From assembly GCF_036021035.1 (NCBI RefSeq), contig NZ_CP107930.1, forward strand, positions 4,736,006 through 4,800,005: a stretch of 64,000 nucleotides of DNA, read 5' to 3'. A program made the position numbers and the translations under genes. Shown piece after piece: positions 1 through 64,000 of the stretch (position 1 is its first letter; the number at the start of each line of letters is the position of its first letter). Under the pieces are notes generated by a model, which was given only the letters and a program-made list of their open reading frames with translations, ran no database searches and was not told where the DNA came from. This DNA is from Kineococcus sp. NBC_00420 (GTDB lineage: Bacteria > Actinomycetota > Actinomycetes > Actinomycetales > Kineococcaceae).

Positions 1-240
1 GTCGTCGACGTCGTAGCCGCCGTCGGCGAGTGCGGAGGGGTAGAAGGGGGAGAGCCAGACGGCGTCGACCCCGAGCCGGCGCAGGTGCGGGACGTGGGCG
101 GTGATGCCGGGGAGGTCGCCGATGCCGTCGCCGTCGCTGTCGGCGAAGCTGCGCGGGTAGACCTGGTAGACGACGGCCTGCCGCCACCAGGTGGCGTCGG
201 TCGCGGGGGCGGTGGGTCGTTCTTCCAGCAGGTGGGACAC
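1..240 (-). CDS. GH13 alpha-glucosidase/alpha-amylase family enzyme, N-terminal part
   Basis: The first 80 residues of a glycoside hydrolase family 13 protein are present; the rest lies beyond the window edge. The reading VYQVYPRSFADSDGDGIGDL, followed by GVDAVWLSPFYPS and a GGYDVDD segment, is the classic first strand and conserved region of GH13 oligo-1,6-glucosidases and alpha-glucosidases, which hydrolyse alpha-linked gluco-oligosaccharides. There is no signal peptide, so the enzyme is probably cytoplasmic. The GTG start follows GGAGA. It is divergent from a ROK-family gene across a short AT-richer region with an imperfect palindrome, so sugar-dependent control by that repressor is likely (inference). 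Exact substrate specificity cannot be read from this fragment. Confidence 0.88.
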   Translation of the reverse strand, partial: MSHLLEERPTAPATDATWWRQAVVYQVYPRSFADSDGDGIGDLPGITAHVPHLRRLGVDAVWLSPFYPSALADGGYDVDD

Positions 241-283
241 ACGGTCTCCAGTGACGGTGAGTATTTGATGTGGGGCCTAAATC

Positions 284-297
284 TAAGCCGTGGCTAA
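284..297. promoter_or_regulatory. Imperfect palindrome, candidate ROK operator
   Basis: TAAGCC-GT-GGCTAA is an imperfect palindrome (5 of 6 arm positions match) in the divergent gap between the GH13 gene and the ROK gene, the most AT-rich stretch nearby. ROK repressors usually bind such sites near the sugar genes they control. The assignment is inference. Confidence 0.4.
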
Positions 298-330
298 AGT
301 GTGCCCAGCGTCGAGGGGAGGGGTCAAGGG

Positions 331-1491
331 GTGATGACGACGGGTTCCACCGCCGGGTCGGTGACCCGCCGCCTGCGCGACGACAACGCGCGCGCCGTGC
401 TCCTGCACGTCTGGGACCTGCCCCCCGGCGCCGCCGTCACGGGCAGCGACCTCATCGCCGTGACGGGACTCTCCCGGGCGACGGTCCACGACGTGTGCGA
501 CGAGCTCATCGACCGCGGCTGGCTGCGGGAACTGGAGAACGAGCGCTCCACCGGGACCTACGTCAAGGGGCGCCCGGCCCGTCGCTACGGGTTCGACGCC
601 CGCGCCGGGGCGGTCGTCGGCATCGACGCGGGGGAGCACCGGATCTCGGTGCGGGTCACCGACCTGCGGGATGTCCCGCTGGCGACGGTCGAACGGGTCG
701 TCGACCAGGCCGCCGGCCGGACCCCGGTCGCGCACCGGATCGCCGCCCTCGAGGCGGTCCTCCGGGAGGCGTGCGCGGCGGCGGGCTCCCCCCGGGTGCT
801 GGCCGTCTCGGTCGGGGTCCCGGCTCCGGTGGGGGTCGACGGACGGACGCTCGGCACGGACAACCCCTTCTGGGCGTTCACCAACCCCGACCTCGCCGGC
901 GTCCTCGGCGACCGGTTCGGCTGGCCCGTCCTCGTCGAGAACGACGCGAACCTCGCGGCGCTGGCCGAGGGCTGGTGCGGGGCCGGAGCCGGTCTGGCGC
1001 ACCAGGTCACGGTGCTCGCCGGGGAACGCATCGGGGCCGGCGTCGTCGACGACGGGCGGCTGCTGCGCGGGGTGCGCGGTGGGGTGGGGGAGATGCGCTA
1101 CCTCGACATCGTCGAGGGGGTCGGGTCCTCGGCGGGTCTCGGCAAGGTGCTGCGCGACCTCGGCGGGACGGAGGAGGCCGCCGACGTCCTGGCGGCCGCA
1201 CGGGCCGGTGGGCTCGTCGCGACCGCGCAGGTCGAGATCGCCGGACTGCGCCTGACGCGGATCGTCGTCACGCTCGTGAGCCTGTTCGACCCCGAACGGG
1301 TGATCCTGGCCGGCGGTGCCGCCTCACCGGCGCTCGTGGAGGTCGTGAACCGGGAACTGCCCTCGTTCCTCGACCTGCCGCGCCCCCTCGTGGTCGCCTC
1401 GACGCTGGGTCGCGACGTCGTCGTCCTGGGTGCGTTGCGGCGCGCCCTGGACCACGTGCGCGGCGAGGCCCTCTCGCTGCGCCTCGACTAG
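331..1491 (+). CDS. ROK family transcriptional regulator
   Basis: A 386-residue protein with an N-terminal winged helix-turn-helix (DLIAVTGLSRATVHDVCDEL, about residues 40-60) and a C-terminal ROK/sugar-kinase fold (GIDAGEHRISVRV near residue 95, ENDANLAALAEGW near residue 205). These features fit a sugar-responsive repressor. The cysteine-rich zinc motif of canonical ROK kinases and NagC is absent, so it is more likely a DNA-binding sensor than a kinase. GAGGGGAGGGG lies 8 bases before the GTG used here; an ATG one codon later is equally possible. It is divergent from the GH13 glucosidase, its likely target. Sugar specificity is unknown. Confidence 0.85.
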   Translation: MMTTGSTAGSVTRRLRDDNARAVLLHVWDLPPGAAVTGSDLIAVTGLSRATVHDVCDELIDRGWLRELENERSTGTYVKGRPARRYGFDARAGAVVGIDAGEHRISVRVTDLRDVPLATVERVVDQAAGRTPVAHRIAALEAVLREACAAAGSPRVLAVSVGVPAPVGVDGRTLGTDNPFWAFTNPDLAGVLGDRFGWPVLVENDANLAALAEGWCGAGAGLAHQVTVLAGERIGAGVVDDGRLLRGVRGGVGEMRYLDIVEGVGSSAGLGKVLRDLGGTEEAADVLAAARAGGLVATAQVEIAGLRLTRIVVTLVSLFDPERVILAGGAASPALVEVVNRELPSFLDLPRPLVVASTLGRDVVVLGALRRALDHVRGEALSLRLD

Positions 1492-1722
1492 GGCGTGTCT
1501 GCTGGGTCGGTGGAACCAGCGCCGGACGATCGCGGCCGATACGGCCCCTCCGCGGGGGCTGGCGGCGAGTCGCTCGTGCTCCGGACCTGCCGCCCCACCG
1601 CATCGGCAGGATCGTCACCAGGGCCTGCGCCGTCGGATCGACCGGGTGAGAACTCCGGTCCAGTCCGGGCCGGGGTGGTCTGGACCCATCGCACGGGGTG
1701 TCCGCTCCGAAGAACCACCGTG

Positions 1723-2373
1723 ATGACACCCCGAGGACACCTGGACCGAGCGAGTGCCACGGCGTCCAGGGTGTTGATGGCTCACAGTCTCCTGGTGCTG
1801 CGGCTGAGCATGGGAGTCGTGTTCCTCGGTTTCGGCGTCCTGAAGTTCTTTCCCGGAACCAGCCCGGCGCAAGACCTCGCGGTGACGACCACCCGCATGC
1901 TGACCTTCGGACTGGTCCCCGACCACCTCGCACTGATCGGCGTCGCCTCGCTGGAGACGGTCATCGGTGCGTGCCTGCTGCTCGGCGGGAGGTTCCTGCC
2001 CGCGGCCCTCCTCCTCCTGGTTCCCCAGCTGGCGGGGATCCTCTCCCCGATCGTCCTGCTGCCGCACCGCCTCTTCGCCGGTCCCCACCACGCCCCGACG
2101 TTGGAGGGGCAGTACGTCCTCAAGGACGTCATCCTCCTCGGCGCTGCCCTGGTCATCGCCGCAGCCTTCCTCGGTCAGAGGCGGACGAGCCGGCCGCTGC
2201 CTGCCCGCGAGAAACTGGCCATCGTCCTGGCCGGGATCCGTGAGGAGTGCCCGCTGGAGGAGCTGTGCGCGGAGCACGGGATCAGTGAGAGCGACTACCG
2301 CTCCTGGAAGGACGAGGTCCTCACCGCAGCCGACGCCATCCGTTCCGCCCAAGCGGTGGCCCTGCGCGGCTGA
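1723..2373 (+). CDS. DoxX-like membrane protein with C-terminal transposase-type HTH
   Basis: A roughly 216-residue protein. The N-terminal 150 residues hold four hydrophobic segments beginning LLVLRLSMGVVFLGFGVLKF, matching DoxX/DUF417-type membrane proteins, a family tied loosely to redox or thiosulfate metabolism. After the last membrane segment the chain continues for about 60 residues with a soluble region containing LAIVLAGIREECPLEELC and HGISESDYRSWKDEVL, which resembles the HTH of IS3-type transposase OrfA proteins. That fusion is unusual. The start is uncertain: ATG at 1723, or GTG 1771/ATG 1777 nearer the first membrane segment; no good Shine-Dalgarno sequence is seen. No functional partner is evident next door. 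Confidence 0.72.
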   Translation: MTPRGHLDRASATASRVLMAHSLLVLRLSMGVVFLGFGVLKFFPGTSPAQDLAVTTTRMLTFGLVPDHLALIGVASLETVIGACLLLGGRFLPAALLLLVPQLAGILSPIVLLPHRLFAGPHHAPTLEGQYVLKDVILLGAALVIAAAFLGQRRTSRPLPAREKLAIVLAGIREECPLEELCAEHGISESDYRSWKDEVLTAADAIRSAQAVALRG

Positions 2374-2441
2374 CGGCGTTTCAGCGGGGAACGCGGCGCA
2401 CGCACGGTCGGTCGCGTGAGCCGTCACGGACGAGGCTCACC

Positions 2442-2489
2442 ACCGCAGCAGCCGGTGGCGAGCACCTGCCGGGCGTCACCGGCTGCGGT
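2442..2489. terminator. Hairpin between convergent DoxX-like gene and panB
   Basis: ACCGCAG(CAG)CCGGTG pairs with CACCGGCTGCGGT, a 13-bp stem with a 3-base bulge overlapping the last codons of panB. A second stem, GTGAGCC/GGCTCAC (2416-2440), lies next to it. The pair could terminate both converging genes. Confidence 0.45.
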
Positions 2490-3315
2490 CCTGCTGGAAG
2501 GAGTGCTCGGGGCCGGGGAACGAACCGCCCCGGACCTCGGCGGCGTAGGCGCGTGCCCCGTCGAGCAGCGCGGTGCGGACGTCGGCGAACTTCTTCACGA
2601 ACGACGCGGTGCGCTCCGTCAGGCCCGCGAAGTCCTGCCAGACCAGGACCTGACCGTCGGTGCCGCTGCCGGCCCCGATGCCCACCGTCGGGACGGCCAG
2701 GGTCTTCGTGACCTGCTCCGCGACGTCGGCCGGGACCATCTCCATGAGCACCGCGAAGGCGCCCGCCTCGGCCAGCGCGCGGGCGTCGGTGAGGACCCGG
2801 TCGCCCGCCTCGCCGCGACCCTGGACCCGGTACCCGCCGAGGGCGTGCTCGGACTGGGGGGTGAACCCGATGTGCGCCATCACCGGGATGCCGGCGTCGA
2901 CGACGGCCCGGACGCGGCCGGCGCGCTGCGCGCCGCCCTCGAACTTCACCGCGTGCGCGCCGCCCTCCTTCATCATCCGCACCGCGGAGGTCACCGCGAG
3001 CTCGTCCGAGGCCTCGTAGGAGCCGAACGGGAGATCGGCCACGACGAAGGCGTGCGGGGCGCCCGCGACGACGGCCCGCACCAGCGGCAGCAACTGCTCG
3101 ATGGTCACCGGGATCGTCGTCGCCATCCCGTACACGGTGTTGGCAGCGGAGTCGCCCACGAGCAGCGCCGGGATCCCCGCCTCGTCGAAGACCGCGGCGG
3201 TCATCGCGTCGTAGCTGGTCAGCATCGACCACTTCTCGCCCGCGTCCTTCCACTGCTGGAAGTGGTGGATGCGGGTCCGGCGCCTTTTCGCGGGCGCCTC
3301 GGTGGCGTAGGCCAT
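2476..3315 (-). CDS. panB: 3-methyl-2-oxobutanoate hydroxymethyltransferase
   Basis: PanB (279 residues, normal length) transfers a hydroxymethyl group from methylene-tetrahydrofolate to 2-oxoisovalerate, the first committed step of pantothenate and coenzyme A synthesis in the cytoplasm. The family signature [18 protein letters not shown] with the following [13 protein letters not shown], the metal-binding MAHIGFTPQ, and [15 protein letters not shown] are all present. It lies one base downstream of nadE on the same strand, so the two cofactor genes are co-transcribed. The ATG start directly follows the nadE stop. The N-terminus carries a short basic tail ([13 protein letters not shown]) typical of actinobacterial PanB. 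Confidence 0.96.
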
Positions 3316-3316
3316 G

Positions 3317-5119
3317 TCAGTTCCGTCCCAACGGCGAGTCCGTCTTGACCTCGACCGGCGGCGTCAGCGTCGCCGACGCCGCCGGTTCGCGCCAGCGGTT
3401 GGTGATGGGCAGGCGCCGGTCACGCCCGAACGCCTTGTAGGAGATCTTCGGTCCGGGCGCGAACTGGCGCCGCTTCCACTCCGCGCGGTCGACGAGGGTG
3501 ACGACGGAGTCCACGACCGTGGGGTCGAAACCCGCCTCGAGCATGTCCGCGCGGCCCATGTCACCCTCGACGTAGTCCTCGAGGATCGCGTCGAGGACCT
3601 CGTAGGGCGGCAACGAGTCCTGGTCGGTCTGGTCCGGGCGCAATTCCGCCGACGGGGGTTTGGTGATGGTGTTCTCGGGGATCGGCGGCTGCTCGCCCCG
3701 CGAGGCCGCGTCGGCGTTGCGCCAGTTCGACAGGTCCCACACCAGCGTCTTGGGGACGTCCTTCAACGGCGCGTAGCCACCCACGGAGTCGCCGTACAGC
3801 GTCGAGTACCCCACGGCGAGCTCGCTCTTGTTGCTCGTCGCCAGGGTCAGGTGACCCTCCTGGTTCGCGAGTCCCATGATCGTCGTCCCGCGCACCCGGG
3901 CCTGCAGGTTCTCCTCCGCGACCCCCTGCAGCGGAACGGTTTGGAGGAAGGCGTCGACCATCGGGGCGATCGGGTACTGCCGGTACTCGAAGCCGCAGCG
4001 GTTCGCGAGGTCCTCGGCGTCGTCCTTGGAGTGCTGGCTGGAGTACCCCGACGGCAACGAGATCCCGACGACGTTCTCCGGACCGATCGCGTCGCAGGCC
4101 AGGCTGGCGACGAGCGCGGAGTCGATGCCCCCGGAGACCGCGATCACGACGGAACGGAAACCGTTCTTGCGCACGTAGTCGCGCAGACCCAGCACCAGCG
4201 CCGCGTGCACGTCGGCCACGTCGGGCAGTGGCTCCAGGACCGGGGAGACGGTGGGCTGGTAGGCCGGGACGAGGTCCGCGCTGATCGTCGCGCGCTGGAT
4301 GTTCTCCTCCCAGCCCGGCGTCTTCACCCCCTCGGGGACCTCGAGGTCCACGACGACGAGTTCCTCGCGGAACTGCGGGCCGCGGGCCAGGACGGTGCCC
4401 TCGGGCGCCACGACGAGGGAGTCGCCGTCGAAGACGAGTTCGTCCTGACCGCCGACGGCGTTGACGTAGGCGATGGGGCAGCCGGCCTCGGCCGCGCGCC
4501 GCGCGACGAGTTCCAGGCGGACGTCGTCCTTGTTGCGTTCGTAGGGCGAGGCGTTGATGACCGCGAGCAGCCCCGCCCCGGCGTCACCGGCCATCTGCAC
4601 CGGTCCGCCGTCCTGCCAGAGGTCCTCGCAGATCGCGATGGCCACGTCGACGCCCTTGACCCGGACCACGAGGAGGTCGTCACCCGGGACGAAGATGCGG
4701 TACTCGTCGAAGACGCCGTAGTTGGGCAGGTGGTGCTTCGCGTAGCGCGCCACGACGCGCCCGCCGTGCAGCACGGCCGCGCAGTTCTGCGGCAGCCCCT
4801 TCGGCCGTCCCGCCGTCGCCGGCCGGGTGTCCTCCCCGGCCCGGTCGACGTAGCCGACCACGACCGTCACGTCGCCGTGACCGTCGTCGGCGAGCTCGCG
4901 CGCCAACCGCTTCACGGCCTGCTTCGAGGCGTCCACGAAGGACGTGCGCAGCGCGAGGTCCTCCACCGGGTACCCCGTGACGGCGGTCTCGGGGAACAGC
5001 ACCAGGTGCGCCCCTTCCTGCGCCGCCCGCCGCGTCCACGCGCGGATGGCCGCGACGTTGCCGTCGAGGTCACCGACCGTCGTGTCGATCTGGGCCATGG
5101 CCACCCGCAGCTGAGGCAT
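3317..5119 (-). CDS. nadE: Glutamine-hydrolysing NAD+ synthase
   Basis: A 600-residue two-domain NadE. The N-terminal nitrilase-like glutaminase shows the Glu-Lys-Cys triad in [26 protein letters not shown] and IAICEDLW; the C-terminal ATP-pyrophosphatase domain has [15 protein letters not shown]. It amidates deamido-NAD+ using ammonia released from glutamine and channelled between the domains. The ATG start ([18 protein letters not shown]) was chosen over upstream in-frame codons because family members begin there and a TACGCT box sits 6 bases before it, fitting leaderless transcription. It leads a two-gene operon with panB. Confidence 0.96.
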
Positions 5120-5125
5120 GGGGTC

Positions 5126-5131
5126 AGCGTA
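5126..5131 (-). promoter_or_regulatory. -10 element for leaderless nadE
   Basis: TACGCT on the minus strand, then 6 bases, then the nadE ATG. There is no Shine-Dalgarno sequence. Same layout as many other genes in this window. Confidence 0.55.
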
Positions 5132-5188
5132 GTGAGCGTGGCGAGGGGCGGTTGCCCAGGTGCACGGGTGGCTCACCACCCGCCCCGT

Positions 5189-5292
5189 CGCACCCATCGG
5201 TGTCACCACCCTCGTGAGGCGTGGAGTGAGGTGTCGGTGCGACGGATCGGCTGCCCTGGCGCCCACTTCGTCGCACCGACACCTCACTCCAC
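5189..5292 (-). repeat. Palindromic intergenic repeat, copy A
   Basis: The element reads on the minus strand. It opens with a 72-base hairpin whose 24-base arms (start GTGGAGTGAGGTGTCGG) are perfectly complementary around a 24-base loop. It continues into a tail with TGGTGACACCG.TGGGTGCG. A second copy in opposite orientation lies beyond the next gene. The hairpin could act as a terminator, but the conserved tail and loop size indicate a repeat family. Confidence 0.8.
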
Positions 5293-5404
5293 GAGGTCGG
5301 CCCGGGCGTCACCACGGTGTCCACAGGGCGCCCCGCCGCCGAGTCGTCCACAGCGTGCGCCGCAGCGGCGGGACGACGGGCGCAACCACGTGCACCCTCC
5401 GCAC

Positions 5405-6358
5405 GTGTCCTGGATCCCCGACTCCCTGCGCCCCGTCCTGCACGAGCAGCACGGCCTGCTCACCCGACGACAGCTCTACGACGCGGGGGTGAGCACGCAC
5501 CAGATCCGCTGGGCCCTCGGACGTGAGTGGCGGCTCGTGCACGGCAGCGTCGTCGCGACGACCACGGGCCGGCTCGATCCGGCGCAGCGGCTCGTCGCGG
5601 CGCAGCTCTTCGCCGGACCGGGCGCGCAGATCGGCTCCACCACCGCGGCCCGCTACTTCGGACTCACCTCGGTGCCGGAGGACGGGGTGCGACGCCTGTT
5701 CGTGCCCTGGGGGGCGAAGAGTCGCGAACGTCCCGGGGTGTCGGTCCGTCGGACGCGACGACCCGATCCCCACGAGTGGTCCAGGGGCCCGCTGGCCTTC
5801 ACCTCACCACCGCGCACCGTCGTCGACGCGGCCCGTCAGCTGCGCGGTGACGCCGTCCGGGCCGTGGTGTTCGAGGCGGTGCAGCGGCGGTTCGTGACGG
5901 TGGACCACCTCGCGTCGGAGGTGGAGGCGGGGGCCGTCCGGGGGAGCGCCGCCGTCCGGGCCGCCGTCCAGGAGGTCTCCGGCGGCGCCTGGTCCATCCC
6001 CGAGAGCGAACTCGCGGACCTGCTCGCCTCGAGCTCGGTCCTCCCCACGGTCCTGCTCAACCCGGTCCTCACCACGGTGACGGGGGAGACGCTCCCTAGC
6101 CCGGACGGGTTCGTGGACGAGGTGGGCCTGGCGCTGCAGGTGCACTCCCGCAGCCACCACTTCGCCGAGGAGGACTGGGAGTGGACGCTGCGCAGCGACA
6201 CCGCCCTCGGGACGGCGGGCGTGCCGGTGATGGCGTTCTCGCCGCGCACCCTGCGGAGCGACGGCCGCCGGGTGCTGCGGGCGGTCGAGCGCGCCTACCT
6301 CGCCCTGCGCCGGGCGACGCGCCCCGCCGTGGTGGCGCGTCCGCGGCTGGCCGTCTGA
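5405..6358 (+). CDS. AbiEi-like winged-helix protein with degenerate DUF559-type C-terminus
   Basis: A protein of about 317 residues. Residues 5-60 (HEQHGLLTRRQLYDAGVSTH, then IRWALGREWRLVHGSVV) match the winged-helix module of AbiEi-type antitoxins and related actinobacterial proteins. The last 110 residues (IPESELADLL, SPDGFVDEVGLALQVHS, VPVMAFSPRTL) have the order of a DUF559/Vsr-like nuclease, but the usual E-x-D of the core strand reads LQVHS, so nuclease activity is doubtful. No AbiEii-like toxin gene adjoins. The start is uncertain: GTG 5405 used, GTG 5390 possible. Inverted copies of a palindromic repeat flank it on both sides. Biological role unknown. Confidence 0.75.
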   Translation: MSWIPDSLRPVLHEQHGLLTRRQLYDAGVSTHQIRWALGREWRLVHGSVVATTTGRLDPAQRLVAAQLFAGPGAQIGSTTAARYFGLTSVPEDGVRRLFVPWGAKSRERPGVSVRRTRRPDPHEWSRGPLAFTSPPRTVVDAARQLRGDAVRAVVFEAVQRRFVTVDHLASEVEAGAVRGSAAVRAAVQEVSGGAWSIPESELADLLASSSVLPTVLLNPVLTTVTGETLPSPDGFVDEVGLALQVHSRSHHFAEEDWEWTLRSDTALGTAGVPVMAFSPRTLRSDGRRVLRAVERAYLALRRATRPAVVARPRLAV

Positions 6359-6370
6359 GGAGGCCGGGTC

Positions 6371-6473
6371 GTGGAGTGAGGCGTGGGTGTCCCGAACCAG
6401 GCCTTCTGGCGACCACTTCGGCACACCCACACCTCACTCCACGCGTCCGCGCGTGGTGACACCGGTGGGTGCG
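6371..6473 (+). repeat. Palindromic intergenic repeat, copy B
   Basis: Inverted relative to copy A. The hairpin block is again exactly 72 bases, with arms starting GTGGAGTGAGG and two mismatches over the first 25 pairs. The tail TGGTGACACCGGTGGGTGCG matches copy A at 19 of 20 bases. A diverged second run of the tail motif (TGGTGACCCTCGTGGGTGCG) follows immediately. Confidence 0.8.
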
Positions 6474-6612
6474 GCCCGTGGTGACCCTCGTGGGTGCGAC
6501 AGGCGGGCGCGGCGGGGTGTGCGTCCCCCCGGGGGCGGGGGTGCGCGATGATGAGGCCGGGGCCGGCGACGACCGCCGACGGCCCGGCGAGGGAAGCGAC
6601 GGAAAGGGTGCC

Positions 6613-7956
6613 ATGGACCGCCAGCAGGAGTTCGTGCTGCGGACGCTGGAGGAGCGGGACATCCGCTTCGTCCGGCTCTGGTTCACCGACGTCATCGGGA
6701 CGTTGAAGTCGGTGGCGATCGCACCCGCCGAGCTCGAAGGAGCCTTCGGCGAGGGGATCGGGTTCGACGGTTCCGCGATCGAGGGACTCTCGCGGGTGTC
6801 GGAGTCCGACATGCTGCTCAAGCCCGAGCCGTCGACGTTCCAGGTGCTGCCCTGGCGCGCCAGCGACGAGCACCAGGGCACGGCCCGCATCTTCTGCGAC
6901 ATCCTCACCCCGGACGGGCAGCCGGCGCGCTCGGACCCGCGGTTCGTGCTCAAGCGCGCCCTCGACCGCGCGGCGCAGCAGGGCTACACCTTCTACACCC
7001 ACCCCGAGATCGAGTTCTACCTCTTCAAGACCCCCCTGGAACGCGGGGCGGTGCCCGAACCCGTCGACTACGTCGGCTACTTCGACAACCACCCGGGCAG
7101 CACCACCACCGACTTCCGCCGCACGGCGATCTCGACGTTGGAGAGCATGGGCATCTCCGTCGAGTTCAGCCACCACGAGGGCGGCCCGGGGCAGAACGAG
7201 ATCGACCTGCGCTACGCCGACGCCCTCACCACGGCCGACAACATCATGACCTTCCGCACCGTCCTCAAGGAGGTCGCGGGAGACCAGGGCGTGTACGCCA
7301 GCTTCATGCCCAAACCCCTCGCCGGGGAACCGGGTTCGGGCATGCACACCCACCTGTCCCTCTTCGACGGCGACGCCAACGCCTTCTACGAGGCCGGTGC
7401 GGAGTACCAGCTCTCCCGCACCGGACGGCAGTTCATCGCCGGCATCCTCCGCCACGCGGCCGAGATCACCGCCGTGACGAACCAGTTCGTCAACTCCTAC
7501 AAGCGGCTCTGGTCCGGGGGTGAGGCCCCCAGCTACGTCTGCTGGGGCCACAACAACCGCTCCGCGCTCGTCCGGGTACCGATGTACAAACCCTCCAAGG
7601 GCCAGTCGGTGCGCATCGAGTACCGCGCGCTGGACTCCGCGGCCAACCCCTACCTCGCCTTCGCGCTGCTGCTCACCGCCGGGCTCAAGGGCATCGAGGA
7701 GGGCTACGACCTGCCCGACGGCGCCGAGGACGACGTCTGGTCCCTCACCGACGCCGAACGCCGCTCGATGGGCATCGAACCGCTCCCGCAGAGCCTCGAG
7801 CACGCCATCGCCGTCATGGAGAAGTCCGAACTCGTCGCCGAGGCCCTCGGTGAAGGGGTGTTCGACTACTTCCTGCGCAACAAGCGCCAGGAGTGGGCCG
7901 ACTACCGCTCGCAGGTGACCCCCTTCGAGCTCAAGCGGTACCTGCCCCTGCTGTGA
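6613..7956 (+). CDS. glnA2: Type I glutamine synthetase, GlnA2 type
   Basis: A 447-residue glutamine synthetase that condenses glutamate and ammonia using ATP. Conserved blocks are IGFDGSAIEGLSRVSESDM, HPEIEFYLF, a GSGMHTH metal/substrate motif near residue 243, KPSKGQSVRIEYR and [13 protein letters not shown]. The adenylylation loop reads EEGYDLPDGAED rather than the NLYELPPEE form of GlnA1, as in actinobacterial GlnA2. The ATG follows GGAAAGGGTGCC. It is the first gene of a glnA2-glnE operon: the glnE start codon overlaps its stop. Whether it contributes mainly to glutamine supply or to another amine is not shown here. Confidence 0.95.
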   Translation: MDRQQEFVLRTLEERDIRFVRLWFTDVIGTLKSVAIAPAELEGAFGEGIGFDGSAIEGLSRVSESDMLLKPEPSTFQVLPWRASDEHQGTARIFCDILTPDGQPARSDPRFVLKRALDRAAQQGYTFYTHPEIEFYLFKTPLERGAVPEPVDYVGYFDNHPGSTTTDFRRTAISTLESMGISVEFSHHEGGPGQNEIDLRYADALTTADNIMTFRTVLKEVAGDQGVYASFMPKPLAGEPGSGMHTHLSLFDGDANAFYEAGAEYQLSRTGRQFIAGILRHAAEITAVTNQFVNSYKRLWSGGEAPSYVCWGHNNRSALVRVPMYKPSKGQSVRIEYRALDSAANPYLAFALLLTAGLKGIEEGYDLPDGAEDDVWSLTDAERRSMGIEPLPQSLEHAIAVMEKSELVAEALGEGVFDYFLRNKRQEWADYRSQVTPFELKRYLPLL

Positions 7957-10900
7957 GCACCACACCGGGCGGCACGCGCGGACGCCGCTCCTCCGCCACC
8001 GCGCAACTGGTCCGGGCCGGGTTCGCCGACCCGGACCGGGCCGCACGGCTGCTGCGCGACCCGGCGCTGCGGGGCGTCGTCCGCGACGTGGACGACGTGG
8101 CCGCCGACGGCGAGTTCACCGACTCCACCGGCGAGCTCGTCCGTTCGCTGGCCCGCACGGCCGACCCGGACCAGGCCCTGCTCGGCCTGGTCCGGTGGGC
8201 CGAGTCCCTCACCGCCGGGTTCGACCGCAGCTCCGCCTCCCACGAGGTCGAGGGGATCGCCGCCGCGCTGAACCTCCTGCGGGGCGACCACGTGCCCGAG
8301 GTCGTCGGGACCCGCGCCCGCCTCCTCGCCGTCCTCGGCGGCTCGATGGCGCTGGGCGACCACCTGGTGCGCCACCCCCGGCACTGGACGGTCCTCGCCG
8401 CCGCGACCCCGCCCGACGCCGGGGAACTGCGCGCCGAACTGCTCGCCGCCGTCGGTGCGAACGCCGACGACCCGGACCCGGTCGCCACGGCGGGCCGTTC
8501 CGGACGGACCCCCACGGACGCGCTGCGGGTCGCCTACCGCCGCCGTCTCCTCGGCCTCGCCGGACGCGACCTCGCCTCCGCCGACCCGCTCACCGTCCTG
8601 CCCGTCACCTCCGCCGAACTCGCCGACCTCGCGGCGGCGGCCCTCGAGGCGGCGCTCGCGATCGCCCGTGCGGAACTGCCCGACCACGACCCGGGCGAGG
8701 AACCCGGGTCCTGGCGCGCCTGCCGCCTGGCCGTCCTGGGGATGGGCAAGACCGGCGGGCGGGAACTGAACTACCTCTCCGACGTCGACGTCGTCTACGT
8801 GGCCGAGCCCGCTCCGGGGGCCGCCGAGGACGACGCGCTCGCCGTCGGCGCGAAACTCGCCGTCGCGCTGCAACGCATCTGCTCCGAACCCACCGGCGAG
8901 GGATCGCTGTGGGAGGTCGACGCGGCGTTGCGCCCGGAGGGGAAGTCCGGGTCGCTGGTCCGCACCCTGGACAGCCACGTCGAGTACTACCGCCGGTGGG
9001 CCAAGACGTGGGAGTTCCAGGCCCTGCTCAAGGCCCGGCCCGTCGCCGGGGACCTCGACCTGGGCTGGGCCTACATCTCCGCGATCGCGCCGATGGTCTG
9101 GAGCGCCAGCGAACGCGAGGGTTTCGTCGCCGACGTGCAGTCGATGCGGCGCCGCGTCGAGGCGCTCATCCCCTCCAAGGAGGCCGACCGGCAGCTGAAG
9201 CTCGGTGCCGGTGGTCTGCGCGACGTCGAGTTCAGCATCCAGCTGCTGCAGATGGTCCACGGTCGCAGCGACGAACGCCTGCGCCGCAGCGCGAACACCC
9301 TCGAGGCCCTCGACTCCCTCGCCGCCTACGGCTACGTCGGACGCCACGACGCCGGTGAGCTCGACCGCGACTACCGGCTGCTGCGGTCGCTGGAGCACCG
9401 CATCCAGGTGCACCGGTTGCGGCGCACCCACGTCATGCCCACGGGGGAGGCGGACCTCCGACGGCTGGGACGCTCCCTGGGCCTGCGCCCCGACCCGGTG
9501 AAGGCGCTCGACGAGGTGTGGCGCGGAACCCGGCGCGACGTCCGCCGCCTGCACGAGAAGCTGTTCTACCGGCCGTTGCTGACGGCCGTCGCGAAACTGC
9601 CCGCCGCCGACGCCCGCATCGACGCGCAGCTCAGCCCGCAGGCCGCCCGCGAACGCCTCGCCGCCCTCGGCTACCGCGACCCGGCCGTGGCGCTGCGCCA
9701 CCTCGAGGCGCTGACCTCCGGGGTGAGCCGGCGCGCGAGCATCCAGCGCACCCTGCTGCCCGTCATGCTCGGCTGGTTCGCCGACGGCGCGGACCCCGAC
9801 GCCGGGTTGCTCGCCTTCCGGCAGGTGTCCGAGGCGCTCGCCGGGACCCAGTGGTACCTGACCATGCTGCGCGACGCGGGCGCCGCCGCGGAACGTCTGG
9901 CGTACGTGCTCTCCGCGGCCCGCTTGCCGGTGGAACTGCTGCTGCGTTCCCCGGAGGCGGTCGCGGTGTTCGCGGGGGAGGACCGGCTCGCGGCCGAGGA
10001 CGTCTCCGAGGTCATCGCCGACGCGGAGGCCGCCGCCCGTCGCCGCGAGGACGTCGGCGCCGCCGTCCTCGCCGCCCGCGGGGTCCGCCGCCGGGAGCAG
10101 TTCCGCACCGTCGTGGCCGACCTCGTCGGGGTCCGCGACCTCGCGGGCGTCGGGCAGGCGCTGAGCGACGCCGACCAGGCCGTCCTCGAGGTGGCGCTCG
10201 GGTTGAGCGTGCGGGCGGTGGAACGCCGGCGCGGTGAGCCGCTGCCGACGAAGGTCGTCGTCGTCGGGATGGGCCGTCTCGGCGCGGGGGAGACCGGCTA
10301 CGGCAGCGACGCGGACGTGCTGTTCGTGCACGACCCCCTGCCCGGTGCGGACGAGACGAAGGCCCAGCAGGCCGCCACCGAGGTCGTGGGGGAACTGCGC
10401 CGGGCGCTCGGGGCGCCTGGCCCGGAACCCGCCCTCGAGGTCGACGCCGACCTGCGCCCGGAAGGCCGCAACGGCCCCCTCGTGCGGTCGTTGTCGAGCT
10501 ACCGCGCCTACTACGAACGCTGGTCCCTGTCCTGGGAGGCGCAAGCGTTGCTGCGTGCGCGTCCCGTCGCCGGCGACGCCGACCTCGGCGAGGCGTTCCT
10601 CGAGCTCATCGACCCGCTGCGCTGGCCCGCAGGGGGTCTGGCCGAGGCCGACGTGCGTGAGGTCCGGCGGATCAAGGCCCGCGTCGAGGCGGAACGCCTG
10701 CCCCGCGGGGCGGACCCGTCGCGGCACCTGAAACTGGGCCGCGGGGGGATCTCCGACGTCGAGTGGACCGCGCAACTGCTGCAGCTGCAGCACGCCGGGG
10801 AGCACGAGGGGCTGCGGACGACGTCGACGCCCCGGGCGTTGCGGGCCGCCGTCCAGGCCGGTCTCCTCGCCGCCGGGGACGCCGACGTGCTGCTCACCGC

Positions 10901-11117
10901 CTGGGACCTCGCGTCCCGCGCGCGCAACGCCGTCGCCCTGTGGCGGGGGAAGTCCGGGGACTCCCTGCCCACCCAGGCCCGCGACCTCGACGGCGTCGCC
11001 CGCATGTTCGGGTTCGAGCCCGGCAGTTCACGGGAGTTCGAAGAGCTGTACCTGCGGACGACCCGTCGCTGCCGCGCCGTCGTCGAACGCGTCTTCTACG
11101 GCCGCGAGGAGTCCTGA
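7953..11117 (+). CDS. glnE: Bifunctional glutamine synthetase adenylyltransferase/deadenylase
   Basis: A 1054-residue GlnE with the duplicated architecture of the family: an N-terminal nucleotidyltransferase domain (ELNYLSDVDVVYV near residue 274, usually the deadenylylase), a helical linker, and a second domain (GYGSDADVLFVHDP near residue 783, the adenylylase). Each is followed by the RPEG and KLGAGGLRDVEF / KLGRGGISDVEW blocks. It attaches and removes AMP on the regulatory tyrosine of glutamine synthetase; GlnA1 at 17.3-18.7 kb has that tyrosine and is the likely target. GTG overlaps the glnA2 stop (GTGA), implying translational coupling. It ends one base from a convergent gene. Confidence 0.96.
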   Translation: MSTTPGGTRGRRSSATAQLVRAGFADPDRAARLLRDPALRGVVRDVDDVAADGEFTDSTGELVRSLARTADPDQALLGLVRWAESLTAGFDRSSASHEVEGIAAALNLLRGDHVPEVVGTRARLLAVLGGSMALGDHLVRHPRHWTVLAAATPPDAGELRAELLAAVGANADDPDPVATAGRSGRTPTDALRVAYRRRLLGLAGRDLASADPLTVLPVTSAELADLAAAALEAALAIARAELPDHDPGEEPGSWRACRLAVLGMGKTGGRELNYLSDVDVVYVAEPAPGAAEDDALAVGAKLAVALQRICSEPTGEGSLWEVDAALRPEGKSGSLVRTLDSHVEYYRRWAKTWEFQALLKARPVAGDLDLGWAYISAIAPMVWSASEREGFVADVQSMRRRVEALIPSKEADRQLKLGAGGLRDVEFSIQLLQMVHGRSDERLRRSANTLEALDSLAAYGYVGRHDAGELDRDYRLLRSLEHRIQVHRLRRTHVMPTGEADLRRLGRSLGLRPDPVKALDEVWRGTRRDVRRLHEKLFYRPLLTAVAKLPAADARIDAQLSPQAARERLAALGYRDPAVALRHLEALTSGVSRRASIQRTLLPVMLGWFADGADPDAGLLAFRQVSEALAGTQWYLTMLRDAGAAAERLAYVLSAARLPVELLLRSPEAVAVFAGEDRLAAEDVSEVIADAEAAARRREDVGAAVLAARGVRRREQFRTVVADLVGVRDLAGVGQALSDADQAVLEVALGLSVRAVERRRGEPLPTKVVVVGMGRLGAGETGYGSDADVLFVHDPLPGADETKAQQAATEVVGELRRALGAPGPEPALEVDADLRPEGRNGPLVRSLSSYRAYYERWSLSWEAQALLRARPVAGDADLGEAFLELIDPLRWPAGGLAEADVREVRRIKARVEAERLPRGADPSRHLKLGRGGISDVEWTAQLLQLQHAGEHEGLRTTSTPRALRAAVQAGLLAAGDADVLLTAWDLASRARNAVALWRGKSGDSLPTQARDLDGVARMFGFEPGSSREFEELYLRTTRRCRAVVERVFYGREES

Positions 11118-11118
11118 C

Positions 11119-12141
11119 TCAGGGACGCAGGAGGGGCACGACGTCGGCACTGAACTGGGTCAGGAACCGCGACTGGTCCTGGCCGGGGGCGTGGAAGACG
11201 AGGTGGGTGAACCCGGCGTCGACGTAGCCCTGCACGGCGGCGGCGACCTCGGCGGGATCGGAGGAGACGATCCAGCGCTTGGCGACCTGCTCGATGGGCA
11301 GTTCGTCGGCGAGGCGGGCCATCTCGATCGGGTCGTGGACGGAGGCCTTCTGCTCCTGCGTCAAGGACAACGGAGCCCAGAACCGGGTGTTCTCCAGCGC
11401 CCGGGCGGGGTCCTCGTCGAAGGACAGCTTGATCTCGATGGTCCGGTCGATCTGCTCCTCGGTGCGACCCGAGGCCTCCAGACCCTCCTTCAGCGCGGGC
11501 AGGAGGGTCTCGGAGTAGAGGTCCATGCCCTTGCCGGAGGTGCAGATGTAGCCGTCACCCGCGCGGCCGGCGTACTTCGTGACGCCGGGGCCGCCGCCGG
11601 CGATGTAGATCGGGACGGGCTGCTCGGGACGGTCGTAGACCGTCGCGTCGCGCAAGGTGTAGTAGTCGCCCTCGAAGGTGACGCGTTCCTCGCTCCAGAG
11701 CTTCTTGATGAGACGGACGGCCTCGCGCATCCGGGCGAAGCGTTCCTTGATCTCGGGGAAGTCCGCGCCCACGGCGGTCTCGTTGAGGGCCTCACCCGTG
11801 CCGATGCCGAGGATCGCGCGGCCCGGGGCGAGGCAGCCCAGCGTCGCGAAGGCCTGGGCGATGACGGCCGGGTTGTAGCGCAGCGTCGGGGTCAGGACGC
11901 TGGTGCCGAGCTGGACGCGCGACGTCTTCGCCGCGACCCACGGCAGCCAGACGAGGGCGGCGGGGGCGTGGCCGTCGACGTGGCGCCACGGCTGGAAGTG
12001 GTCGGAGATCCACACCGAGTCCAGCCCCTGCTCCTCGGCCTGGACGGCGAAGTCGGCGAGCTCGCCGGGCGCGAACTGCTCCGCGGACGCCTTGTACCCC
12101 AGCTTCAAGGGTTGACCGTGCGTGTCCACCGTCTGGCTCAC
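11119..12141 (-). CDS. fgd: F420-dependent glucose-6-phosphate dehydrogenase-like LLM oxidoreductase
   Basis: A 340-residue luciferase-like (LLM) protein closely resembling Fgd, which oxidises glucose-6-phosphate to phosphogluconolactone and reduces cofactor F420. Recognisable are [29 protein letters not shown] with the catalytic-type His and Trp, [20 protein letters not shown] and [12 protein letters not shown]. It would supply reduced F420 to other F420 enzymes, such as the LLM proteins elsewhere in the window (inference). The GTG start ([17 protein letters not shown]) follows GAGGTGGGA. The gene is convergent with glnE with one base between stops. A different sugar phosphate or alcohol substrate cannot be excluded. 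Confidence 0.88.
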
Positions 12142-12619
12142 CGTGTTCCCACCTCTCGTCGTCCCGGACGACACCTCCGCGCGTCCGTGCGGACCCAACC
12201 TAATCCGCCCCCGGGGCGACGCCCGTCCGGGTGGTGATCCGCGTGAACGCCCGCCGCGGGCGCTCCGGCGGCGACAGGTCCCACCGCCCGTCTCCGGGCC
12301 CCCGCAGCCGACACCCCGGGACGTTCCGTGATCCGTACCGAGCCCTGTGATCCCGGTCCTCCCACCCGACCGGTTTCCCTGAGGACGAACGCCCCCGACG
12401 GGCCTCCACCGCCGACCACGACGCGAGCCTCGCCTCGGAACTCGCCGGGGAACTCGCCCGGGTCGACGCCGAGTTCGTCGAGGCCGTGCGCAGCTCCACG
12501 GCACGGTCGGAGGGCACACCGCCCCCCGCGCAGTGAGCGGGGACGGGGCCCAGGTCTTCCGTCGCGACGGCAAGTGCGGTAGAAGATCATCGAGCGCAAC
12601 CGTTTCCGAGTGGAGGACC
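12142..12619. other. 478-bp intergenic region with possible coding remnant
   Basis: No complete gene is supported. On the plus strand at 12412-12535 one frame reads [20 protein letters not shown] and onward to a TGA, with a protein-like composition and codon pattern. Upstream in that frame there is only a stop and no usable start codon. It may be the tail of a decayed gene. The fgd ribosome binding site and the acetamidase leader occupy the two ends. Confidence 0.4.
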
Positions 12620-13642
12620 GTGCACCCCGACGTCGAGATCGTGGAGTTCACCCCGACCCCCGAGCAGTACGCCTGGACGTTCGGCGGGGTCGCGCCGGTG
12701 ATGACCGTGCGTCCCGGGACGGCCCTGCGGTTGTGGAGCGACGACGCCTTCTGCGGGAGGCTGCGTTCCGTCGCGGACCTGCCCGGCGCCTCGCTGCAGA
12801 TGCCGTTCGTCAACCCGCAGACCGGGCCGTTCTTCGTCGAGGGCGCCGAACCGGGAGACACCCTGGTCCTGCACCTGGCCGAACTGACGCCGGCCCGGAC
12901 CTGGGGCGCCTCGGCGCTCATCCCGTTCTTCGGGGGTCTCACCGGCACCGACCGCACGGCCACCCTGCAGCCCGCGCTGCCCGAGCGGACCTGGATCTAC
13001 CAGCTCGACTCCGCGGCCGGCACCGTCGCGTTCGAGGCCTCCGCGGGGGACTTCCGCGTCGCGCTGCCGCTCGAACCCATGCTCGGCACCATCGGGGTGG
13101 CCCCGGCGGCCGGGGAGGTCCGTTCGTCGCTGGTCCCGGACTCCTTCGGCGGCAACATGGACACCCCCGAGGCCAAGGCCGGCACGACGGTCTACCTGCG
13201 GGTCAACGTCCCCGGGGCGCTGTTCTCCCTGGGCGACGGGCACTACCGCCAGGGCGAGGGCGAGTCCTGCGGAACGGCCGTGGAGGGCGCGATGAACTCG
13301 CTCGTCCTGGTCGACCTCGTCAAGGGTTCCGCCGGTTTTCCCGCCCCGGCCTGGCCGCGGATGGAGTCCGACACCCACTGGACGGTCGTGGGTTCCTCCC
13401 GCCCGCTCGAGGACGCCTGGCGCATCGGCCAGGTCGAGGCGGTCGGCTGGCTCGAGGAGCTCTACGGACTGGAGACCCTCGACGCCTACCAGTTGCTCTC
13501 CCAGATCAGCGAGGTCCCGCTGGCCAACGCCGTCGACGTGAACTACAGCGTGCCGACGAAGCTCCCGAAACGCCTGCTGCCCACGCCGAAGCCCGCCTAC
13601 GACGGCGCCCACGACCGGTTGCGCGCCCTCGCGCGCGGCTGA
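12620..13642 (+). CDS. Acetamidase/formamidase family protein
   Basis: A 340-residue member of the FmdA/AmdA family, which hydrolyses short-chain amides such as formamide and acetamide to acid plus ammonia, in the cytoplasm. Typical blocks: [20 protein letters not shown] near residue 70, [10 protein letters not shown], a PDSFGGNMD metal-site motif near residue 175, [12 protein letters not shown] and the GTAVEG turn. The GTG start follows GGAGG by 3 bases. An SDR gene starts 11 bases after the stop, so the two form an operon. Proximity to the glutamine synthetase genes suggests use of amides as a nitrogen source, which is inference. Confidence 0.88.
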
Positions 13643-13653
13643 GAGGAGAACTG

Positions 13654-14412
13654 GTGGACCTGCAGCTGGACGGTGCCCGCGTCCTGGTGACCGGCGGGAC
13701 GAAGGGGATCGGCGCGGCCATCGTCGCGGAGTTCCTGGCCGAGGGGGCCGACGTCGCGATGTGCGCGCGGACGGCCGACGACGTCGAGGCGGCCGTCGCG
13801 GCCGCGGGCGGACCGGGGACCCTGCGCGGTGCCGTCGTGGACGTCGCCCACCGGGACGAGGTGTTCGCCTGGGTGGACGACGTCGTCGCCGAACTCGGCG
13901 GGATCGACGCCGTCGTCGCGAACGTCAGCGCCATCGCCGCGGCCAACGACCAGGAGTCCTGGCGGTTGTCGCTCGACGTCGACCTCATGGGCACCGTCGC
14001 CCTGGTGGACGCCTCCCTGCCGCACCTGCGCCGCGGGGGCGGAGGGTCCATCGTGACGATCGGCAGCGTCTCCGGCCGCGAGGTCGACGCCTTCGCCGGC
14101 CCCTACGGGACGGTCAAGGCCGCCCTCGTCGCCTACACCCAGGGTCTCGCCCACCAGTTCGCCGCGGAGGGGGTGCGGGCGAACACCGTCTCACCGGGCA
14201 ACACCTACTTCGAGGGTGGGGTGTGGCAGCTGACCGAACGCAACGACCCGCAGTTCTTCGCCGAGGCCCTGGCCCTGAACCCCACCGGCCGGATGGCGAC
14301 CCCCGAGGAGATCGCCCGGCCGGTGGTGTTCCTGTCCAGCCCCGCGGCCAGCTTCGTCACCGGGACCAACCTCGTGGTGGACGGTGCCCTCACCCGCGGC
14401 GTGCAGTTGTAG
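13654..14412 (+). CDS. SDR family NAD(P)-dependent oxidoreductase
   Basis: A 252-residue classical short-chain dehydrogenase/reductase. The Rossmann motif VTGGTKGIGAAIVAEFL is at residues 12-28, the catalytic Ser lies in TIGSVSGRE, and the YxxxK pair in PYGTVKAAL. The C-terminal FVTGTNLVVDGALTRG is standard. The usual NAG motif is changed to ANVSA. GTG follows GAGAGGAGAA. Co-transcribed with the acetamidase just upstream, so its substrate may be an alcohol or ketone from the same catabolic route (inference). Substrate not recognisable. Confidence 0.88.
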   Translation: MDLQLDGARVLVTGGTKGIGAAIVAEFLAEGADVAMCARTADDVEAAVAAAGGPGTLRGAVVDVAHRDEVFAWVDDVVAELGGIDAVVANVSAIAAANDQESWRLSLDVDLMGTVALVDASLPHLRRGGGGSIVTIGSVSGREVDAFAGPYGTVKAALVAYTQGLAHQFAAEGVRANTVSPGNTYFEGGVWQLTERNDPQFFAEALALNPTGRMATPEEIARPVVFLSSPAASFVTGTNLVVDGALTRGVQL

Positions 14413-14415
14413 CGC

Positions 14416-15270
14416 TCAGAAGCAAGGGGCCTTCGGGAAGTCCGGGGCGGGGCCACCCAGCACGAACACCGTGCAGCCGACGGTGGGGAGCTGGTCGGGG
14501 AACCCCTCACTGGCGATGTGCTGGTCGTTGTGGCTGAAGAACGACCGGACGACCGAGGAACCACCGCAGACGAAGTAGTCGACCCCGGTGCCGTTGTCGG
14601 CGACCACGGAGTCGGCGACGAAGACCGCGCTCTCCGAGCAACCCGCCGCGGTGCCGTTGAGGCGCAACAACGACTTCTCCACCCGGACGGGGCCACCTTC
14701 GAGGGCCTGCAGGCCGAGGCCGTTGCCGGTGACCTCGCTGGCGGCCACCCGGAGTTCTCCGCCGTACTCGGCCCGGGCGCCGGTGTCGTTGCCCACGAGC
14801 GCGGAACCGGTCAGCGTCGTGGCGGCACCGGCGACCTCGAGACCGAGGTCGCCGTTCCGGTTGATCTGCAGGCGGTCCAGCACCACCGTCGCCGGGGGAC
14901 CCTGGTCGTCGGTGGGGGGCAGGTCCGGCAGGTCGAAACCGCCGGCGTACTCGTACTCGTTCTCCGGCGTGCCGGTGTAGACGCCGACCGGGAACCCGAC
15001 GACCTCGCCGTCGGAGACGGTGACCCCGTCGGCGGTCACGGAGACGCCGATCCCGGCGCTGCCGACGATGGAGTGCCCACCGAGGTCGAGGGTGACTCCC
15101 GGGGTGTCGATGCGCAGTCCCGGGCCGTCCTCGCAGTACAGGGACTCGGTGAGCCGGGTGTTCGCGGTGAGGGCGTCCCCGCAGGCCACCGGGTCGTTCG
15201 CCGCGGCGGCGGTTCCGGCTCCGGCGAACAGCATGGCGGGGACGAGCAGGGTGGTGGCGAGCAATCGCAC
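14416..15270 (-). CDS. Secreted right-handed parallel beta-helix protein (paralog 1)
   Basis: A 284-residue exported protein. The signal peptide is LLATTLLVPAMLFAGAGTAAA, with cleavage expected after AAA. The mature part opens CGDALTANTRLTESLYCEDG, then LDLGGHSIVGSAGIGV and repeated short strands with Asn, Asp and Gly turns, as in right-handed parallel beta-helix (pectate-lyase-like/NosD-like) proteins. No catalytic residues can be assigned. A C-terminal pair of cysteines (GCTVFVLGG...CF) may form a disulfide. GTG start after GAGAGGA. It lies 59 bases downstream of a clear paralog, so the pair arose by tandem duplication. Likely cell-surface or extracellular glycan contact. Confidence 0.8.
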   Translation of the reverse strand: MRLLATTLLVPAMLFAGAGTAAAANDPVACGDALTANTRLTESLYCEDGPGLRIDTPGVTLDLGGHSIVGSAGIGVSVTADGVTVSDGEVVGFPVGVYTGTPENEYEYAGGFDLPDLPPTDDQGPPATVVLDRLQINRNGDLGLEVAGAATTLTGSALVGNDTGARAEYGGELRVAASEVTGNGLGLQALEGGPVRVEKSLLRLNGTAAGCSESAVFVADSVVADNGTGVDYFVCGGSSVVRSFFSHNDQHIASEGFPDQLPTVGCTVFVLGGPAPDFPKAPCF

Positions 15271-15329
15271 GGGGTGGTCCTCTCTCGGATCCTCACGAGT
15301 GGTCACAGTGGTGGGAAGAGATCGCGAAC

Positions 15330-16136
15330 TCAGGGGCAGGGCACGGCGGCGGGAGCCGAGCGCCCGTCGAGGAAGCGCGTGCAGGAGAAGGCGATCTGGC
15401 GGGTCGCCAGAGCGGGATCCACGACCTGCACGTCGTTGTGGACGAAGAGGCTGCCTGCGACCGACGAGCCGGCGCACCCGTTCACGCGCACCGCGGTCCC
15501 GCTGTCGAGGACGACCGAGCGTCGTACGTGGAGCGTCCCGGCGTCGCAGTCCAGCGCCCGCTGGTTGCTGCGGACCGTGGAGTCCGTGATGCGCACGTCG
15601 CCACCGTCGTAGGCGGAGACCGCGGTCGGGTTGCGGGCCAGGTCGGACCCCTCGACCGAGACGACGCCGTCACCTTCGGCGAGGACGCCCCGGGAGTTGG
15701 CGCGCACCTCCGAATCGCGCAGCACCGCCTCGCCGTCGCTGTCGATCCCGGTGATGTTGCGCAGCAACGTGACCCGCTCGACGGTCGCCGAGGCGCCGCC
15801 CCAGACGGAGATCCCCTCGCCGAAGGCGGTGACGGTCCCGCCCCGCACGACGACGTCACGTCCCTGGACGAGCACCCCGGACGAGCCGCCGCCGACGATG
15901 CGGTGCCCCGCCAGGTCGAGGACGACGCCGTCCCCCCTGACGACGAGTCCGTTCCCTGCGTCGGGACAGACCAGGTCCTCGGTCAGCGTCGTGTCGACGG
16001 TGAGTCCGGCACCGCAGGGCAGGCGAGCGGCTGCGTGGGCCGGAGCCGCCGAGAGGGACAGCGCCCCGAGGGCGAGGACGAAACCCGCGGTCCGCAGGCT
16101 CCGGGTCCGAGAACCTTGGCCGGTGCTTCGTCGCAC
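15330..16136 (-). CDS. Secreted right-handed parallel beta-helix protein (paralog 2)
   Basis: A 268-residue paralog of the following gene. The signal peptide has a twin-arginine-free basic start (RRSTGQGSRTRSLR) then a hydrophobic core AGFVLALGALSLSAAPAHAA. The mature N-terminus CGAGLTVDTTLTEDLVCPDA aligns with the paralog, as do VVLDLAGHRIVGGGSSGV and the C-terminal Cys-bearing tail. Beta-helix rungs are seen throughout (VERVTLLRNITGID, LRDSEVRANSRGV, ITDSTVRSNQRAL). The GTG start is fixed by GGAGGTGGG 5 bases before it. No enzyme motif is evident. Probable surface-associated or secreted carbohydrate-interacting protein. Confidence 0.8.
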   Translation of the reverse strand: MRRSTGQGSRTRSLRTAGFVLALGALSLSAAPAHAAARLPCGAGLTVDTTLTEDLVCPDAGNGLVVRGDGVVLDLAGHRIVGGGSSGVLVQGRDVVVRGGTVTAFGEGISVWGGASATVERVTLLRNITGIDSDGEAVLRDSEVRANSRGVLAEGDGVVSVEGSDLARNPTAVSAYDGGDVRITDSTVRSNQRALDCDAGTLHVRRSVVLDSGTAVRVNGCAGSSVAGSLFVHNDVQVVDPALATRQIAFSCTRFLDGRSAPAAVPCP

Positions 16137-16214
16137 GGTGTCCCACCTCCACGTCGCAGCGTTGTGAGTACTGACAGTACCCACAACACCACACGTCGTG
16201 GAGTTTCTCCGCGA

Positions 16215-17150
16215 TCAGGCGTTGACGAACTGCACGTCGCTGATGGCCGTGCGGTCGAAGCGCCCACCCGCGCCCGGTCGGGTCACGGAGTCGACGGTGA
16301 GGGCCACGGAACTCGCCTCCACCGCGGGGACGGGCACGCGTTGCAGGGCACGGTCGCCGTCGCGCAACTGTTGCTGCACCGTCACGGGTCCGGTCGGGGT
16401 GGTGAACGTCCAGGTCACCGCGAGGATGCGCCGACCCTGCGTGTAGCGGTCGGTACCGTCGTGGGGGTCGACCTTCGCGAAGCCGTTCACCAGCCCGACC
16501 TCGGTGATGCGCACGGGGGAGTCGAAGGCGAACTGCAGCGTCGAACCCGAGGCGTTGCCCTCGGTGCGCCACGCCGTGCTCGGGTCGCCGTCCAGGACGT
16601 TCGCGGCCCGGTAGGTGGTCGTGCGTCCGGCGGAGTCCGCGGAGTCCGGTGACGTGCTGGGCGCGGTGACCTTCGACGGCGCGAGCACCCCGGTGGGGTA
16701 CTGGACGGTGGGGGTGGCCTCGGCCGTCGCGGGGGGAGCGCTCACCGGCACCGGGTCGGCGGAGGGGGTGGCCGCGGGGGTGGAGGGGGCCGCGGAACGC
16801 GTCGTAGCCGCCTGCACCGTCCTCGTGGTGTCCTCGTCGGGTTTCAGCAGCCACCACGCGGCGATCCCCACGGCCGCGACGAGGGCGACGGAGAACACCG
16901 CGATGATCTGCCGGGACTGGCGTCGGGAAGGACCCCGACCGTGGGACCGGGCCGCCCGGCGCGTCGGGTCCGGTCGGTGGACGACCTCGAGCCGGTCCGG
17001 CGCGACCACCCCGACGGCCCCGTCGCGCGGGGATCCGCACGTCCAGCAGAAGGTGTCGGCCTCACGCATGCCTGCGCGGCAGGCCGGGCAGATCGTCGTC
17101 GTCGGCACGTCGGAGGATCCCCGTCCTTGGGTGTTCTGGGCAACTGCCAC
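16215..17150 (-). CDS. Zinc-ribbon membrane protein with extracellular discoidin-like domain
   Basis: About 311 residues. A cytoplasmic N-terminal zinc ribbon (CPACRAG...FCWTCG) is followed by a basic segment, a single membrane helix (IIAVFSVALVAAVGIAAWWLL), a Pro/Ala/Thr-rich linker of about 60 residues, and a C-terminal domain of about 140 residues (ANVLDGDPSTAWRT, LQFAFDSPVRITEVGLVNGF). The last resembles discoidin or NADase-type glycan-binding domains of actinobacteria. The GTG at 17150 has AGGA 7 bases upstream; an upstream GTG at 17177 directly abuts a TACCTT box and would fall outside the transcript. It precedes the two beta-helix genes on the same strand, hinting at a cell-surface glycan function. 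Confidence 0.75.
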   Translation of the reverse strand: MAVAQNTQGRGSSDVPTTTICPACRAGMREADTFCWTCGSPRDGAVGVVAPDRLEVVHRPDPTRRAARSHGRGPSRRQSRQIIAVFSVALVAAVGIAAWWLLKPDEDTTRTVQAATTRSAAPSTPAATPSADPVPVSAPPATAEATPTVQYPTGVLAPSKVTAPSTSPDSADSAGRTTTYRAANVLDGDPSTAWRTEGNASGSTLQFAFDSPVRITEVGLVNGFAKVDPHDGTDRYTQGRRILAVTWTFTTPTGPVTVQQQLRDGDRALQRVPVPAVEASSVALTVDSVTRPGAGGRFDRTAISDVQFVNA

Positions 17151-17177
17151 GGCGACGTCCTGTCCCCGGGAGATCAC

Positions 17178-17221
17178 AAGGTACCCCCGGCCGGGGTCCA
17201 GGGTCAGCCCCCCGGCCGGGG
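17178..17221 (-). promoter_or_regulatory. -10 box with CCCCGGCCGGGG palindromes
   Basis: TACCTT (17178-17183, minus) is the probable -10 box of the zinc-ribbon gene. The palindrome CCCCGGCCGGGG lies one base upstream (17185-17196) and again at 17210-17221. The same 12-mer sits just upstream of the DUF4191 -10 box, so a shared operator is possible. Confidence 0.4.
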
Positions 17222-17236
17222 TGGAGCGGAACGGAC

Positions 17237-17279
17237 GGAGCCCCCGTCCCGACGCGGTCGGCGTCGGGACGGGGGCTCC
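17237..17279 (-). terminator. Strong hairpin terminator of glnA1
   Basis: Perfect 19-bp arms (GGAGCCCCCGTCCCGACGC and its complement) around a 5-base loop, 31 bases after the glnA1 stop. There is no long U tract, as is usual in high-GC actinobacteria. Confidence 0.85.
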
Positions 17280-17310
17280 GGGAACTCACTGCGAGATCGT
17301 GGTCCGAGGA

Positions 17311-18735
17311 TCAGATGTCGTAGTAGAGCTCGAACTCGTGCGGGTGCGGACGCAACCGGATCGGGTCGATCTCGTTGGTGCGCTTGTAGTCGATCCACGT
17401 CTCGATGAGGTCGGGCGTGAACACGCCGCCCTCGAGGAGGTACTCGTGGTCGGCTTCGAGCGCGTCGAGCACGGACCCCAGGTCGTAGGGGACCGTCTTG
17501 ATGTTCGCGTGCTCCTCGGGCGGGAGCTCGTAGAGGTCCTTGTCGACCGGGTCGGCCGGTTCGATGCGGTTCTTGATGCCGTCGAGGCCGGCCATCAGCT
17601 GCGCCGCGAACGCGAGGTACGGGTTCGCCGACGGGTCCGGCACGCGGAACTCGATGCGCTTGGCCTTGGGTGAGTTGCCCGTGATCGGGATGCGGATGCA
17701 GGCCGAGCGGTTGCGGGCCGAGTAGACCAGGTTCACCGGTGCCTCGTAGCCCGGGACCAGACGGTGGTAGGAGTTCACCGTCGGGTTCGTGAAGGCCAGC
17801 AGCGACGGTGCGTGGTGCAGCAGACCGCCGATGTACCAGCGCGCGAGGTCGGAGAGACCGCCGTAGCCCTTCTCGTCGTAGAAGAGGGGCTCGCCGTCCT
17901 TCCAGAGCGACTGGTGGCAGTGCATGCCGGAACCGTTGTCACCGAACAGCGGCTTGGGCATGAAGGTCACGGTGTGACCGTTGCGCAGCGCCACGTTCTT
18001 GATGATGTACTTGAAGAGCAGCAGCTGGTCGCCGGCGTTCTTCAGGGTGTCGAACCGGTAGTTGATCTCGGCCTGACCGGCGGTGCCCACCTCGTGGTGC
18101 GCGCGCTCGACGCTGAGACCGGCCTTCTCCAGCTCCACGACCATCTCGTCACGCAGGTCCGAGAAGTGGTCGATCGGCGCGACGGGGAAGTAGCCACCCT
18201 TGTACCGGGTCTTGTACCCGAGGTTGCCACCCTCCTCCTTGCGACCGGTGTTCCACGCGGCCTCGATGGAGTCGATGTGGTAGTACGACTCGCGCTGGTT
18301 CGTCTCGAAGCGCACGTCGTCGAAGATGTAGAACTCGGCCTCGGGGCCGAAGAAGACGGTGTCGGCGATGCCGGTCGTCTTCAGGTACGCCTCGGCCTTG
18401 GCCGCGATGTTGCGCGGGTCCCGGCTGTACGCCTCGTTCGTGAACGGGTCCACGATCGAGTGGTTGATGACGAGGGTCTTCTCCTTGCGGAACGGGTCCA
18501 GGAAGGCCGACGTCGGGTCCGCGATGAGCTTCATGTCCGACTCGTGGATGGCCTGGAAGCCGCGGATCGAGGATCCGTCGAACATCTGGCCCTCGGAGAG
18601 CGCGTCGAGGTCGAGCGTCTTCGCGGGGATGGTGAAGTGCTGCATCACGCCCGGCAGGTCGCAGAACCGGATGTCGACGAACTTCACGTCCTCACTCGCG
18701 ATGTAGTCGAGGACCTCTTGGGCGTTGCTGAACAT
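17311..18735 (-). CDS. glnA: Type I glutamine synthetase, adenylylatable
   Basis: GlnA1 (474 residues), the main ATP-dependent glutamine synthetase of ammonia assimilation, a dodecamer in the cytoplasm. Markers: [29 protein letters not shown], the [12 protein letters not shown] block, [20 protein letters not shown], and the adenylylation loop [10 protein letters not shown] with its Tyr near residue 402, the target of GlnE. The ATG is preceded by a good GGAGGTTGG site. It stands alone on the minus strand with its own hairpin terminator, divergent from an RDD gene. This fits the known actinobacterial arrangement with separate glnA1 and glnA2-glnE units. Confidence 0.97.
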
Positions 18736-18885
18736 CCAACCTCCAGAAACGGATCCGGCCCGGATGTCGAGCCGCCGCGGACGCGCTGACCGTAGGGGCA
18801 CGATGTTTCGTGCTCGTTACGACCGCGTTTCCGGCAGCTTACCGAGATCGTGGAGGTGGGGACAGGGAGACCCGCCGAGCCCACG

Positions 18886-18891
18886 TACGCT
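18886..18891 (+). promoter_or_regulatory. -10 element for leaderless RDD gene
   Basis: TACGCT followed by 6 bases and the GTG start; no Shine-Dalgarno sequence precedes the start. Confidence 0.5.
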
Positions 18892-18897
18892 GACCGG

Positions 18898-19314
18898 GTG
18901 GCCGAGCGATCGATCGAGAACACGCCCCCGCAACCCGCCGGGGTCCGGCTCGGACTGCCCGTCGAGGGCCGCGGCTCCGTGGCCGGCTGGGGGCGTCGCT
19001 TCCTCGGGGTGCTCGTCGACTGGGTGATCGCGAGCCTCATCGCCCGCGCCTTCCTCACGTCCCTGGGGGCCCAGTTCGGTCCGCTGCTGGTCTTCTTCGT
19101 CATGCACCTGCTGCTGGTGTCCACGATCGGGATGACCATCGGCCACGCCGTCGTCGGGATCGCGGTGCGGCGCCTGGACGGGCGTCCCGTCGGCTTCGTC
19201 GCCGGCTTCGCCCGCGCGCTGCTGCTGAGCATCGTCATCCCCGCGGTCATCACCGACCCCGACCGCCGCGGGCTGCACGACAAGGCCGCCCAGGTGGTCG
19301 TCGTGCGGCGCTGA
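18898..19314 (+). CDS. RDD family membrane protein
   Basis: A 138-residue membrane protein of the RDD family: GWGRRFLGVLVDWVIASLIA opens the first segment, and further hydrophobic segments FGPLLVFFVMHLLLVSTIGM and ALLLSIVIPAV follow, with the family's closing RGLHDKAAQVVVV. Function is not established for most RDD proteins; some have been linked to ion transport. The GTG at 18898 is supported by a TACGCT box 6 bases upstream. It is divergent from glnA1 and convergent with DUF4191, an arrangement that, from memory, is conserved near glnA1 and lipA in other actinobacteria. Confidence 0.88.
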   Translation: MAERSIENTPPQPAGVRLGLPVEGRGSVAGWGRRFLGVLVDWVIASLIARAFLTSLGAQFGPLLVFFVMHLLLVSTIGMTIGHAVVGIAVRRLDGRPVGFVAGFARALLLSIVIPAVITDPDRRGLHDKAAQVVVVRR

Positions 19315-19331
19315 CCGCCCCCGCGCACGAC

Positions 19332-19381
19332 GAAGCCCGCCGCTCTGCGCGACCTCGACGGTCGTGCGAACGGCGGGCTTC
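19332..19381. terminator. Bidirectional hairpin between RDD and DUF4191 genes
   Basis: GAAGCCCGCCG pairs perfectly with CGGCGGGCTTC (11 bp) around a 28-base segment that can itself fold. It is placed between convergent genes, 17 bases after the RDD stop and 23 bases before the DUF4191 stop. Confidence 0.75.
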
Positions 19382-19404
19382 CCCGTTGCGGTGCGAGCGG
19401 GCGG

Positions 19405-20136
19405 TCAGCGACCGCGCATGGCCCGACGGTCCGGGCGGGCGCGCATCGGGTCGATGCCCTTGGGCACCGGGGGACGGATGCCGCCGAGGGCCTTGAGGCG
19501 CTTCTGCACGGTGGCCACCTCGTCCTTGGTCAGCTGCGGCTTGAGGCGCTGGACGCGCGACGCCAGCTTGCGCAGCGGCACCTCGTTCTCGCCGCCACCG
19601 TCGCCGACGGTGAACAGGTGCACCGGGACGTTGGGCGCGATCCGGTTGACCTTGCGGCGTTCGGCCTCGAGCAGCTTCTTGACCCGGGTCGGCGGACCGT
19701 CCCCGACGAGGACGATCCCGGCGCGACCGGTCGCGCGGAAGACCATGTCCTGGCTGCGGGCCTCGGCGGCGACGGGTTCCTGCTCGATCGTCCAGCCGCG
19801 GCGGATGGAGCTCAGGGCCGCGCCGGCGGCACCCTTCTGCCCGTCGAGGTTCATGTAGGCGGCGCGCTCGGCGCGCCGGCCGAGCAGGAACATCGCGAGC
19901 AGGACGCCGACCATGACGCCGAGGATCGTGAAGTAGATCGGGTGGTCCACGAGCAGGCCCAGGACGAGGCCCACCACGATCGGCCCCAGCAGGGCCGCCA
20001 GCAGCACCCACTTCGCGCCCGGGTCGACCCGGACGGTCATGTCGTAGACCTGCTTCAGCTGGCGGGTCCGGGCGAACCGCTGCTTCTTCGGCTTCTCTGC
20101 CGGGGTCGCGCCCGCAGGCTTCTCACGTCGTGCCAT
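19405..20136 (-). CDS. DUF4191 family membrane protein
   Basis: A 243-residue protein matching the actinobacterial DUF4191 family. A basic, Lys-rich N-terminus (residues 1-30) precedes two membrane helices (WVLLAALLGPIVVGLVLGLL and ILGVMVGVLLAMFLLG), then a cytoplasmic C-terminal domain with RRGWTIEQEPVAAEARSQDM and GIVLVGDGPPTRVKKLLEAE. Its function is unknown. It follows lipA after 37 bases but has its own TATCCT box 7 bases before the ATG, so it can be transcribed without a leader. Neighbourhood with lipA/lipB is conserved from memory in mycobacteria, which makes a lipoate-related or envelope role possible but unproven. Confidence 0.9.
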   Translation of the reverse strand: MARREKPAGATPAEKPKKQRFARTRQLKQVYDMTVRVDPGAKWVLLAALLGPIVVGLVLGLLVDHPIYFTILGVMVGVLLAMFLLGRRAERAAYMNLDGQKGAAGAALSSIRRGWTIEQEPVAAEARSQDMVFRATGRAGIVLVGDGPPTRVKKLLEAERRKVNRIAPNVPVHLFTVGDGGGENEVPLRKLASRVQRLKPQLTKDEVATVQKRLKALGGIRPPVPKGIDPMRARPDRRAMRGR

Positions 20137-20143
20137 GCGGGCA

Positions 20144-20164
20144 AGGATACGGCCCCGGCCGGGG
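20144..20164 (-). promoter_or_regulatory. -10 box and CCCCGGCCGGGG palindrome upstream of DUF4191
   Basis: TATCCT (20144-20149, minus) lies 7 bases before the ATG. The palindrome CCCCGGCCGGGG (20153-20164) sits 3 bases further upstream, the same relation as in front of the zinc-ribbon gene. Confidence 0.45.
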
Positions 20165-20173
20165 AGCCCTGGA

Positions 20174-21175
20174 TCAGCGCGCGAGCAGGCTGGACGCCTC
20201 CTGTGCGGCGGGGCTCTCCTTGTCCAGGTGGGCCAGCTGCTCGGGGAGGGCGACGCCGCGCTTCTTCATCGCCTGCGCCCACAGGCGGCCTGCCCGGTAG
20301 GACGAGCGGACCAGCGGACCGGCCATGACCCCGGAGAAGCCGAGGCGCTCGGCCGCCTCGGAGAACTCCACGAACTTCTCCGGCTTCACCCACCGCGCCA
20401 CGGGGTGGTGGCGCGGGGTCGGCCGCAGGTACTGGGTGATGGTGATGATGTCGCAGCCCGCACCGTGCAGGTCGGCCAGCGCCTCGAGGACCTCCTCGTC
20501 GGTCTCACCCATGCCGAGGATGAGGTTCGACTTCGTCACCAGCCCGGCGTCGCGGCCCTGGGTGATCACGTCGAGGGAACGGTCGTAGCGGAACGCCGGG
20601 CGGATGCTCTTGAAGATGCGCGGGACGGTCTCGACGTTGTGCGCGAACACCTCGGGCCGGGCGTCGAACACCTGCTGCAGCAGGTCCGGGCGGCCGTTGA
20701 AGTCCGGGACGAGGATCTCCACGCCCGTGCCCTCGTTGTGCGCGTGGGTCTGGCGGATCGTCTCGGCGTAGAGCCACGCGCCGCCGTCGGCCAGGTCGTC
20801 ACGGGCGACCCCGGTGATCGTGGCGTAGCGCAGCCCCATCGTCGCGATCGACTCCGCGACGCGGCGCGGTTCGTCGCGGTCCAGCGGCGAGGGCTTGCCG
20901 GTGTCGATCTGGCAGAAGTCGCAGCGGCGGGTGCACTCCGAGCCCCCGATGAGGAAGGTGGCCTCGCGGTCCTCCCAGCACTCGTAGATGTTGGGGCAGC
21001 CCGCCTCCTCGCACACCGTGTGCAGTCCGCCGGACTTCACCAGGCCCTTGAGCTCGGTGTACTCCGGACCGGTGCGGGCCTTCGTGCGGATCCACGACGG
21101 CTTCCGCTCGATCGGCGTCTCGGCGTTGCGCGCTTCGATGCGCAGCATCCGCCGCCCTTCCGGTGCGAGAGTCAC
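20174..21175 (-). CDS. lipA: Lipoyl synthase
   Basis: LipA (333 residues) is a radical SAM enzyme that inserts two sulfur atoms into protein-bound octanoyl groups to make lipoate. Both iron-sulfur motifs are present: the auxiliary-cluster [12 protein letters not shown] and the radical [11 protein letters not shown]. Further conserved blocks are [13 protein letters not shown] and [15 protein letters not shown]. The start at 21175 ([18 protein letters not shown]) is preferred over a GTG two codons upstream because a TAGGCT box lies exactly 7 bases before it. Product lipoate would be used by SucB at 40-42 kb. lipB lies 3.5 kb away, separated by three unrelated genes. Confidence 0.97.
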
Positions 21176-21182
21176 GCCCACC

Positions 21183-21188
21183 AGCCTA
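21183..21188 (-). promoter_or_regulatory. -10 element for leaderless lipA
   Basis: TAGGCT, 7 bases, then GTG. The identical hexamer precedes lipB and the FAD oxidoreductase at 36-37 kb. Confidence 0.55.
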
Positions 21189-21196
21189 CGTCGGGC

Positions 21197-22573
21197 TCAC
21201 CCGCGAGGTGCCCACCCCCGGGGGTCGACCCCGCCGGGGACGTCGGCCCCGGGGTCGTAGGGGGTGCGGGTGAGGCGGAAGCTGGCCAGGTCCAGGTGGC
21301 CGACGATGCCGTCGGCGCCGCGGACCGGGCGCAGCAGTTCGCCCGCGTAGTAGTTGTCCAGCCCGCGCCAGGTCCCGGGTTCGCCGGCGGGGACGAAGCG
21401 GGACGCCCGCCCGCGCCCGGTCATGCCCCCCAGCTCGAAGCCGTCGCTCGTGGCGCGGACCAGCAGCGGCGTGGGCCCCCAGTACCAGGGCCCGACGAGC
21501 TCGAGGACGTCGGCGGGGACCTCCCGCGGGACCCACGGCGCGGGGGAGAGCGGTTCCTGCGTCGCGAGGGTCGACAGCAACCGGCTCGGCAGGTCCCCGA
21601 ACCCCGAGGTCGAGTTCGTCAGGGCGATGACCGCGTCGCCGGTCTCGACGTCGACGCGCAGCATGGCCACGAACCCCGGCATCGACCCGGAGTGGCCGGC
21701 GTGGCGGCGGCCCTCGACGTTCCAGAGCTGCAACCCCAGGCCGTAGCCGACCGACCAGGGTCCCCCGCGGGCGTCGTCGACGCTCTGCGGTTCCCACATC
21801 GCCTCGACGGTGTCGCGCCGCAGCACCGGCGAGGTACCGGCGACGACGCCCACCCAGCGCGCGAGGTCGGCGACCGTCGACCAGATCTGGCCGGCGGGGG
21901 CCATCGCGCCGGCGTCGTGCTCGGGTTCGGGCAGGACGACGTCGGCCCACGGGTGCACGGCCAGACCGCGGGCGGCGGGGGCCTGCGGGCGCATCGTGGT
22001 GCGCGACATGCCGAGGGGGAGGAGGAACTGGGTCGCGACGACGTCGCGCCACGTGCTGTCGCGGACCCGTCCCACGAGCTCGCCGAGGACGCCGAAACCG
22101 ACGTTGGAGTAGTGGAAGCGGGTGCCCGGGCGGTGCCGCACGGCGGAGGCGCCTAGGATCGGGAGGAGGGAGCCCCAGTCGCCGCCCTCCGTGCGCTCCC
22201 ACCAGGGCCCGTCGGTCTCGGCCTGCACGCCGCCGGCCTGGCCGAGCAGCTGGCCGACGCTCACCCGCCCCACGCCGTCGGTGAGCTCGGGCAGGTGCGC
22301 GCGCACCGGGTCCTCGAGACCGACGAGACCGTCCTCGACGGCGCGCATCACCGCGGCCGCGACGAACGTCTTCGAGATCGACCCGACCCGGTACTGGGTG
22401 TCGCGTGCGTCCAGGGGGGCCTCGACCCCGGTGCTCCCGGCGGCGGCGCTCCAGACCAGGCTCCCACCGCGCACGAGACCGGCCACCACCGAGGGCAACC
22501 GGGAACTGCTCTGCTCACGGGCGAGCAGGTGCTCGAGGGTGCGGGTGGTGCCCGGCAGCAACGTGACGTCCAT
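21197..22573 (-). CDS. Serine hydrolase of the class C beta-lactamase/esterase family
   Basis: A 458-residue protein with the penicillin-binding-protein-like serine hydrolase triad of motifs: SISK (SxxK, near residue 64), YSN in RFHYSNVGFGVLGE, and HSGSMPGF (HxG). The region after residue 330 forms an extra domain often found in this family. There is no signal peptide, so an intracellular esterase, peptidase or transacylase is likelier than a periplasmic beta-lactamase. The ATG is 6 bases after a CAGGGT -10-like box. The gene is divergent from an LLM oxidoreductase with 50 bp between start codons and interrupts the lipA-lipB neighbourhood. Confidence 0.85.
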   Translation of the reverse strand: MDVTLLPGTTRTLEHLLAREQSSSRLPSVVAGLVRGGSLVWSAAAGSTGVEAPLDARDTQYRVGSISKTFVAAAVMRAVEDGLVGLEDPVRAHLPELTDGVGRVSVGQLLGQAGGVQAETDGPWWERTEGGDWGSLLPILGASAVRHRPGTRFHYSNVGFGVLGELVGRVRDSTWRDVVATQFLLPLGMSRTTMRPQAPAARGLAVHPWADVVLPEPEHDAGAMAPAGQIWSTVADLARWVGVVAGTSPVLRRDTVEAMWEPQSVDDARGGPWSVGYGLGLQLWNVEGRRHAGHSGSMPGFVAMLRVDVETGDAVIALTNSTSGFGDLPSRLLSTLATQEPLSPAPWVPREVPADVLELVGPWYWGPTPLLVRATSDGFELGGMTGRGRASRFVPAGEPGTWRGLDNYYAGELLRPVRGADGIVGHLDLASFRLTRTPYDPGADVPGGVDPRGWAPRG

Positions 22574-22579
22574 GCTCCG

Positions 22580-22617
22580 ACCCTGCCAGAGCTCGCCTCC
22601 GGGCCACCCGGCAGGAT
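22580..22617. promoter_or_regulatory. Divergent -10 elements for hydrolase and LLM genes
   Basis: CAGGGT (22580-22585, minus) lies 6 bases before the hydrolase ATG; CAGGAT (22612-22617, plus) lies 6 bases before the LLM GTG. Both leaderless-type starts share a 50-bp gap. Confidence 0.4.
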
Positions 22618-22623
22618 CGGGGC

Positions 22624-23556
22624 GTGGACCTGCGCATCTTCACCGAACCCCAGCAAGGCGCCAGCTACGAGGACCTGCGACGGGTGGCCGTGGCCGCCGA
22701 GCAGACCGGGTTCTCGGCGTTCTTCCGTTCCGACCACTACCTGACCATGGGCGGCTCCGGCCTGCCCGGTCCGACCGACGCGTGGACGACGCTGGCCGCG
22801 CTGGCCCGCGACACCACCTCGATCCGCCTGGGCACGCTCGTCAGCTCCGCGACCTTCCGCCACCCCGGGGTGCTGGGCATCCAGGTGGCCCAGGTTGACG
22901 AGATGTCCGGCGGCCGCGTCGAACTCGGCCTCGGGACCGGGTGGTACGAGGAGGAGCACACCGCCTACGGCATCCCGTTCCCCCCGCTGAAGGAACGCTT
23001 CGACCGCTTCGCCGAGCAGCTCGCCCTCATCACCGGGTCCTGGGCGACGCCCGTGGGGGAGACGTTCGACTTCGCCGGTGAGCACTACCGGCTGACGGGC
23101 TCGCCGGCGCTGCCCAAACCCGTCCAGTCGCCGCCGCCGATCATCGTCGGCGGGGCCGGGAAGAAGCGCGGGGCGGCGCTGGCGGCGCAGTACGCGGCCG
23201 AGTTCAACTCCGGGTTCTCCTCACCGGCCGACACGGCCGCCGCCTTCGGCCGGGTGCGTGAGGCGTGCTCGCTCGTGGGGCGCGACCCCGCCTCGCTGGC
23301 CTACTCCTCCGCCCTCGTCGTGTGCTGCGGTCGGGACGAGGAGGAGGTGGCCCGCCGGGCGCGGCACATCGGCTCGGAGGGCCGCGACCCCGACGAACTG
23401 CGGCAGAACGGGCTCGCCGGAACGCCCGCGGAGGTCGTCGACGCGATCGGTCGCTACGCCGAGGCCGGGGTCGAACGGATCTACCTGCAGATCTGGGACC
23501 TGGACGACCTCGACCACCTCGAGCTGATCGCCGCCGAGGTCGCACCCCAGCTCTGA
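22624..23556 (+). CDS. LLM class F420/flavin-dependent oxidoreductase
   Basis: A 310-residue luciferase-like protein. It has the TIM-barrel signatures FFRSDHYLTMGGSG near residue 35, IRLGTLVSSATFRHPGVL, VELGLGTGWYEEEHTAYGI and PPPIIVGGAGKK. These match actinobacterial F420-dependent LLM proteins (TIGR03560 type). The reaction is unknown; such enzymes reduce or oxidise varied metabolites with F420 or flavin. GTG is used without a Shine-Dalgarno sequence, 6 bases after CAGGAT. A hairpin 14 bases after the stop ends the unit. It lies between the hydrolase and a glycosyltransferase, neither of which identifies its substrate. Confidence 0.88.
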   Translation: MDLRIFTEPQQGASYEDLRRVAVAAEQTGFSAFFRSDHYLTMGGSGLPGPTDAWTTLAALARDTTSIRLGTLVSSATFRHPGVLGIQVAQVDEMSGGRVELGLGTGWYEEEHTAYGIPFPPLKERFDRFAEQLALITGSWATPVGETFDFAGEHYRLTGSPALPKPVQSPPPIIVGGAGKKRGAALAAQYAAEFNSGFSSPADTAAAFGRVREACSLVGRDPASLAYSSALVVCCGRDEEEVARRARHIGSEGRDPDELRQNGLAGTPAEVVDAIGRYAEAGVERIYLQIWDLDDLDHLELIAAEVAPQL

Positions 23557-23569
23557 CCCCCCGGTGTCG

Positions 23570-23594
23570 TCCCTCCCCCACACGGCGGGAGGGA
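23570..23594 (+). terminator. Hairpin terminator after LLM gene
   Basis: TCCCTCCC pairs with GGGAGGGA (8 bp, 9-base loop), extended by flanking partial pairing, 14 bases after the stop codon. Confidence 0.6.
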
Positions 23595-23610
23595 TGACGC
23601 ACGGTCCGCC

Positions 23611-23631
23611 TGGGGTGACGGTGTCACCCCA
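23611..23631. promoter_or_regulatory. Perfect palindrome upstream of glycosyltransferase
   Basis: TGGGGTGAC-GGT-GTCACCCCA has 9-base arms and a 3-base centre. It lies 88 bases before the glycosyltransferase start and apart from the terminator, so it is a candidate operator. Confidence 0.4.
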
Positions 23632-23719
23632 GGTGAGAGTTGTGGTGGCGGTCCCGGCCGGTGCACCCTCGCAGCAGTCGACACCGAGTTCCGGGGTCGG
23701 GTCAGGGTGGGAGGGCACA

Positions 23720-24610
23720 GTGCGGGAGCACGAACGTGCGGATGCGCCCACGGTCAGCGTCGGCGTCCCCGTCTACAACGGCGAGGCGTACCTCGAGCAG
23801 ACCCTCGAGGCGCTGCTGGACCAGTCGTACACCGACTTCGAGCTCATCGTCTGCGACAACGCCTCGACCGACCGCACGCGCGAGATCGCGGAGGGGTTCG
23901 CCGCCAGCGACGACCGCGTCCGCTACCTGCGCAACCCGAGGAACATCGGTCTCGCGAAGAACTTCAACCGGGTGTTCCAGCTCTCCCGCGGGAAGTACTT
24001 CCGCTGGGCGATGGCCGACGACCTCGTCGACCGCACCAACCTCGCGGACTGCGTCGCCGCCCTCGAGGCGGATCCCGGGGTGGTGCTCGCCGTGCCGACC
24101 TGGGACCTCATCGACGCCGAGGGGCGCCCCGCCCGCGGCGACCGGGAACTGGCCTCGTTCAGCTGGGACGAGGACCCGGGTCGCCGGATGGCGCAGTTCC
24201 TCGACATGATCAACGGCCGCTCCTCGATCGCGGTGCTGGCCTACCTGTCCGGGCTGATCCGCAGCGAGGCCGTGTGGGGGACCGACCAGCTCGGCAGCTA
24301 CCCGTGCTCGGACCAGGTCCTCCTCGGGCAACTGCTGCTGCGTGGCCGGTTCGTGGAGGTGGCGACCCCGTCCCTGCACGTCCGGTTGCACGAGGCCTCG
24401 GCCGGTCACGGGATCGGCACCGGTGACTACGCTGCCGTCCACCGCACGTTCTTCCCCGACAACCCGCCGGCGAACCTGTTGCGCTGGAGGGCGACCCGCT
24501 ACCGCAAGATGTGGGACGTCCTGCGCGACGCCGCGAGCTCGTCCTCGCAGCGGCTCGCGCTGCAGGCCCGCTACGCCAAGGGGTCGGCCATCCAGCTGCT
24601 CCCGATCTGA
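23720..24610 (+). CDS. Family 2 glycosyltransferase
   Basis: A 296-residue GT-A fold glycosyltransferase, about the normal length. It shows VSVGVPVYNGEAYLEQTLEA at the N-terminus, FELIVCDNASTDRTREIAE, NIGLAKNFNRVF, and a MADDLVD motif near residue 101 in the position of the DxD metal/nucleotide-sugar site. It would transfer a sugar from a nucleotide donor to a surface glycan or small acceptor in the cytoplasm; donor and acceptor are not predictable. There are no membrane segments. GTG follows GGGAGGGCACA. It is a single-gene unit ending just before convergent lipB. Confidence 0.88.
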   Translation: MREHERADAPTVSVGVPVYNGEAYLEQTLEALLDQSYTDFELIVCDNASTDRTREIAEGFAASDDRVRYLRNPRNIGLAKNFNRVFQLSRGKYFRWAMADDLVDRTNLADCVAALEADPGVVLAVPTWDLIDAEGRPARGDRELASFSWDEDPGRRMAQFLDMINGRSSIAVLAYLSGLIRSEAVWGTDQLGSYPCSDQVLLGQLLLRGRFVEVATPSLHVRLHEASAGHGIGTGDYAAVHRTFFPDNPPANLLRWRATRYRKMWDVLRDAASSSSQRLALQARYAKGSAIQLLPI

Positions 24611-24641
24611 GCTCCCGGTCCGAGCCCGTCGCCGGGATACC

Positions 24642-25319
24642 TCAGCCGGGGAGGTGCGCGGCGGGGAGGAGTTCCTCGACGACGTCCGCGGCGTCGAGGA
24701 CGCCGACGCGGCGCCCCGACCGGGCGCTCAGCGACGCCGCTCCGGCGTCGGGCAGACCGCAGGGGACGATGTGGCTGAAACCCCGCAGGTCGGTGTCGCA
24801 GTTCAGGGCGAAACCGTGCATCGTCACCCCCTTCGCGACCCGCACCCCGATCGCGGCGAGCTTGCCCTCCGAACGCCACCCGGGGGCCAGCGGTTCGGCT
24901 CCCGTCCAGACGCCGGTGCGGTCCGCCACGCGGTAGCCCTCGACACCGAACCGGGCGCAGACCGCGATGAGGAGTTCCTCGAGGCGGCGCACGTACCCCA
25001 CGACGTCCAGCGCCCCGTGCAGCCGCACGATCGGGTACCCCACGAGTTGTCCCGGTCCGTGCCAGGTGATCCGCCCACCGCGGTCGACGTCGACGACGGG
25101 GGTTCCGTCGTCGGGACGTTCCCAGGAGTTCGTCCGCCTGCCGGCGGTGTAGACGGGGGCGTGCTCCAGCAGGAGGACGGTGTCCGGTCGATCACCCGCG
25201 ACGACCTCGGTGTGCCGGGCCCGCTGCAGCGCCCAGGCTTCGCGGTAGTCGACCGGGCGCGACCCCAGGGCAACCCGCTCGACCTGCAGCGCCGCCACCC
25301 CGAGCTCCAGTCCCCGCAC
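24642..25319 (-). CDS. lipB: Lipoyl(octanoyl) transferase
   Basis: LipB (225 residues) moves octanoyl groups from acyl carrier protein to lipoyl domains, the step before LipA. The signature [18 protein letters not shown], the catalytic lysine in [10 protein letters not shown] and the catalytic cysteine in VPCGLPDAG are all visible. GTG lies 6 bases after a TAGGCT box and lacks a Shine-Dalgarno sequence. Together with lipA and sucB/lpdA it completes de novo lipoylation in this window. It is separated from lipA by the hydrolase, LLM and glycosyltransferase genes, which look like a later insertion into a conserved lipB-lipA pair (inference). Confidence 0.96.
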
Positions 25320-25325
25320 CGGGTC

Positions 25326-25331
25326 AGCCTA
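25326..25331 (-). promoter_or_regulatory. -10 element for leaderless lipB
   Basis: TAGGCT, 6 bases, then GTG. Confidence 0.55.
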
Positions 25332-25384
25332 CGACGCGCGGTCCCGAGGTCCCCGCCCGCCGGCCGTTCTGGGACCCTGTGCCC

Positions 25385-26767
25385 GTGCCCCTCACCACCA
25401 TCCTCACCGCCGACGTCGTGGTGCCGCTCGCGGGTGCCGGTCCCGAGCGGCACCGCATCCTCGCCCCCGGGGCCGTGGCCGTCAGCGGCCAGACGATCGT
25501 GGCGGTCGGGACGCCCGAGGACGTGCAGGCCGCTCACCCCGACGCCACGGTGGAGCACCTGCCCGGTCGGGTCCTCATGCCCGGTCTGGTCAACGCCCAC
25601 CACCACTCCGGTCTGCTGCGCGGCACAGCCGAACACCTGCCGGTCTGGGAGTGGCTCCGGCTGCACATCGACCCGATGCACCGGGTGCTGCGCCCCGAGG
25701 AGGCCGAGGCCGCCGCGTGGCTCTGCTACGCCGAGGGTCTGCTCTCCGGCACGACGACCGTCGTCGACATGTGGCGCTACCTCGACGGCGCCGCTCGGGC
25801 CGCCACGCAGCTGGGGAACCGGCTCGTGACCGTGAACTACGTCGGGGCCCACCCCGAGCACGACTACTTCGACACCCTCGACGACAACGAGCGCATGCTG
25901 CGCGAGTGGGCCGGCGCCGCCGACGGCCGCATCGTGCCCTGGGTCGGTCTCGAACACCCCTTCTACGCCGACGAGGCCGGTCAGCGCCGCGCCATCGCCC
26001 TGGCCAACGAGTACGGCACGGGGCTGTACACGCACTGCTCCGAGGCGGAGGTCGAGATCGAGCAGTTCCAGCAGCGCTACGGCGCCCGTCCGGTGCACGC
26101 CCTCGACCGGTTGGGTTTCTTCGACACCCCGCGCACGGTCCTGGCCCACGCCGTCTGGCTGGACCCGTCCGAGATCGAACTCCTCGCCGCCCGCGGTGGC
26201 GGCGTCTCGCACAACCCGGTCAGCAACATGAAGCTCGCGAGCGGTTTCGCCCCCGTCGCCGAACTCCTCGAGGCCGGGGTGGCCGTCGGGATCGGCAGCG
26301 ACGGCGAGAAGGAGAACAACAACCTCGACCTGTTCGAGGAGATGAAGGTGGCCTCCCTGCTCGGGAAGCTGCGCACGCTCGACGCGGCGGCCATGGACTC
26401 CTGGCAGGTCCTCGAGATGGCGACCCGCGGCGGTGCCCGCGCCATGGGGCTCGACGAGACCACGGGATCGCTGGAACCGGGCAAGCAGGCCGACGTCATC
26501 GCCGTGCGCCTCGACACCCCGCGGATGACGCCGCTGTTCACCGCGGGCCCCTACACCAACGTCCACCACAACCTCGTCCACGCCGTCCGGGGGTCCGACG
26601 TCGACCTGACGATGGTCGCCGGGAAGGTCGTCGTCCGCGGTGGGGAACTCCTCACGGCGGACCTGCACGAGGTCATCGCCCGGGCGAACGCCGCCGTCCC
26701 CGGCCTCTTCGCCCGTCGAAGCGCCTGGCTCGCGGAGAACGGCGAGCCGGAAGGAGTCGTGCCGTGA
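25385..26767 (+). CDS. Amidohydrolase family deaminase (TRZ/ATZ, 8-oxoguanine or cytosine deaminase-like)
   Basis: About 460 residues with the amidohydrolase metal site: NAHHHSGLLRG (HxH), a THCSEAE histidine, LAHAVWLDPSEIELLAARGG, HNPVSNMKLASG and the catalytic-type Asp in GIGSDGEKENNNLDL. The family includes 8-oxoguanine, cytosine and triazine deaminases. The chosen GTG (VPLTTILTADVVV) is 6 bases after GACCCT; another GTG two codons upstream is possible. Its stop overlaps the start of a nucleoside deaminase, and a PucR regulator follows, so purine or pyrimidine salvage or catabolism is the likely context. Confidence 0.85.
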   Translation: MPLTTILTADVVVPLAGAGPERHRILAPGAVAVSGQTIVAVGTPEDVQAAHPDATVEHLPGRVLMPGLVNAHHHSGLLRGTAEHLPVWEWLRLHIDPMHRVLRPEEAEAAAWLCYAEGLLSGTTTVVDMWRYLDGAARAATQLGNRLVTVNYVGAHPEHDYFDTLDDNERMLREWAGAADGRIVPWVGLEHPFYADEAGQRRAIALANEYGTGLYTHCSEAEVEIEQFQQRYGARPVHALDRLGFFDTPRTVLAHAVWLDPSEIELLAARGGGVSHNPVSNMKLASGFAPVAELLEAGVAVGIGSDGEKENNNLDLFEEMKVASLLGKLRTLDAAAMDSWQVLEMATRGGARAMGLDETTGSLEPGKQADVIAVRLDTPRMTPLFTAGPYTNVHHNLVHAVRGSDVDLTMVAGKVVVRGGELLTADLHEVIARANAAVPGLFARRSAWLAENGEPEGVVP

Positions 26768-27264
26768 GCACCGGAACCCCCGTGACCCCGGTCACCGAGA
26801 CCGACCTCGCGCGTCTGCGCGACGCCATCGTGGTGTCGCGCCGGGCCCGCGAGAACGGCCAGCACCCCTTCGGGGCCGTGCTCGTCGACCCGTCCGGAGC
26901 CGTCGTCCTGGAGTCGGAGAACAGCGTCCCCGCTGACGGCGACTGCACCGCGCACGCCGAGCTGAAACTCGCCCGCGCCGCGTTCCAGGCCTTCGGGTCC
27001 GCCGCGCTGGCGGAGTTCACGCTCTACACCAGCGCCGAGGCCTGCGCGATGTGCTCCGGGGCGATCTACTGGTCGGGCATCGGCCGGGTCGTGCACGCCC
27101 TGAGCGAGGCCCGGCTGGCCGAACTCACCGGGGACCACGAGGAGAACCCGACCATGGCCCTCTCCAGCGCCGCCGTGCTCAACGCCGGGCAGCGGGTCGT
27201 GCGCGTGGCGGGCCCGGCGCTCGCCGACGAGGCCGCCGCGGTGCACGAGGGTTTCTGGGTCTGA
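26764..27264 (+). CDS. Nucleoside deaminase (guanine/cytosine deaminase-like)
   Basis: A 166-residue cytidine-deaminase-superfamily protein. The zinc site reads HAELK and, further on, SAEACAMCSGAIYWSG. The usual PCxxC is EACxMC here, with Ala for Pro, as in some guanine deaminases. It would hydrolytically deaminate a base or nucleoside to give ammonia. GTGA overlap with the upstream amidohydrolase shows translational coupling. The following gene encodes a PucR-type activator. A tRNA adenosine deaminase role is unlikely because the gene sits in a catabolic cluster and begins with a non-TadA N-terminus. Confidence 0.85.
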   Translation: MSTGTPVTPVTETDLARLRDAIVVSRRARENGQHPFGAVLVDPSGAVVLESENSVPADGDCTAHAELKLARAAFQAFGSAALAEFTLYTSAEACAMCSGAIYWSGIGRVVHALSEARLAELTGDHEENPTMALSSAAVLNAGQRVVRVAGPALADEAAAVHEGFWV

Positions 27265-27271
27265 GCCTCCC

Positions 27272-28798
27272 GTGAAGCTGTCGGAGCTGGTCGGGGTGCG
27301 CGCCCTCGGGCTGCGCGTCGTCGTCGGCGGCGGTACCGCAGGAGAACTCCCGGTCACCGGCGCGTTCATCACCGATCTGCCCGATCCGTCGCGGTTCCTC
27401 GGTCCGGGGACCGTCGTCCTCTCCAACGGTCTCTGGGTGGAACGCCCCGACGGCGTGGAGCGGTTCGTCCGGGCCCTGTTGGGCGCCCGCGCGACCGCCC
27501 TGGTCCTGGGGCTGGTGGAACTCGGGGAGGTCCCGCCCGAACTCGTCGAGGTCGCCCGGCGCGAGGGGCTCGTCGTCGCGACGCTGCCCGAGGGTGCTTC
27601 CTTCGGCTCCGTCGTGCAGGCCGTCGTCGAGGGGGTCGGCGGGCCACCGGCGGCGACGTCGCCCGCGGCGGAACTCGCGGCGCGGATCCAGCAGACCGTC
27701 GCGGACGGGACGCTGGAGCGGGGACTGACCCTCGTGCGGGACCGGTTCGGGGTGGACTGCTGGGTGGTCGACGACGACGGCACCGTGCCGGTGGTCGCGG
27801 GTGACCTCGACGCCGAGCTCGTCGTCGCCGTCTGGGCCGGGAAGGCCCCCTCCGTCGGAGTGACGTGGTGGCCGCTCGGGCCGCCGCCCTCGCGGGCCCG
27901 GCTGGTGGCCCACCACCCCGGTGCGGACCTCGTCCCGGAGGCGGCCCGGGCCTTCGACACGCTCGCCGCGGTGCTCCGCCCGGAACTGCGCTTCGCCCAC
28001 CGGTCCCGCACGGCGCGCTGGGAGCGGACCTCCGGGCTCCTCGCCGCCGCCACCGACGAGTCCCTGCCCCGGGGGGAGGTCGCCGCGCTGTCCCGGCTGG
28101 CCGCGCTCGACCCGCAGGAACCCCTGCGGGTCCTGCTCGCCCGGACCACCGGAGCGGAGTTCCCGGTCGAGGCCCTCGTCGAACTGCTGGGCCGGGTCGG
28201 CGCGGGCGACGGTGTGCGGATCGCCGTCGGGCTGCACGCGGTCACCGCCACCGCCGTGCTCTCGGAACCTCCCGCCGCACCGGACCTGGGCACGCGCCTG
28301 ACGCAGGCGCTGCCCGAACCCCTCGACCTGCTCGACGGGCGGACCCTCGTCGTGGCCACCAGTGACCCCGTGACCGGGGTCGGGGGGTTGGCGAGCGCGC
28401 TGGCCGTCGCCACCGAGCGCCTCGGGGAGTTCGACGCCCGCCCCGGGCCGGTGGACGGAACCGTGGTGCTGCTGGACTCCTCGGCCGGCGGCGACCACCG
28501 GTCGCTGCTGCGGATGCTCCCCGCCTCCGCCCGGACGGCCTTCGCCGCGGGCGTCCTGGGCGAGCTCGAGGACTACGACCGCCGTCACGGCGCCGACCTG
28601 GTGAGCACCGTGCGGGTCTTCCTCGACCACGGCGGGTCCTGGCAGGACGCCGCCCGGGCGCTGCACGTGCACCCCAACACCCTGCGCTACCGCATCGCCC
28701 GGATCGAGGAGGTCACCGGCCGCGACCTCTCCACCATCCGGGACCGCGTCGACGTGTTCCTGGCGCTGCAGTGCCGTCCCGCCCCCGGGGACGGCTGA
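27272..28798 (+). CDS. PucR family transcriptional regulator
   Basis: A 508-residue regulator. The N-terminal PucR purine-catabolism domain begins KLSELVGVRALGLRVVVGGG; a central GGDEF-like/CdaR region follows; and the C-terminal HTH contains HPNTLRYRIARIEEVTG, the family hallmark. PucR-type proteins activate purine degradation or other catabolic operons in response to an intermediate. It starts 7 bases after the deaminase stop in the same direction, so it is co-transcribed and probably autoregulates the amidohydrolase-deaminase cluster. The effector cannot be deduced. Confidence 0.9.
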   Translation: MKLSELVGVRALGLRVVVGGGTAGELPVTGAFITDLPDPSRFLGPGTVVLSNGLWVERPDGVERFVRALLGARATALVLGLVELGEVPPELVEVARREGLVVATLPEGASFGSVVQAVVEGVGGPPAATSPAAELAARIQQTVADGTLERGLTLVRDRFGVDCWVVDDDGTVPVVAGDLDAELVVAVWAGKAPSVGVTWWPLGPPPSRARLVAHHPGADLVPEAARAFDTLAAVLRPELRFAHRSRTARWERTSGLLAAATDESLPRGEVAALSRLAALDPQEPLRVLLARTTGAEFPVEALVELLGRVGAGDGVRIAVGLHAVTATAVLSEPPAAPDLGTRLTQALPEPLDLLDGRTLVVATSDPVTGVGGLASALAVATERLGEFDARPGPVDGTVVLLDSSAGGDHRSLLRMLPASARTAFAAGVLGELEDYDRRHGADLVSTVRVFLDHGGSWQDAARALHVHPNTLRYRIARIEEVTGRDLSTIRDRVDVFLALQCRPAPGDG

Positions 28799-28990
28799 AC
28801 CCCGCACGCAGCTCGTCGCAACGTCGACGAAACACCGCGGAAACCTGGTGGTCGCAGGCACCGGGAGGGTGGGCTCGCGGCCCGGTGGTTTCGTCCGATC
28901 GCACGTGGCCGAACCCGCGTGCCGGGGAGTTCACTGGGGGCACCCCCACCCGTGGACAGGAGCACCGTGTCGAACAGCCCGACGTCGCCC

Positions 28991-29542
28991 TCAGGTCGTG
29001 GTGCCGTCGTCGGTCCCGCCACTCGTCCCGTCCGTGGTCCCGTCGGTGGTTCCGCCAGTCGTCCCGTCGGTGGTCCCGTCCTGCTGGTCGAGCTGCCCGC
29101 CCGAGCCGTCGCTCAGGTCCGGCGGTGCGCCGAACCGACCGGTGGAACCGTCGAGCTGTCCGGGGAACTGCCCGGTCGTGCCGGGGACGAGCTGGCCCGT
29201 CTGCCCCGTCGGCGACGTCGCCACACCTCCCGCGTTCGCGTGCCCGATGGCGTAACCGCCGGCCCCGCCGCCGACGAGGAGGACCAGTCCGGCACCGGTG
29301 AGCGCGAACGGCATCCAGCGCCTGCGACGGGTGGGGGCAGCGCCACCGGGGGCGAGCGGCGTCGCGGCCCAGTAGCTGTGCGGCCAGACCGGCGCGGTCG
29401 AGGGACCGGTCGTGGGACCGGTCGTGGCCAGGGCGGGGGCGCCGGTGAAACCGATCGGGCTCGTACCGCTGGGGACCACGGTGCCCTCGACGGGCTGGTC
29501 GCGGCGGTGGTCGTCCTGCGGGCCACCAGGGGTGTGGTTCAT
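28991..29542 (-). CDS. Single-pass membrane protein with Gly/Thr/Asp-rich tail
   Basis: A 183-residue protein of unknown function. The first 75 residues are hydrophilic and Pro/Thr/Gly-rich. One membrane helix follows (FALTGAGLVLLVGGGAGGYA) after a basic RRRR stop, then an extracellular tail rich in Gly, Thr, Gln and Asp. The tail ends in a repeat of the form DGTTxGTT, encoded by 12-base-period DNA. ATG follows GAGGAGG. It is convergent with the PucR gene and divergent from the aldehyde dehydrogenase operon. The tail is low-complexity and might extend into the cell wall; no partner is apparent. Confidence 0.75.
   Translation of the reverse strand: MNHTPGGPQDDHRRDQPVEGTVVPSGTSPIGFTGAPALATTGPTTGPSTAPVWPHSYWAATPLAPGGAAPTRRRRWMPFALTGAGLVLLVGGGAGGYAIGHANAGGVATSPTGQTGQLVPGTTGQFPGQLDGSTGRFGAPPDLSDGSGGQLDQQDGTTDGTTGGTTDGTTDGTSGGTDDGTTT
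28994..29085 (-). repeat. Low-complexity coding repeat (DGTT-type tail)
   Basis: Degenerate repeats of GTCCCGTCGGTG-like units on the plus strand encode the Gly/Thr/Asp-rich C-terminal tail of the membrane protein. Confidence 0.6.
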
Positions 29543-29658
29543 CGCGCGTCCTCCTCGGATCGGGTGAGAACCCCACGGTGGGCGGCCTCCCCGCGAGAAC
29601 ACCCTGGCGCGACTGTGCGCGCTCTGTGCTTCGCCGTCCCCCTCCGGAAGGACCGTCC

Positions 29659-31149
29659 GTGACCGTTCCCGCCCCCGGTACCCGCACCCGGGAGTTCCTC
29701 GACCGCTCTCCGCACGGCCTGCTCATCGACGGCGCCTTCTGGCCCGCGGCCGACGGCCGGACGTTCAGCACGACGGACCCCGCCACCGGTGCGGTCCTGG
29801 GCGAGCTCGCTCGGGCCGGTGCCGGCGACGTCGACGCCGCCGTGGCCGCGGCCCGCACCGCGCTGGAGGGACCGGCCTGGACCGGGACGACCCCGGCCGA
29901 GCGCGCCAAGCTGCTGTGGCGACTCGCCGACCTCCTGGAGGCCGACCTCGAGCAGCTCGCCGAGCTGGAGGTCCTCGACCAGGGGAAGAACCTGCGCACC
30001 GCGCGGTTCGGGGAGGTGCCCGCCGCGATCAACCAGTTCCGCTACTACTCCGGCTGGGCCACGAAGATCCTCGGCCAGACGATCCCCACCTCGCTCTCGC
30101 GCACCCCGGTCGGGCGCGAGGTCCTCGCCTACACCCGCCGCGAACCGGTGGGCGTCGTCGCGGCCATCGTGCCGTGGAACTCACCGCTGCTCATGGCGAG
30201 CATGAAACTGGCCCCCGCGCTGGCTGCCGGCTGCACCGTGGTCCTCAAACCCGCCGAGAACACCCCGCTCACCGCGGTGCGCCTCGCGGAGCTCGTCGTC
30301 GAGGCCGGGTTCCCGGCCGGCGTCGTCAACGTCCTCACCGGCTACGGCCACGAGACGGGCCAGGCGCTGGCCGGGCACCCCGGCGTCGACAAGGTGGCCT
30401 TCACCGGGTCCACCGCCGTCGGCAAGCGGTTGCTCCGTGCGGCCGAGGGGAACCTCAAACGCCTCACCCTGGAACTCGGCGGCAAATCACCCGCCATCGT
30501 GCTGCCCGACGCCGACCTCACCGAGGCGGTCGAGGGGATCTCCCGCGGCATCTTCGACAACGGCGGCCAGGTCTGCGTCGCGAGTTCCCGGGTCTACGCC
30601 CACCGCGACGTGCACGACCGGCTCGTCGAGGGGATGGCCGCGTTCGGCCGGGGGTTGCGGCTGGGGCACGGCCTCGACCCCGAGGCCGACCTCGGGCCGC
30701 TGGTCAGCACCGCCCAGGCCGAACGCGTCGAGGGCTACCTGCGCGAGGACGGTCTCGAGGTCGTCAGCGGCGGACGGCGCAGCGGCGAGCTCGGGACGTT
30801 CGTGGAACCCACCGTCGTGACCGGGGTCGCGCAGGACCACCGGATCGTGCGCGAGGAGGTCTTCGGGCCCGTCGTCACCGTCACGCCCTACGACGACCTC
30901 GACGAGGTCCTCGCCTGGGCCAACGACAGCCGCTACGGCCTCGCCGCCAGCGTGTGGACGCAGGGTTTCAGCTCCGCGCACCGGGTGGCGCACCGGATCC
31001 GGTCCGGGACGGTGTGGATCAACTGCCACTCCTACCTCGGCCCCGAACTGCCCAAGGGTGGGCACAAGGAGTCCGGCTGGGGGTACGAGAACGGGCCGCA
31101 GGGCCTGGAGAACTACCTGGAGACCAAGACCGTGGTGGGGCTGCTGTGA
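29659..31149 (+). CDS. Aldehyde dehydrogenase family protein
   Basis: A 496-residue NAD(P)-dependent aldehyde dehydrogenase oxidising an aldehyde to a carboxylic acid. Motifs: VPWNSPLLMASMKLAPAL (catalytic Asn), FTGSTAVGKRLL (cofactor loop), [12 protein letters not shown] (general-base Glu) and NGGQVCVASSRVYA with the nucleophilic Cys, then EEVFGPVVTVTPY. It is the first gene of a five-gene run with ATGA/GTGA overlaps to a flavin monooxygenase, a TPP decarboxylase and a GMC oxidoreductase, so its aldehyde is likely the decarboxylase or alcohol-oxidase product (inference). GTG follows GGAAGGACC. Substrate unknown. Confidence 0.93.
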   Translation: MTVPAPGTRTREFLDRSPHGLLIDGAFWPAADGRTFSTTDPATGAVLGELARAGAGDVDAAVAAARTALEGPAWTGTTPAERAKLLWRLADLLEADLEQLAELEVLDQGKNLRTARFGEVPAAINQFRYYSGWATKILGQTIPTSLSRTPVGREVLAYTRREPVGVVAAIVPWNSPLLMASMKLAPALAAGCTVVLKPAENTPLTAVRLAELVVEAGFPAGVVNVLTGYGHETGQALAGHPGVDKVAFTGSTAVGKRLLRAAEGNLKRLTLELGGKSPAIVLPDADLTEAVEGISRGIFDNGGQVCVASSRVYAHRDVHDRLVEGMAAFGRGLRLGHGLDPEADLGPLVSTAQAERVEGYLREDGLEVVSGGRRSGELGTFVEPTVVTGVAQDHRIVREEVFGPVVTVTPYDDLDEVLAWANDSRYGLAASVWTQGFSSAHRVAHRIRSGTVWINCHSYLGPELPKGGHKESGWGYENGPQGLENYLETKTVVGLL

Positions 31150-32627
31150 CCCCGGGACGCAAGCGCATCGCCCTCGGGGTGTTCGAGATGATCAACCCCA
31201 GCAACGGCATGCCGACCTGGACCCACCCGGGCGGTCGCGGTGACGACTGGGACGACCTGGGCTACTGGATCCGGCTCGCCCGGACGCTGGACCGCGCGGG
31301 GTTCGACTTCCTCTTCTTCGCCGACACCTACGGCTACCCCACGATCGGGGGATCGCTGCCCGTGGAGGTCGCGGCGCACGGCCTGCAGTTCCCCGCGCTC
31401 GACGCCATGCTCGCGATCCCGGCGCTGGCGACGGCGACGGAGCGGCTGGGTTTCGTGGTGACCTCCCCGACGACGGTCGAGCACCCCTACGCGACGGCCC
31501 GACGGTTCGCGTCGCTGGACCACTACACCCGCGGACGGATCGGCTGGAACGTCGTGACCGGCTCGTCGCAGTCCACGACGGACGGGTTGTTCGGCGTGGC
31601 CGCGTCGGGGACGCACGACTCGCGCTACGACGTCGCCGACGAGTTCGTCGACGTGTGCCTGCAGTTGTGGCAGGGCGGCTGGGAGGACGGTGCGGAACTG
31701 CGGGACCGTGGCGCCAACGTGTACGCCGACCCGGCCCGGCTGCACCGCACCGAGCACTCCGGGAACGCGTTCCGGGTGTCGGGGCAGTTCGCCGTCGCCC
31801 CCTCCGCGCAGCGCACCCCCGTCCTGTTCCAGGCCGGGACCTCGGCCCGCGGCCGGGCGTTCGCCGCGCGCAACGCCGAGGCCGTCCTCATCCAGGGCCA
31901 GACGATCGCGCAGGCCGGGGCGCACGTCGCCGACATCCGCGCCCAGGCCGTCCGGCACGGGCGGCGGCCCGACGACGTGAAGGTCATCACCGGGGTGACC
32001 GTGACCGTGGCGGAGAACCCCGCCGCCGCGCGGGAGAAGCGCGCCGAGCTCGACGCCTGCTTCGCCGTGCGGGACGCGGCCGTGGTGTTCGCCGGTTTCA
32101 CCGGCCTCGACCTCCGCGAGGTCGACCCCACGACCCCGCTGACGGCGTTGCCGCCCAGCGACTCCGGGCAGACCCTGGTCAACCGCTTCGTCCGGCCCGG
32201 CGAACCCGTCCCGACCGTCGGGCACGTCCTCGACGACTTCCGGCGCAAGGCGATCCGGGGGTTCCAGGTCACCGGTTCCCCCCCGGAGGTCGCCGACGAG
32301 CTGACCGCCATCGTCACCGGCAGCGACGTCGACGGGTTGATGCTCGAACCGACGTTCGGCGGCCAGGAGTGCTACGAGGAGTTCATCGAGCTCGTCCAGC
32401 CGTTGCTGCGCGACCGCGGTCTGCTCGGCGAGTCTTCCGGCCCCACGACGACAGGAGCCTCCGGCCCCACGACGACAGGAGCCTCCGGCCCCACGACGAC
32501 AGGAGCCTCCGGCCCCACGCTCCGCGAGAGGCTGTCCGGTCGTCCCGGTGGCCGGCTCGCACCGACCCACCCGGGGAGCCGGTTCTCGGTCCCCGGCCCC
32601 GCGAAGATCGAGGAGACGAGCGTATGA
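31146..32627 (+). CDS. LLM class flavin-dependent monooxygenase (NtaA/SnaA/DszA type)
   Basis: A 493-residue luciferase-like monooxygenase of the NtaA/SnaA/DszA group: WDDLGYWIRLARTLDRAGFD, FLFFADTYGYP, TVEHPYATARRFASLDHYT, RIGWNVVTGSSQSTTDGLFG, and FQAGTSARGRAFAARNAE. Such enzymes use reduced FMN from a partner reductase (not encoded here) to cleave C-N or C-S bonds or hydroxylate. GTG overlaps the ALDH stop. The C-terminal 60 residues are an extension outside the family core and include SGPTTTGA three and a half times, encoded by perfect 24-bp repeats. The extension is dispensable-looking and may vary between strains. Confidence 0.88.
   Translation: MTPGRKRIALGVFEMINPSNGMPTWTHPGGRGDDWDDLGYWIRLARTLDRAGFDFLFFADTYGYPTIGGSLPVEVAAHGLQFPALDAMLAIPALATATERLGFVVTSPTTVEHPYATARRFASLDHYTRGRIGWNVVTGSSQSTTDGLFGVAASGTHDSRYDVADEFVDVCLQLWQGGWEDGAELRDRGANVYADPARLHRTEHSGNAFRVSGQFAVAPSAQRTPVLFQAGTSARGRAFAARNAEAVLIQGQTIAQAGAHVADIRAQAVRHGRRPDDVKVITGVTVTVAENPAAAREKRAELDACFAVRDAAVVFAGFTGLDLREVDPTTPLTALPPSDSGQTLVNRFVRPGEPVPTVGHVLDDFRRKAIRGFQVTGSPPEVADELTAIVTGSDVDGLMLEPTFGGQECYEEFIELVQPLLRDRGLLGESSGPTTTGASGPTTTGASGPTTTGASGPTLRERLSGRPGGRLAPTHPGSRFSVPGPAKIEETSV
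32436..32519 (+). repeat. Perfect 24-bp tandem repeat, 3.5 copies
   Basis: The unit begins TCCGGCCCCACGACGACAGG and is 24 bases long; three identical copies and a 12-base partial copy lie in frame, encoding SGPTTTGA. Perfect identity suggests recent expansion. Confidence 0.95.
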
Positions 32628-33124
32628 CCCCCGAAGCCGTCGAGGCGGTGATCGCCGGGCTGAAGAAGGCCGGCGTCAGCGTCGTCGCGTACCTGCCCGA
32701 CTCCCTGCTCAAGGAGCTCTACCCCGCCCTGGACGCCGACCCGGAGATCCGGACCATCCAGGTGACCAACGAGGGGGAGGGGGCCGCGATCTGCGGCGGG
32801 GTGTTCCTCTCCGGCAAGCGCGCCGCCCTGGTCATGGAGAACTCCGGGCTGCGGGCCGCGACGGAGCACCTCGCGCGGATGGGTCTCGGCGCCGGGATCC
32901 CCGTCATCATGCTCATGAGCTACCGCGGGGAACTCGGCGAGAACAACTGGTGGGCCATCCCGCACGGGATCACCATGGAACCGCTGCTCGACGCCCTGCG
33001 CACCCCCTACCGGATCGTGCGGGAGGTCGCCGAGATCGAACGCGCGATCACCGACTCCTACGACTGGTCCTACAACGCCTACTACCACTCGGCCGTCGTG
33101 CTGGGCGGAGGGATCGTCCGATGA
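32624..33124 (+). CDS. Sulfopyruvate/phosphonopyruvate decarboxylase-like, alpha (TPP N-terminal) subunit
   Basis: A 166-residue protein equivalent to the N-terminal pyrimidine-binding domain of ThDP decarboxylases, as in ComD or the alpha subunit of phosphonopyruvate decarboxylase. VAYLPDSLLKELYPAL opens the domain; the cofactor-activating Glu is in TNEGEGAAICGGVFLSG; MENSGLRAATEHLARMG and PVIMLMSYRGE follow. It acts with the beta subunit encoded directly downstream to decarboxylate a 2-oxo acid to an aldehyde. ATGA overlaps on both sides enforce stoichiometric expression. ATG follows GAGGAGA. Whether the acid is sulfonated, phosphonated or plain is not visible. Confidence 0.85.
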   Translation: MTPEAVEAVIAGLKKAGVSVVAYLPDSLLKELYPALDADPEIRTIQVTNEGEGAAICGGVFLSGKRAALVMENSGLRAATEHLARMGLGAGIPVIMLMSYRGELGENNWWAIPHGITMEPLLDALRTPYRIVREVAEIERAITDSYDWSYNAYYHSAVVLGGGIVR

Positions 33125-33753
33125 GCACCACGACGACGGCCAGGATGTCCCGCTACCAGTGCATGGAGAAGCTGGGGGCCCGCCTGCAGGACGAACTCGT
33201 CGTCCTGTCCCTCGGTGGGGCGGTCGACGAGTGGTACGACGCGGCCCCGCACATGCGCAGCGCCAGCCTCTTCCAGCAGCAGCTCGGGTGCGTCACCCCC
33301 GAGGCGTTCGGCCTTTCCGTCGGGCTGCCGCACCGGCGGGTCGTGTCCCTGGACACCGACGGGGGATTGTTGTTCAACCTCGGCATCCTGGCCACCCTGG
33401 GCAACGAACAGCCGAAGAACCTCTTCGTCGTGGTGTGGGACAACGAGCAGTACCAGTCCATCGGCGGCCCGAGGACGCACACCGCCAGCGGTCGCGTCGA
33501 CCTCGCCGCGATCGCCCGTGGTTGCGGTGTGGAGAAGGCGTTCGTCACCAGCGACCTCGACGAGTTCGACGCCCACTGCGCCGCGGGACTCGCGGCCGAC
33601 GAACCCTACGTGCTCGTCGCCAAGACCGACGGGATCCTGCAACCGGGGATCAAGCGCAAGCACTCCGACGGCCGGGAGGACAAGTACGTCTTCGTCCGCC
33701 ACGTCGAGGCGACCGAGGGCATCACCATCATGGGCCCGAGCGAGCACAACTGA
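33121..33753 (+). CDS. Sulfopyruvate/phosphonopyruvate decarboxylase-like, beta (TPP C-terminal) subunit
   Basis: A 210-residue partner of the preceding subunit, equivalent to the diphosphate-binding domain (ComE). MEKLGARLQDELVVLSLGG opens it; the ThDP-Mg motif lies in SLDTDGGLLFNLGILATLGN (the GDG position reads TDG); VVVWDNEQYQSIGGPRTHTA and LAAIARGCGVEKAF are typical of the family. Together the two subunits form a split ThDP decarboxylase producing an aldehyde that the operon's ALDH could oxidise. ATG overlaps the upstream stop. The last 40 residues (LQPGIKRKHSDG and beyond) are an unusual basic extension. Confidence 0.85.
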   Translation: MSTTTTARMSRYQCMEKLGARLQDELVVLSLGGAVDEWYDAAPHMRSASLFQQQLGCVTPEAFGLSVGLPHRRVVSLDTDGGLLFNLGILATLGNEQPKNLFVVVWDNEQYQSIGGPRTHTASGRVDLAAIARGCGVEKAFVTSDLDEFDAHCAAGLAADEPYVLVAKTDGILQPGIKRKHSDGREDKYVFVRHVEATEGITIMGPSEHN

Positions 33754-33767
33754 CACGGGCGGGTGAC

Positions 33768-35309
33768 ATGACCTACGACTACGTGGTCGTCGGTGGCGGC
33801 GCGGCCGGGTGCGTCCTGGCGAACCGGTTGTCGGCCGACCCGGCTGCCCGGGTGCTGCTGCTGGAGACCGGCCCCGACCACCGCGGGCTGGCCGACGTCC
33901 TCGACGCCGGTCGCTGGGTGTCGTTGCTCGGCGGGGACCTGGACCACCGGCACGTCCACGCGCCCACCGCCCTCGTCGACGGGCGGACGATCCCGATCCC
34001 GCGCGGCCGGGTGCTCGGCGGGTCCTCCAGCATCAACGCGATGCTCTGGTACCGCGGGCACCCGAGCGACTACGACGACTGGGAACGTCGCGGGGCGAGC
34101 GGCTGGAACTGGGCGTCGCTGCTGCCGTACTTCCGCCGCAGCGAGGACTGGGAGGGCGGGGCGAGCGAGTTCCGCGGAGCCGGTGGCCCGATGCGGATCG
34201 AGACCTCGAGGGACCCGCACCCCGTCGCGTCGGCGCTGCTGAGCGGTGCGGCCGAACTCGGGCTACCCGTGGTCGAGGACGCCAACGCCGCCGACAACCT
34301 CGGGGCGACGCTGGCGAACTTCAACGCCCGCCGCCGCGCGGACGGTGTCCTGGAACGCTGGAGCACGGCGCGGGGTTACCTCGAACCGGCGCTGGAGCGG
34401 CCGAACCTGCACGTGCTCACCGGCTCCCCGGTGCACCGCGTCGTGTTCGAGGGCCTGCGCGCCGTCGGGGTGGAGCACATCGTGGACGGTGGACTGCGGA
34501 CGAGCCGGGCGGAGCGGGTGGTGCTGTCCGCCGGTGCCCTGGAGACCCCGCGACTGCTCTCGCTGTCCGGGATCGGGGACCCCGCGGAACTGTCCCGGCT
34601 CGGACTCGCGACGCGAGTCGCGCTGCCGGGGGTGGGGGACCGCTACGCCGACCACCCGCTGCTCATGGGCATGGTCTTCCGGGCCCGTGAACCACTGGGC
34701 CCGGTGCGGGACAACGGGGGTGGCGCGATGCTGAACTGGCGCAGTTCCGTGGCCGGGGTGGGCCCGGACCTGCACGCGTTCGTCGTGCAGGGGCCGCACG
34801 CCGGTCCCGAGGTGCGCGCCGCCCACGACGTGTCCGGCGACGTCTTCGCGGTGTCGCCCGGGCTGATGGGTTCGCGCAGCACCGGTGCGGTGCGGTTGAC
34901 GTCGGCGAAGCCCGGCGCTCCGCTGCACGTCCAGCCGAACTACCTCGCCGAACCCGACGACCTGCAGGCGCTGGTCGAGTCGATCGACACCGTCTTCGAC
35001 CTGATGGCGACCTCGGGGTACCGGGCGCTGAGTTCCGGGGCGGCGGCGCCGGACCGTCGCCCGCGCGACCGGGCGGAGGCCGTGGCCTTCGTCCGGCGCA
35101 GCGTCGACACGTTCTTCCACTCCAGCGGTACCGCCGCGATGGGGACCGACGACCGGTCGGTGGTCGGGCCGGACCTCGCGGTGCACGGGGTGGAGGGTTT
35201 GTTCGTCTGCGACGCGTCGGTGTTCCCGTCGCTCCCGTCCTGCAACACCCAGGCCCCCGTCGTCGCCGTCGCCGAACGCGCCGCGGACCTGTTCCGCGCC
35301 CGTTCCTGA
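33768..35309 (+). CDS. GMC family FAD-dependent oxidoreductase
   Basis: A 513-residue glucose-methanol-choline oxidoreductase. It has the FAD motif YVVVGGGAAGCVLANRL at residues 4-21, RVLGGSSSINAMLWYRG near residue 85, LSAGALETPRLLSLSGIG, and a C-terminal active site with HSSGTAAMG and SLPSCNTQAP. It oxidises a primary alcohol to an aldehyde with FAD. It closes the five-gene operon, 14 bases after the decarboxylase beta gene, and is likely to feed the same ALDH (inference). Annotated relatives are called choline dehydrogenase, but no betaine gene adjoins, so choline is doubtful. Confidence 0.92.
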   Translation: MTYDYVVVGGGAAGCVLANRLSADPAARVLLLETGPDHRGLADVLDAGRWVSLLGGDLDHRHVHAPTALVDGRTIPIPRGRVLGGSSSINAMLWYRGHPSDYDDWERRGASGWNWASLLPYFRRSEDWEGGASEFRGAGGPMRIETSRDPHPVASALLSGAAELGLPVVEDANAADNLGATLANFNARRRADGVLERWSTARGYLEPALERPNLHVLTGSPVHRVVFEGLRAVGVEHIVDGGLRTSRAERVVLSAGALETPRLLSLSGIGDPAELSRLGLATRVALPGVGDRYADHPLLMGMVFRAREPLGPVRDNGGGAMLNWRSSVAGVGPDLHAFVVQGPHAGPEVRAAHDVSGDVFAVSPGLMGSRSTGAVRLTSAKPGAPLHVQPNYLAEPDDLQALVESIDTVFDLMATSGYRALSSGAAAPDRRPRDRAEAVAFVRRSVDTFFHSSGTAAMGTDDRSVVGPDLAVHGVEGLFVCDASVFPSLPSCNTQAPVVAVAERAADLFRARS

Positions 35310-35352
35310 CCCGCGATTCCTCGGGGAAACCCGGTGAGATCGCGAGTGGGGG

Positions 35353-36081
35353 TCAGAGGGGGCGGGGGTCGACGCGGGTCTCGACGACGCCGTCCTCGCC
35401 CCGCCGAACGATGTAGGCACCCTTGCCGGGGACCTCGGTGACGGCCTCGACGAGTTCGGTGTCCTGGTAGACCAGACCCACTCCGTCGTCGCTGCAGTGC
35501 GTCTCGCCCAGGACCCCGGAACCCACGAGTCCGTGGACCAGGGGACGGCGACGGGCCTCGGAGTCGTAGTGGACGCCGTTGCCGTAGGGGAGCAGGCCCA
35601 GTCCGTTCGTCACGGCGCGCAGTTCCGTCCCGAAGGAGTCGGTCGTGCCCCCCTGGAACCAGCAGATCGACCCTGCGCTCACCCCGCCGAGGACGACCCC
35701 CGCCTGCCAGGCGGCGCGGAACGCCTCGTCGAGCTCGTGGACGCGCCAGACGGCGAGGAGGTTCGCGACCGAACCCCCACCGACCCAGACGACGTCGGAA
35801 CCCAGCAACTGCGCGGCCGGGTCCTCCACGCTGGGCATCGGGAACAGGTCGAGCACGGTGGTGGAGAACCCGGCCCGTTCACCGGCGGCGTGCACCTCGG
35901 CGGCCCAGGTCCGCTGGTCGCCACCGGCGGTGCCCAGGTAGGTGAGCCGGGGACGCCGGCTCGCGGGGACCTTCGCGAGCTCCACGGCGAGGTGCGCCGT
36001 TCCCGCCCAGTCCAGCCCGCCGCGCTCGCGACGGGTGAAACCGCCCGACGTCGCGACGATGGTCGGGCGGTCAGCCGGCAC
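35353..36081 (-). CDS. Peptidase E (family S51 dipeptidase)
   Basis: A 242-residue S51-family protein. Peptidase E cleaves Asp-X dipeptides in the cytoplasm with a Ser-His-Glu-type triad; the nucleophile is the Ser in LGGVSAGSICWFQGG, and WVGGGSVANLLAVWR and the GLGLLPYGNGVHYDS stretch match the family. The GTG start lies within the end of the upstream FAD oxidoreductase gene (11-base overlap), so the two are translationally coupled. Some S51 relatives process cyanophycin dipeptides, but no cyanophycin genes are nearby. Length is as expected for the family. Confidence 0.88.
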   Translation of the reverse strand: MPADRPTIVATSGGFTRRERGGLDWAGTAHLAVELAKVPASRRPRLTYLGTAGGDQRTWAAEVHAAGERAGFSTTVLDLFPMPSVEDPAAQLLGSDVVWVGGGSVANLLAVWRVHELDEAFRAAWQAGVVLGGVSAGSICWFQGGTTDSFGTELRAVTNGLGLLPYGNGVHYDSEARRRPLVHGLVGSGVLGETHCSDDGVGLVYQDTELVEAVTEVPGKGAYIVRRGEDGVVETRVDPRPL

Positions 36082-37426
36082 GGCGGATCCCGTTGCGGCC
36101 GAACACGCTCGACACCACGGCGTCCGCGGCGCGCCGACCGGACACGAGCGCGCCCTGCAGGGAGGAGTTCTCGCGGTGGTCCCCGGCGACGAACACGCCG
36201 TCGCCCACCTCGACCGGCTGCGGCCCCTCGAAGGGCGGCGCGACCACGGGCAGCGCGTGCGGGATGGAGTGCGCGGTGACCAGCGCCCAGGCGCCGGTGT
36301 TCACGCCGTAGACCCGGCCGAGCTGCTCGCGCACGCGCTGTTCCGTCTCGGCGCTGGTGTCGGTACCGAGGGTCTGGGCGCTGACGAGCGCGCGGTGGTC
36401 GCTGCCGGCCAGCACGTAGCCGGGGGCCACCGACGACACGACGGCGGAGTTCACGACGGGACCCGACCGGTCGCCGTCGAGGTGCAGCAGCTTCTCCCGC
36501 GACTGCGGCGCGGGGGAGGTCGCGGCGGCGAACCAGAACGTCGACAGCCCGTTGCTGTCGGGAACCGAGAGTTCGGGGACGAGGTGGGCAGCGGTGTGCG
36601 CGTCGGTCGCGACGACGATCCGCTCGCAGTTCACCCCGCCCGCCACGGTCTGGACGACCAGCGAACGCGGTGCGAGACCGATGTGGCGCACCTCCGTCCC
36701 GAGGACGACGGACCCGGCGGGGAGCCCCGCCGCCAGCTGGTCGGGGACGGCCTGCATGCCCCGGGCGGGCAGGCCCGGGGTCCGGCGCAGGAAGCTCCGG
36801 ACGAGCAGGTCGACGAAGCGGCGCGACGTGGTCCCGTCGACCTCGCCGAGCACCCCCGCCAGGAACGGCTCGAGGATCGACCAGCGCAGTTCGCCGTGGA
36901 CGTCGGCCGCGTCCAGCGCGTCCGACCAGCCCGTGTCGGCGTCCTTGAGGTCGCCCGCGGAGGTGACCTTCAGGACCCAGCGTGCGAGGGCGGCCTTCTC
37001 CTTCACCGAACCGAGAGGGAAGCGCAGGGCGTCCAGCACGGCCGTCGGGTGGCGCCGGGGGTCGCGCAGCGTGCTGACCCGGCCACCGCGGTGCACGGCG
37101 ACTCCGGCGTCGAAGGACTGCAGGTCGAGGGCGTCCACGTCGAGGACCTTCGGGACCTCGGGGTAGGCGGGGTTCAGCAGCTGGAACCCGCGGTCGACGC
37201 GGAAGCTGCCCACCGTCTCCGTGCGCACCCGGCCACCGACGGCGTCGGCGGAGTCCACCACCATCACGTCGAGCCCGGCGGCGCTGAGGTGCTTGGCGCA
37301 CGCGAGGCCGGCGAGCCCGGCGCCGATGACGACGACCTCGGCCGAGGAGCGCAGCGCCGAGCCGTGCGGGGACTCCGTCCCGTACGGGCTGAGGGAGGAG
37401 GCATCGGAAGTGGTGCTGACGGTCAC
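36071..37426 (-). CDS. FAD-dependent amine oxidase/phytoene-desaturase-like oxidoreductase
   Basis: A 451-residue flavoprotein with a Rossmann FAD motif VVVIGAGLAGLACAKHLSAA at residues 30-49 followed by VGGRVRTE, and a C-terminal FAD contact in GDGVFVAGDHRENSSLQGAL. The middle is divergent, so it could be an amine oxidase, a carotenoid-type desaturase or a related dehydrogenase. It carries no signal peptide. GTG is 6 bases after TAGGCT, fitting a leaderless transcript, in a 66-bp gap shared with the divergent kinase gene. It is translationally coupled to the peptidase E gene. Reaction not identified. Confidence 0.85.
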   Translation of the reverse strand: MTVSTTSDASSLSPYGTESPHGSALRSSAEVVVIGAGLAGLACAKHLSAAGLDVMVVDSADAVGGRVRTETVGSFRVDRGFQLLNPAYPEVPKVLDVDALDLQSFDAGVAVHRGGRVSTLRDPRRHPTAVLDALRFPLGSVKEKAALARWVLKVTSAGDLKDADTGWSDALDAADVHGELRWSILEPFLAGVLGEVDGTTSRRFVDLLVRSFLRRTPGLPARGMQAVPDQLAAGLPAGSVVLGTEVRHIGLAPRSLVVQTVAGGVNCERIVVATDAHTAAHLVPELSVPDSNGLSTFWFAAATSPAPQSREKLLHLDGDRSGPVVNSAVVSSVAPGYVLAGSDHRALVSAQTLGTDTSAETEQRVREQLGRVYGVNTGAWALVTAHSIPHALPVVAPPFEGPQPVEVGDGVFVAGDHRENSSLQGALVSGRRAADAVVSSVFGRNGIRRAG

Positions 37427-37432
37427 CCGCAG

Positions 37433-37486
37433 AGCCTATCGAGCCTGTGGACAACCGGCACGGCAGTCCCCGTCGTAGCGCACCCT
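37433..37486. promoter_or_regulatory. Divergent -10 elements for FAD oxidoreductase and kinase
   Basis: TAGGCT (37433-37438, minus) is 6 bases from the oxidoreductase GTG. CACCCT (37481-37486, plus) is 6 bases from the kinase GTG. Neither gene has a Shine-Dalgarno sequence. Confidence 0.45.
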
Positions 37487-37492
37487 TGAGAC

Positions 37493-39157
37493 GTGGAGCG
37501 CACAGGACCCGGAACGCAGACGGCCCCCGCCCGGCAGTGGCGGCGGGAGGCGCTGGCCGCGCTCGGGGACGATCCCCGCCGCCGCGCCCCCGAGGTGGAC
37601 GGCTACCGCATCGACCGCCTGCTGGGCGCCGGCGGTTCCAGCGTCGTCTGGGCGGGCACCGGCGTCGACGACGTCGAACGTGCGCTGAAGGTCCTGCACC
37701 CCGGGGGTTCCGGGGACCTCCTCGCCGAGCTCTCCATGCTGCGCCGGGTCCGCCACCCCCGGGTCGTGGCGGTGCACGACATCTCCACCGACGCCGAGGG
37801 GCGACCGGTCCTGGTCCTCGACCTCGCGGTCGGCGGGTCGCTCGCGGCCCTGGTGGCGCAGCGCCGGCGCCTCAGCGCCGGCGAGGTCTCCGGGCTGCTC
37901 GCGGTGCTCGGCCCGGCCCTGGAGGACCTGCACGCGGCCGGTGTGGTGCACGGGGACATCGCCCCCGGCAACGTCCTGCTCGACGCCCGCGGCGAACCGC
38001 TGCTGGCCGACCTCGGGGTCTCGCGGGCCCTGGGGCGCCAGCACGGCAGCGTCCTGGGAACACCCGGTTTCGCCGACCCCACCGCTCTGGGCGGCGGTGG
38101 TGTCGGTGCGGCCTCGGACGTCTACGGGCTCGCCGCGCTGGGCTGGTGGGCGCTGACGGGTGAGGTGCCGGCCCGCGCCGGGGCGCTCGGCGCGCGGTCG
38201 GCCGTCCGGCGGGCGGCCGCGGACCTGCCGCCCGGATCCTCCGCCGTCGTGCTCGCCGCGTTGCAGGAAGGACTGCACCGCAGCCAGTCCCGTCGTCCGA
38301 CACCCGGTGAGCTGGCCGCGGCGGTGTCCGCGGCGTCTCGTCCGCGGGCGGTCCGGGGTCTGACGCCGAGCGCTGCACCCGCCGCGCCCCGGCGGGTTCC
38401 GGGCACCCCGGCACCCGTGGTCCCGCCACCGCCGGGAGCCACCCGGCAGCTGTCCGAGACGGCCCCGCCGCCGGTCAGCGCGCGCCCGAGCCCCGCGACG
38501 CCCACCGTTCGGCGCCGGGCGGTTCCTGCGAGGCCGCCCCGGCGCCGGGCGGGCGGCGGGACCCGCGGCGTGCGGCTCCCCCTCGTGGCCGGAGGCGTCG
38601 TGCTCGTCGTGGGCGCTGGGGCGTTCGCCCTCTCGCTGCGCGGCGACGGTTCTGGGTCGTCGGCGCCCGCCTCCCCGGTCGCGTCCGCCGCGGCGCCCGA
38701 CGTCGCGGCGCCGGTCGCGGGGAAGACCCCGGCAGCGCCGGTGGGGGAGACCCCCGCGGTGATCGCCGGCGCCGACGTCCTCCGGGGGGTCGATCCCGTC
38801 GCCGTCGTGACCGAACTCGCCGACCGCCGGGCGAGCGCGCTCTCCTCGGGGGAGGCCGGTGCGCTCGACCGGGTGGACGTCCCCGGGTCGTCGGCTGCCG
38901 CGACGGACCGGGCGGTGCTCGACGACCTCGCCCGTGCGGGGACCACCCTCACGGGGCTCGGGTTCGCGGTGAGCGACGTGCGGGTCGAGAGCAGGACGGA
39001 GGAGCAGTGGACCCTGAGCGCCGACGTCGTCACGTCGGCGCACGAGACCGTCGCCGCGGACGGGGCCCGGACCAGCGTCCCGCAGAGCGCACCGCGCACG
39101 TCCCGGTTGATCCTGGACCGGGTCGAGGGGGAGTGGCGGATCAGCGCGGTCGGGTGA
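37493..39157 (+). CDS. Membrane-anchored serine/threonine protein kinase
   Basis: A 554-residue Hanks-type kinase. The kinase domain covers about residues 38-285: P-loop LLGAGGSSVVW, the lysine in ERALKVLHPG, catalytic loop VHGDIAPGNVLL (HGD instead of HRD, Asp and Asn kept) and ADLGVSRAL in place of DFG. A Pro/Ala/Arg-rich linker leads to one membrane helix (LPLVAGGVVLVVGAGAFALSL, near 363), then an extracellular domain of about 170 residues without PASTA motifs. It could sense an envelope signal and phosphorylate cytoplasmic proteins. Activity is probable but the HGD/DLG changes make it non-canonical. It converges on the TIGR01777 gene with three bases between stops. Confidence 0.88.
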   Translation: MERTGPGTQTAPARQWRREALAALGDDPRRRAPEVDGYRIDRLLGAGGSSVVWAGTGVDDVERALKVLHPGGSGDLLAELSMLRRVRHPRVVAVHDISTDAEGRPVLVLDLAVGGSLAALVAQRRRLSAGEVSGLLAVLGPALEDLHAAGVVHGDIAPGNVLLDARGEPLLADLGVSRALGRQHGSVLGTPGFADPTALGGGGVGAASDVYGLAALGWWALTGEVPARAGALGARSAVRRAAADLPPGSSAVVLAALQEGLHRSQSRRPTPGELAAAVSAASRPRAVRGLTPSAAPAAPRRVPGTPAPVVPPPPGATRQLSETAPPPVSARPSPATPTVRRRAVPARPPRRRAGGGTRGVRLPLVAGGVVLVVGAGAFALSLRGDGSGSSAPASPVASAAAPDVAAPVAGKTPAAPVGETPAVIAGADVLRGVDPVAVVTELADRRASALSSGEAGALDRVDVPGSSAAATDRAVLDDLARAGTTLTGLGFAVSDVRVESRTEEQWTLSADVVTSAHETVAADGARTSVPQSAPRTSRLILDRVEGEWRISAVG

Positions 39158-39160
39158 CGC

Positions 39161-40051
39161 TCAGGCGTTCGCCAGCCAGCCGGTGACCGAGGCGACGTCG
39201 GGATGGCGGAAGGTGAACCCCGCCTCCAGCAGAGCGGTCGGGACCACCCGCTGGCTCGCGGTGATCTGCTCGGCGAACTCGCCCAGCACCATCCGCAGCG
39301 CGAACGACGGGACGGGCAGCAGGGCGGGACGGTGCAGGGCCGCCCCCAGGGCGCTCACGACGGCGGTGTTCGTCGCGGGTTCCGGGGTCGCGAGGTTCAC
39401 CGGCCCGGGAACGGGGTGGGTGAGCAGGAACTCCAGCGCCGCGAGTTCGTCCGGCATGGAGATGAGGCTCCACCACTGGCGGCCGTCGCCCAGCGGTCCG
39501 CCCAGACCGAGGCGGAACAGCGTCAGCAACTGTCCGAAGGCGCCGCCGACGGGGTTGGCGAGCAGGCTGGTGCGGGCCAGGCTGACCCGGATCCCCGCTG
39601 CGGCAGCGGGTTCGGTCGCCTCTTCCCACTCCCGCACGACCTCGGCGAGGAAGTCCCCACCGCGGGGGGCGGCCTCGGTGAGCACGGTGTCGCCGCCGTC
39701 GCCGTAGGCCCCGATCGCCGACGCGTTCACCAGGACCTCGGGGCGTTCGTCCAGGGCCACGAGCGCGCGCACCAGGGTGGACGTCGTCTCGGTGCGGGAA
39801 CGGAGGATGAGTTCCTTGTACTTCGGGGTCCACCGCTTGTCGCCGACCCCGGCCCCGGACAGGTTCACCGCGGCGTCGATCCGGCCGAGGCGGGCCGGGT
39901 CGAGGTCCCCGGTGGCCGGGTCCCAGCGCAGCTCGGACGGTTCGCGTTCGGGGCGACGGACCAGCACCACGACCTCGTGACCGCCGTTGCGCAACTTCGC
40001 GACGAGGTGACGGCCGATGAGCCCGCTGGCTCCGCTGACGAGGATGCGCAC
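39161..40051 (-). CDS. TIGR01777 family NAD-dependent epimerase-like protein
   Basis: A 296-residue extended-SDR protein of the TIGR01777/SulA-like family. It has the N-terminal Rossmann motif ILVSGASGLIGRHLVAKL, LVNASAIGAYGDGGD with the conserved Gly-Tyr-Tyr-like turn, WSLISMPDELAALEFLL and VNLATPEPATN. The substrate is unknown for the whole family. The neighbouring position downstream of the 2-oxoacid dehydrogenase E2 gene and near lipB is, from memory, conserved in mycobacteria. GTG follows a TGGAG site. A 17-bp hairpin terminator separates it from sucB, so it is read separately. Confidence 0.9.
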   Translation of the reverse strand: MRILVSGASGLIGRHLVAKLRNGGHEVVVLVRRPEREPSELRWDPATGDLDPARLGRIDAAVNLSGAGVGDKRWTPKYKELILRSRTETTSTLVRALVALDERPEVLVNASAIGAYGDGGDTVLTEAAPRGGDFLAEVVREWEEATEPAAAAGIRVSLARTSLLANPVGGAFGQLLTLFRLGLGGPLGDGRQWWSLISMPDELAALEFLLTHPVPGPVNLATPEPATNTAVVSALGAALHRPALLPVPSFALRMVLGEFAEQITASQRVVPTALLEAGFTFRHPDVASVTGWLANA

Positions 40052-40079
40052 GGTGGAACTCCAGGTTCTCGGGAAAGGA

Positions 40080-40114
40080 ACAACCCCGTTCCCGCCGGGC
40101 GGGAACGGGGTTGT
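40080..40114. terminator. Perfect 17-bp hairpin terminator after sucB
   Basis: ACAACCCCGTTCCCGCC and its exact complement meet around one unpaired base (realistic loop 5 bases), 14 bases beyond the sucB stop and 28 bases upstream of the TIGR01777 gene. Confidence 0.85.
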
Positions 40115-40128
40115 CGGAACAGGTCGGG

Positions 40129-41955
40129 TCAGAGACCGAGGTCGCCCTCGAACTCGCCGGCCTCGATGCGCTTCTTCACGGTCTGCAGGTAGCGGGCCGC
40201 GTCCGCACCGTCCACGACCTGGTGGTCGTAGGACAGCGCCAGGTACATCATCGAGCGGATCGCGATGGTCTCCTGCCCCTCGGCGTCGGTGAGGACGACC
40301 GGACGCTTGACGATCGCGCCCGTTCCGAGGATCGCGACCTGCGGGGCGTTGAGGATCGGGGTGTCGAAGAGCGCCCCGATGCTGCCCGTGTTGGTGATGG
40401 TGAACGTGCCGCCGGACAGGTCGTCCGGGGTGATCTTGTTCGACCGGGTGCGGGCCGCGAGGTCGGCGATCTTGCGGGCCAGGCCACCGAGGTTGAGGTC
40501 CCCGGCGTTCTTGATCACCGGGGTGATCAGGCCCTTGGGGGTGTCCACGGCCATCGAGACGTTCTCGGTGCCGTGGTAGACGATGTTCTCGCCGTCGATG
40601 CTGGCGTTGAGCGAGGGGTGCTGCTTGAGCCCCTCGACCGCGGCCTTCACGAAGAACGGCAGGAACGTCAGCTTCGCGCCCTCGGTCGCGGCGAAGTTGT
40701 CCTTCGCCCGCGCCCGCAGCCGGGCGACCCGGGTGACGTCGACCTCGATGACCGTCGTCAGCTGCGCGGAGTTCTGCAGCGAGTCCTTCATGCGCTGGGC
40801 GATGACCTTGCGCAGGCGCGACATCTTCTCGGTGGTGCCGCGCTTGGCGGACACCTCCACCGTCGCGGCGGGCTTGGCTGCGGGCTTCTCGGCCGCAGGG
40901 GCCGGGGCCGGGGCCGCAGCGGCCTTCGCGGCGGCCGCCGCCTTGTCCGCGGCCTCCTGCACGTCCTGCTTGCGCACGCGGCCACCGACACCGGTGCCGG
41001 TGAGGGAGGAGAGGTCCACCCCGAGGTCCTTGGCCATCTTGCGCACCAACGGGGTCACGTAGGTGCTGCCACCGGTGGCCTCGGCCGCGGCCGGAGCCGC
41101 CGGCTTCTCCGGGGCGGGAGCGGGGGTGGGTGCCGGAGCGGATTCCCGGGCCGGAGCGGCCTCGGGTTCCTTCGCGGCCGGCGTCGAGGGCTGGGTGGCC
41201 TGCTCGGCCTGCGACTGCGCGGTCTCGCGCTCCGCGACCTCGTCGGCCAGGGACTCCTCCCGCGGCGACTCCTGCGGCGCGGGGGTCTCCTCCTGCGGGG
41301 CCGGGGACTGCGCGGAGGCGTCGCCGATGCGGGCGAGGTCGGCGCCGACGTCGGCCGTCTCGTCCTCGCCGACGAGGATCTCCAGCAGGGTGCCGGCGAT
41401 CGGGGAGGGGATCTCGGTGTCGACCTTGTCGGTCGAGACCTCGAGGAGCGGTTCGTCGACCTCGACGCTGTCCCCGACGGCCTTGAGCCAGCGGGTGACG
41501 GTGCCCTCGGTGACGGACTCACCGAGCGCGGGCATCTTGACGGGCTCGCCACCACCGGAGCCGGCGGAGGGCGCAGCAGCCGGGGCCGGGGCGGACGGGG
41601 CCGCGGGTTCGGGCTCCGGTGCGGGTTCGGGCTCCGGTGCGGGTTCGGGCTCCGGCGCGGGTTCCGTGCTCGACTCCTCCTGCGGCGCCGGCGCGGACTC
41701 CCCACCGCCCTGCTCGCTCGCCTCACCGATGCGGGCCAGGTCGGCGCCGACGTCGGCCGTCTCGTCCTCGGGCACGAGGATCTCCAGCAGGACACCGGCG
41801 ATCGGCGAGGGGATCTCGGTGTCGACCTTGTCGGTGGACACCTCCAGCAGCGGTTCGTCCACCTCGACGGTGTCACCGACCGACTTCAGCCACCGCGTGA
41901 CGGTGCCCTCGGTCACGCTCTCACCGAGAGCGGGCATCTGCACCGAGTTCGACAT
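40129..41955 (-). CDS. sucB: Dihydrolipoyllysine acyltransferase, 2-oxoacid dehydrogenase E2
   Basis: A 608-residue E2 component. Two lipoyl domains (each with [14 protein letters not shown] around the lipoylated Lys, near residues 43 and 180) are joined by Pro/Ala/Glu linkers. An E3/E1-binding domain ([20 protein letters not shown]) and a C-terminal catalytic domain ending [17 protein letters not shown] follow. It transfers acyl groups from the lipoyl arm to coenzyme A within the 2-oxoglutarate or pyruvate dehydrogenase complex. ATG follows GAGGAG. It lies 64 bases downstream of lpdA (E3) and is co-transcribed with it. No E1 gene is in the window. Confidence 0.95.
41603..41665 (-). repeat. 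18-bp coding repeat in the SucB linker
   Basis: Three copies of an 18-base unit (plus strand GCGGGTTCGGGCTCCGGT, last base varied in copy three) and a partial fourth encode the PAPEPE linker between the lipoyl domains. Confidence 0.85.
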
Positions 41956-42019
41956 GTCTTCGGTTCTCCTCACGGACGTTCTCCGGCGCCCGGAGGACGC
42001 CGCGGGTTTCAGTTTCGGG

Positions 42020-43399
42020 TCAGGAGTGGGAGTGCAGCGGTTTCCCGGCCAGCGCCAGGAACGCCTCTCCGACGGCCTCGTTCTGGGTGGGGTGGGTGTG
42101 CACGAGGGCGGCGACGTCCTCGGGGTAGGCCTCCCAGTTCACGATGAGCTGCGCCTCGCCGACCTGCTCGCTCATGCGGGAGCCGACCATGTGGACGCCC
42201 ACGACGGGGCCGTCCTTCTGCCGGACCAGCTTGACGAAACCGGTTGTGCCGAGGATCTGGCTCTTGCCGTTGCCCCCGAGGTTGTACTCGAGGACGTCGA
42301 CGTCACCGAACTTCTCCCGGGCCTTGGCCTCGGTGAGGCCGACGGAGGCGACCTCGGGCTCGCAGTAGGTCACCTTCGGGATGCCGAGCTCGTCGACAGG
42401 TTTCGGGTCGAGACCGGCGATCTCCTCGGCGACGAAGATGCCCTGGGCGAACCCGCGGTGGGCCAGCTGCAGGCCGGGGACGATGTCGCCGACGGCGTAG
42501 ACGCCGGCGACGTTGGTCGCGAGGCGCTCGTCGGTGAGGACGAACCCGCGGTCCATCGTGATGCCCTGTTCCTCGTAGCCGAGGCCGGCGGTGTTCGGAC
42601 CACGACCGACGGCGACGAGCATGAGGTCGGCGTCGAAGGTCTTGCCGTCCTCGAGGGTGACGACGACACCGGAGTCGGTCTGCTCGACCCCCTTGAAGCG
42701 GACGCCGAGGGAGAACGTGATGCCGCGCTTGCGGAACGCGCGCTCGAGGGCCTTGCTGGCCGCCTCGTCCTCGAGGGGGACCAGGTGCGGGAGGGCCTCG
42801 ACGATCGTCACGTCGGCACCGAAGGAACGCCACACGCTCGCGAACTCGACGCCGATGACCCCGCCGCCGAGGACGATGACCTTCTCGGGCACCGAGTCCA
42901 GGCCGAGGGCCGTCTCGCTGGTCATGATCCGGCCACCGATCTCGAGGCCGGGCAGGCTGCGGGAGTAGGAACCCGAGGCCAGGACGACGGACCGGCCCGT
43001 GTAGCGCTGACCGTCGACCTCGACGGTGTTCTTCGCGACGAGCTTGCCGGTCCCGGAGATCAGGTCGATCTTGCGGGACTTCACGAGCCCCTGCAGACCC
43101 TTGTAGAGGCGCGCGATGACGCCGTCCTTGTACTTGTTGACGCCCGCCATGTCGATGGACTCGAAGGAGGCGCGGACCCCGAAGGTCTCCGACTCCCTGG
43201 TCGTGTCGGCGACCTCGGCGGCGTGCAGGAGGGCCTTGGTCGGGATGCACCCGCGGTGCAGGCAGGTCCCTCCGAGGAGGTCCTTCTCCACCAGGGCCAC
43301 CTTCAGGCCCAGCTCGGCGGAACGCAGTGCGGCGGCATAGCCCCCACTACCTCCCCCGAGGATGACGACGTCGTACTGCTGCTCGGCGGCACCTGCCAC
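42020..43399 (-). CDS. lpdA: Dihydrolipoyl dehydrogenase (E3)
   Basis: A 459-residue FAD disulfide oxidoreductase that reoxidises dihydrolipoamide on SucB and reduces NAD+. The FAD motif [20 protein letters not shown], redox disulfide [19 protein letters not shown] motif [36 protein letters not shown] and the catalytic His-Glu pair in [14 protein letters not shown] are all intact. GTG has CAGGAGC upstream. It is the first gene of lpdA-sucB. In other actinobacteria the same E3 may also serve glycine cleavage or branched-chain complexes. Confidence 0.97.
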
Positions 43400-43523
43400 G
43401 AAATGCTCCTGAGGTCGGCTGTGCTGGCGACTGCTCCGTCGCGATCCTCTCACCACGTCCCGCACGCAGCGCGAGGGGGTGTGTGAGCGAGCGGTGACGC
43501 TGGGGGGCAGGGCTGGACGCACG

Positions 43524-43555
43524 ACAGCGCCCGGTCCCGGGGGAGCAGGCGCTGT
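43524..43555 (-). terminator. Possible terminator after RKES-repeat gene
   Basis: ACAGCGCC pairs with GGCGCTGT (8 bp, 16-base loop), extended by GCAC/GTGC outside, 48 bases beyond the gene's stop. Confidence 0.45.
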
Positions 43556-43602
43556 GTGCGGGGGGTTCGGTTCGTCTGGACCGGCAGGTCTGGAGGAGCG
43601 GT

Positions 43603-43992
43603 TCAGCGCTCCTTCTCGGAGGTGACCGATTCCTTGCGGTCCACCGCGGACTCCTTGCGCAGGGTCGCGGATTCCTTGCGGGCGACCGTGGACTCCTTGC
43701 GCTGCGTGCTGGATTCCTTGCGGGCGACCGTGGATTCCTTGCGCTGGGTCGCGGACTCCTTGCGGTCGACCGTGGACTCCTTGCGCTGCGTCGCCGATTC
43801 CTTGCGCTCGACCGTCGAGGTCGCCTTCAACCCGGGGGCCACCTTGGCGGTCGTGAGGGTCGCGGACGGGGCAGCCGACGCGACGGCCGCCGAGGCCAGA
43901 CCGCCACCGGCCAGGACGGCGGTGGCCGCGAGACCGGCGGCGAGACGCGCGAGGCGGCGGGAGGAGCGGGACGGGATGGCGGTGCTGGACAT
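43603..43992 (-). CDS. Secreted heptad-repeat protein (nine RKES repeats)
   Basis: A 129-residue exported protein not assignable to a known family. The signal peptide (SSRRLARLAAGLAATAVLAG, then ASAAVASAAP) is followed by about 20 spacer residues and then nine consecutive seven-residue units of the form RKES(A/T/S)(T/V)(Q/D/A/L), alternating between ATQ-like and TVx-like versions so that the real period is 14 residues. It ends EKER. The mature protein is highly charged with no cysteine or aromatic residue. The reading strand is supported by GGAGGCACC before the ATG and by the signal peptide. It is monocistronic between lpdA and pepA. Function unknown. Confidence 0.8.
   Translation of the reverse strand: MSSTAIPSRSSRRLARLAAGLAATAVLAGGGLASAAVASAAPSATLTTAKVAPGLKATSTVERKESATQRKESTVDRKESATQRKESTVARKESSTQRKESTVARKESATLRKESAVDRKESVTSEKER
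43631..43806 (-). repeat. 21-bp tandem coding repeat, nine copies
   Basis: TCCTTGCG recurs on the plus strand at 43631 and then every 21 bases through 43799, nine times without a break in register. It encodes the RKES core on the minus strand. Confidence 0.95.
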
Positions 43993-44011
43993 GGTGCCTC
44001 CGTGACGAGAG

Positions 44012-44029
44012 CCCCGGTGCACACCGGGG
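44012..44029. promoter_or_regulatory. Palindrome in the RKES gene leader
   Basis: CCCCGGTG-CA-CACCGGGG, 8-base perfect arms, 19 bases upstream of the ATG and just before its ribosome binding site. It could be an operator or an mRNA hairpin that limits translation. Confidence 0.4.
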
Positions 44030-44265
44030 AGCTGTGCGATGTACCGAACCGGTCGGCGTGGTGACGCCCCCGAACTAGGTCGTCACCGAGAGCATATAGC
44101 TAGTTGCAGAGAGTGCACGAGTTGTCTCGGAAATGATCACTCGATCAGCAGGCCGGGGCTTCTTCGATCATGGAAACCGTCGGTGAACAGCCTCTGATGC
44201 AGAGGTTCCCGTTCCCAGAACGTTTCACCACGGGAATCGGACCGAGAAGCACCGGAATGCCTCAT

Positions 44266-44298
44266 CGGGGCCGCAGCCCTTTCCGGGGAACGGCCCCG
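44266..44298 (-). terminator. Possible terminator after pepA
   Basis: CGGGGCCG pairs with CGGCCCCG (8 bp, 17-base loop), 26 bases beyond the pepA stop. Confidence 0.4.
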
Positions 44299-44324
44299 CA
44301 GTGCGTCCCGGGCCCCGGCCGGGC

Positions 44325-45824
44325 TCAGCGCCCGGCGTGGTCCTCGGCCAGCGCGACCAGGGTCCGCACCGCGACACCCGTCCCGCCGCGGTGGGTGTAC
44401 CCCCACGGCTCACCCGTGGCGAAGGCCGGACCGGCGATGTCCAGGTGCGCCCAGGGGATCGCGGTCCCCGCGGCGGAGTCGCCGACGAACTCGCGCAGGA
44501 AGACCGCCGCCACGAGCATCCCGCCCGCCCGGTCGCCGATGTTGGCCAGGTCGGCCACGGGGGAGTCCAGCGTCGCCCGCAGCTCCTCGGGCAACGGCAT
44601 GGGCCAGAACGACTCCCCGGCCCGTTCGGCCGCGGCGAGGACCGCGCTGCGGAACTCCTCGTCGTTGCCCATGATCCCCGAGACCCGGTTCCCCAGGGCG
44701 ACGACCTGGGCGCCGGTCAGGGTGGCCACGTCGACGATGGCGTCAGGACGTTCGGCCGAGGCGGCGTCGAGCGCGTCACCGAGGACGAGCCGCCCCTCGG
44801 CGTCGGTGTTCAGGACCTCGACCGTCGTCCCGCCGTGCATCGTCAGCACGTCGGAGGGGCGGATCGCGGTGCCGGAGGGCATGTTCTCCGCGATGGCCAG
44901 CCAACCGGTGACCTTGACGGGGAGCTTCAGGTCGGCGACCGCCCGGACCGCGGCCAGCACGGCCGCGGCACCCGACATGTCGCTCTTCATCGTCTCCATG
45001 CCGCCCGCGGGCTTCAGCGAGAGACCGCCGGAGTCGAAGGTGATGCCCTTGCCGACGAACGCGAGGTGGCCCTTGGCCTTGGCCGGTGCGTGCTCCACGA
45101 CGACCAGGCGCGGGGGACGCGAAGACCCCTGGCCCACACCGAGGATGCCGCCGAAGCCGCCGTCGGCCAGGGCCTGCTCGTCCAGCACGCGGACGGTGAG
45201 CGAGGTCCCCGCCGCGGCCTGCAGCGCCGCCGCGGCGAGGTCGGCCGGTGCGAGGTCGCCCGGTGCCGTGTTGATGAGGTCGCGAGCCGTCGCGACGGCC
45301 CGGGCGAGGACCTCGGCCCGCTCGACCGCGGCGCGGAAGGTCTTGTCCCGGGGCTTGTCGACCAGCAGCGTGACCTCGGCGACCGGTTCACGCTCGGCGG
45401 CCTTGTAGCGGGTGAAGGCGTAGGCACCGAGCCCGGCGCCCTCGGCGACAGCGGCCAGCGTGGCGGCGTCGGGGGTGGGCAACGCGAACGCGACCCGGCC
45501 CTTGCCGGTGAGGGCGCGCACGGCCTGACCCGCGGCGCGGCGCAGGGTCTCGTGGTCGGGGGCGGTGCCGACGCCCACGAGTGCGACCAGGGGCGTGGCG
45601 AGCCCGGTCGTCCCGGGGACGAGGTGCACGGTGCCCGGTTTGCCGTTCGCACCCAGGGCCAGCGCGGCCTCGGCCAGCGCGGAACGCGTCGCGCGGGGGA
45701 GGTCGTCACCCCCCAGGACCTCGGGGGCGCCGGGACGCTTGCCGGTCGCGGGAGCCAGTCCCAGGACCAGCGCGTCGACCGAGACGCTCTTGACGGACTT
45801 GCTGCTGAGCAGGAGACGTGACAC
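44325..45824 (-). CDS. pepA: Leucyl aminopeptidase (M17)
   Basis: A 499-residue cytosolic M17 aminopeptidase that removes N-terminal residues from peptides, using two metal ions. Metal and catalytic motifs are VGKGITFDSGGLSLKP, MKSDMSGAAAVLA and the signature NTDAEGRLVLGDAL. The start at 45824 (MSRLLLSSKSV) is chosen because it lies exactly 6 bases after a TAGGGT box; a GTG one codon upstream would leave only 3 bases. The gene is divergent from a GNAT gene with 22 bp between start codons. Length and order are normal for the family. Confidence 0.95.
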   Translation of the reverse strand: MSRLLLSSKSVKSVSVDALVLGLAPATGKRPGAPEVLGGDDLPRATRSALAEAALALGANGKPGTVHLVPGTTGLATPLVALVGVGTAPDHETLRRAAGQAVRALTGKGRVAFALPTPDAATLAAVAEGAGLGAYAFTRYKAAEREPVAEVTLLVDKPRDKTFRAAVERAEVLARAVATARDLINTAPGDLAPADLAAAALQAAAGTSLTVRVLDEQALADGGFGGILGVGQGSSRPPRLVVVEHAPAKAKGHLAFVGKGITFDSGGLSLKPAGGMETMKSDMSGAAAVLAAVRAVADLKLPVKVTGWLAIAENMPSGTAIRPSDVLTMHGGTTVEVLNTDAEGRLVLGDALDAASAERPDAIVDVATLTGAQVVALGNRVSGIMGNDEEFRSAVLAAAERAGESFWPMPLPEELRATLDSPVADLANIGDRAGGMLVAAVFLREFVGDSAAGTAIPWAHLDIAGPAFATGEPWGYTHRGGTGVAVRTLVALAEDHAGR

Positions 45825-45830
45825 CACGGC

Positions 45831-45840
45831 ACCCTAACGT
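45831..45840. promoter_or_regulatory. Overlapping divergent -10 elements (pepA and GNAT)
   Basis: TAGGGT on the minus strand (45831-45836) and TAACGT on the plus strand (45835-45840) share their TA step. Each is exactly 6 bases from its GTG start. Confidence 0.55.
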
Positions 45841-45846
45841 GGGGGC

Positions 45847-46569
45847 GTGATCCAGCCACCTGCGCCGCACCCGGACCCCGACGTCAGCGCCGGCCCGCAC
45901 GAGCTCCGCCCCGGTCTGTGGTGGCGTCAGGTCGGCGTGGCCGACGTCCCCGCGCTGCAGGAGATCTGCCTGCGCACCGGTGACGCGGGTCGCGACGCGA
46001 CCGCGCGCACGGCCTTCCCCGAACTGCTCGCCGACGTCTACGCGACGCCGTACGCCCACCACGAGGCCCGGTTCGGAACCGTCGTCGAGGACGCCGACGG
46101 CGTCGCCGGGTACCTCCTCGGCTGCCGGGACACCGCCGCGTTCGAACGCTGGCGCGAGGCGGAGTGGTGGCCGCCGCTGCGGGCGCGCTACCCCCGCCCG
46201 GAGGACGTGCAGGGCTTCGACGCCGGGCCGCTGCGGACCGTCCACGGCGGTGTCACCCCGGAACCCGTCTGGGCCACCCACCCTTCGCACCTGCACGTCG
46301 ACCTGCTGCCCCGGCTGCAGGGCAAGGGGATCGGGCGGGCGCTGGTGCAGCGGGTCTGCGCCCAGCTGGCGGCCGACGGGTCGCCGGGGGTCCACCTCGG
46401 CGTGTCGGGCGCCAACCCCGGCGCCGTCGCGTTCTACCGGCGCGCGGGGTTGGTGGAACTCGCCGCGACGGCGCGGGGCTACACGTTCGGGCGGTCGTTC
46501 GGGTCGGTGGGTCCTTCCGCGGCGGGTTCCACCGCAACGGGTTCCACCGCGACGGCTCCGGCCTCCTGA
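45847..46569 (+). CDS. GNAT family N-acetyltransferase
   Basis: A 240-residue acetyl-CoA-dependent acetyltransferase. The acetyl-CoA site is LHVDLLPRLQGKGIGRALVQ near residue 160 (Q/RxxGxG/A), followed by GVHLGVSGANPGAVAFYRRA. The N-terminal half (residues 25-110) is an actinobacterial variant. GTG is 6 bases after TAACGT. The last 30 residues (Ser/Ala/Thr/Gly-rich) run into the convergent cobT gene: the two coding ends overlap by 91 bases. The acceptor is unknown; proximity to the aminopeptidase could point to an amino acid or peptide (weak inference). Confidence 0.85.
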   Translation: MIQPPAPHPDPDVSAGPHELRPGLWWRQVGVADVPALQEICLRTGDAGRDATARTAFPELLADVYATPYAHHEARFGTVVEDADGVAGYLLGCRDTAAFERWREAEWWPPLRARYPRPEDVQGFDAGPLRTVHGGVTPEPVWATHPSHLHVDLLPRLQGKGIGRALVQRVCAQLAADGSPGVHLGVSGANPGAVAFYRRAGLVELAATARGYTFGRSFGSVGPSAAGSTATGSTATAPAS

Positions 46570-47687
46570 ACCGGGGCCCCGGGTTCCGGCTCGGGCTCGG
46601 GCTCCGGCTCGGGCTCGGGCTCCGGTTCCGGGTCGGGCAGCGGGGGGAGCGCCGCCTCGTCCGCCGCAGCCAGGGCCTGCGCAGCCCGCAGCACGCCGAG
46701 GGCGCTGAGCGCGCCCGACCCGCCCCCGCGACCGGCGCCGAGGTCCAGCACCGGCACCATCTTCAGCCGGTCCGCGGCGAGGGCCTGCGCCGGTTCCGCG
46801 CTCGCCGCGCCGACCTGCCACCACTTCTCCGCCCCCGGCACCCCGCGCGAGGCGAGCAGTGCGGCGGCGACCCCGACCACCCCGTCCAGCAGCACCGGGG
46901 TCCGGCGGGCCGCGGCCCGCAGCAGGAACCCGACCGCAGCGGCCAGGTCGGCGCTCGCGACGGCCTGCAGGACGGCGGTGGGCCGGGTCGCGAGCTTGCG
47001 CGAGCGGCGGACGGCGTCGCGCACGGCGGCCGTCTTGCGCATCCAGGCGTCGTCGTCGACGCCGCTGCCGCGTCCGACGACGTCGACCGCGCCCTTGCGC
47101 AGGCAGGCGGCCACCAGCGTCGCGGCGACGGTCGTCGCCCCGGCGCCCAGGTCACCGAGCAGCAGCAGGTCCACCCCGGCGTCGACCTCGGCGTCGGCGA
47201 TCGCCGCCCCCGCGCGGACCGCGGCCTCGACCTCCTCGGCGCTCAGCGCGTCCCCGACGGCGATGTCCCCGGCGGGCCGGAGCGCGTGCTCGAGCACGGC
47301 AGCGGGCACGCCGTCGGGGCCCTGCTCGCCCCAGTCCACGCCCAGGGCGTGCACGGCCACGGGGACCCCGACCGCCGCGGCGAGGGCGGCGAAGGCCCCC
47401 CGACCGGCGACGAGTTCGCGCACGGCCTGCGCCGTCCACCCCGGCTCCAGCCGGGAGATCCCCCGGGCGGCGACACCGTGGTCACCCGCGAAGACGACCA
47501 GGCGCACCCGCTCCAGCGGAGCCGGCACGTCACGGTCCTGCGTCCCGGCGAGCCAGGACGCCAGCCCATCGGCGCGCGAGGCCGGACGCAGCGGCGCCAC
47601 CAGCCGGGGGCGCGCGAGCGGGGTGTGCGGCGAGCGCAGACCCTCGGCGATCTCACGCAGGTTCAACGGCCGCGGGCCGTCGGTCAT
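46479..47687 (-). CDS. cobT: Nicotinate-nucleotide--dimethylbenzimidazole phosphoribosyltransferase
   Basis: A 402-residue CobT that makes alpha-ribazole phosphate for the lower ligand of cobalamin. Recognised by VVFAGDHGVAARGIS near residue 65, LLLLGDLGAGATTVAATLVA, RKTAAVRDAVRRSRKL, TPVLLDGVVGVAAALLAS and DLGAGRGGGSGALSALGVLR. ATG follows GAGGAG. The core ends near residue 350; the rest is a Glu-Pro tandem tail (EPEPEPEPEPEP) and an Ala/Glu/Pro-rich end, low complexity and overlapping the GNAT gene antisense. No other cobalamin gene is in the window. The tail is not needed in family members of normal length. Confidence 0.93.
   Translation of the reverse strand: MTDGPRPLNLREIAEGLRSPHTPLARPRLVAPLRPASRADGLASWLAGTQDRDVPAPLERVRLVVFAGDHGVAARGISRLEPGWTAQAVRELVAGRGAFAALAAAVGVPVAVHALGVDWGEQGPDGVPAAVLEHALRPAGDIAVGDALSAEEVEAAVRAGAAIADAEVDAGVDLLLLGDLGAGATTVAATLVAACLRKGAVDVVGRGSGVDDDAWMRKTAAVRDAVRRSRKLATRPTAVLQAVASADLAAAVGFLLRAAARRTPVLLDGVVGVAAALLASRGVPGAEKWWQVGAASAEPAQALAADRLKMVPVLDLGAGRGGGSGALSALGVLRAAQALAAADEAALPPLPDPEPEPEPEPEPEPEPEPGAPVQEAGAVAVEPVAVEPAAEGPTDPNDRPNV
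46580..46640 (-). repeat. Low-complexity Glu-Pro coding repeat in cobT
   Basis: Repeats of GGCTCGGGCTCC-like units on the plus strand encode the EPEP tail of CobT. Confidence 0.75.
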
Positions 47688-47801
47688 CGGTGCTCCTCGG
47701 TGGGACGGGTGGGACGGGTCTCGCAGCGTGCCACGCGACCGCGCACGGCGGCGTGCCCCGCATGGTCGCACCTCCGGGCGCCCCGGCGGGCGAGCCGTCC
47801 C

Positions 47802-47830
47802 TTGTCGCTCGTCGCCGACCGGCCTACCGT
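47802..47830 (+). promoter_or_regulatory. Promoter of GAF regulator gene
   Basis: TTGTCG (47802-47807), a 17-base spacer and TACCGT (47825-47830), about 48 bases before the GTG, which also has a strong GGGGGAGGGA site. This is one of the few conventional leadered promoters here. Confidence 0.6.
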
Positions 47831-47877
47831 TCTCGCACCCGGGTCCGACGGAGGGCCCGAGGGGGAGGGACGAGCGG

Positions 47878-49137
47878 GTGTCGGCACGGTTGTCCCGATC
47901 GCGCGAGGACTGGCTGGCGTCCTGCGAGAGCGGGCCCGCGGGGACGCCGTTGCCCGGTGCCCGCGACCTCGTGTCCTCCTCCTGGTGGCGGGCGCGCAGC
48001 ACCGGCCTCGACCCCGACCGCGTCCTGCCCCCGGTCCTGCTCGAGGGGACCGACCTGCTCGAGCGTCGCGACGCCCACCCCCTCGCCGGTGTCCTGCCCA
48101 CCGCCCGTCGGTTGCTGCTCGAGGAACCCCTCGGGGTGCCCGTCCTGATGGCCGTCAGCGACGTCGACGGGACGTTGCTGTGGGTCGAGGGCGACCCGGG
48201 ACTGCGCCGGGCGGCCGAACGGATGGCCTTCACCGCCGGGGCGCGCTGGAGCGAGGACGTCGCCGGCCTCAACGCCCCGGGGACGGCCCTCGCCCTCGGC
48301 CGTCCCGTCCGGGTCCGGGCGGAGGAGCACTACGCGACGGCCGTCTCCCGCTGGAGCTGCTCCGCCGCCCCGGTGCGCGACCCCTCCTCCGGGGAGGTGC
48401 TCGGCGTCCTCGACCTCACCGGCGGGGACGACCTCGGCCGGGAACGGGCCCTGCAGTTCGTGCGCGCCGCCGTCGGGGCGCTCGAGGGGGAGCTGCGGGT
48501 CGCCGCGCTGCGCCGTGGCCTCGGGGGGACGCCCGTCGCGCTGCCGCCACCCGCTCCCCGGTTGTCGGTGCTGGGGTCCGCCGCGCACCTCGGGGTCGCC
48601 GCCGACGTCCGCCCGTTGTCGTTGCGCCACAGCGAGGTCCTGCTCACGCTGCTCACCGGCCCGGAGGGTGGGCAGTCCGCGGCCCGGCTGGCCGCCGAGC
48701 TCGACGAACGCCACCTCGCCCCCGTGTCGGTGCGCGCCGAGGTGCACCGGCTGCGGTCGGTGCTCGGGGAACGCACCCGGGGTCTCGTCGCGCTGTCGCC
48801 CGCGCCCTACCGGCTGGTCGGAGCGCTCGGCTGCGACGCCCTCGAGGTCCGGGACGCGCTGCGGGCCGGCCGGGTGCGGGACGCGGTCCGGGGCTGGACC
48901 GGTGACCTGCTGCCCGCCTCCGACGCCCCCGGGATCCGGGAACTGCGCGAGGAACTGCGCGCCGGGCTGCGCGCCGCCGTCCTCGAGGGGGAGGACGACC
49001 AGGCCCTGCTGGAGTTCTCCCGGACCGGCATCGGTCGTGACGACCCCGTCGTGGCCCACGACCTCGTCCGACGCCTCGCCCCCGGGGATCCCGGGCGGGC
49101 CGAGGCGCTGGCCCGGGAGGTCCGCCTCCGCGGGTGA
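47878..49137 (+). CDS. GAF domain transcriptional regulator
   Basis: A 419-residue regulator. Residues 60-200 form a GAF-type sensor ([54 protein letters not shown]), as in AcoR-like activators. The C-terminal part ([38 protein letters not shown]) has a winged-helix pattern, but there is no sigma-54 AAA+ domain. It lies immediately upstream of an acetaldehyde-type ALDH and DUF779 gene. In other actinobacteria this combination is common, so it is the probable activator for aldehyde or alcohol oxidation (inference). GTG start with a strong ribosome binding site. Confidence 0.87.
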
Positions 49138-49145
49138 GCGCCGCC

Positions 49146-49160
49146 TGCAACGGGGTTGCA
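49146..49160. promoter_or_regulatory. Inverted repeat upstream of ALDH gene
   Basis: TGCAAC-GGG-GTTGCA, perfect 6-base arms, lies 9 bases after the regulator stop and about 70 bases before the ALDH ATG. It is a candidate binding site for the GAF regulator. Confidence 0.5.
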
Positions 49161-49229
49161 ACGCAGCACGGCGCACTGTGGTGGGCAGCGACGGAGCAGT
49201 CGCTGTTCTCCTTCACCACGGAGGTCTCC

Positions 49230-50753
49230 ATGACGGTCTACGAAGCCCCCGGACGCACCGGCAGCGTGGTCGAGTACGCCGACCGCTACGACCACTGGAT
49301 CGGCGGCGAACGCGTGGCGCCCGCCGAGGGCGGCTACTTCGAGAACCCCAGCCCCGTGAACGGGCAGACCTTCACCGAGGTGGCCCGCGGCACCGCGGCC
49401 GACATCGAACGGGCCCTCGACGCCGCCCACGCCGCGGCTCCCGCCTGGGGCCGCACCTCGGTCGCCGAACGTGCCCTCGTCCTGAACCGGATCGCCGACC
49501 GCATCGAGGCCAACCTCGAGAAGATCGCCGTCGCCGAGACCTGGGACAACGGCAAACCCGTCCGCGAGTGCCTCGCCGCCGACATCCCGCTCGTCGTGGA
49601 CCACCTGCGCTACTTCGCGGGCGTCGTCCGCGCCCAGGAGGGCGGGATCTCGCAGATCGACGAGGACACCGTCGCCTACCACTTCCACGAACCCCTGGGC
49701 GTGGTCGGGCAGATCATCCCCTGGAACTTCCCGCTGCTGATGGCGATCTGGAAGCTGGCCCCGGCGCTCGCGGCGGGCAACTGCGTCGTCCTGAAGCCGG
49801 CGGAACAGACCCCGGCCTCGATCATGTTCCTGATGGACCTCATCGGCGACCTGCTGCCACCGGGCGTGGTGAACGTCGTCAACGGGTTCGGGGCCGAGGC
49901 CGGGAAACCCCTGGCCAGCAACCCGCGCATCCGCAAGATCGCCTTCACCGGTGAGACGACGACCGGCCGCCTGATCATGCAGTACGCGAGCCAGAACCTC
50001 ATCCCGGTCACGCTGGAACTGGGCGGCAAGAGCCCGAACATCTTCTTCGACGACGTGGCGAGCGCGCACGACGACTTCTACGACAAGTCCCTCGAGGGTT
50101 TCACGATGTTCGCCCTCAACCAGGGCGAGGTCTGCACCTGCCCGTCGCGCGCCCTGATCCAGAACGGGATCTACGAGTCGTTCCTGGCCGACGCCGTGGA
50201 ACGCACCCGCGCCATCAAGCAGGGGAACCCGCTGGACACCGAGACGATGATCGGCGCCCAGGCCAGCAACGACCAGCTCGAGAAGATCCTCTCCTACATC
50301 GACATCGGCAAGCAGGAGGGCGCCAAGCTCCTCATCGGCGGCGACCGGGCCGACCTCGGGGGCGACCTCGCCGGCGGGTACTACGTGAACCCGACGATCT
50401 TCGAGGGCGACAACTCGATGCGCATCTTCCAGGAGGAGATCTTCGGGCCCGTGGTCTCGGTGACCCGCTTCGAGGGCCCGGACGACGCGCTGAAGATCGC
50501 CAACGACACCCTCTACGGTCTCGGGGCCGGGGTGTGGTCCCGCGACATCCACCTCGCCTACCGCATGGGCCGGGGGATCCAGGCCGGGCGGGTGTGGACG
50601 AACAACTACCACGCCTACCCCGCGCACGCCGCGTTCGGCGGGTACAAGAGCTCGGGCATCGGGCGGGAGAACCACAAGATGATGCTGGACCACTACCAGC
50701 AGACGAAGAACCTCCTCGTCAGCTACTCCACGAGCAAGCTCGGCTTCTTCTGA
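49230..50753 (+). CDS. Aldehyde dehydrogenase, acetaldehyde/ExaC type
   Basis: A 507-residue NAD-dependent aldehyde dehydrogenase closely resembling the acetaldehyde/chloroacetaldehyde enzymes linked to ethanol oxidation. Diagnostic: [48 protein letters not shown], and [15 protein letters not shown] with the catalytic Cys in the characteristic EVCTC context. [13 protein letters not shown] and [17 protein letters not shown] close the protein. ATG follows GGAGG. The GAF regulator upstream and DUF779 downstream form the usual neighbourhood for this subfamily. It is distinct from the ALDH at 29.7 kb, which has a different active-site context. Confidence 0.94.
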
Positions 50754-50797
50754 GCCACCGCGCGCGTTCGCCCCTCCCGACGAGAAGGAGTTCGACG

Positions 50798-50866
50798 ATG
50801 ACCCCGACGATCGCACCGCCCGGCGTCTCCCGTCCCGCGGGTGACCGGGAGACGACGTGCCGGTAG
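50798..50866 (+). CDS. Small 22-residue leader-type ORF before DUF779 gene
   Basis: A short frame MTPTIAPPGVSRPAGDRETT (plus CR) with a strong AAGGAG site 7 bases before its ATG. It ends in TAG ten bases inside the following DUF779 gene, so terminating ribosomes could restart at its GTG. No membrane or signal feature is present. It may be a translation-coupling leader and not a functional peptide. Confidence 0.45.
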   Translation: MTPTIAPPGVSRPAGDRETTCR

Positions 50867-51213
50867 GACTGACCGCGGAGGCGGCGGCGCAGTTGCGCCG
50901 CCTCCGCGCCCGGCACGGGGAGCTGATGTTCCACCAGTCGGGGGGCTGCTGCGACGGCAGTTCCCCGATGTGCTTCCCCGACGGCGACTTCATCCTCTCC
51001 GACGCGGACGAGTTCCTCGGGAACCTCGAGATCCCGGCCGAGGAGGCTTCCGAGGCGTTCACCGTCGGGGTGTGGATGTCGAAGGAGCAGTACCTGCGCT
51101 GGGCCCACACCGAACTGACCATCGACCTCGTCCCCGGGCGCGGGGCCGGGTTCTCGCTCGAGGCGCCGGACGGGGTGCGCTTCCTCGTCCGGTCCCGGTT
51201 GTGCCGGGTCTGA
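50857..51213 (+). CDS. DUF779 family protein
   Basis: A 118-residue DUF779 protein, typically encoded beside acetaldehyde-type aldehyde dehydrogenases. Conserved cysteines cluster in HQSGGCCDGSSPMCFPDG near residues 26-43, a likely metal-binding site; VWMSKEQYLRWAHTEL and a final CRV follow. Function is not established; help in metal handling or protection of the dehydrogenase has been suggested by context only. The GTG overlaps the preceding small frame and has GGGAGACGAC in front. It is the last gene of the ALDH unit. Confidence 0.88.
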   Translation: MPVGLTAEAAAQLRRLRARHGELMFHQSGGCCDGSSPMCFPDGDFILSDADEFLGNLEIPAEEASEAFTVGVWMSKEQYLRWAHTELTIDLVPGRGAGFSLEAPDGVRFLVRSRLCRV

Positions 51214-51258
51214 GCGGGAGGTTCCCGGTCTCCCCGGTCCTCGCGGAGGACGGGTGGC

Positions 51259-51264
51259 TACGGT
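51259..51264 (+). promoter_or_regulatory. -10 element for leaderless Gfo/Idh/MocA gene
   Basis: TACGGT, 7 bases, then the GTG at 51272. It favours that start over an in-frame GTG at 51254. Confidence 0.5.
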
Positions 51265-51271
51265 GGCCCGC

Positions 51272-52318
51272 GTGAGCGACGCCGACACCCGCCCTGAACC
51301 CGTGACCTTCGCCCTGCTCGGGTACGGCGGGGGTGGGCGCTTCTTCCACGCCCCGATCATCGCGGGCGCCCCCGGGGCCCGGCTGGGGGTCGTCGTGACC
51401 TCCGACGCCGAACGGGCGGCGCGGGCGAGGGCCGAGCACGGGGTCGAGGTCGTCGGCTCGCTCGCCGAGGCGAAGGCCCTGGGTGTGGACGCGGTCGCGA
51501 TCTCCACCCCGGCGGCGACGCACACGGACCTGACGAACCAGGCGATCGACCTGGGTCTGCCCGTGGTCTGCGACAAGCCCTTCGCCCTCGACGCCCGGAG
51601 CGCGATCGAGACGGTGCAGCGCGCGGAGGCCGCCGGGGTGCTGCTGGCGCCGTTCCAGAACCGCCGTTGGGACTCCGACTTCCTGACCCTGCAGCGGGTG
51701 CTGACCGAGGGGGAACTCGGGGACGTGGTGCGCTTGGAGTCCTCCTTCGAGCGGTGGTCCGCGGGCGACCCGCCGGCGGCCGGGGGCGGCCTGGTCCGCG
51801 ACTTCGGAGCGCACCTGGTCGACCAGGCGCTGCACCTCTTCGGGCCGGCGCGCAGCGTGAACGCGCAGGCCCGGGGCGGGAAGGGGAGCGAGGACGACTT
51901 CCGGATCCAGATCGAGCACGTCGGTGGGGTGCGCAGCGAACTGTCCGGGTCGTGGAAGCAGGCCCTGCCGGGACCGCGCTACCGCGTGACGGGCACCCGG
52001 GGCAGCTTCGTCGTCGAGTCCCCGATGGACGTCCAGGAGGAGGTCCTCCTCTCGGGCCGGACACCCTCCTCCGAAGGCGCGGCGTGGGGCGCGGAGCCCG
52101 CGAGTCGCTGGGGGTGGCTCGCCCTCGGTGGCGGCGCGGTGCGCCGGGTGCCCAGCGAGGCCGGCCGCTGGCCCGACTTCTACGCCGGGTTCGCGGCCGC
52201 GGTGCGCGGGCGGGGTCCCGTCCCCGTCGACCCGTGGGACGCGGTCGAGACCTGCACCACCGTGGACGCGGTGCACGGCAGCATCGAACACCAGGAGGTC
52301 GTCTATCTCACGGAGTGA
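51272..52318 (+). CDS. Gfo/Idh/MocA family oxidoreductase
   Basis: A 348-residue NAD(P)-dependent oxidoreductase. The nucleotide motif FALLGYGGGGRFFHAPII is near residue 12, the EKP-type catalytic segment reads VVCDKPFALDA near residue 96 (DKP for EKP), and GGGLVRDFGAHLVDQALHLF marks the C-terminal substrate domain. Family members oxidise or reduce sugars, inositols or bile-type alcohols. The substrate here is not identifiable. It stands alone, followed by a leadered MFS transporter gene. No Shine-Dalgarno sequence is seen, consistent with a leaderless transcript. Confidence 0.88.
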   Translation: MSDADTRPEPVTFALLGYGGGGRFFHAPIIAGAPGARLGVVVTSDAERAARARAEHGVEVVGSLAEAKALGVDAVAISTPAATHTDLTNQAIDLGLPVVCDKPFALDARSAIETVQRAEAAGVLLAPFQNRRWDSDFLTLQRVLTEGELGDVVRLESSFERWSAGDPPAAGGGLVRDFGAHLVDQALHLFGPARSVNAQARGGKGSEDDFRIQIEHVGGVRSELSGSWKQALPGPRYRVTGTRGSFVVESPMDVQEEVLLSGRTPSSEGAAWGAEPASRWGWLALGGGAVRRVPSEAGRWPDFYAGFAAAVRGRGPVPVDPWDAVETCTTVDAVHGSIEHQEVVYLTE

Positions 52319-52335
52319 GACGGTCGTCTCGCTCG

Positions 52336-52364
52336 TTGGATGCCTCACAGCTGGGGCGTAGGAT
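52336..52364 (+). promoter_or_regulatory. Promoter of MHS-type transporter gene
   Basis: TTGGAT (52336-52341), a 17-base spacer and TAGGAT (52359-52364). Transcription would start near 52371 and leave a leader of about 115 bases. Confidence 0.6.
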
Positions 52365-52371
52365 CTGCGTC

Positions 52372-52417
52372 ACACCCGGAGCGGCGACGGCGACCCCGGT
52401 TGGGCGACTCCGGGTGT
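52372..52417 (+). promoter_or_regulatory. Structured 5' leader of MHS transporter mRNA
   Basis: ACACCCGGAG pairs with CTCCGGGTGT (10 bp, 26-base apical region) right at the predicted transcript start. It is a candidate regulatory leader; it matches no riboswitch consensus I know. Confidence 0.45.
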
Positions 52418-52485
52418 CACCCGCCCGCCAGGACGAACCCTGGGAACGGCTCCCGCACCCACCCGTCGTCCGAAGGTTTCCACTC

Positions 52486-53790
52486 ATGGGTCCCGCCGAC
52501 CTCAGCACCACCCGGGCCGCGCCGCCGACCAACCCCACGGGGAAGGTCGCAGCCGCCAGCCTCATCGGCACCACGATCGAGTTCTACGACTTCTACGTCT
52601 ACGCGACGGCCGCCGTCCTCGTCTTCCCGCAGCTCTTCTTCCCCTCCGACAACGACACCGCCGCCGCGCTGGCGTCGCTGGCGTCCTTCGCGATCGCCTT
52701 CGTCGCGCGCCCCATCGGCTCGGTCGTGTTCGGGCACTTCGGCGACCGGATCGGCCGCAAGACGACGCTCGTCGCCGCGTTGCTCGTCATGGGCGTCTCG
52801 ACGGTGCTCATCGGCGTCCTGCCGACGCACGCGAGCGCCGGGACCCTCGCTCCCGTCCTGCTCTGCATCCTGCGTTTCGGGCAGGGTTTCGGGCTGGGGG
52901 GTGAGTGGGGCGGCGCGGCGCTGCTCGCGACGGAGAACGCCCCGGCGAACCGCCGGGCCCTCTACGGCATGTTCCCCCAGCTCGGTGCGCCGCTCGGCTT
53001 CATCATCGCGAACACGCTGTTCATCGTCCTCTCCTCGACCATGAGCGACGCGACGTTCACCGCGTGGGGCTGGCGGGTGCCGTTCCTGCTCAGCGCCGTG
53101 CTGGTGGTCCTGGGGCTCTGGATCCGGCTCAGCCTGGCCGAGACGCCGATCTTCGCCAAGGCGCTGTCGGAGAACCGCCGGGTGCGCGTCCCGGTCGCGG
53201 AGACCTTCCGCAGCAGCTGGCGCATCGTCGTCCTCGGCGCCTTCTCGGTGATGCTGACGTACACCCTCTTCTACCTCACCACGACCTGGTCGCTCAGCTA
53301 CGGGACCAAGGCGCTGGCCTACTCCCGTCACGACTTCCTGCTGATGCTGTGCGTCGCCGTGCTCTTCATGGCCGCCGCCACCCCGCTCTCCGGGATCCTC
53401 TCCGACCGGATCGGTCGTCGTCCGGTCCTGGCCACCGCGATGGTCGGCGGCGCGGTCGTGGGGCTGCTGACCGGTCCGCTGCTGGGTTCCGGCAGCACCG
53501 CACTGGTCATGGTGTGGCTGTGCGCCGGGTTGTTCTTCATGGGCCTGGTGTTCGGTCCGATCGGGGCGTACCTGCCCGAGCTCTTCCCGACCAACGTCCG
53601 CTACACCGGGGCCTCGCTGGCCTTCAACTGCGGCAGCATCCTCGGCGCCTCCCTCGCGCCGTACACCGCGGTGAAGCTGGCCGCGGCCCACGGCGTCGGT
53701 TGGGTCGGGTTCTACCTGGCCGGCACGGCCGTCGTCAGCCTCGTCGCGCTGTCGCTGTTGCGCGAGACCCGGACGTCCTCGATCAGCTGA
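52486..53790 (+). CDS. MFS transporter, metabolite:H+ symporter (MHS) type
   Basis: A 434-residue 12-helix transporter. IGTTIEFYDFYVYATAAVLV starts helix 1; the loop motif GHFGDRIGRKTT follows helix 2, and its half-repeat SDRIGRRPVL occurs after helix 8. GLGGEWGGAALL is typical of the MHS branch (shikimate, alpha-ketoglutarate, proline/betaine symporters). It would import an organic acid or osmolyte using the proton gradient. Substrate is not predictable. ATG follows GAAGG. It has its own promoter and a hairpin-bearing leader. A GC-rich hairpin lies 20 bases after the stop, before pyrD. Confidence 0.92.
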   Translation: MGPADLSTTRAAPPTNPTGKVAAASLIGTTIEFYDFYVYATAAVLVFPQLFFPSDNDTAAALASLASFAIAFVARPIGSVVFGHFGDRIGRKTTLVAALLVMGVSTVLIGVLPTHASAGTLAPVLLCILRFGQGFGLGGEWGGAALLATENAPANRRALYGMFPQLGAPLGFIIANTLFIVLSSTMSDATFTAWGWRVPFLLSAVLVVLGLWIRLSLAETPIFAKALSENRRVRVPVAETFRSSWRIVVLGAFSVMLTYTLFYLTTTWSLSYGTKALAYSRHDFLLMLCVAVLFMAAATPLSGILSDRIGRRPVLATAMVGGAVVGLLTGPLLGSGSTALVMVWLCAGLFFMGLVFGPIGAYLPELFPTNVRYTGASLAFNCGSILGASLAPYTAVKLAAAHGVGWVGFYLAGTAVVSLVALSLLRETRTSSIS

Positions 53791-53799
53791 TCCACCGTC

Positions 53800-53805
53800 T
53801 ATCGT
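53800..53805 (+). promoter_or_regulatory. -10 element upstream of pyrD
   Basis: TATCGT. A transcript would start near 53812, inside the following hairpin and about 65 bases before the pyrD start. Confidence 0.4.
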
Positions 53806-53809
53806 GAGG

Positions 53810-53840
53810 CACCACGGCCGCGGGGACGGCGGCCGTGGTG
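53810..53840 (+). terminator. Hairpin between MHS transporter and pyrD
   Basis: CACCACGGCCGC pairs exactly with GCGGCCGTGGTG around a 7-base loop. It can terminate the transporter transcript. Because it sits at the predicted pyrD transcript start, it could also regulate pyrD. Confidence 0.65.
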
Positions 53841-53876
53841 CTCGAACGCAGCGTGACGACCGGGGGAGTGCAGGAC

Positions 53877-54977
53877 GTGGTGGCTGGATCGGGACGCGCC
53901 TACAAGACGGTGTACCGACACCTGCTGACGCGCATCGACGCCGAGGACGCCCACCGCTGGGCCTTCGCCGGGATGCGGGTCGCGAGCCGCGTTCCCGTTG
54001 CCTCGCAGGTGCTGCGCCGTGTCTTCGTCGAACCGGATCCCCGGTTGCGCACGACGGTCTTCGGCCTCGACTTCCCGACCCCGCTGGGGTTGGCCGCCGG
54101 GTTCGACAAGAACGCCACGGGGATCGCGGCGCTCGGCAACTTCGGGTTCTCCTGCGTCGAGATCGGGACCGTGACGGCCCTGCCGCAGCCGGGGAACCCC
54201 AGACCCCGTCTGCACCGGCTCGTCGCCGACCGGGCCGTCGTGAACCGGATGGGTTTCAACAACGCCGGCGCCGAGGTCGTGGCGCGGCGGTTGCGCCAGG
54301 TGCGGGCCGTCCCGCCCGTGCACCCCGTCGTGATCGGGGTGAACATCGGCAAGAGCAAGGTCGTGGCCGAGGCCGACGCCGCCTCCGACTACGCGGTCTC
54401 GGCGCGGCTCCTCGCCCCCTACGCCGACTACCTCGTCGTCAACGTCTCCTCCCCGAACACGCCGGGACTGCGTGACCTCCAGGCCGTCGAGAAGCTCCGG
54501 CCGGTGCTGCGCTCCGTGCGCGAGGCCGCCGACGCCGCCGCCCACCGCCACGTCCCGCTCCTGGTGAAGATCGCCCCCGACCTCTCCGACACCGACGTCG
54601 ACGCCGTCGCCGACCTCGCCCTGGAGGAGGAGCTCGACGGGATCGTCGCCACGAACACCACGATCTCGCGCGAGGGACTGCGTTCCGGCGCAACGCTCGT
54701 CGTCGCCGCCGGTGGGGGCGGTCTCTCCGGTGCCCCGCTGAAGGAGCGTTCGGTCGAGGTGCTGCGCCGGCTCGCTGCGCGCACCCACGGACGCCTCGTG
54801 CTGATCAGCGTGGGGGGGATCGAGACGGCCGCGGACGTCCAGGAACGCCTCGACGCCGGCGCCTCGCTCGTGCAGGCCTACACCGCGTTCGTCTACGAGG
54901 GCCCGGGCTGGGCCCGACGCGTCCTGGGCGAACTGGCTGCCAGCCGCACCCGTCGTGAGGGCGACAAGCGGTTCTGA
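53877..54977 (+). CDS. pyrD: Dihydroorotate dehydrogenase (quinone)
   Basis: A 366-residue class 2 PyrD that oxidises dihydroorotate to orotate with FMN and passes electrons to membrane quinone, in pyrimidine synthesis. Evident are the N-terminal amphipathic region typical of membrane association, GLDFPTPLGLAAGFDKNATG, NRMGFNNAGAEVVARRL, VNVSSPNTPGLRDLQ with the catalytic Ser, KIAPDLSDTDVD, NTTISREGL and VGGIETAADVQERLDAGASL. The GTG at 53877 (VVAGSGRAYKTVYRHLL) has GGGGGAG in front; a GTG at 53835 is possible but lies inside the leader hairpin. Confidence 0.95.
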   Translation: MVAGSGRAYKTVYRHLLTRIDAEDAHRWAFAGMRVASRVPVASQVLRRVFVEPDPRLRTTVFGLDFPTPLGLAAGFDKNATGIAALGNFGFSCVEIGTVTALPQPGNPRPRLHRLVADRAVVNRMGFNNAGAEVVARRLRQVRAVPPVHPVVIGVNIGKSKVVAEADAASDYAVSARLLAPYADYLVVNVSSPNTPGLRDLQAVEKLRPVLRSVREAADAAAHRHVPLLVKIAPDLSDTDVDAVADLALEEELDGIVATNTTISREGLRSGATLVVAAGGGGLSGAPLKERSVEVLRRLAARTHGRLVLISVGGIETAADVQERLDAGASLVQAYTAFVYEGPGWARRVLGELAASRTRREGDKRF

Positions 54978-55014
54978 GTTGTGCCACCCGCGGACGCGGG
55001 TGATGGTCGGACCC

Positions 55015-56535
55015 GTGACCGACCTGGCCCGACGCCCCTCCGCTTCCTCCGACGGGCCCTCCTCCTCCGACCCGGCACCCGATCCGAACCGCTGGCGTGC
55101 CCTCGGGGTCTGCCTCGCCGTCGGGTTCATGACCCTCCTCGACGTCTCCATCGTGAACGTCGCGCTGCCCTCGATCGAGACGTCCCTGGGGGCGGGGTCC
55201 AGCCAGATCCAGTGGATCGTCGCCGGCTACGCCCTCGCCTTCGGCCTGGTCCTCGTCCCCGCCGGGCGCGTCGGCGACCTCTACTCCCGGCGGCTGCTCT
55301 TCGTCGTGGGCCTCGCCGGTTTCGTCCTCACCAGCGCGGGGGCCGGGCTCGTCCAGTCCGCGACGGCGCTCTCGATCGTCCGCCTCGCCCAGGGGGTGAC
55401 GGCCGGGCTGGTCAACCCCCAGGTCCTCGCCCTCATCCAGGAGCTGTTCTCCGGCGCCGAACGGGGCAAGGCCTTCGGGCTGTTCGGAACCACCATCGGG
55501 CTCTCCACCGCCATCGGGCCGCTGCTCGGCGGCGGGATCCTCGCGGTGTTCGGCGAGGATCAGGGCTGGCGGGGGGTCTTCCTGGTGAACGTCCCCATCG
55601 GGATCGTGCTGCTGCCGCTGGCGTGGAAGTGGCTGCCCGGCCGCGACCGGTCGAGGGCCCGCTCCAAGCTCCACCTCGACGTCCCGGGGTTGCTGCTGCT
55701 GGCCGCGGCCACGGTGTTCGGCATGCTGCCCTTCGTCCTCACCACCGGCCAGGGGGACTCACCCGCCCGCTGGTGGTTCCTGCTGCCGGGTGCGGTGCTG
55801 CTCGCCGCGTTCGTCGGCTGGGAACGCTGGGAGGGCAAGCGCGGTCGCGACCCGGTCGTGGCCGGTGAGCTGGTGCGCACGGCGTCCTTCACCGGCGGCG
55901 CCCTCGTCGGGATCGCCTACTTCGCCGGGTTCACCGGGATCTTCCTCGTCGTCACGCTCTACCTGCAGACCGGGCTGGGGTTCTCGCCCCTGCAGGCCGG
56001 GCTGGTGCAGACGCCCTTCGCGGTGATGTCCGCGATCTTCGCCCAGGTCGGGGGGCGCCAGGTGAACCGGCGCGGTCGGCCGGTCGTCGTCGTCGGGCTG
56101 GTCGTCGTGGCCGTGGGGCTGGCCGGGGCCGACGTGGTGTCCGCCGCCCTCCAGGGCACCGCCGGCGCGCTCGCCCTGTCGGCGTGCCTCGCGGTCGCGG
56201 GGGCCGGCAGCGGGCTCGTGATCTCCCCAAACCAGACGCTGACGTTGGCCGAGGTGCCGCGCAGCGTCGCCGGGGTCGCGGGCGGGGTCCTGCAGACGGG
56301 ACAGCGCGTGGGCTCGGCCGTCGGTGTCGCAGCCACCACCGCGATCTTCTTCTCCACCGTCGCCGCGGGTCCGCGCTCGCAGGAGGTCTTCGGCGAGGCG
56401 CTCTCCGACGGGCTGCGCGTCTCGCTGGGACTCGTCGTGCTCGCGCTGGTGCTGGCGATCGTCGACCTGCGCCGCCGCGCCGCGCACCAGCACGGCGCGC
56501 ACGACGCCAGCGCGGCCCGGCACCGGGTCGAGTAG
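55015..56535 (+). CDS. MFS transporter, DHA2 (14-TM drug/proton antiporter) family
   Basis: About 506 residues with 14 hydrophobic segments. After a Ser/Pro-rich N-terminus come FMTLLDVSIVNVALPSIETS (helix 1 motif of DHA2 exporters), WIVAGYALAFGLVLVPAGRV, GDLYSRRLLF, IGLSTAIGPLLGGGIL and QTPFAVMSAIFAQVGGR. It likely exports a drug-like or metabolic compound by proton antiport; specificity is unknown and no TetR regulator adjoins. The chosen GTG (VTDLARRPSAS) lies 7 bases after GATGGT; an ATG four codons upstream is an alternative. It starts 37 bases after pyrD. Confidence 0.9.
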   Translation: MTDLARRPSASSDGPSSSDPAPDPNRWRALGVCLAVGFMTLLDVSIVNVALPSIETSLGAGSSQIQWIVAGYALAFGLVLVPAGRVGDLYSRRLLFVVGLAGFVLTSAGAGLVQSATALSIVRLAQGVTAGLVNPQVLALIQELFSGAERGKAFGLFGTTIGLSTAIGPLLGGGILAVFGEDQGWRGVFLVNVPIGIVLLPLAWKWLPGRDRSRARSKLHLDVPGLLLLAAATVFGMLPFVLTTGQGDSPARWWFLLPGAVLLAAFVGWERWEGKRGRDPVVAGELVRTASFTGGALVGIAYFAGFTGIFLVVTLYLQTGLGFSPLQAGLVQTPFAVMSAIFAQVGGRQVNRRGRPVVVVGLVVVAVGLAGADVVSAALQGTAGALALSACLAVAGAGSGLVISPNQTLTLAEVPRSVAGVAGGVLQTGQRVGSAVGVAATTAIFFSTVAAGPRSQEVFGEALSDGLRVSLGLVVLALVLAIVDLRRRAAHQHGAHDASAARHRVE

Positions 56536-56538
56536 GTT
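56533..56538 (+). promoter_or_regulatory. -10 element for leaderless small ORF
   Basis: TAGGTT, 7 bases, then GTG. The hexamer overlaps the stop codon of the DHA2 gene. Confidence 0.5.
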
Positions 56539-56545
56539 CGCGAGG

Positions 56546-56755
56546 GTGAGACCGACGCAGTGGACCTGGAAGTACGAGGACGTCGAGGGTCGTGCCCTCG
56601 ACGGTGACGAGACGGTGTTCCCGACGCAGTCCGACGCCGAGGTGTGGATCGGTGAGTCGTGGCGTGAGCTGCGCGCCCGCGGCGTCGAGAACGCCCACCT
56701 GTGGGCGGACGGCGCCGAGGTCTACGGCCCGCTCTCGCTGCGCCCCGTCGACTGA
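56546..56755 (+). CDS. Conserved-looking 69-residue actinobacterial protein
   Basis: A small, acidic, Trp-rich soluble protein (QWTWKYEDVEGRAL, TQSDAEVWIGESWRELRARG, LWADGAEVYGPLSL). It resembles short hypothetical proteins of about 70 residues I associate with actinobacteria; function unknown. The GTG lies 7 bases after TAGGTT, 10 bases after the DHA2 stop. It is followed at once by a strong hairpin, so it is an independent single-gene unit. No domain can be named. Confidence 0.75.
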   Translation: MRPTQWTWKYEDVEGRALDGDETVFPTQSDAEVWIGESWRELRARGVENAHLWADGAEVYGPLSLRPVD

Positions 56756-56758
56756 CGA

Positions 56759-56795
56759 ACCGTGATCTTGCTGGAAGACCCAGCAAGATCACGGT
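56759..56795. terminator. Bidirectional palindrome/terminator
   Basis: ACCGTGATCTTGCTGG and its exact complement (16 bp) around AAGAC, between convergent genes. It is less G+C-rich than any other hairpin here, and its core resembles intergenic palindromes of repeat families. Confidence 0.75.
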
Positions 56796-56801
56796 CGGGG
56801 A

Positions 56802-57812
56802 TCAGGACGGGCGGGACGTGGGGGCGGTCGCGGCGGTGCGGGCGGGGTCGCGCTCGACGACCTCGCCGAGGGCGGCGTCGATCTTCTGGAGCAGCTCCGC
56901 CGGGATCGTCACGCCGGAGGCCTTGACGTTCTCGTGCACCTGCTCGGGACGCGAGGCGCCGATGATCGCGGCCGCGACGTTGTCGTTCTGCAGCACCCAC
57001 GCGACGGCCAGCTGCGCCATCGAGAGCTGCAGCTCGCTCGCCACCGACTTCAGCTCCTGGACCCGCGACAGCACGTCGTCGCGCATCCAGCGGCTGATCA
57101 TCTGCTTGCCACCCTTCTCGTCGGTGGCCCGGCTGCCCTCGGGCGGCGCGCCACCAGGGGTGTACTTGCCGGTCAGCACGCCCTGGGCGATGGGGGAGAA
57201 GACGACCTGGGAGATGCCCAGCTCGCGCGAGGTCGGGACGACCTCCTCCTCGATCACGCGGTAGAGCGCGGAGTACTGCGGCTGGTTGGAGATGAGCTGG
57301 AAACCCAGGTCCTTCGCCAGCGCGTGGCCCTGGCGGAGCTGGTCGGCGGTCCACTCGCTCACGCCGATGTAGAGCGCCTTGCCGGCGCGGACGACGTCGG
57401 CGAAGGCCTGCATCGTCTCCTCGACCGGGGTCGAGACGTCCCAGCGGTGAGCCTGGTAGACGTCGACGTGGTCGGTGCCGAGCCGCTTGAGCGACCCGTC
57501 GATGGACTCGTGGATGTGCTTGCGGGACAAGCCCGAATCGTTGTGGCCCTTGGGGCCGGTCGGGAAGAAGACCTTCGTCAGGATCTCCAGGCTCTCCCGG
57601 CGCTGGCCCTTGAGCGCGATGCCCAGGACCGTCTCGGCGGCCGTGTTCGCGTAGACGTCAGCCGTGTCGAACGTCGAGATGCCCGCGTCGAGCGCGGCGT
57701 GGACGCACGCGATCGCCGCGTCGTTCTCGACCTGGGAGCCGTGGGTGAGCCAGTTGCCAAAGGTGATCTCTGAGATCTTCAGTCCGCTGCGACCGAGGTG
57801 TCGGAACTCCAT
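56802..57812 (-). CDS. Aldo/keto reductase, potassium-channel-beta (KCNAB)-like
   Basis: A 336-residue NADPH-dependent aldo/keto reductase. Catalytic tetrad: Asp and Tyr in STFDTADVYANTAAE, Lys in ILTKVFFPTG, His in VYQAHRWDVST. FSPIAQGVLTGKYTPGG and IIGASRPEQVHENVKASG form the cofactor site. Its closest type is the Shaker beta/YghZ-like branch, which reduces aldehydes and ketones, but there is no potassium-channel gene here. ATG lies 7 bases after TAGGTT and lacks a Shine-Dalgarno sequence. It ends at the bidirectional palindrome and is transcribed alone. Confidence 0.93.
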   Translation of the reverse strand: MEFRHLGRSGLKISEITFGNWLTHGSQVENDAAIACVHAALDAGISTFDTADVYANTAAETVLGIALKGQRRESLEILTKVFFPTGPKGHNDSGLSRKHIHESIDGSLKRLGTDHVDVYQAHRWDVSTPVEETMQAFADVVRAGKALYIGVSEWTADQLRQGHALAKDLGFQLISNQPQYSALYRVIEEEVVPTSRELGISQVVFSPIAQGVLTGKYTPGGAPPEGSRATDEKGGKQMISRWMRDDVLSRVQELKSVASELQLSMAQLAVAWVLQNDNVAAAIIGASRPEQVHENVKASGVTIPAELLQKIDAALGEVVERDPARTAATAPTSRPS

Positions 57813-57819
57813 GGTCGCG

Positions 57820-57825
57820 AACCTA
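57820..57825 (-). promoter_or_regulatory. -10 element for leaderless aldo/keto reductase
   Basis: TAGGTT, 7 bases, then ATG; the same hexamer and spacing as the gene at 56546. Confidence 0.55.
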
Positions 57826-57837
57826 ACCTGTGGGCGC

Positions 57838-58734
57838 TCAGACGGCGAGGGCCTCGGGGGCGAGTCGGTCCACCGTGGAGCTGCGGGCGGCCAGCAGCAC
57901 GCGCGTCGCACCGGACGCGGTGAGCGCGGCACCGAGGAGGTGCAGGACCACCGCGACCCCCGGGAGGCCGTCGAGGCTCTGGTAGATCCCGAGGCCGGCC
58001 TGGAGGACGAAGAGGACCAGCAGGATCGTCGCGCGACGGTGGACCAGGTCGTCCCCGGCACGCTTCGCCACGACGACCACGACGGCCGCGAGCACCAGCG
58101 CGAGGACGGCCGAGATCCCGTGCACGACCGTGACGGCCGTCCAGCTCGCCGGGATGCGGTGGATCTCGGCGCTGTCACCGGGGTGCGGCCCGGACCCGGT
58201 GACGATCGTGCCCAGCACCACGACGACACCGGTCACCACGACCAGCCCACGGGCCAGCCGGCGGGTCGTCTCGGCCGGTGCGGGGACCACCGCGCGGTGG
58301 GCGATGTCGTAGCTGACCGTCGCGGAGACCAGCAGGGCGATGGCGGCGACGAAGTGGGCGGCCACGATGTAGGGGTTCAGCCCGGTGAGGACGGTGATCC
58401 CCCCGACGACGGCGTTGAGGACGACCCCGAGGAACTGCCCCCAGCCGGACCAGAGCAGCGCGCGGTGACGCGGCCGCTGCAGCAGGCAGGCGATGATCAC
58501 GGCCCCGACGGCGATGCAGATGACCGTCGTGAGGAGCCGGTTGCCGAACTCGATCGCGCCGTGGATGCCCGTCGAGGCGGCGGCGGAGGTGAAGGAGTCG
58601 GCGGTGCAGCGCGGCCAGGTCGGGCAGCCGAGCCCGGAGCCGGAGACCCGGACGATCCCGCCGGTCACGATGATGAGGATGGCGACGGCCAGGGCCGCCG
58701 CGGTCGTCCAGCGGACGGCGCGGGAGTGGGTCAC
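57838..58734 (-). CDS. ctaA: Heme A synthase (COX15/CtaA family)
   Basis: A 298-residue membrane protein with about eight helices that oxidises the C8 methyl of heme O to give heme A for cytochrome oxidase. ILIIVTGGIVRVSGSGLGCP and GIHGAIEFGNRLLTTVI (first heme His) are CtaA signatures; GSGPHPGD, TAVTVVHGISAVLALVL (second-half His) and VLHLLGAALTASG match the second half. The extracellular CxxxxxxC loop reads CPTWPRC. GTG follows CGGAGC. It is 13 bases downstream of the DUF3043 gene and fits with ctaC and ctaD 4 kb further on. Confidence 0.93.
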   Translation of the reverse strand: MTHSRAVRWTTAAALAVAILIIVTGGIVRVSGSGLGCPTWPRCTADSFTSAAASTGIHGAIEFGNRLLTTVICIAVGAVIIACLLQRPRHRALLWSGWGQFLGVVLNAVVGGITVLTGLNPYIVAAHFVAAIALLVSATVSYDIAHRAVVPAPAETTRRLARGLVVVTGVVVVLGTIVTGSGPHPGDSAEIHRIPASWTAVTVVHGISAVLALVLAAVVVVVAKRAGDDLVHRRATILLVLFVLQAGLGIYQSLDGLPGVAVVLHLLGAALTASGATRVLLAARSSTVDRLAPEALAV

Positions 58735-58747
58735 GGTGCGGCTCCGG

Positions 58748-59347
58748 TCAGCGGGGGAGGGCGCCGCGGTCCACCATCGGCACCGGTCGGCGCATCCGGC
58801 GGATCTGCAGCGCACGGGTGACGCCGTAGGAGACGAGACCGCGCTCGGGCTCGGGGAACCGGGCCTTCACCGCACGGGACACCTTGCGGCCCAGCAGGAT
58901 GCTGTCGATGATCACGACGGCCAGCATCAGGTAGATGAGCAGCGTGGTGCCGAGCAGGAGCTGCGCGGAACCCAGCGGCTGGGCGATCATCGAGAGGATC
59001 AGCGAGGCACCGGCGATGATGAGGAAGTACTCACCGACGTTGCGACGGGCGTCGACGACGTCGCGGACGAAGCGCTTCTGGGCTCCGCGGTCGCGCACCG
59101 GCAGGTAGCGCTCGTCGCCCGTGAGCAACGCGGTCTGCATCTTGGCGCGCTGTTCGCGCTGGGCCTCGCGGCTCAGCTTCTGCGCGGCCTTGCGGTCGGT
59201 GGGGACCAGGGGGCGGGCGTTGCGGGCGCGGGCCTCGCTGCGCTTCGGCGTGGGGCGGCCCTTGCCGCCCTCCTTGGTCAGCTCGACGAGCGACCCCTCG
59301 ACGACCTGGGTCGAGGCGGCTGGCTTCTCCTTCGAGCGTCCGAACAC
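58748..59347 (-). CDS. DUF3043 family membrane protein
   Basis: A 199-residue protein of the actinobacterial DUF3043 family. A Lys/Arg-rich cytoplasmic N-terminus (GGKGRPTPKRSEARARNARP) precedes YLPVRDRGAQKRFVRDVVDA, then two membrane helices (FLIIAGASLILSMIAQPLG and LLLGTTLLIYLMLAVVIID) and a basic C-terminus. Function unknown. The GTG lies 7 bases after TACCCT, so the DUF3043-ctaA operon starts as a leaderless transcript. Its position near erpA and cobT agrees with the arrangement I recall in mycobacteria. Confidence 0.9.
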   Translation of the reverse strand: MFGRSKEKPAASTQVVEGSLVELTKEGGKGRPTPKRSEARARNARPLVPTDRKAAQKLSREAQREQRAKMQTALLTGDERYLPVRDRGAQKRFVRDVVDARRNVGEYFLIIAGASLILSMIAQPLGSAQLLLGTTLLIYLMLAVVIIDSILLGRKVSRAVKARFPEPERGLVSYGVTRALQIRRMRRPVPMVDRGALPR

Positions 59348-59354
59348 GAGACCG

Positions 59355-59414
59355 AGGGTACGTCACCGCGCACCACCTCCACCTCCTCCTGCGGCGGTGG
59401 GGCCTGTGTAGCGT
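59355..59414. promoter_or_regulatory. Divergent -10 elements for DUF3043 and M20 peptidase
   Basis: TACCCT (59355-59360, minus) is 7 bases from the DUF3043 GTG. TAGCGT (59409-59414, plus) is 7 bases from the M20 GTG. The start codons are 74 bp apart. Confidence 0.5.
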
Positions 59415-59421
59415 CGCGGTC

Positions 59422-60834
59422 GTGACGGACCTCACGCTGCCATCCCCCGGACCCGACCGCACCGCCGCCCTGCGGGCCGCCTCGAGCGCCCAGGACGCCG
59501 CCACCCGCGCCGACCTCGAGGCGCTCGTGCGCATCCCCAGCGTCTCGGCGCGCGCCTTCGACGCCGCGCACGTCAGCGCCAGCGCGCAGGCCACCGTGGA
59601 ACTGCTGCGCACGGCCGGGATGCCGAGCGTGGAGATCGTGACGGCGCACGCCGCGACGCCCGAGGGGGACCTGGAGTCCAACCCCGCCGTGATCGCGCAC
59701 CGCCCGGCCCCGGCCGGTGCCCCGACCGTCCTGCTCTACGCCCACCACGACGTGCAGCCGCCGGGGGAGGAGGCCGCCTGGTCCTCGCCCGCCTTCGAGC
59801 CGACGGAACGGGACGGACGCCTCTACGGCCGCGGCGCCGCCGACGACAAGGCCGGGGTGATGGCCCACGTCCACGCCCTGCGCACGCTGCTGCCGCTGTG
59901 GGGCCCCGGGGACGGGGTCGGCGTGACCGTCTTCCTGGAGGGGGAGGAGGAGATCGGCTCGCCGACCTTCGGCGCCTTCCTCGCCCAGCACCGCGAGGCG
60001 CTGGCCGCGGACGTCATCGTCGTCGCGGACTCCGGCAACTGGCGGATCGGGATCCCGGCGATCACCACCACCCTGCGCGGTCTCGTCGACTGCGACGTCA
60101 CCGTCGACGTGCTCACCCACGCCGTGCACTCCGGGGTCAACGGTGGGCCGGTGCTCGACGCCCTCACCAGCCTGGCCCGTCTGCTCGCGACGCTGCACGA
60201 CGAGAACGGCGACGTGGCGGTGAAGGGGCTGCTCACCACCTCCGCCCCCGACGTCGACCTCACGGAGGAGATGTTCCGCTCCGACGCCGGCGTGCTGGCG
60301 CAGGTCCACCTCGCGGGGACGGGGACGATCGCGCAACGGCTCTGGACCAAGCCCGCCATCGCCGTCATCGGCCTGGACGCCACCCCGGTGGACCGGGCCA
60401 GCAACACCCTGGTCCCCTCCGCCCGGGCCAAGATCAGCATGCGCATCGCCCCGGGGCAGGACCCGTCGGCGGCGATGACGGCCCTGCGGCGCCACCTCCT
60501 GGCCAACGCCCCGTTCGGGGCGCGGGTCACCGTCGCCGACGGCGAGGAGGGGCAGGCGTTCTCCGCCGACACCACCTCCACGGCGCACGACGTGGCCCGG
60601 GCCGCCTTCGCCGAGGCCTACGGCGCACCGACGGTCGAGATGGGCATGGGCGGGTCCATCCCGTTCGTCGCCGACCTCGCCGCGGTCTACCCCGGCGCCG
60701 CGATCCTGGTCACCGGGGTCGAGGACCCCGACTCCCGGGCCCACGGGGCCGACGAGTCGCTGCACCTGGTGGACTTCACCCACGCGTGCCTCGGCGAGGT
60801 GCTCCTGCTCGACGGTCTCTCCGCGGCGACGTAA
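59422..60834 (+). CDS. M20 family dipeptidase
   Basis: A 470-residue M20 metallopeptidase. Zinc ligands are visible in VLLYAHHDVQPPGEEAAW, RGAADDKAGVMAHVHAL and the EGEEEIGSP pair (catalytic Glu), with the dimerisation-domain insert THAVHSGVNGGPVLDALTSL and a late ligand in HGADESLHLVDF. Such enzymes hydrolyse dipeptides or acylated amino acids in the cytoplasm. Length and order match actinobacterial dipeptidases. GTG is used without a Shine-Dalgarno sequence, 7 bases after TAGCGT. It is followed by erpA after a 90-bp gap; no functional link is evident. Confidence 0.93.
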   Translation: MTDLTLPSPGPDRTAALRAASSAQDAATRADLEALVRIPSVSARAFDAAHVSASAQATVELLRTAGMPSVEIVTAHAATPEGDLESNPAVIAHRPAPAGAPTVLLYAHHDVQPPGEEAAWSSPAFEPTERDGRLYGRGAADDKAGVMAHVHALRTLLPLWGPGDGVGVTVFLEGEEEIGSPTFGAFLAQHREALAADVIVVADSGNWRIGIPAITTTLRGLVDCDVTVDVLTHAVHSGVNGGPVLDALTSLARLLATLHDENGDVAVKGLLTTSAPDVDLTEEMFRSDAGVLAQVHLAGTGTIAQRLWTKPAIAVIGLDATPVDRASNTLVPSARAKISMRIAPGQDPSAAMTALRRHLLANAPFGARVTVADGEEGQAFSADTTSTAHDVARAAFAEAYGAPTVEMGMGGSIPFVADLAAVYPGAAILVTGVEDPDSRAHGADESLHLVDFTHACLGEVLLLDGLSAAT

Positions 60835-60924
60835 CCTCGGGGCAGGGAACATCCGCGGTCACCGCGCCGTTCCTGACGAGGACTGCACGGCAAGGCCCCG
60901 CGAGCGAATCTGGAGACGATGCTC

Positions 60925-61296
60925 ATGACCACGACCACCGACACGACCACCACCGGGTCGACGGGTGCGAGCCACGGGGTCCTGCTGACCGACGTGGCCG
61001 CGACGAAGGTCCGCACGCTGCTCGAGCAGGAGGGCCGCGACGACCTGCGTCTGCGCATCGCCGTCCAGCCCGGTGGCTGCTCAGGCCTCATCTACCAGCT
61101 CTACTTCGACGAGCGCACGCTGGACGGGGACGCCCTGCGCGACTTCGACGGCGTCGAGGTCGTCGTGGACAAGATGAGCACCCCCTACCTCGAGGGCGCC
61201 ACCATCGACTTCGCGGACACGATCGAGAAGCAGGGCTTCACGATCGACAACCCCAACGCTGGGAGCAGCTGCGCCTGCGGTGACTCCTTCAGCTGA
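60925..61296 (+). CDS. erpA: Iron-sulfur cluster insertion protein (ErpA/HesB type)
   Basis: A 123-residue A-type Fe-S carrier. After a Thr-rich N-terminus, GVLLTDVAATKVRTLLEQEG leads into LRIAVQPGGCSGLIYQLYFD and ends NPNAGSSCACGDSF, giving the three cluster-binding cysteines. It would deliver clusters to apo-enzymes, plausibly including lipoyl synthase. ATG at 60925 has GGAG nine bases before it; an ATG two codons upstream is too close to that site. The aat gene starts inside its last codons, so the two are translationally coupled. Confidence 0.93.
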   Translation: MTTTTDTTTTGSTGASHGVLLTDVAATKVRTLLEQEGRDDLRLRIAVQPGGCSGLIYQLYFDERTLDGDALRDFDGVEVVVDKMSTPYLEGATIDFADTIEKQGFTIDNPNAGSSCACGDSFS

Positions 61297-62143
61297 TCCG
61301 CAGCACCCCGCACTGCACCCGTCGGCCCCCGCACCCACCGGTGCGGGGGCCGACTGCGTCTGGCGGGTACCCCTGCCCGAGGGGCCGCAGGGTCGCCGAC
61401 GCCGGGATCCGGGTCCGGCCCTCTTCGGGTTCGCCGACCTCGCCGTCGAGGCGGGGGAGGACCTCGCCGCCGCGGGTGGGGACCTCTCCCCGGCGACCCT
61501 CCTCGAGGCCTACCGGCACGGGTTCTTCCCGATGGGCCTGGGGGGCGGCGGTGCCGGGCCGGTCGGCTGGTGGTCGCCGGACCCCCGTGGCCTCCTCGTC
61601 CCCGAGCGGATCCACGTGTCGCGGTCGTTGCGCCGCTCGTCGCGCCGCTTCGAGGTGCGCGTCGACACCGCCTTCGAGGAGGTCGTCGCCGGCTGCGCCG
61701 ACCCCGGACGCAGCGGCGCCTGGATCACCCGGGAGGTGGCCCGGGCCTACGCCCGGCTGCACCGGCTGGGCTGGGCGCACTCCGTCGAGGTCTTCCTCGA
61801 CGGGGAGCTCGCCGGCGGTCTCTACGGCCTCAGCATCGGCGGGCTCTTCGCGGCGGAGTCGAAGTTCCACCGCGTCACCGACGCCTCCAAGGCGGCGGTC
61901 GTGGCGCTGGCGCAGCTGATGACCGCCGATGGCGTCCCGGGTCGCCTCGTCGACGTGCAGTGGCGCACCGACCACCTGGCCACCCTGGGGGTGGAGGAGG
62001 TCGACCGCACGGCCTACCTGCGCCTCCTCGGGGCCGCCCTGCCGCTGCCCGTGCCCCGCGCGTTCACCGCTGCGGGGGTGCCCCGCGACGAGGTGCACGA
62101 CGCGGCACGCCCCGATCGGCCCATCGACTACGACAAGGGGTAG
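61280..62143 (+). CDS. aat: Leucyl/phenylalanyl-tRNA--protein transferase
   Basis: A 287-residue L/F-transferase that adds Leu or Phe to proteins with N-terminal Arg or Lys, marking them for ClpS/ClpAP-type degradation. Conserved are AAGGDLSPATLLEAYRHGFF, GWWSPDPRGLLVPERIHVSR, GAWITREVARAYARLHRLG, HSVEVFLDGELAGGLYGLSI and GGLFAAESKFHR. A 45-residue N-terminal extension beyond the E. coli length starts with GTG inside erpA (17-base overlap); no later good start is seen before the conserved core. Co-transcription with erpA is likely. Confidence 0.94.
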   Translation: MTPSADPQHPALHPSAPAPTGAGADCVWRVPLPEGPQGRRRRDPGPALFGFADLAVEAGEDLAAAGGDLSPATLLEAYRHGFFPMGLGGGGAGPVGWWSPDPRGLLVPERIHVSRSLRRSSRRFEVRVDTAFEEVVAGCADPGRSGAWITREVARAYARLHRLGWAHSVEVFLDGELAGGLYGLSIGGLFAAESKFHRVTDASKAAVVALAQLMTADGVPGRLVDVQWRTDHLATLGVEEVDRTAYLRLLGAALPLPVPRAFTAAGVPRDEVHDAARPDRPIDYDKG

Positions 62144-62234
62144 TCTCCTCACCAAAGGACGGCTCTGCTCAAGACCAACGCGTCGGGAGCACGAAACGTC
62201 CCCGTTCACCGCACGAACCGTGGGAAGGCCGACG

Positions 62235-63194
62235 TTGGGCACGCGAGACTCGGGCGCGACACGTCGTCGCCGTCCCCCCAAGGCACTGCTGGCAGGCGCC
62301 CTCACCGGTGGTGCGGCCCTGCTGCTGTCCGGCTGCGCCGGCGACTGGCCGGACGCTTCGGCGAGCAACTTCTTCCTGCCGAACGCCAGCATCGGCGCGA
62401 CGGACATGACCGACCGGATCTCCAAGCTCTGGGACGGGTCGTGGATCGCCGCCCTGGCGGTCGGCGTCCTGGTCTGGGCCCTGACGATCTGGTGCGTCGT
62501 GGCCTACCGGCGTCGCAAGAACGACCCGGAGATGCCGCCGCAGGTCCGCTACAACATGCCGATCGAGATCCTCTACACGATCGTCCCCGTGATGATGGTC
62601 GGTGTCCTCTTCTACTACGTGGCGCGCGACCAGCAGACGATCCTCGACACGAAGAAGGCCCCGGACGTCACGATCCAGGTCGTGGGCAAGAAGTGGTCCT
62701 GGGACTTCAACTACCTCGAGGACAACTCCAAGCCGGGCGTCTACGACACCGGTCGTCAGGCCGACCTCTCGGGTCGGGCCGACGTCGAGGACGAGCTCCC
62801 GACGCTGTACCTGCCCGTCAACGAGACGGTCCGCTTCGACCTGTACTCCCGCGACGTCATCCACTCGTTCTGGGTCCCGGCGTTCCTCATGAAGATGGAC
62901 CTCATCCCGGGCAGCCCGAACGCCTTCCAGGTCACCCCCACCAAGGAGGGGACCTTCAAGGGCAAGTGCGCCGAGCTCTGCGGTGAGTACCACTCCGAGA
63001 TGCTCTTCAACGTGAAGGTCGTCTCGGCGGAGGAGTACCAGCAGCACCTCGACGACCTCGACGCCGCGGGTCAGACCGGCTCGTTGCCGACGACCCTCGC
63101 CGGTGCCGAGGAACTCGCGGGTGTCCAGGCCGACTCCGTCGGCGAGGCCCCTGAGACCGCGAAGGACACGACCAGTGACGGGAACAACGGCTGA
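62235..63194 (+). CDS. ctaC: Cytochrome c oxidase subunit II
   Basis: A 319-residue CtaC of aa3 oxidase. A lipoprotein signal ([18 protein letters not shown], lipidated Cys near 34) is followed by two membrane helices ([20 protein letters not shown] and [20 protein letters not shown]) and the extracellular cupredoxin domain with [12 protein letters not shown] and the CuA site [12 protein letters not shown]. It takes electrons from cytochrome c and passes them to subunit I. The TTG start is set by GGAAGG 6 bases upstream and the position of the signal. Its TGA shares one base with the ctaD ATG. Confidence 0.95.
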
Positions 63195-64000
63195 TGGCTG
63201 CTGAGAGCTTCAACCTGCCCGGGACGGCAGCGCGCGTCACCACGCGCCAGCCCCTGGGGCAGGTCATCCCGCGCCGTCGTGGCGCGGTCATCGCCGGCTG
63301 GCTCTCCAGCACCGACCACAAGGTCATCGGCAACCTCTACTTCATCACCGCGTTCATCTGGTTCCTGCTCGCCGGGATCATGGCGCTGCTCATCCGTGCC
63401 GAGCTCTTCGAGCCCGGCATGCAGGTGTTCAACACCAAGAACGAGTACAACCAGGCGTTCACGATGCACGGCACGATCATGCTGCTGCTGTTCGCGACGC
63501 CGTTGTTCTCCGCCTTCGCGAACGCGATCATGCCGCTGCAGATCGGTGCACCGGACGTCGCCTTCCCGCGGCTGAACATGTTCGCGTACTGGCTCTTCCT
63601 CTTCGGCGGTCTCACCGCCGCGGCCGGTTTCGTCACCCCCGGCGGCGCCGCCTCCTTCGGGTGGTTCGCCTACGCGCCGCTGAGCGACGTCGTCCACTCG
63701 CCCGGTCTGGGCGGGAACCTCTGGGTCATGGGCCTGGCGTTCTCCGGGTTCGGGACGATCCTCGGTGCCGTCAACTTCATCACCACGATCATCTGCATGC
63801 GCGCCCCCGGCATGACGATGTTCCGGATGCCGATCTTCACCTGGAACACCCTCATCACCAGCGTGCTGGTCCTGATGGCCTTCCCGGTGCTGGCCGCCGC
63901 GCTGCTCGCGCTGGCCGCGGACCGCATCCTCGGGGCCCACGTCTTCGAGGCCGCGAACGGTGGGCCGATCCTCTGGCAGCACCTGTTCTGGTTCTTCGGG
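63194..64000 (+). CDS. ctaD: Cytochrome c oxidase subunit I, N-terminal part
   Basis: The first 269 codons of CtaD; the gene continues past the window edge. [20 protein letters not shown] (helix 1), [20 protein letters not shown] with the low-spin heme a His, [28 protein letters not shown]-type loop ([19 protein letters not shown]) and HLFWFFG (start of the heme-copper helix VI) are all as expected. It carries the heme a and heme a3-CuB centres that reduce oxygen and pump protons. ATG overlaps the ctaC stop (TGATG). Heme A would come from CtaA at 58 kb. Confidence 0.96.

Follow-up and report, generated by a model that had tools for sequence, protein, structure and literature searches.

A lineage-restricted Kineococcus gene between pepA and lpdA, coding for tandem repeats behind a signal-like peptide

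A gene for a short repeat protein (129 amino acids; 43603..43992, stop included, minus strand) was found in the window, that is, the whole 64-kb stretch of Kineococcus DNA analysed here. Judged from its recurrence in nine of the ten other Kineococcus genomes, it is a genuine, conserved and lineage-restricted gene whose product carries an export signal (recognised by eye). The product constitutes a new family as far as the searches go, of a kind that is familiar in general terms. What stays the same among the homologues is a multivalent [RK]KE motif, set on a spacer that varies, together with the E-x-x-R terminus. As to function, we tentatively favour a lineage-specific, disordered polyampholyte that would bind the wall or the extracellular polysaccharide (EPS) coat by many weak contacts, a role we regard as possible rather than probable.

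The open reading frame runs on the minus strand from an ATG at 43992 to a TGA at 43603, with the putative ribosome-binding site GGAGG (43997..44001) four bases before the ATG. The following parts were distinguished: a signal peptide of residues 1–40 (43873..43992) with a probable cleavage site VASA/APSA, both assigned by eye and with an N-terminus alike in the homologues; a 22-residue linker of the mature protein (43807..43872); nine RKESxxx heptads encoded by a 21-bp repeat (43618..43806), delimited by repeat scan, pattern search and comparison within the genus; and a C-terminal tail EKER (43606..43617), an instance of the E-x-x-R end common to the homologues. No LPxTG motif, lipobox or wall domain was seen by eye. 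An earlier note on this DNA had described the mature protein as almost entirely repeats and devoid of hydrophobic residues; the repeats in fact make up 63 of about 89 residues, the linker preceding them, and V or L is present in six of the nine units. The neighbouring genes on the minus strand are, in order, pepA (44325–45827), the repeat-protein gene, lpdA (GTG start at 43399, set by comparison with relatives; stop at 42020) and a sucB-like gene (40129–41973); these three names were recognised from the sequence and not by a family scan. A second lpdA-like copy, 60% identical to that of the window, was observed in G008 (L128, contig 2, 39514–40881).

Within the array, TCCTTGCG occurs at 43631, 43652, 43673, 43694, 43715, 43736, 43757, 43778 and 43799, thus nine copies exactly 21 bp apart, just as had been noted before; elsewhere in the window it was met twice on the plus strand and never on the minus strand. 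A pattern of three RKES-type units gave seven matches in the window and none in 100 dinucleotide shuffles, and Tandem Repeats Finder (TRF) returned periods of 21, 42 and 84 bp over the array. The 21-bp periodicity is far beyond chance. The spacers of the window protein alternate with a period of 14 residues (ATQ/TVD/ATQ/TVA/STQ/TVA/ATL/AVD), and seven different unit sequences are found among the nine units.

Upstream of the gene, a –10-like TATGCT (44091..44096) was found, preceded at a distance of 16 nt by a –35-like GTGCAC (44113..44118). TATGCT and GGAGG are identical in all ten Kineococcus genomes that carry the gene, and GTGCAC is exact in seven of them. Downstream lies a hairpin with no U-run (43517..43562), a probable terminator, which outdid every one of 30 mononucleotide shuffles in 10/10 genomes (by a narrow margin in G000 and G007); four of these downstream stretches, picked by eye, gave z values of –4.67 to –6.10 against dinucleotide shuffles. 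With promoter-like elements on one side and a terminator-like hairpin on the other, the gene looks like its own transcription unit. A scan for consensus promoters and terminators, which requires TTGACA and a T-run, found none. Right after the promoter stands a conserved inverted repeat GTGACG...CGTCAC (44061..44086), weakly supported as a structure, which is possibly a hairpin at the 5′ end of the transcript. Regulation by a leader RNA was rejected: the whole leader folded no better than shuffles in all four cases tested (z 0.25 to 2.74), and two-sided change was seen in only two of 15 predicted pairs. A regulon sharing the leader motif was likewise dismissed, the motif being a single copy in the genome at up to three mismatches, and three Rfam matches in 43300–44500 (E 2.9 to 4.6) were put down to chance.

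The homologues in the nine other genomes lie between pepA and lpdA, and the gene has the same orientation in 10/10 genomes when that of the window is included; K. rubinsiae (L105) is among the carriers. A strong lpdA match was obtained in ten of 11 Kineococcus genomes and none in G002, where identity reaches no more than 46% for pepA and 34% for lpdA, so that the G002 assembly probably lacks the locus. A signal-like peptide, [RK]KE[SA]-type units, an E-x-x-R end and the pepA–lpdA site were found together in all ten locus-bearing genomes. Start, stop, signal-like N-terminus and promoter recur in ten genomes, which bears out the previous assignment of a signal peptide followed by repeats on this strand.

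The ten proteins contain 102 units, in arrays that are gap-free and regularly spaced, with no double gaps; a search for [RK]KE[SATV] served to locate the units, and K and E therefore stand in every unit by definition. In first position, 76 units have R and 26 have K; in fourth position, 83 have S, 17 have A, and one each has V and T. The earlier note had proposed a comparison of repeat number among relatives, and this number was found to range from 6 to 16: 16 units in G008, 13 in G001, G004 and G009, nine in G000 and G007, eight in G005 and G006, seven in G010 and six in G003. The spacing is seven residues in seven species, seven then eight in G009, six then seven in G010, and eight and five in alternation in G003; in G001, Pro occurs in ten of the 13 units. 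All ten proteins end in E-x-x-R (EKER in six, ERER in two, and EWLR in G001 and G009). In an unrooted tree of lpdA, read with the sister-genus genome G011 as outgroup, G003 and G010 are outermost, followed by G001 with G009 and then by the six species whose heptads are strictly RKES (supports of the splits, 100/100 and 85/93); the strict RKES heptad accordingly belongs to one clade. Since the spacing varies among species, both the strict heptad and the alternation over 14 residues are to be read as local features: the seven-residue unit and the super-period that had been remarked upon are present in the window protein, and neither is kept through the genus.

That the protein rather than the DNA is maintained is indicated by the use of both TCN (77) and AGC (6) codons for Ser in the units; the Glu codons also vary (GAG 86, GAA 16) with the residue unchanged. 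For the closest pair, G005 and G006, dN was 0.08 and dS 0.30 over the whole gene, and pN was 0.11 and pS 0.20 per site in the repeats only (23 differences). The gene is under purifying selection by these comparisons, the signal being weaker in the repeats alone. When all six frames of the G005/G006 repeats were compared, pS was clearly above pN in the sense frame only. This bears on the opposite strand, where a frame at 43556–44005, encoding DSLRxTV repeats, is open across the array and weakly resembles a coiled-coil model in Pfam (E 0.00014; 22.7 bits, the cut-off being 40). It is extremely improbable that this frame is the true gene: its chains differ among relatives, promoter, ribosome-binding site, start and signal all lie on the other strand, and in no antisense frame does pS exceed pN in the repeats (one frame ties at 0.13). 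Units are more alike within than between species in 7/7 species with enough heptads (three of the ten species, with too few, were left out), which is, on this comparison, the mark of repeat turnover.

The window protein came nowhere near a curated cut-off in Pfam or NCBIfam, with no Pfam match at 0.01, in keeping with the former statement that no family with this unit is known; a sequence search of the PDB gave a best E of 0.3. Scattered matches were obtained among the 11 members of the family: to RNase Y in three members in Pfam (N-terminal model, best 3.2e-9) and six in NCBIfam (best 1e-6), and further to bZIP, SMC and ice-binding beta-roll models, with curated cut-offs given for the first member only. 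All of these are taken as reflecting charged-repeat composition. When 297 genomes of the order were searched with a profile, 13 had matches at 1e-5, 11 of them family genomes. The borderline matches in G037 and G250 were dismissed on reading, one protein being NlpC/P60-like and exported and the other coiled and of membrane type (names given by eye), and no convincing relative of the window protein was seen in the 285 other genomes of the order. A partial screen of the region upstream of lpdA (82 genomes with a match, narrowed to 30 loci, six of them from the family) showed no like gene in the remaining 24 order-level loci; it covered frames with a hydrophobic stretch only, and only 900 bases where pepA was not found. 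In three of these loci (L129, L138 and L152) another secreted low-complexity protein with HGxYVS...VSEAAR was observed upstream of lpdA (L152 ~217–861, L138 ~130–936, L129 around 555); these proteins are TETS-, TDDAES- or KKAE-rich, and the L129 copy has an in-frame stop. A search of 12 family genomes, run with no positive control, gave no match that would link the HGxYVS gene to the repeat family.

An exact-spacing pattern run against a collection of 84,980 species returned 59 stretches, three of them from Kineococcus. Among the other 56, no shared leader was seen in the matched frames, long frames being viewed around the match only; the pattern, by this measure, finds the gene in Kineococcus only (three records), in a collection from which entries close to the window may be left out. 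KKEA heptads were observed in unrelated exported-looking proteins of Azonexus (L071, CAKKEAS) and of a Verrucomicrobiota metagenome-assembled genome (MAG; L065, KKEAAPA), which weakens the uniqueness of the unit itself; the unit is thus less singular than first thought. The L071 and L065 proteins, like those of Kineococcus, have a signal-like N-terminus (by eye) followed by heptads, but they differ in their leader and in a Cys-rich or lipobox-like context (by eye), and are taken as convergent. In the literature search, no paper was found with RKES plus Kineococcus or with RKESTVA, and no experiment on the repeat protein. A copper proteome of K. radiotolerans has been published (PMC2928746).

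The repeats of all ten Kineococcus proteins have a charged fraction of 0.39–0.57 and a Uversky value on the disordered side; taken with the loose spacing and the Pro-bearing units of G001, this points to an unfolded chain. Both the Pro units and the range of spacings (5, 6, 7 or 8 residues) argue against a rigid heptad fold, and so lend indirect support to the extended chain suggested in the earlier note. A folded repeat is very unlikely, be it a helical coiled coil or a beta-roll of the ice-binding type in which each turn would take 14 residues. The alternation in the window protein would suit it, as would the matches to PF21300 in two of 11 members (E down to 0.0011) and to the RNase Y N-terminal model in three of 11 (down to 3.2e-9), and such weak matches of some relatives to helical or beta-roll models would speak against disorder. 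However, the matches vary from member to member and are absent from the window protein at 0.01, most relatives have no 14-residue alternation, and the periods of 5–8 residues, the Pro residues and the paucity of hydrophobic residues for a core are ill suited to such a fold. The PF21300 beta-roll has regular xxNxVxG-type loops of constant length, unlike the Kineococcus periods, and V is missing in many units.

The disordered coat-binding strand that we favour would work as follows. After probable Sec export and cleavage at ASA/APS, the mature chain would comprise a short linker, 6–16 [RK]KE[SA]-type tetrapeptides on spacers of 1–4 residues and the E-x-x-R end, and would stay extended outside the cell as a multivalent linker. 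Each basic-basic-acidic unit might make one weak ionic contact with acidic groups of the wall or of exopolysaccharide, so that the conserved tetrapeptide would be the functional bead and the copy number would set avidity; loose spacing (5–8) and variable repeat number (6–16) would be expected of beads on a flexible chain. The protein may thereby coat or cross-link the polysaccharide holding Kineococcus cells in clusters. According to one report, K. rubinsiae cells cluster through extracellular polysaccharide (PMC7472656), and on account of this clustering a strand bound to EPS or wall is taken as the likeliest role, with the partner presumed. In the Lys-rich surface tails of the HBHA C-terminus type, a basic low-complexity sequence likewise stands at the cell exterior, and the K. 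siccus units KKEAAPL are similar; the Kineococcus unit differs in being tandem with an acidic residue in each copy, and no HBHA-type match was obtained in the Pfam and NCBIfam scans of the window protein and the members.

The high charge and low hydropathy (repeat GRAVY –0.75 to –2.32) would also suit an extracellular desiccation protectant of the LEA (late embryogenesis abundant) type, whose hydrophilic and disordered chain would retain water or protect surfaces as cells dry out. The Kineococcus species names siccus, deserti and aridisoli refer to dry habitats. LEA proteins and hydrophilins are likewise hydrophilic, charged, repetitive and predicted to be disordered; the repeat protein, in contrast, has a signal-like peptide, no 11-mer and almost no Gly in its repeats, and no LEA model was matched in Pfam scans of the window protein and 11 family proteins. 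Hydrophilins are defined by more than 6% Gly, against 0–2.1% in the repeat and tail part of all ten proteins. A protectant of this type is considered unlikely.

The strongest objection to coat binding comes from the sister genus. In G011, the ORF between pepA and lpdA (L111:1021–1272; 83 residues from the ATG) encodes a signal-like peptide and EWPRA(M/T) hexads up to the last residue, ending in EWPR; its leader holds GTGACGG followed by an inverted repeat (by eye). The locus resembles that of Kineococcus in its site, in the signal-like peptide, in the GTGACGG of the leader and in the EWPR end, but KE units are absent. A sequence search of G011 with the window protein missed this ORF (only E 0.044 elsewhere in G011), so that the case for orthology is built on the position of the ORF, its leader, its signal-like peptide and its E-x-x-R end; the profile match to G011 is circular, the G011 sequence being itself in the profile. 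The net charge of the repeats is +4 to +16 in Kineococcus and 0 in G011; cationic charge is thus no invariant of the locus, and a role in binding anions generally would leave part of the locus unaccounted for.

Such a complete replacement of the repeats at one site would be natural for a dispensable, low-complexity exported protein of little sequence-specific function, in which charged repeats just keep the chain soluble. The variable repeat number and spacing agree with this, as does the unrelated secreted low-complexity gene upstream of lpdA in three of the 24 order-level loci. We nevertheless give dispensability only a small chance, for it sits poorly with unbroken [RK]KE arrays, an identical –10 element and ribosome-binding site, and a terminator-like hairpin, each in 10/10 genomes.

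A further reading is a tandem precursor of short peptides, cleaved after basic residues into KESxxxR heptapeptides that would act as a lineage-specific signal (xxEWPR in the sister genus). Every protein consists of a signal-like peptide and repeats divided by basic sites, with R at the end; the residues between RKES blocks differ by species, and the greater likeness of units within species (7/7, with 3/10 left out) is in the same sense. Tandem peptide-hormone precursors of the fungal and animal type likewise combine a signal peptide with repeats divided by dibasic pairs, but the Kineococcus units are not identical. Release of such peptides is rated as distinctly improbable: the units differ even within one genome (seven kinds among nine in the window), homogenised units also result from neutral repeat turnover, and no receptor or exporter gene was recognised among the immediate neighbours. 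In addition, an acidic E follows the dibasic site, and an acidic residue in that position is poor for trypsin-like cutting. A more specific form, in which a rapidly rewritten precursor with similar leader, signal peptide and basic C-terminus would furnish these non-filamentous actinomycetes with an extracellular code of peptides that is specific to each species, appears doubtful at roughly one chance in ten.

The orphan gene described here is conserved and carries control signals of its own; the chemistry of its unit is fixed while spacing and number are free. The natural series at this site (from 6 up to 16 units, spacing of four kinds and one total rewrite) would allow one to ask what a disordered extracellular repeat requires for its function, and under the coat-binding reading the protein would give a handle on the coat of Kineococcus, a genus known to withstand radiation and drought. 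Two further repeats were observed in the window: a perfect 24-bp tandem repeat of 3.5 copies (32436–32519) near the 3′ end of a plus-strand ORF, giving ASGPTTTG units, and a 12/36-bp repeat (28997–29080) in a minus-strand ORF that includes a membrane-like stretch, where it encodes a C-terminal tail of the TDGTTGG type.
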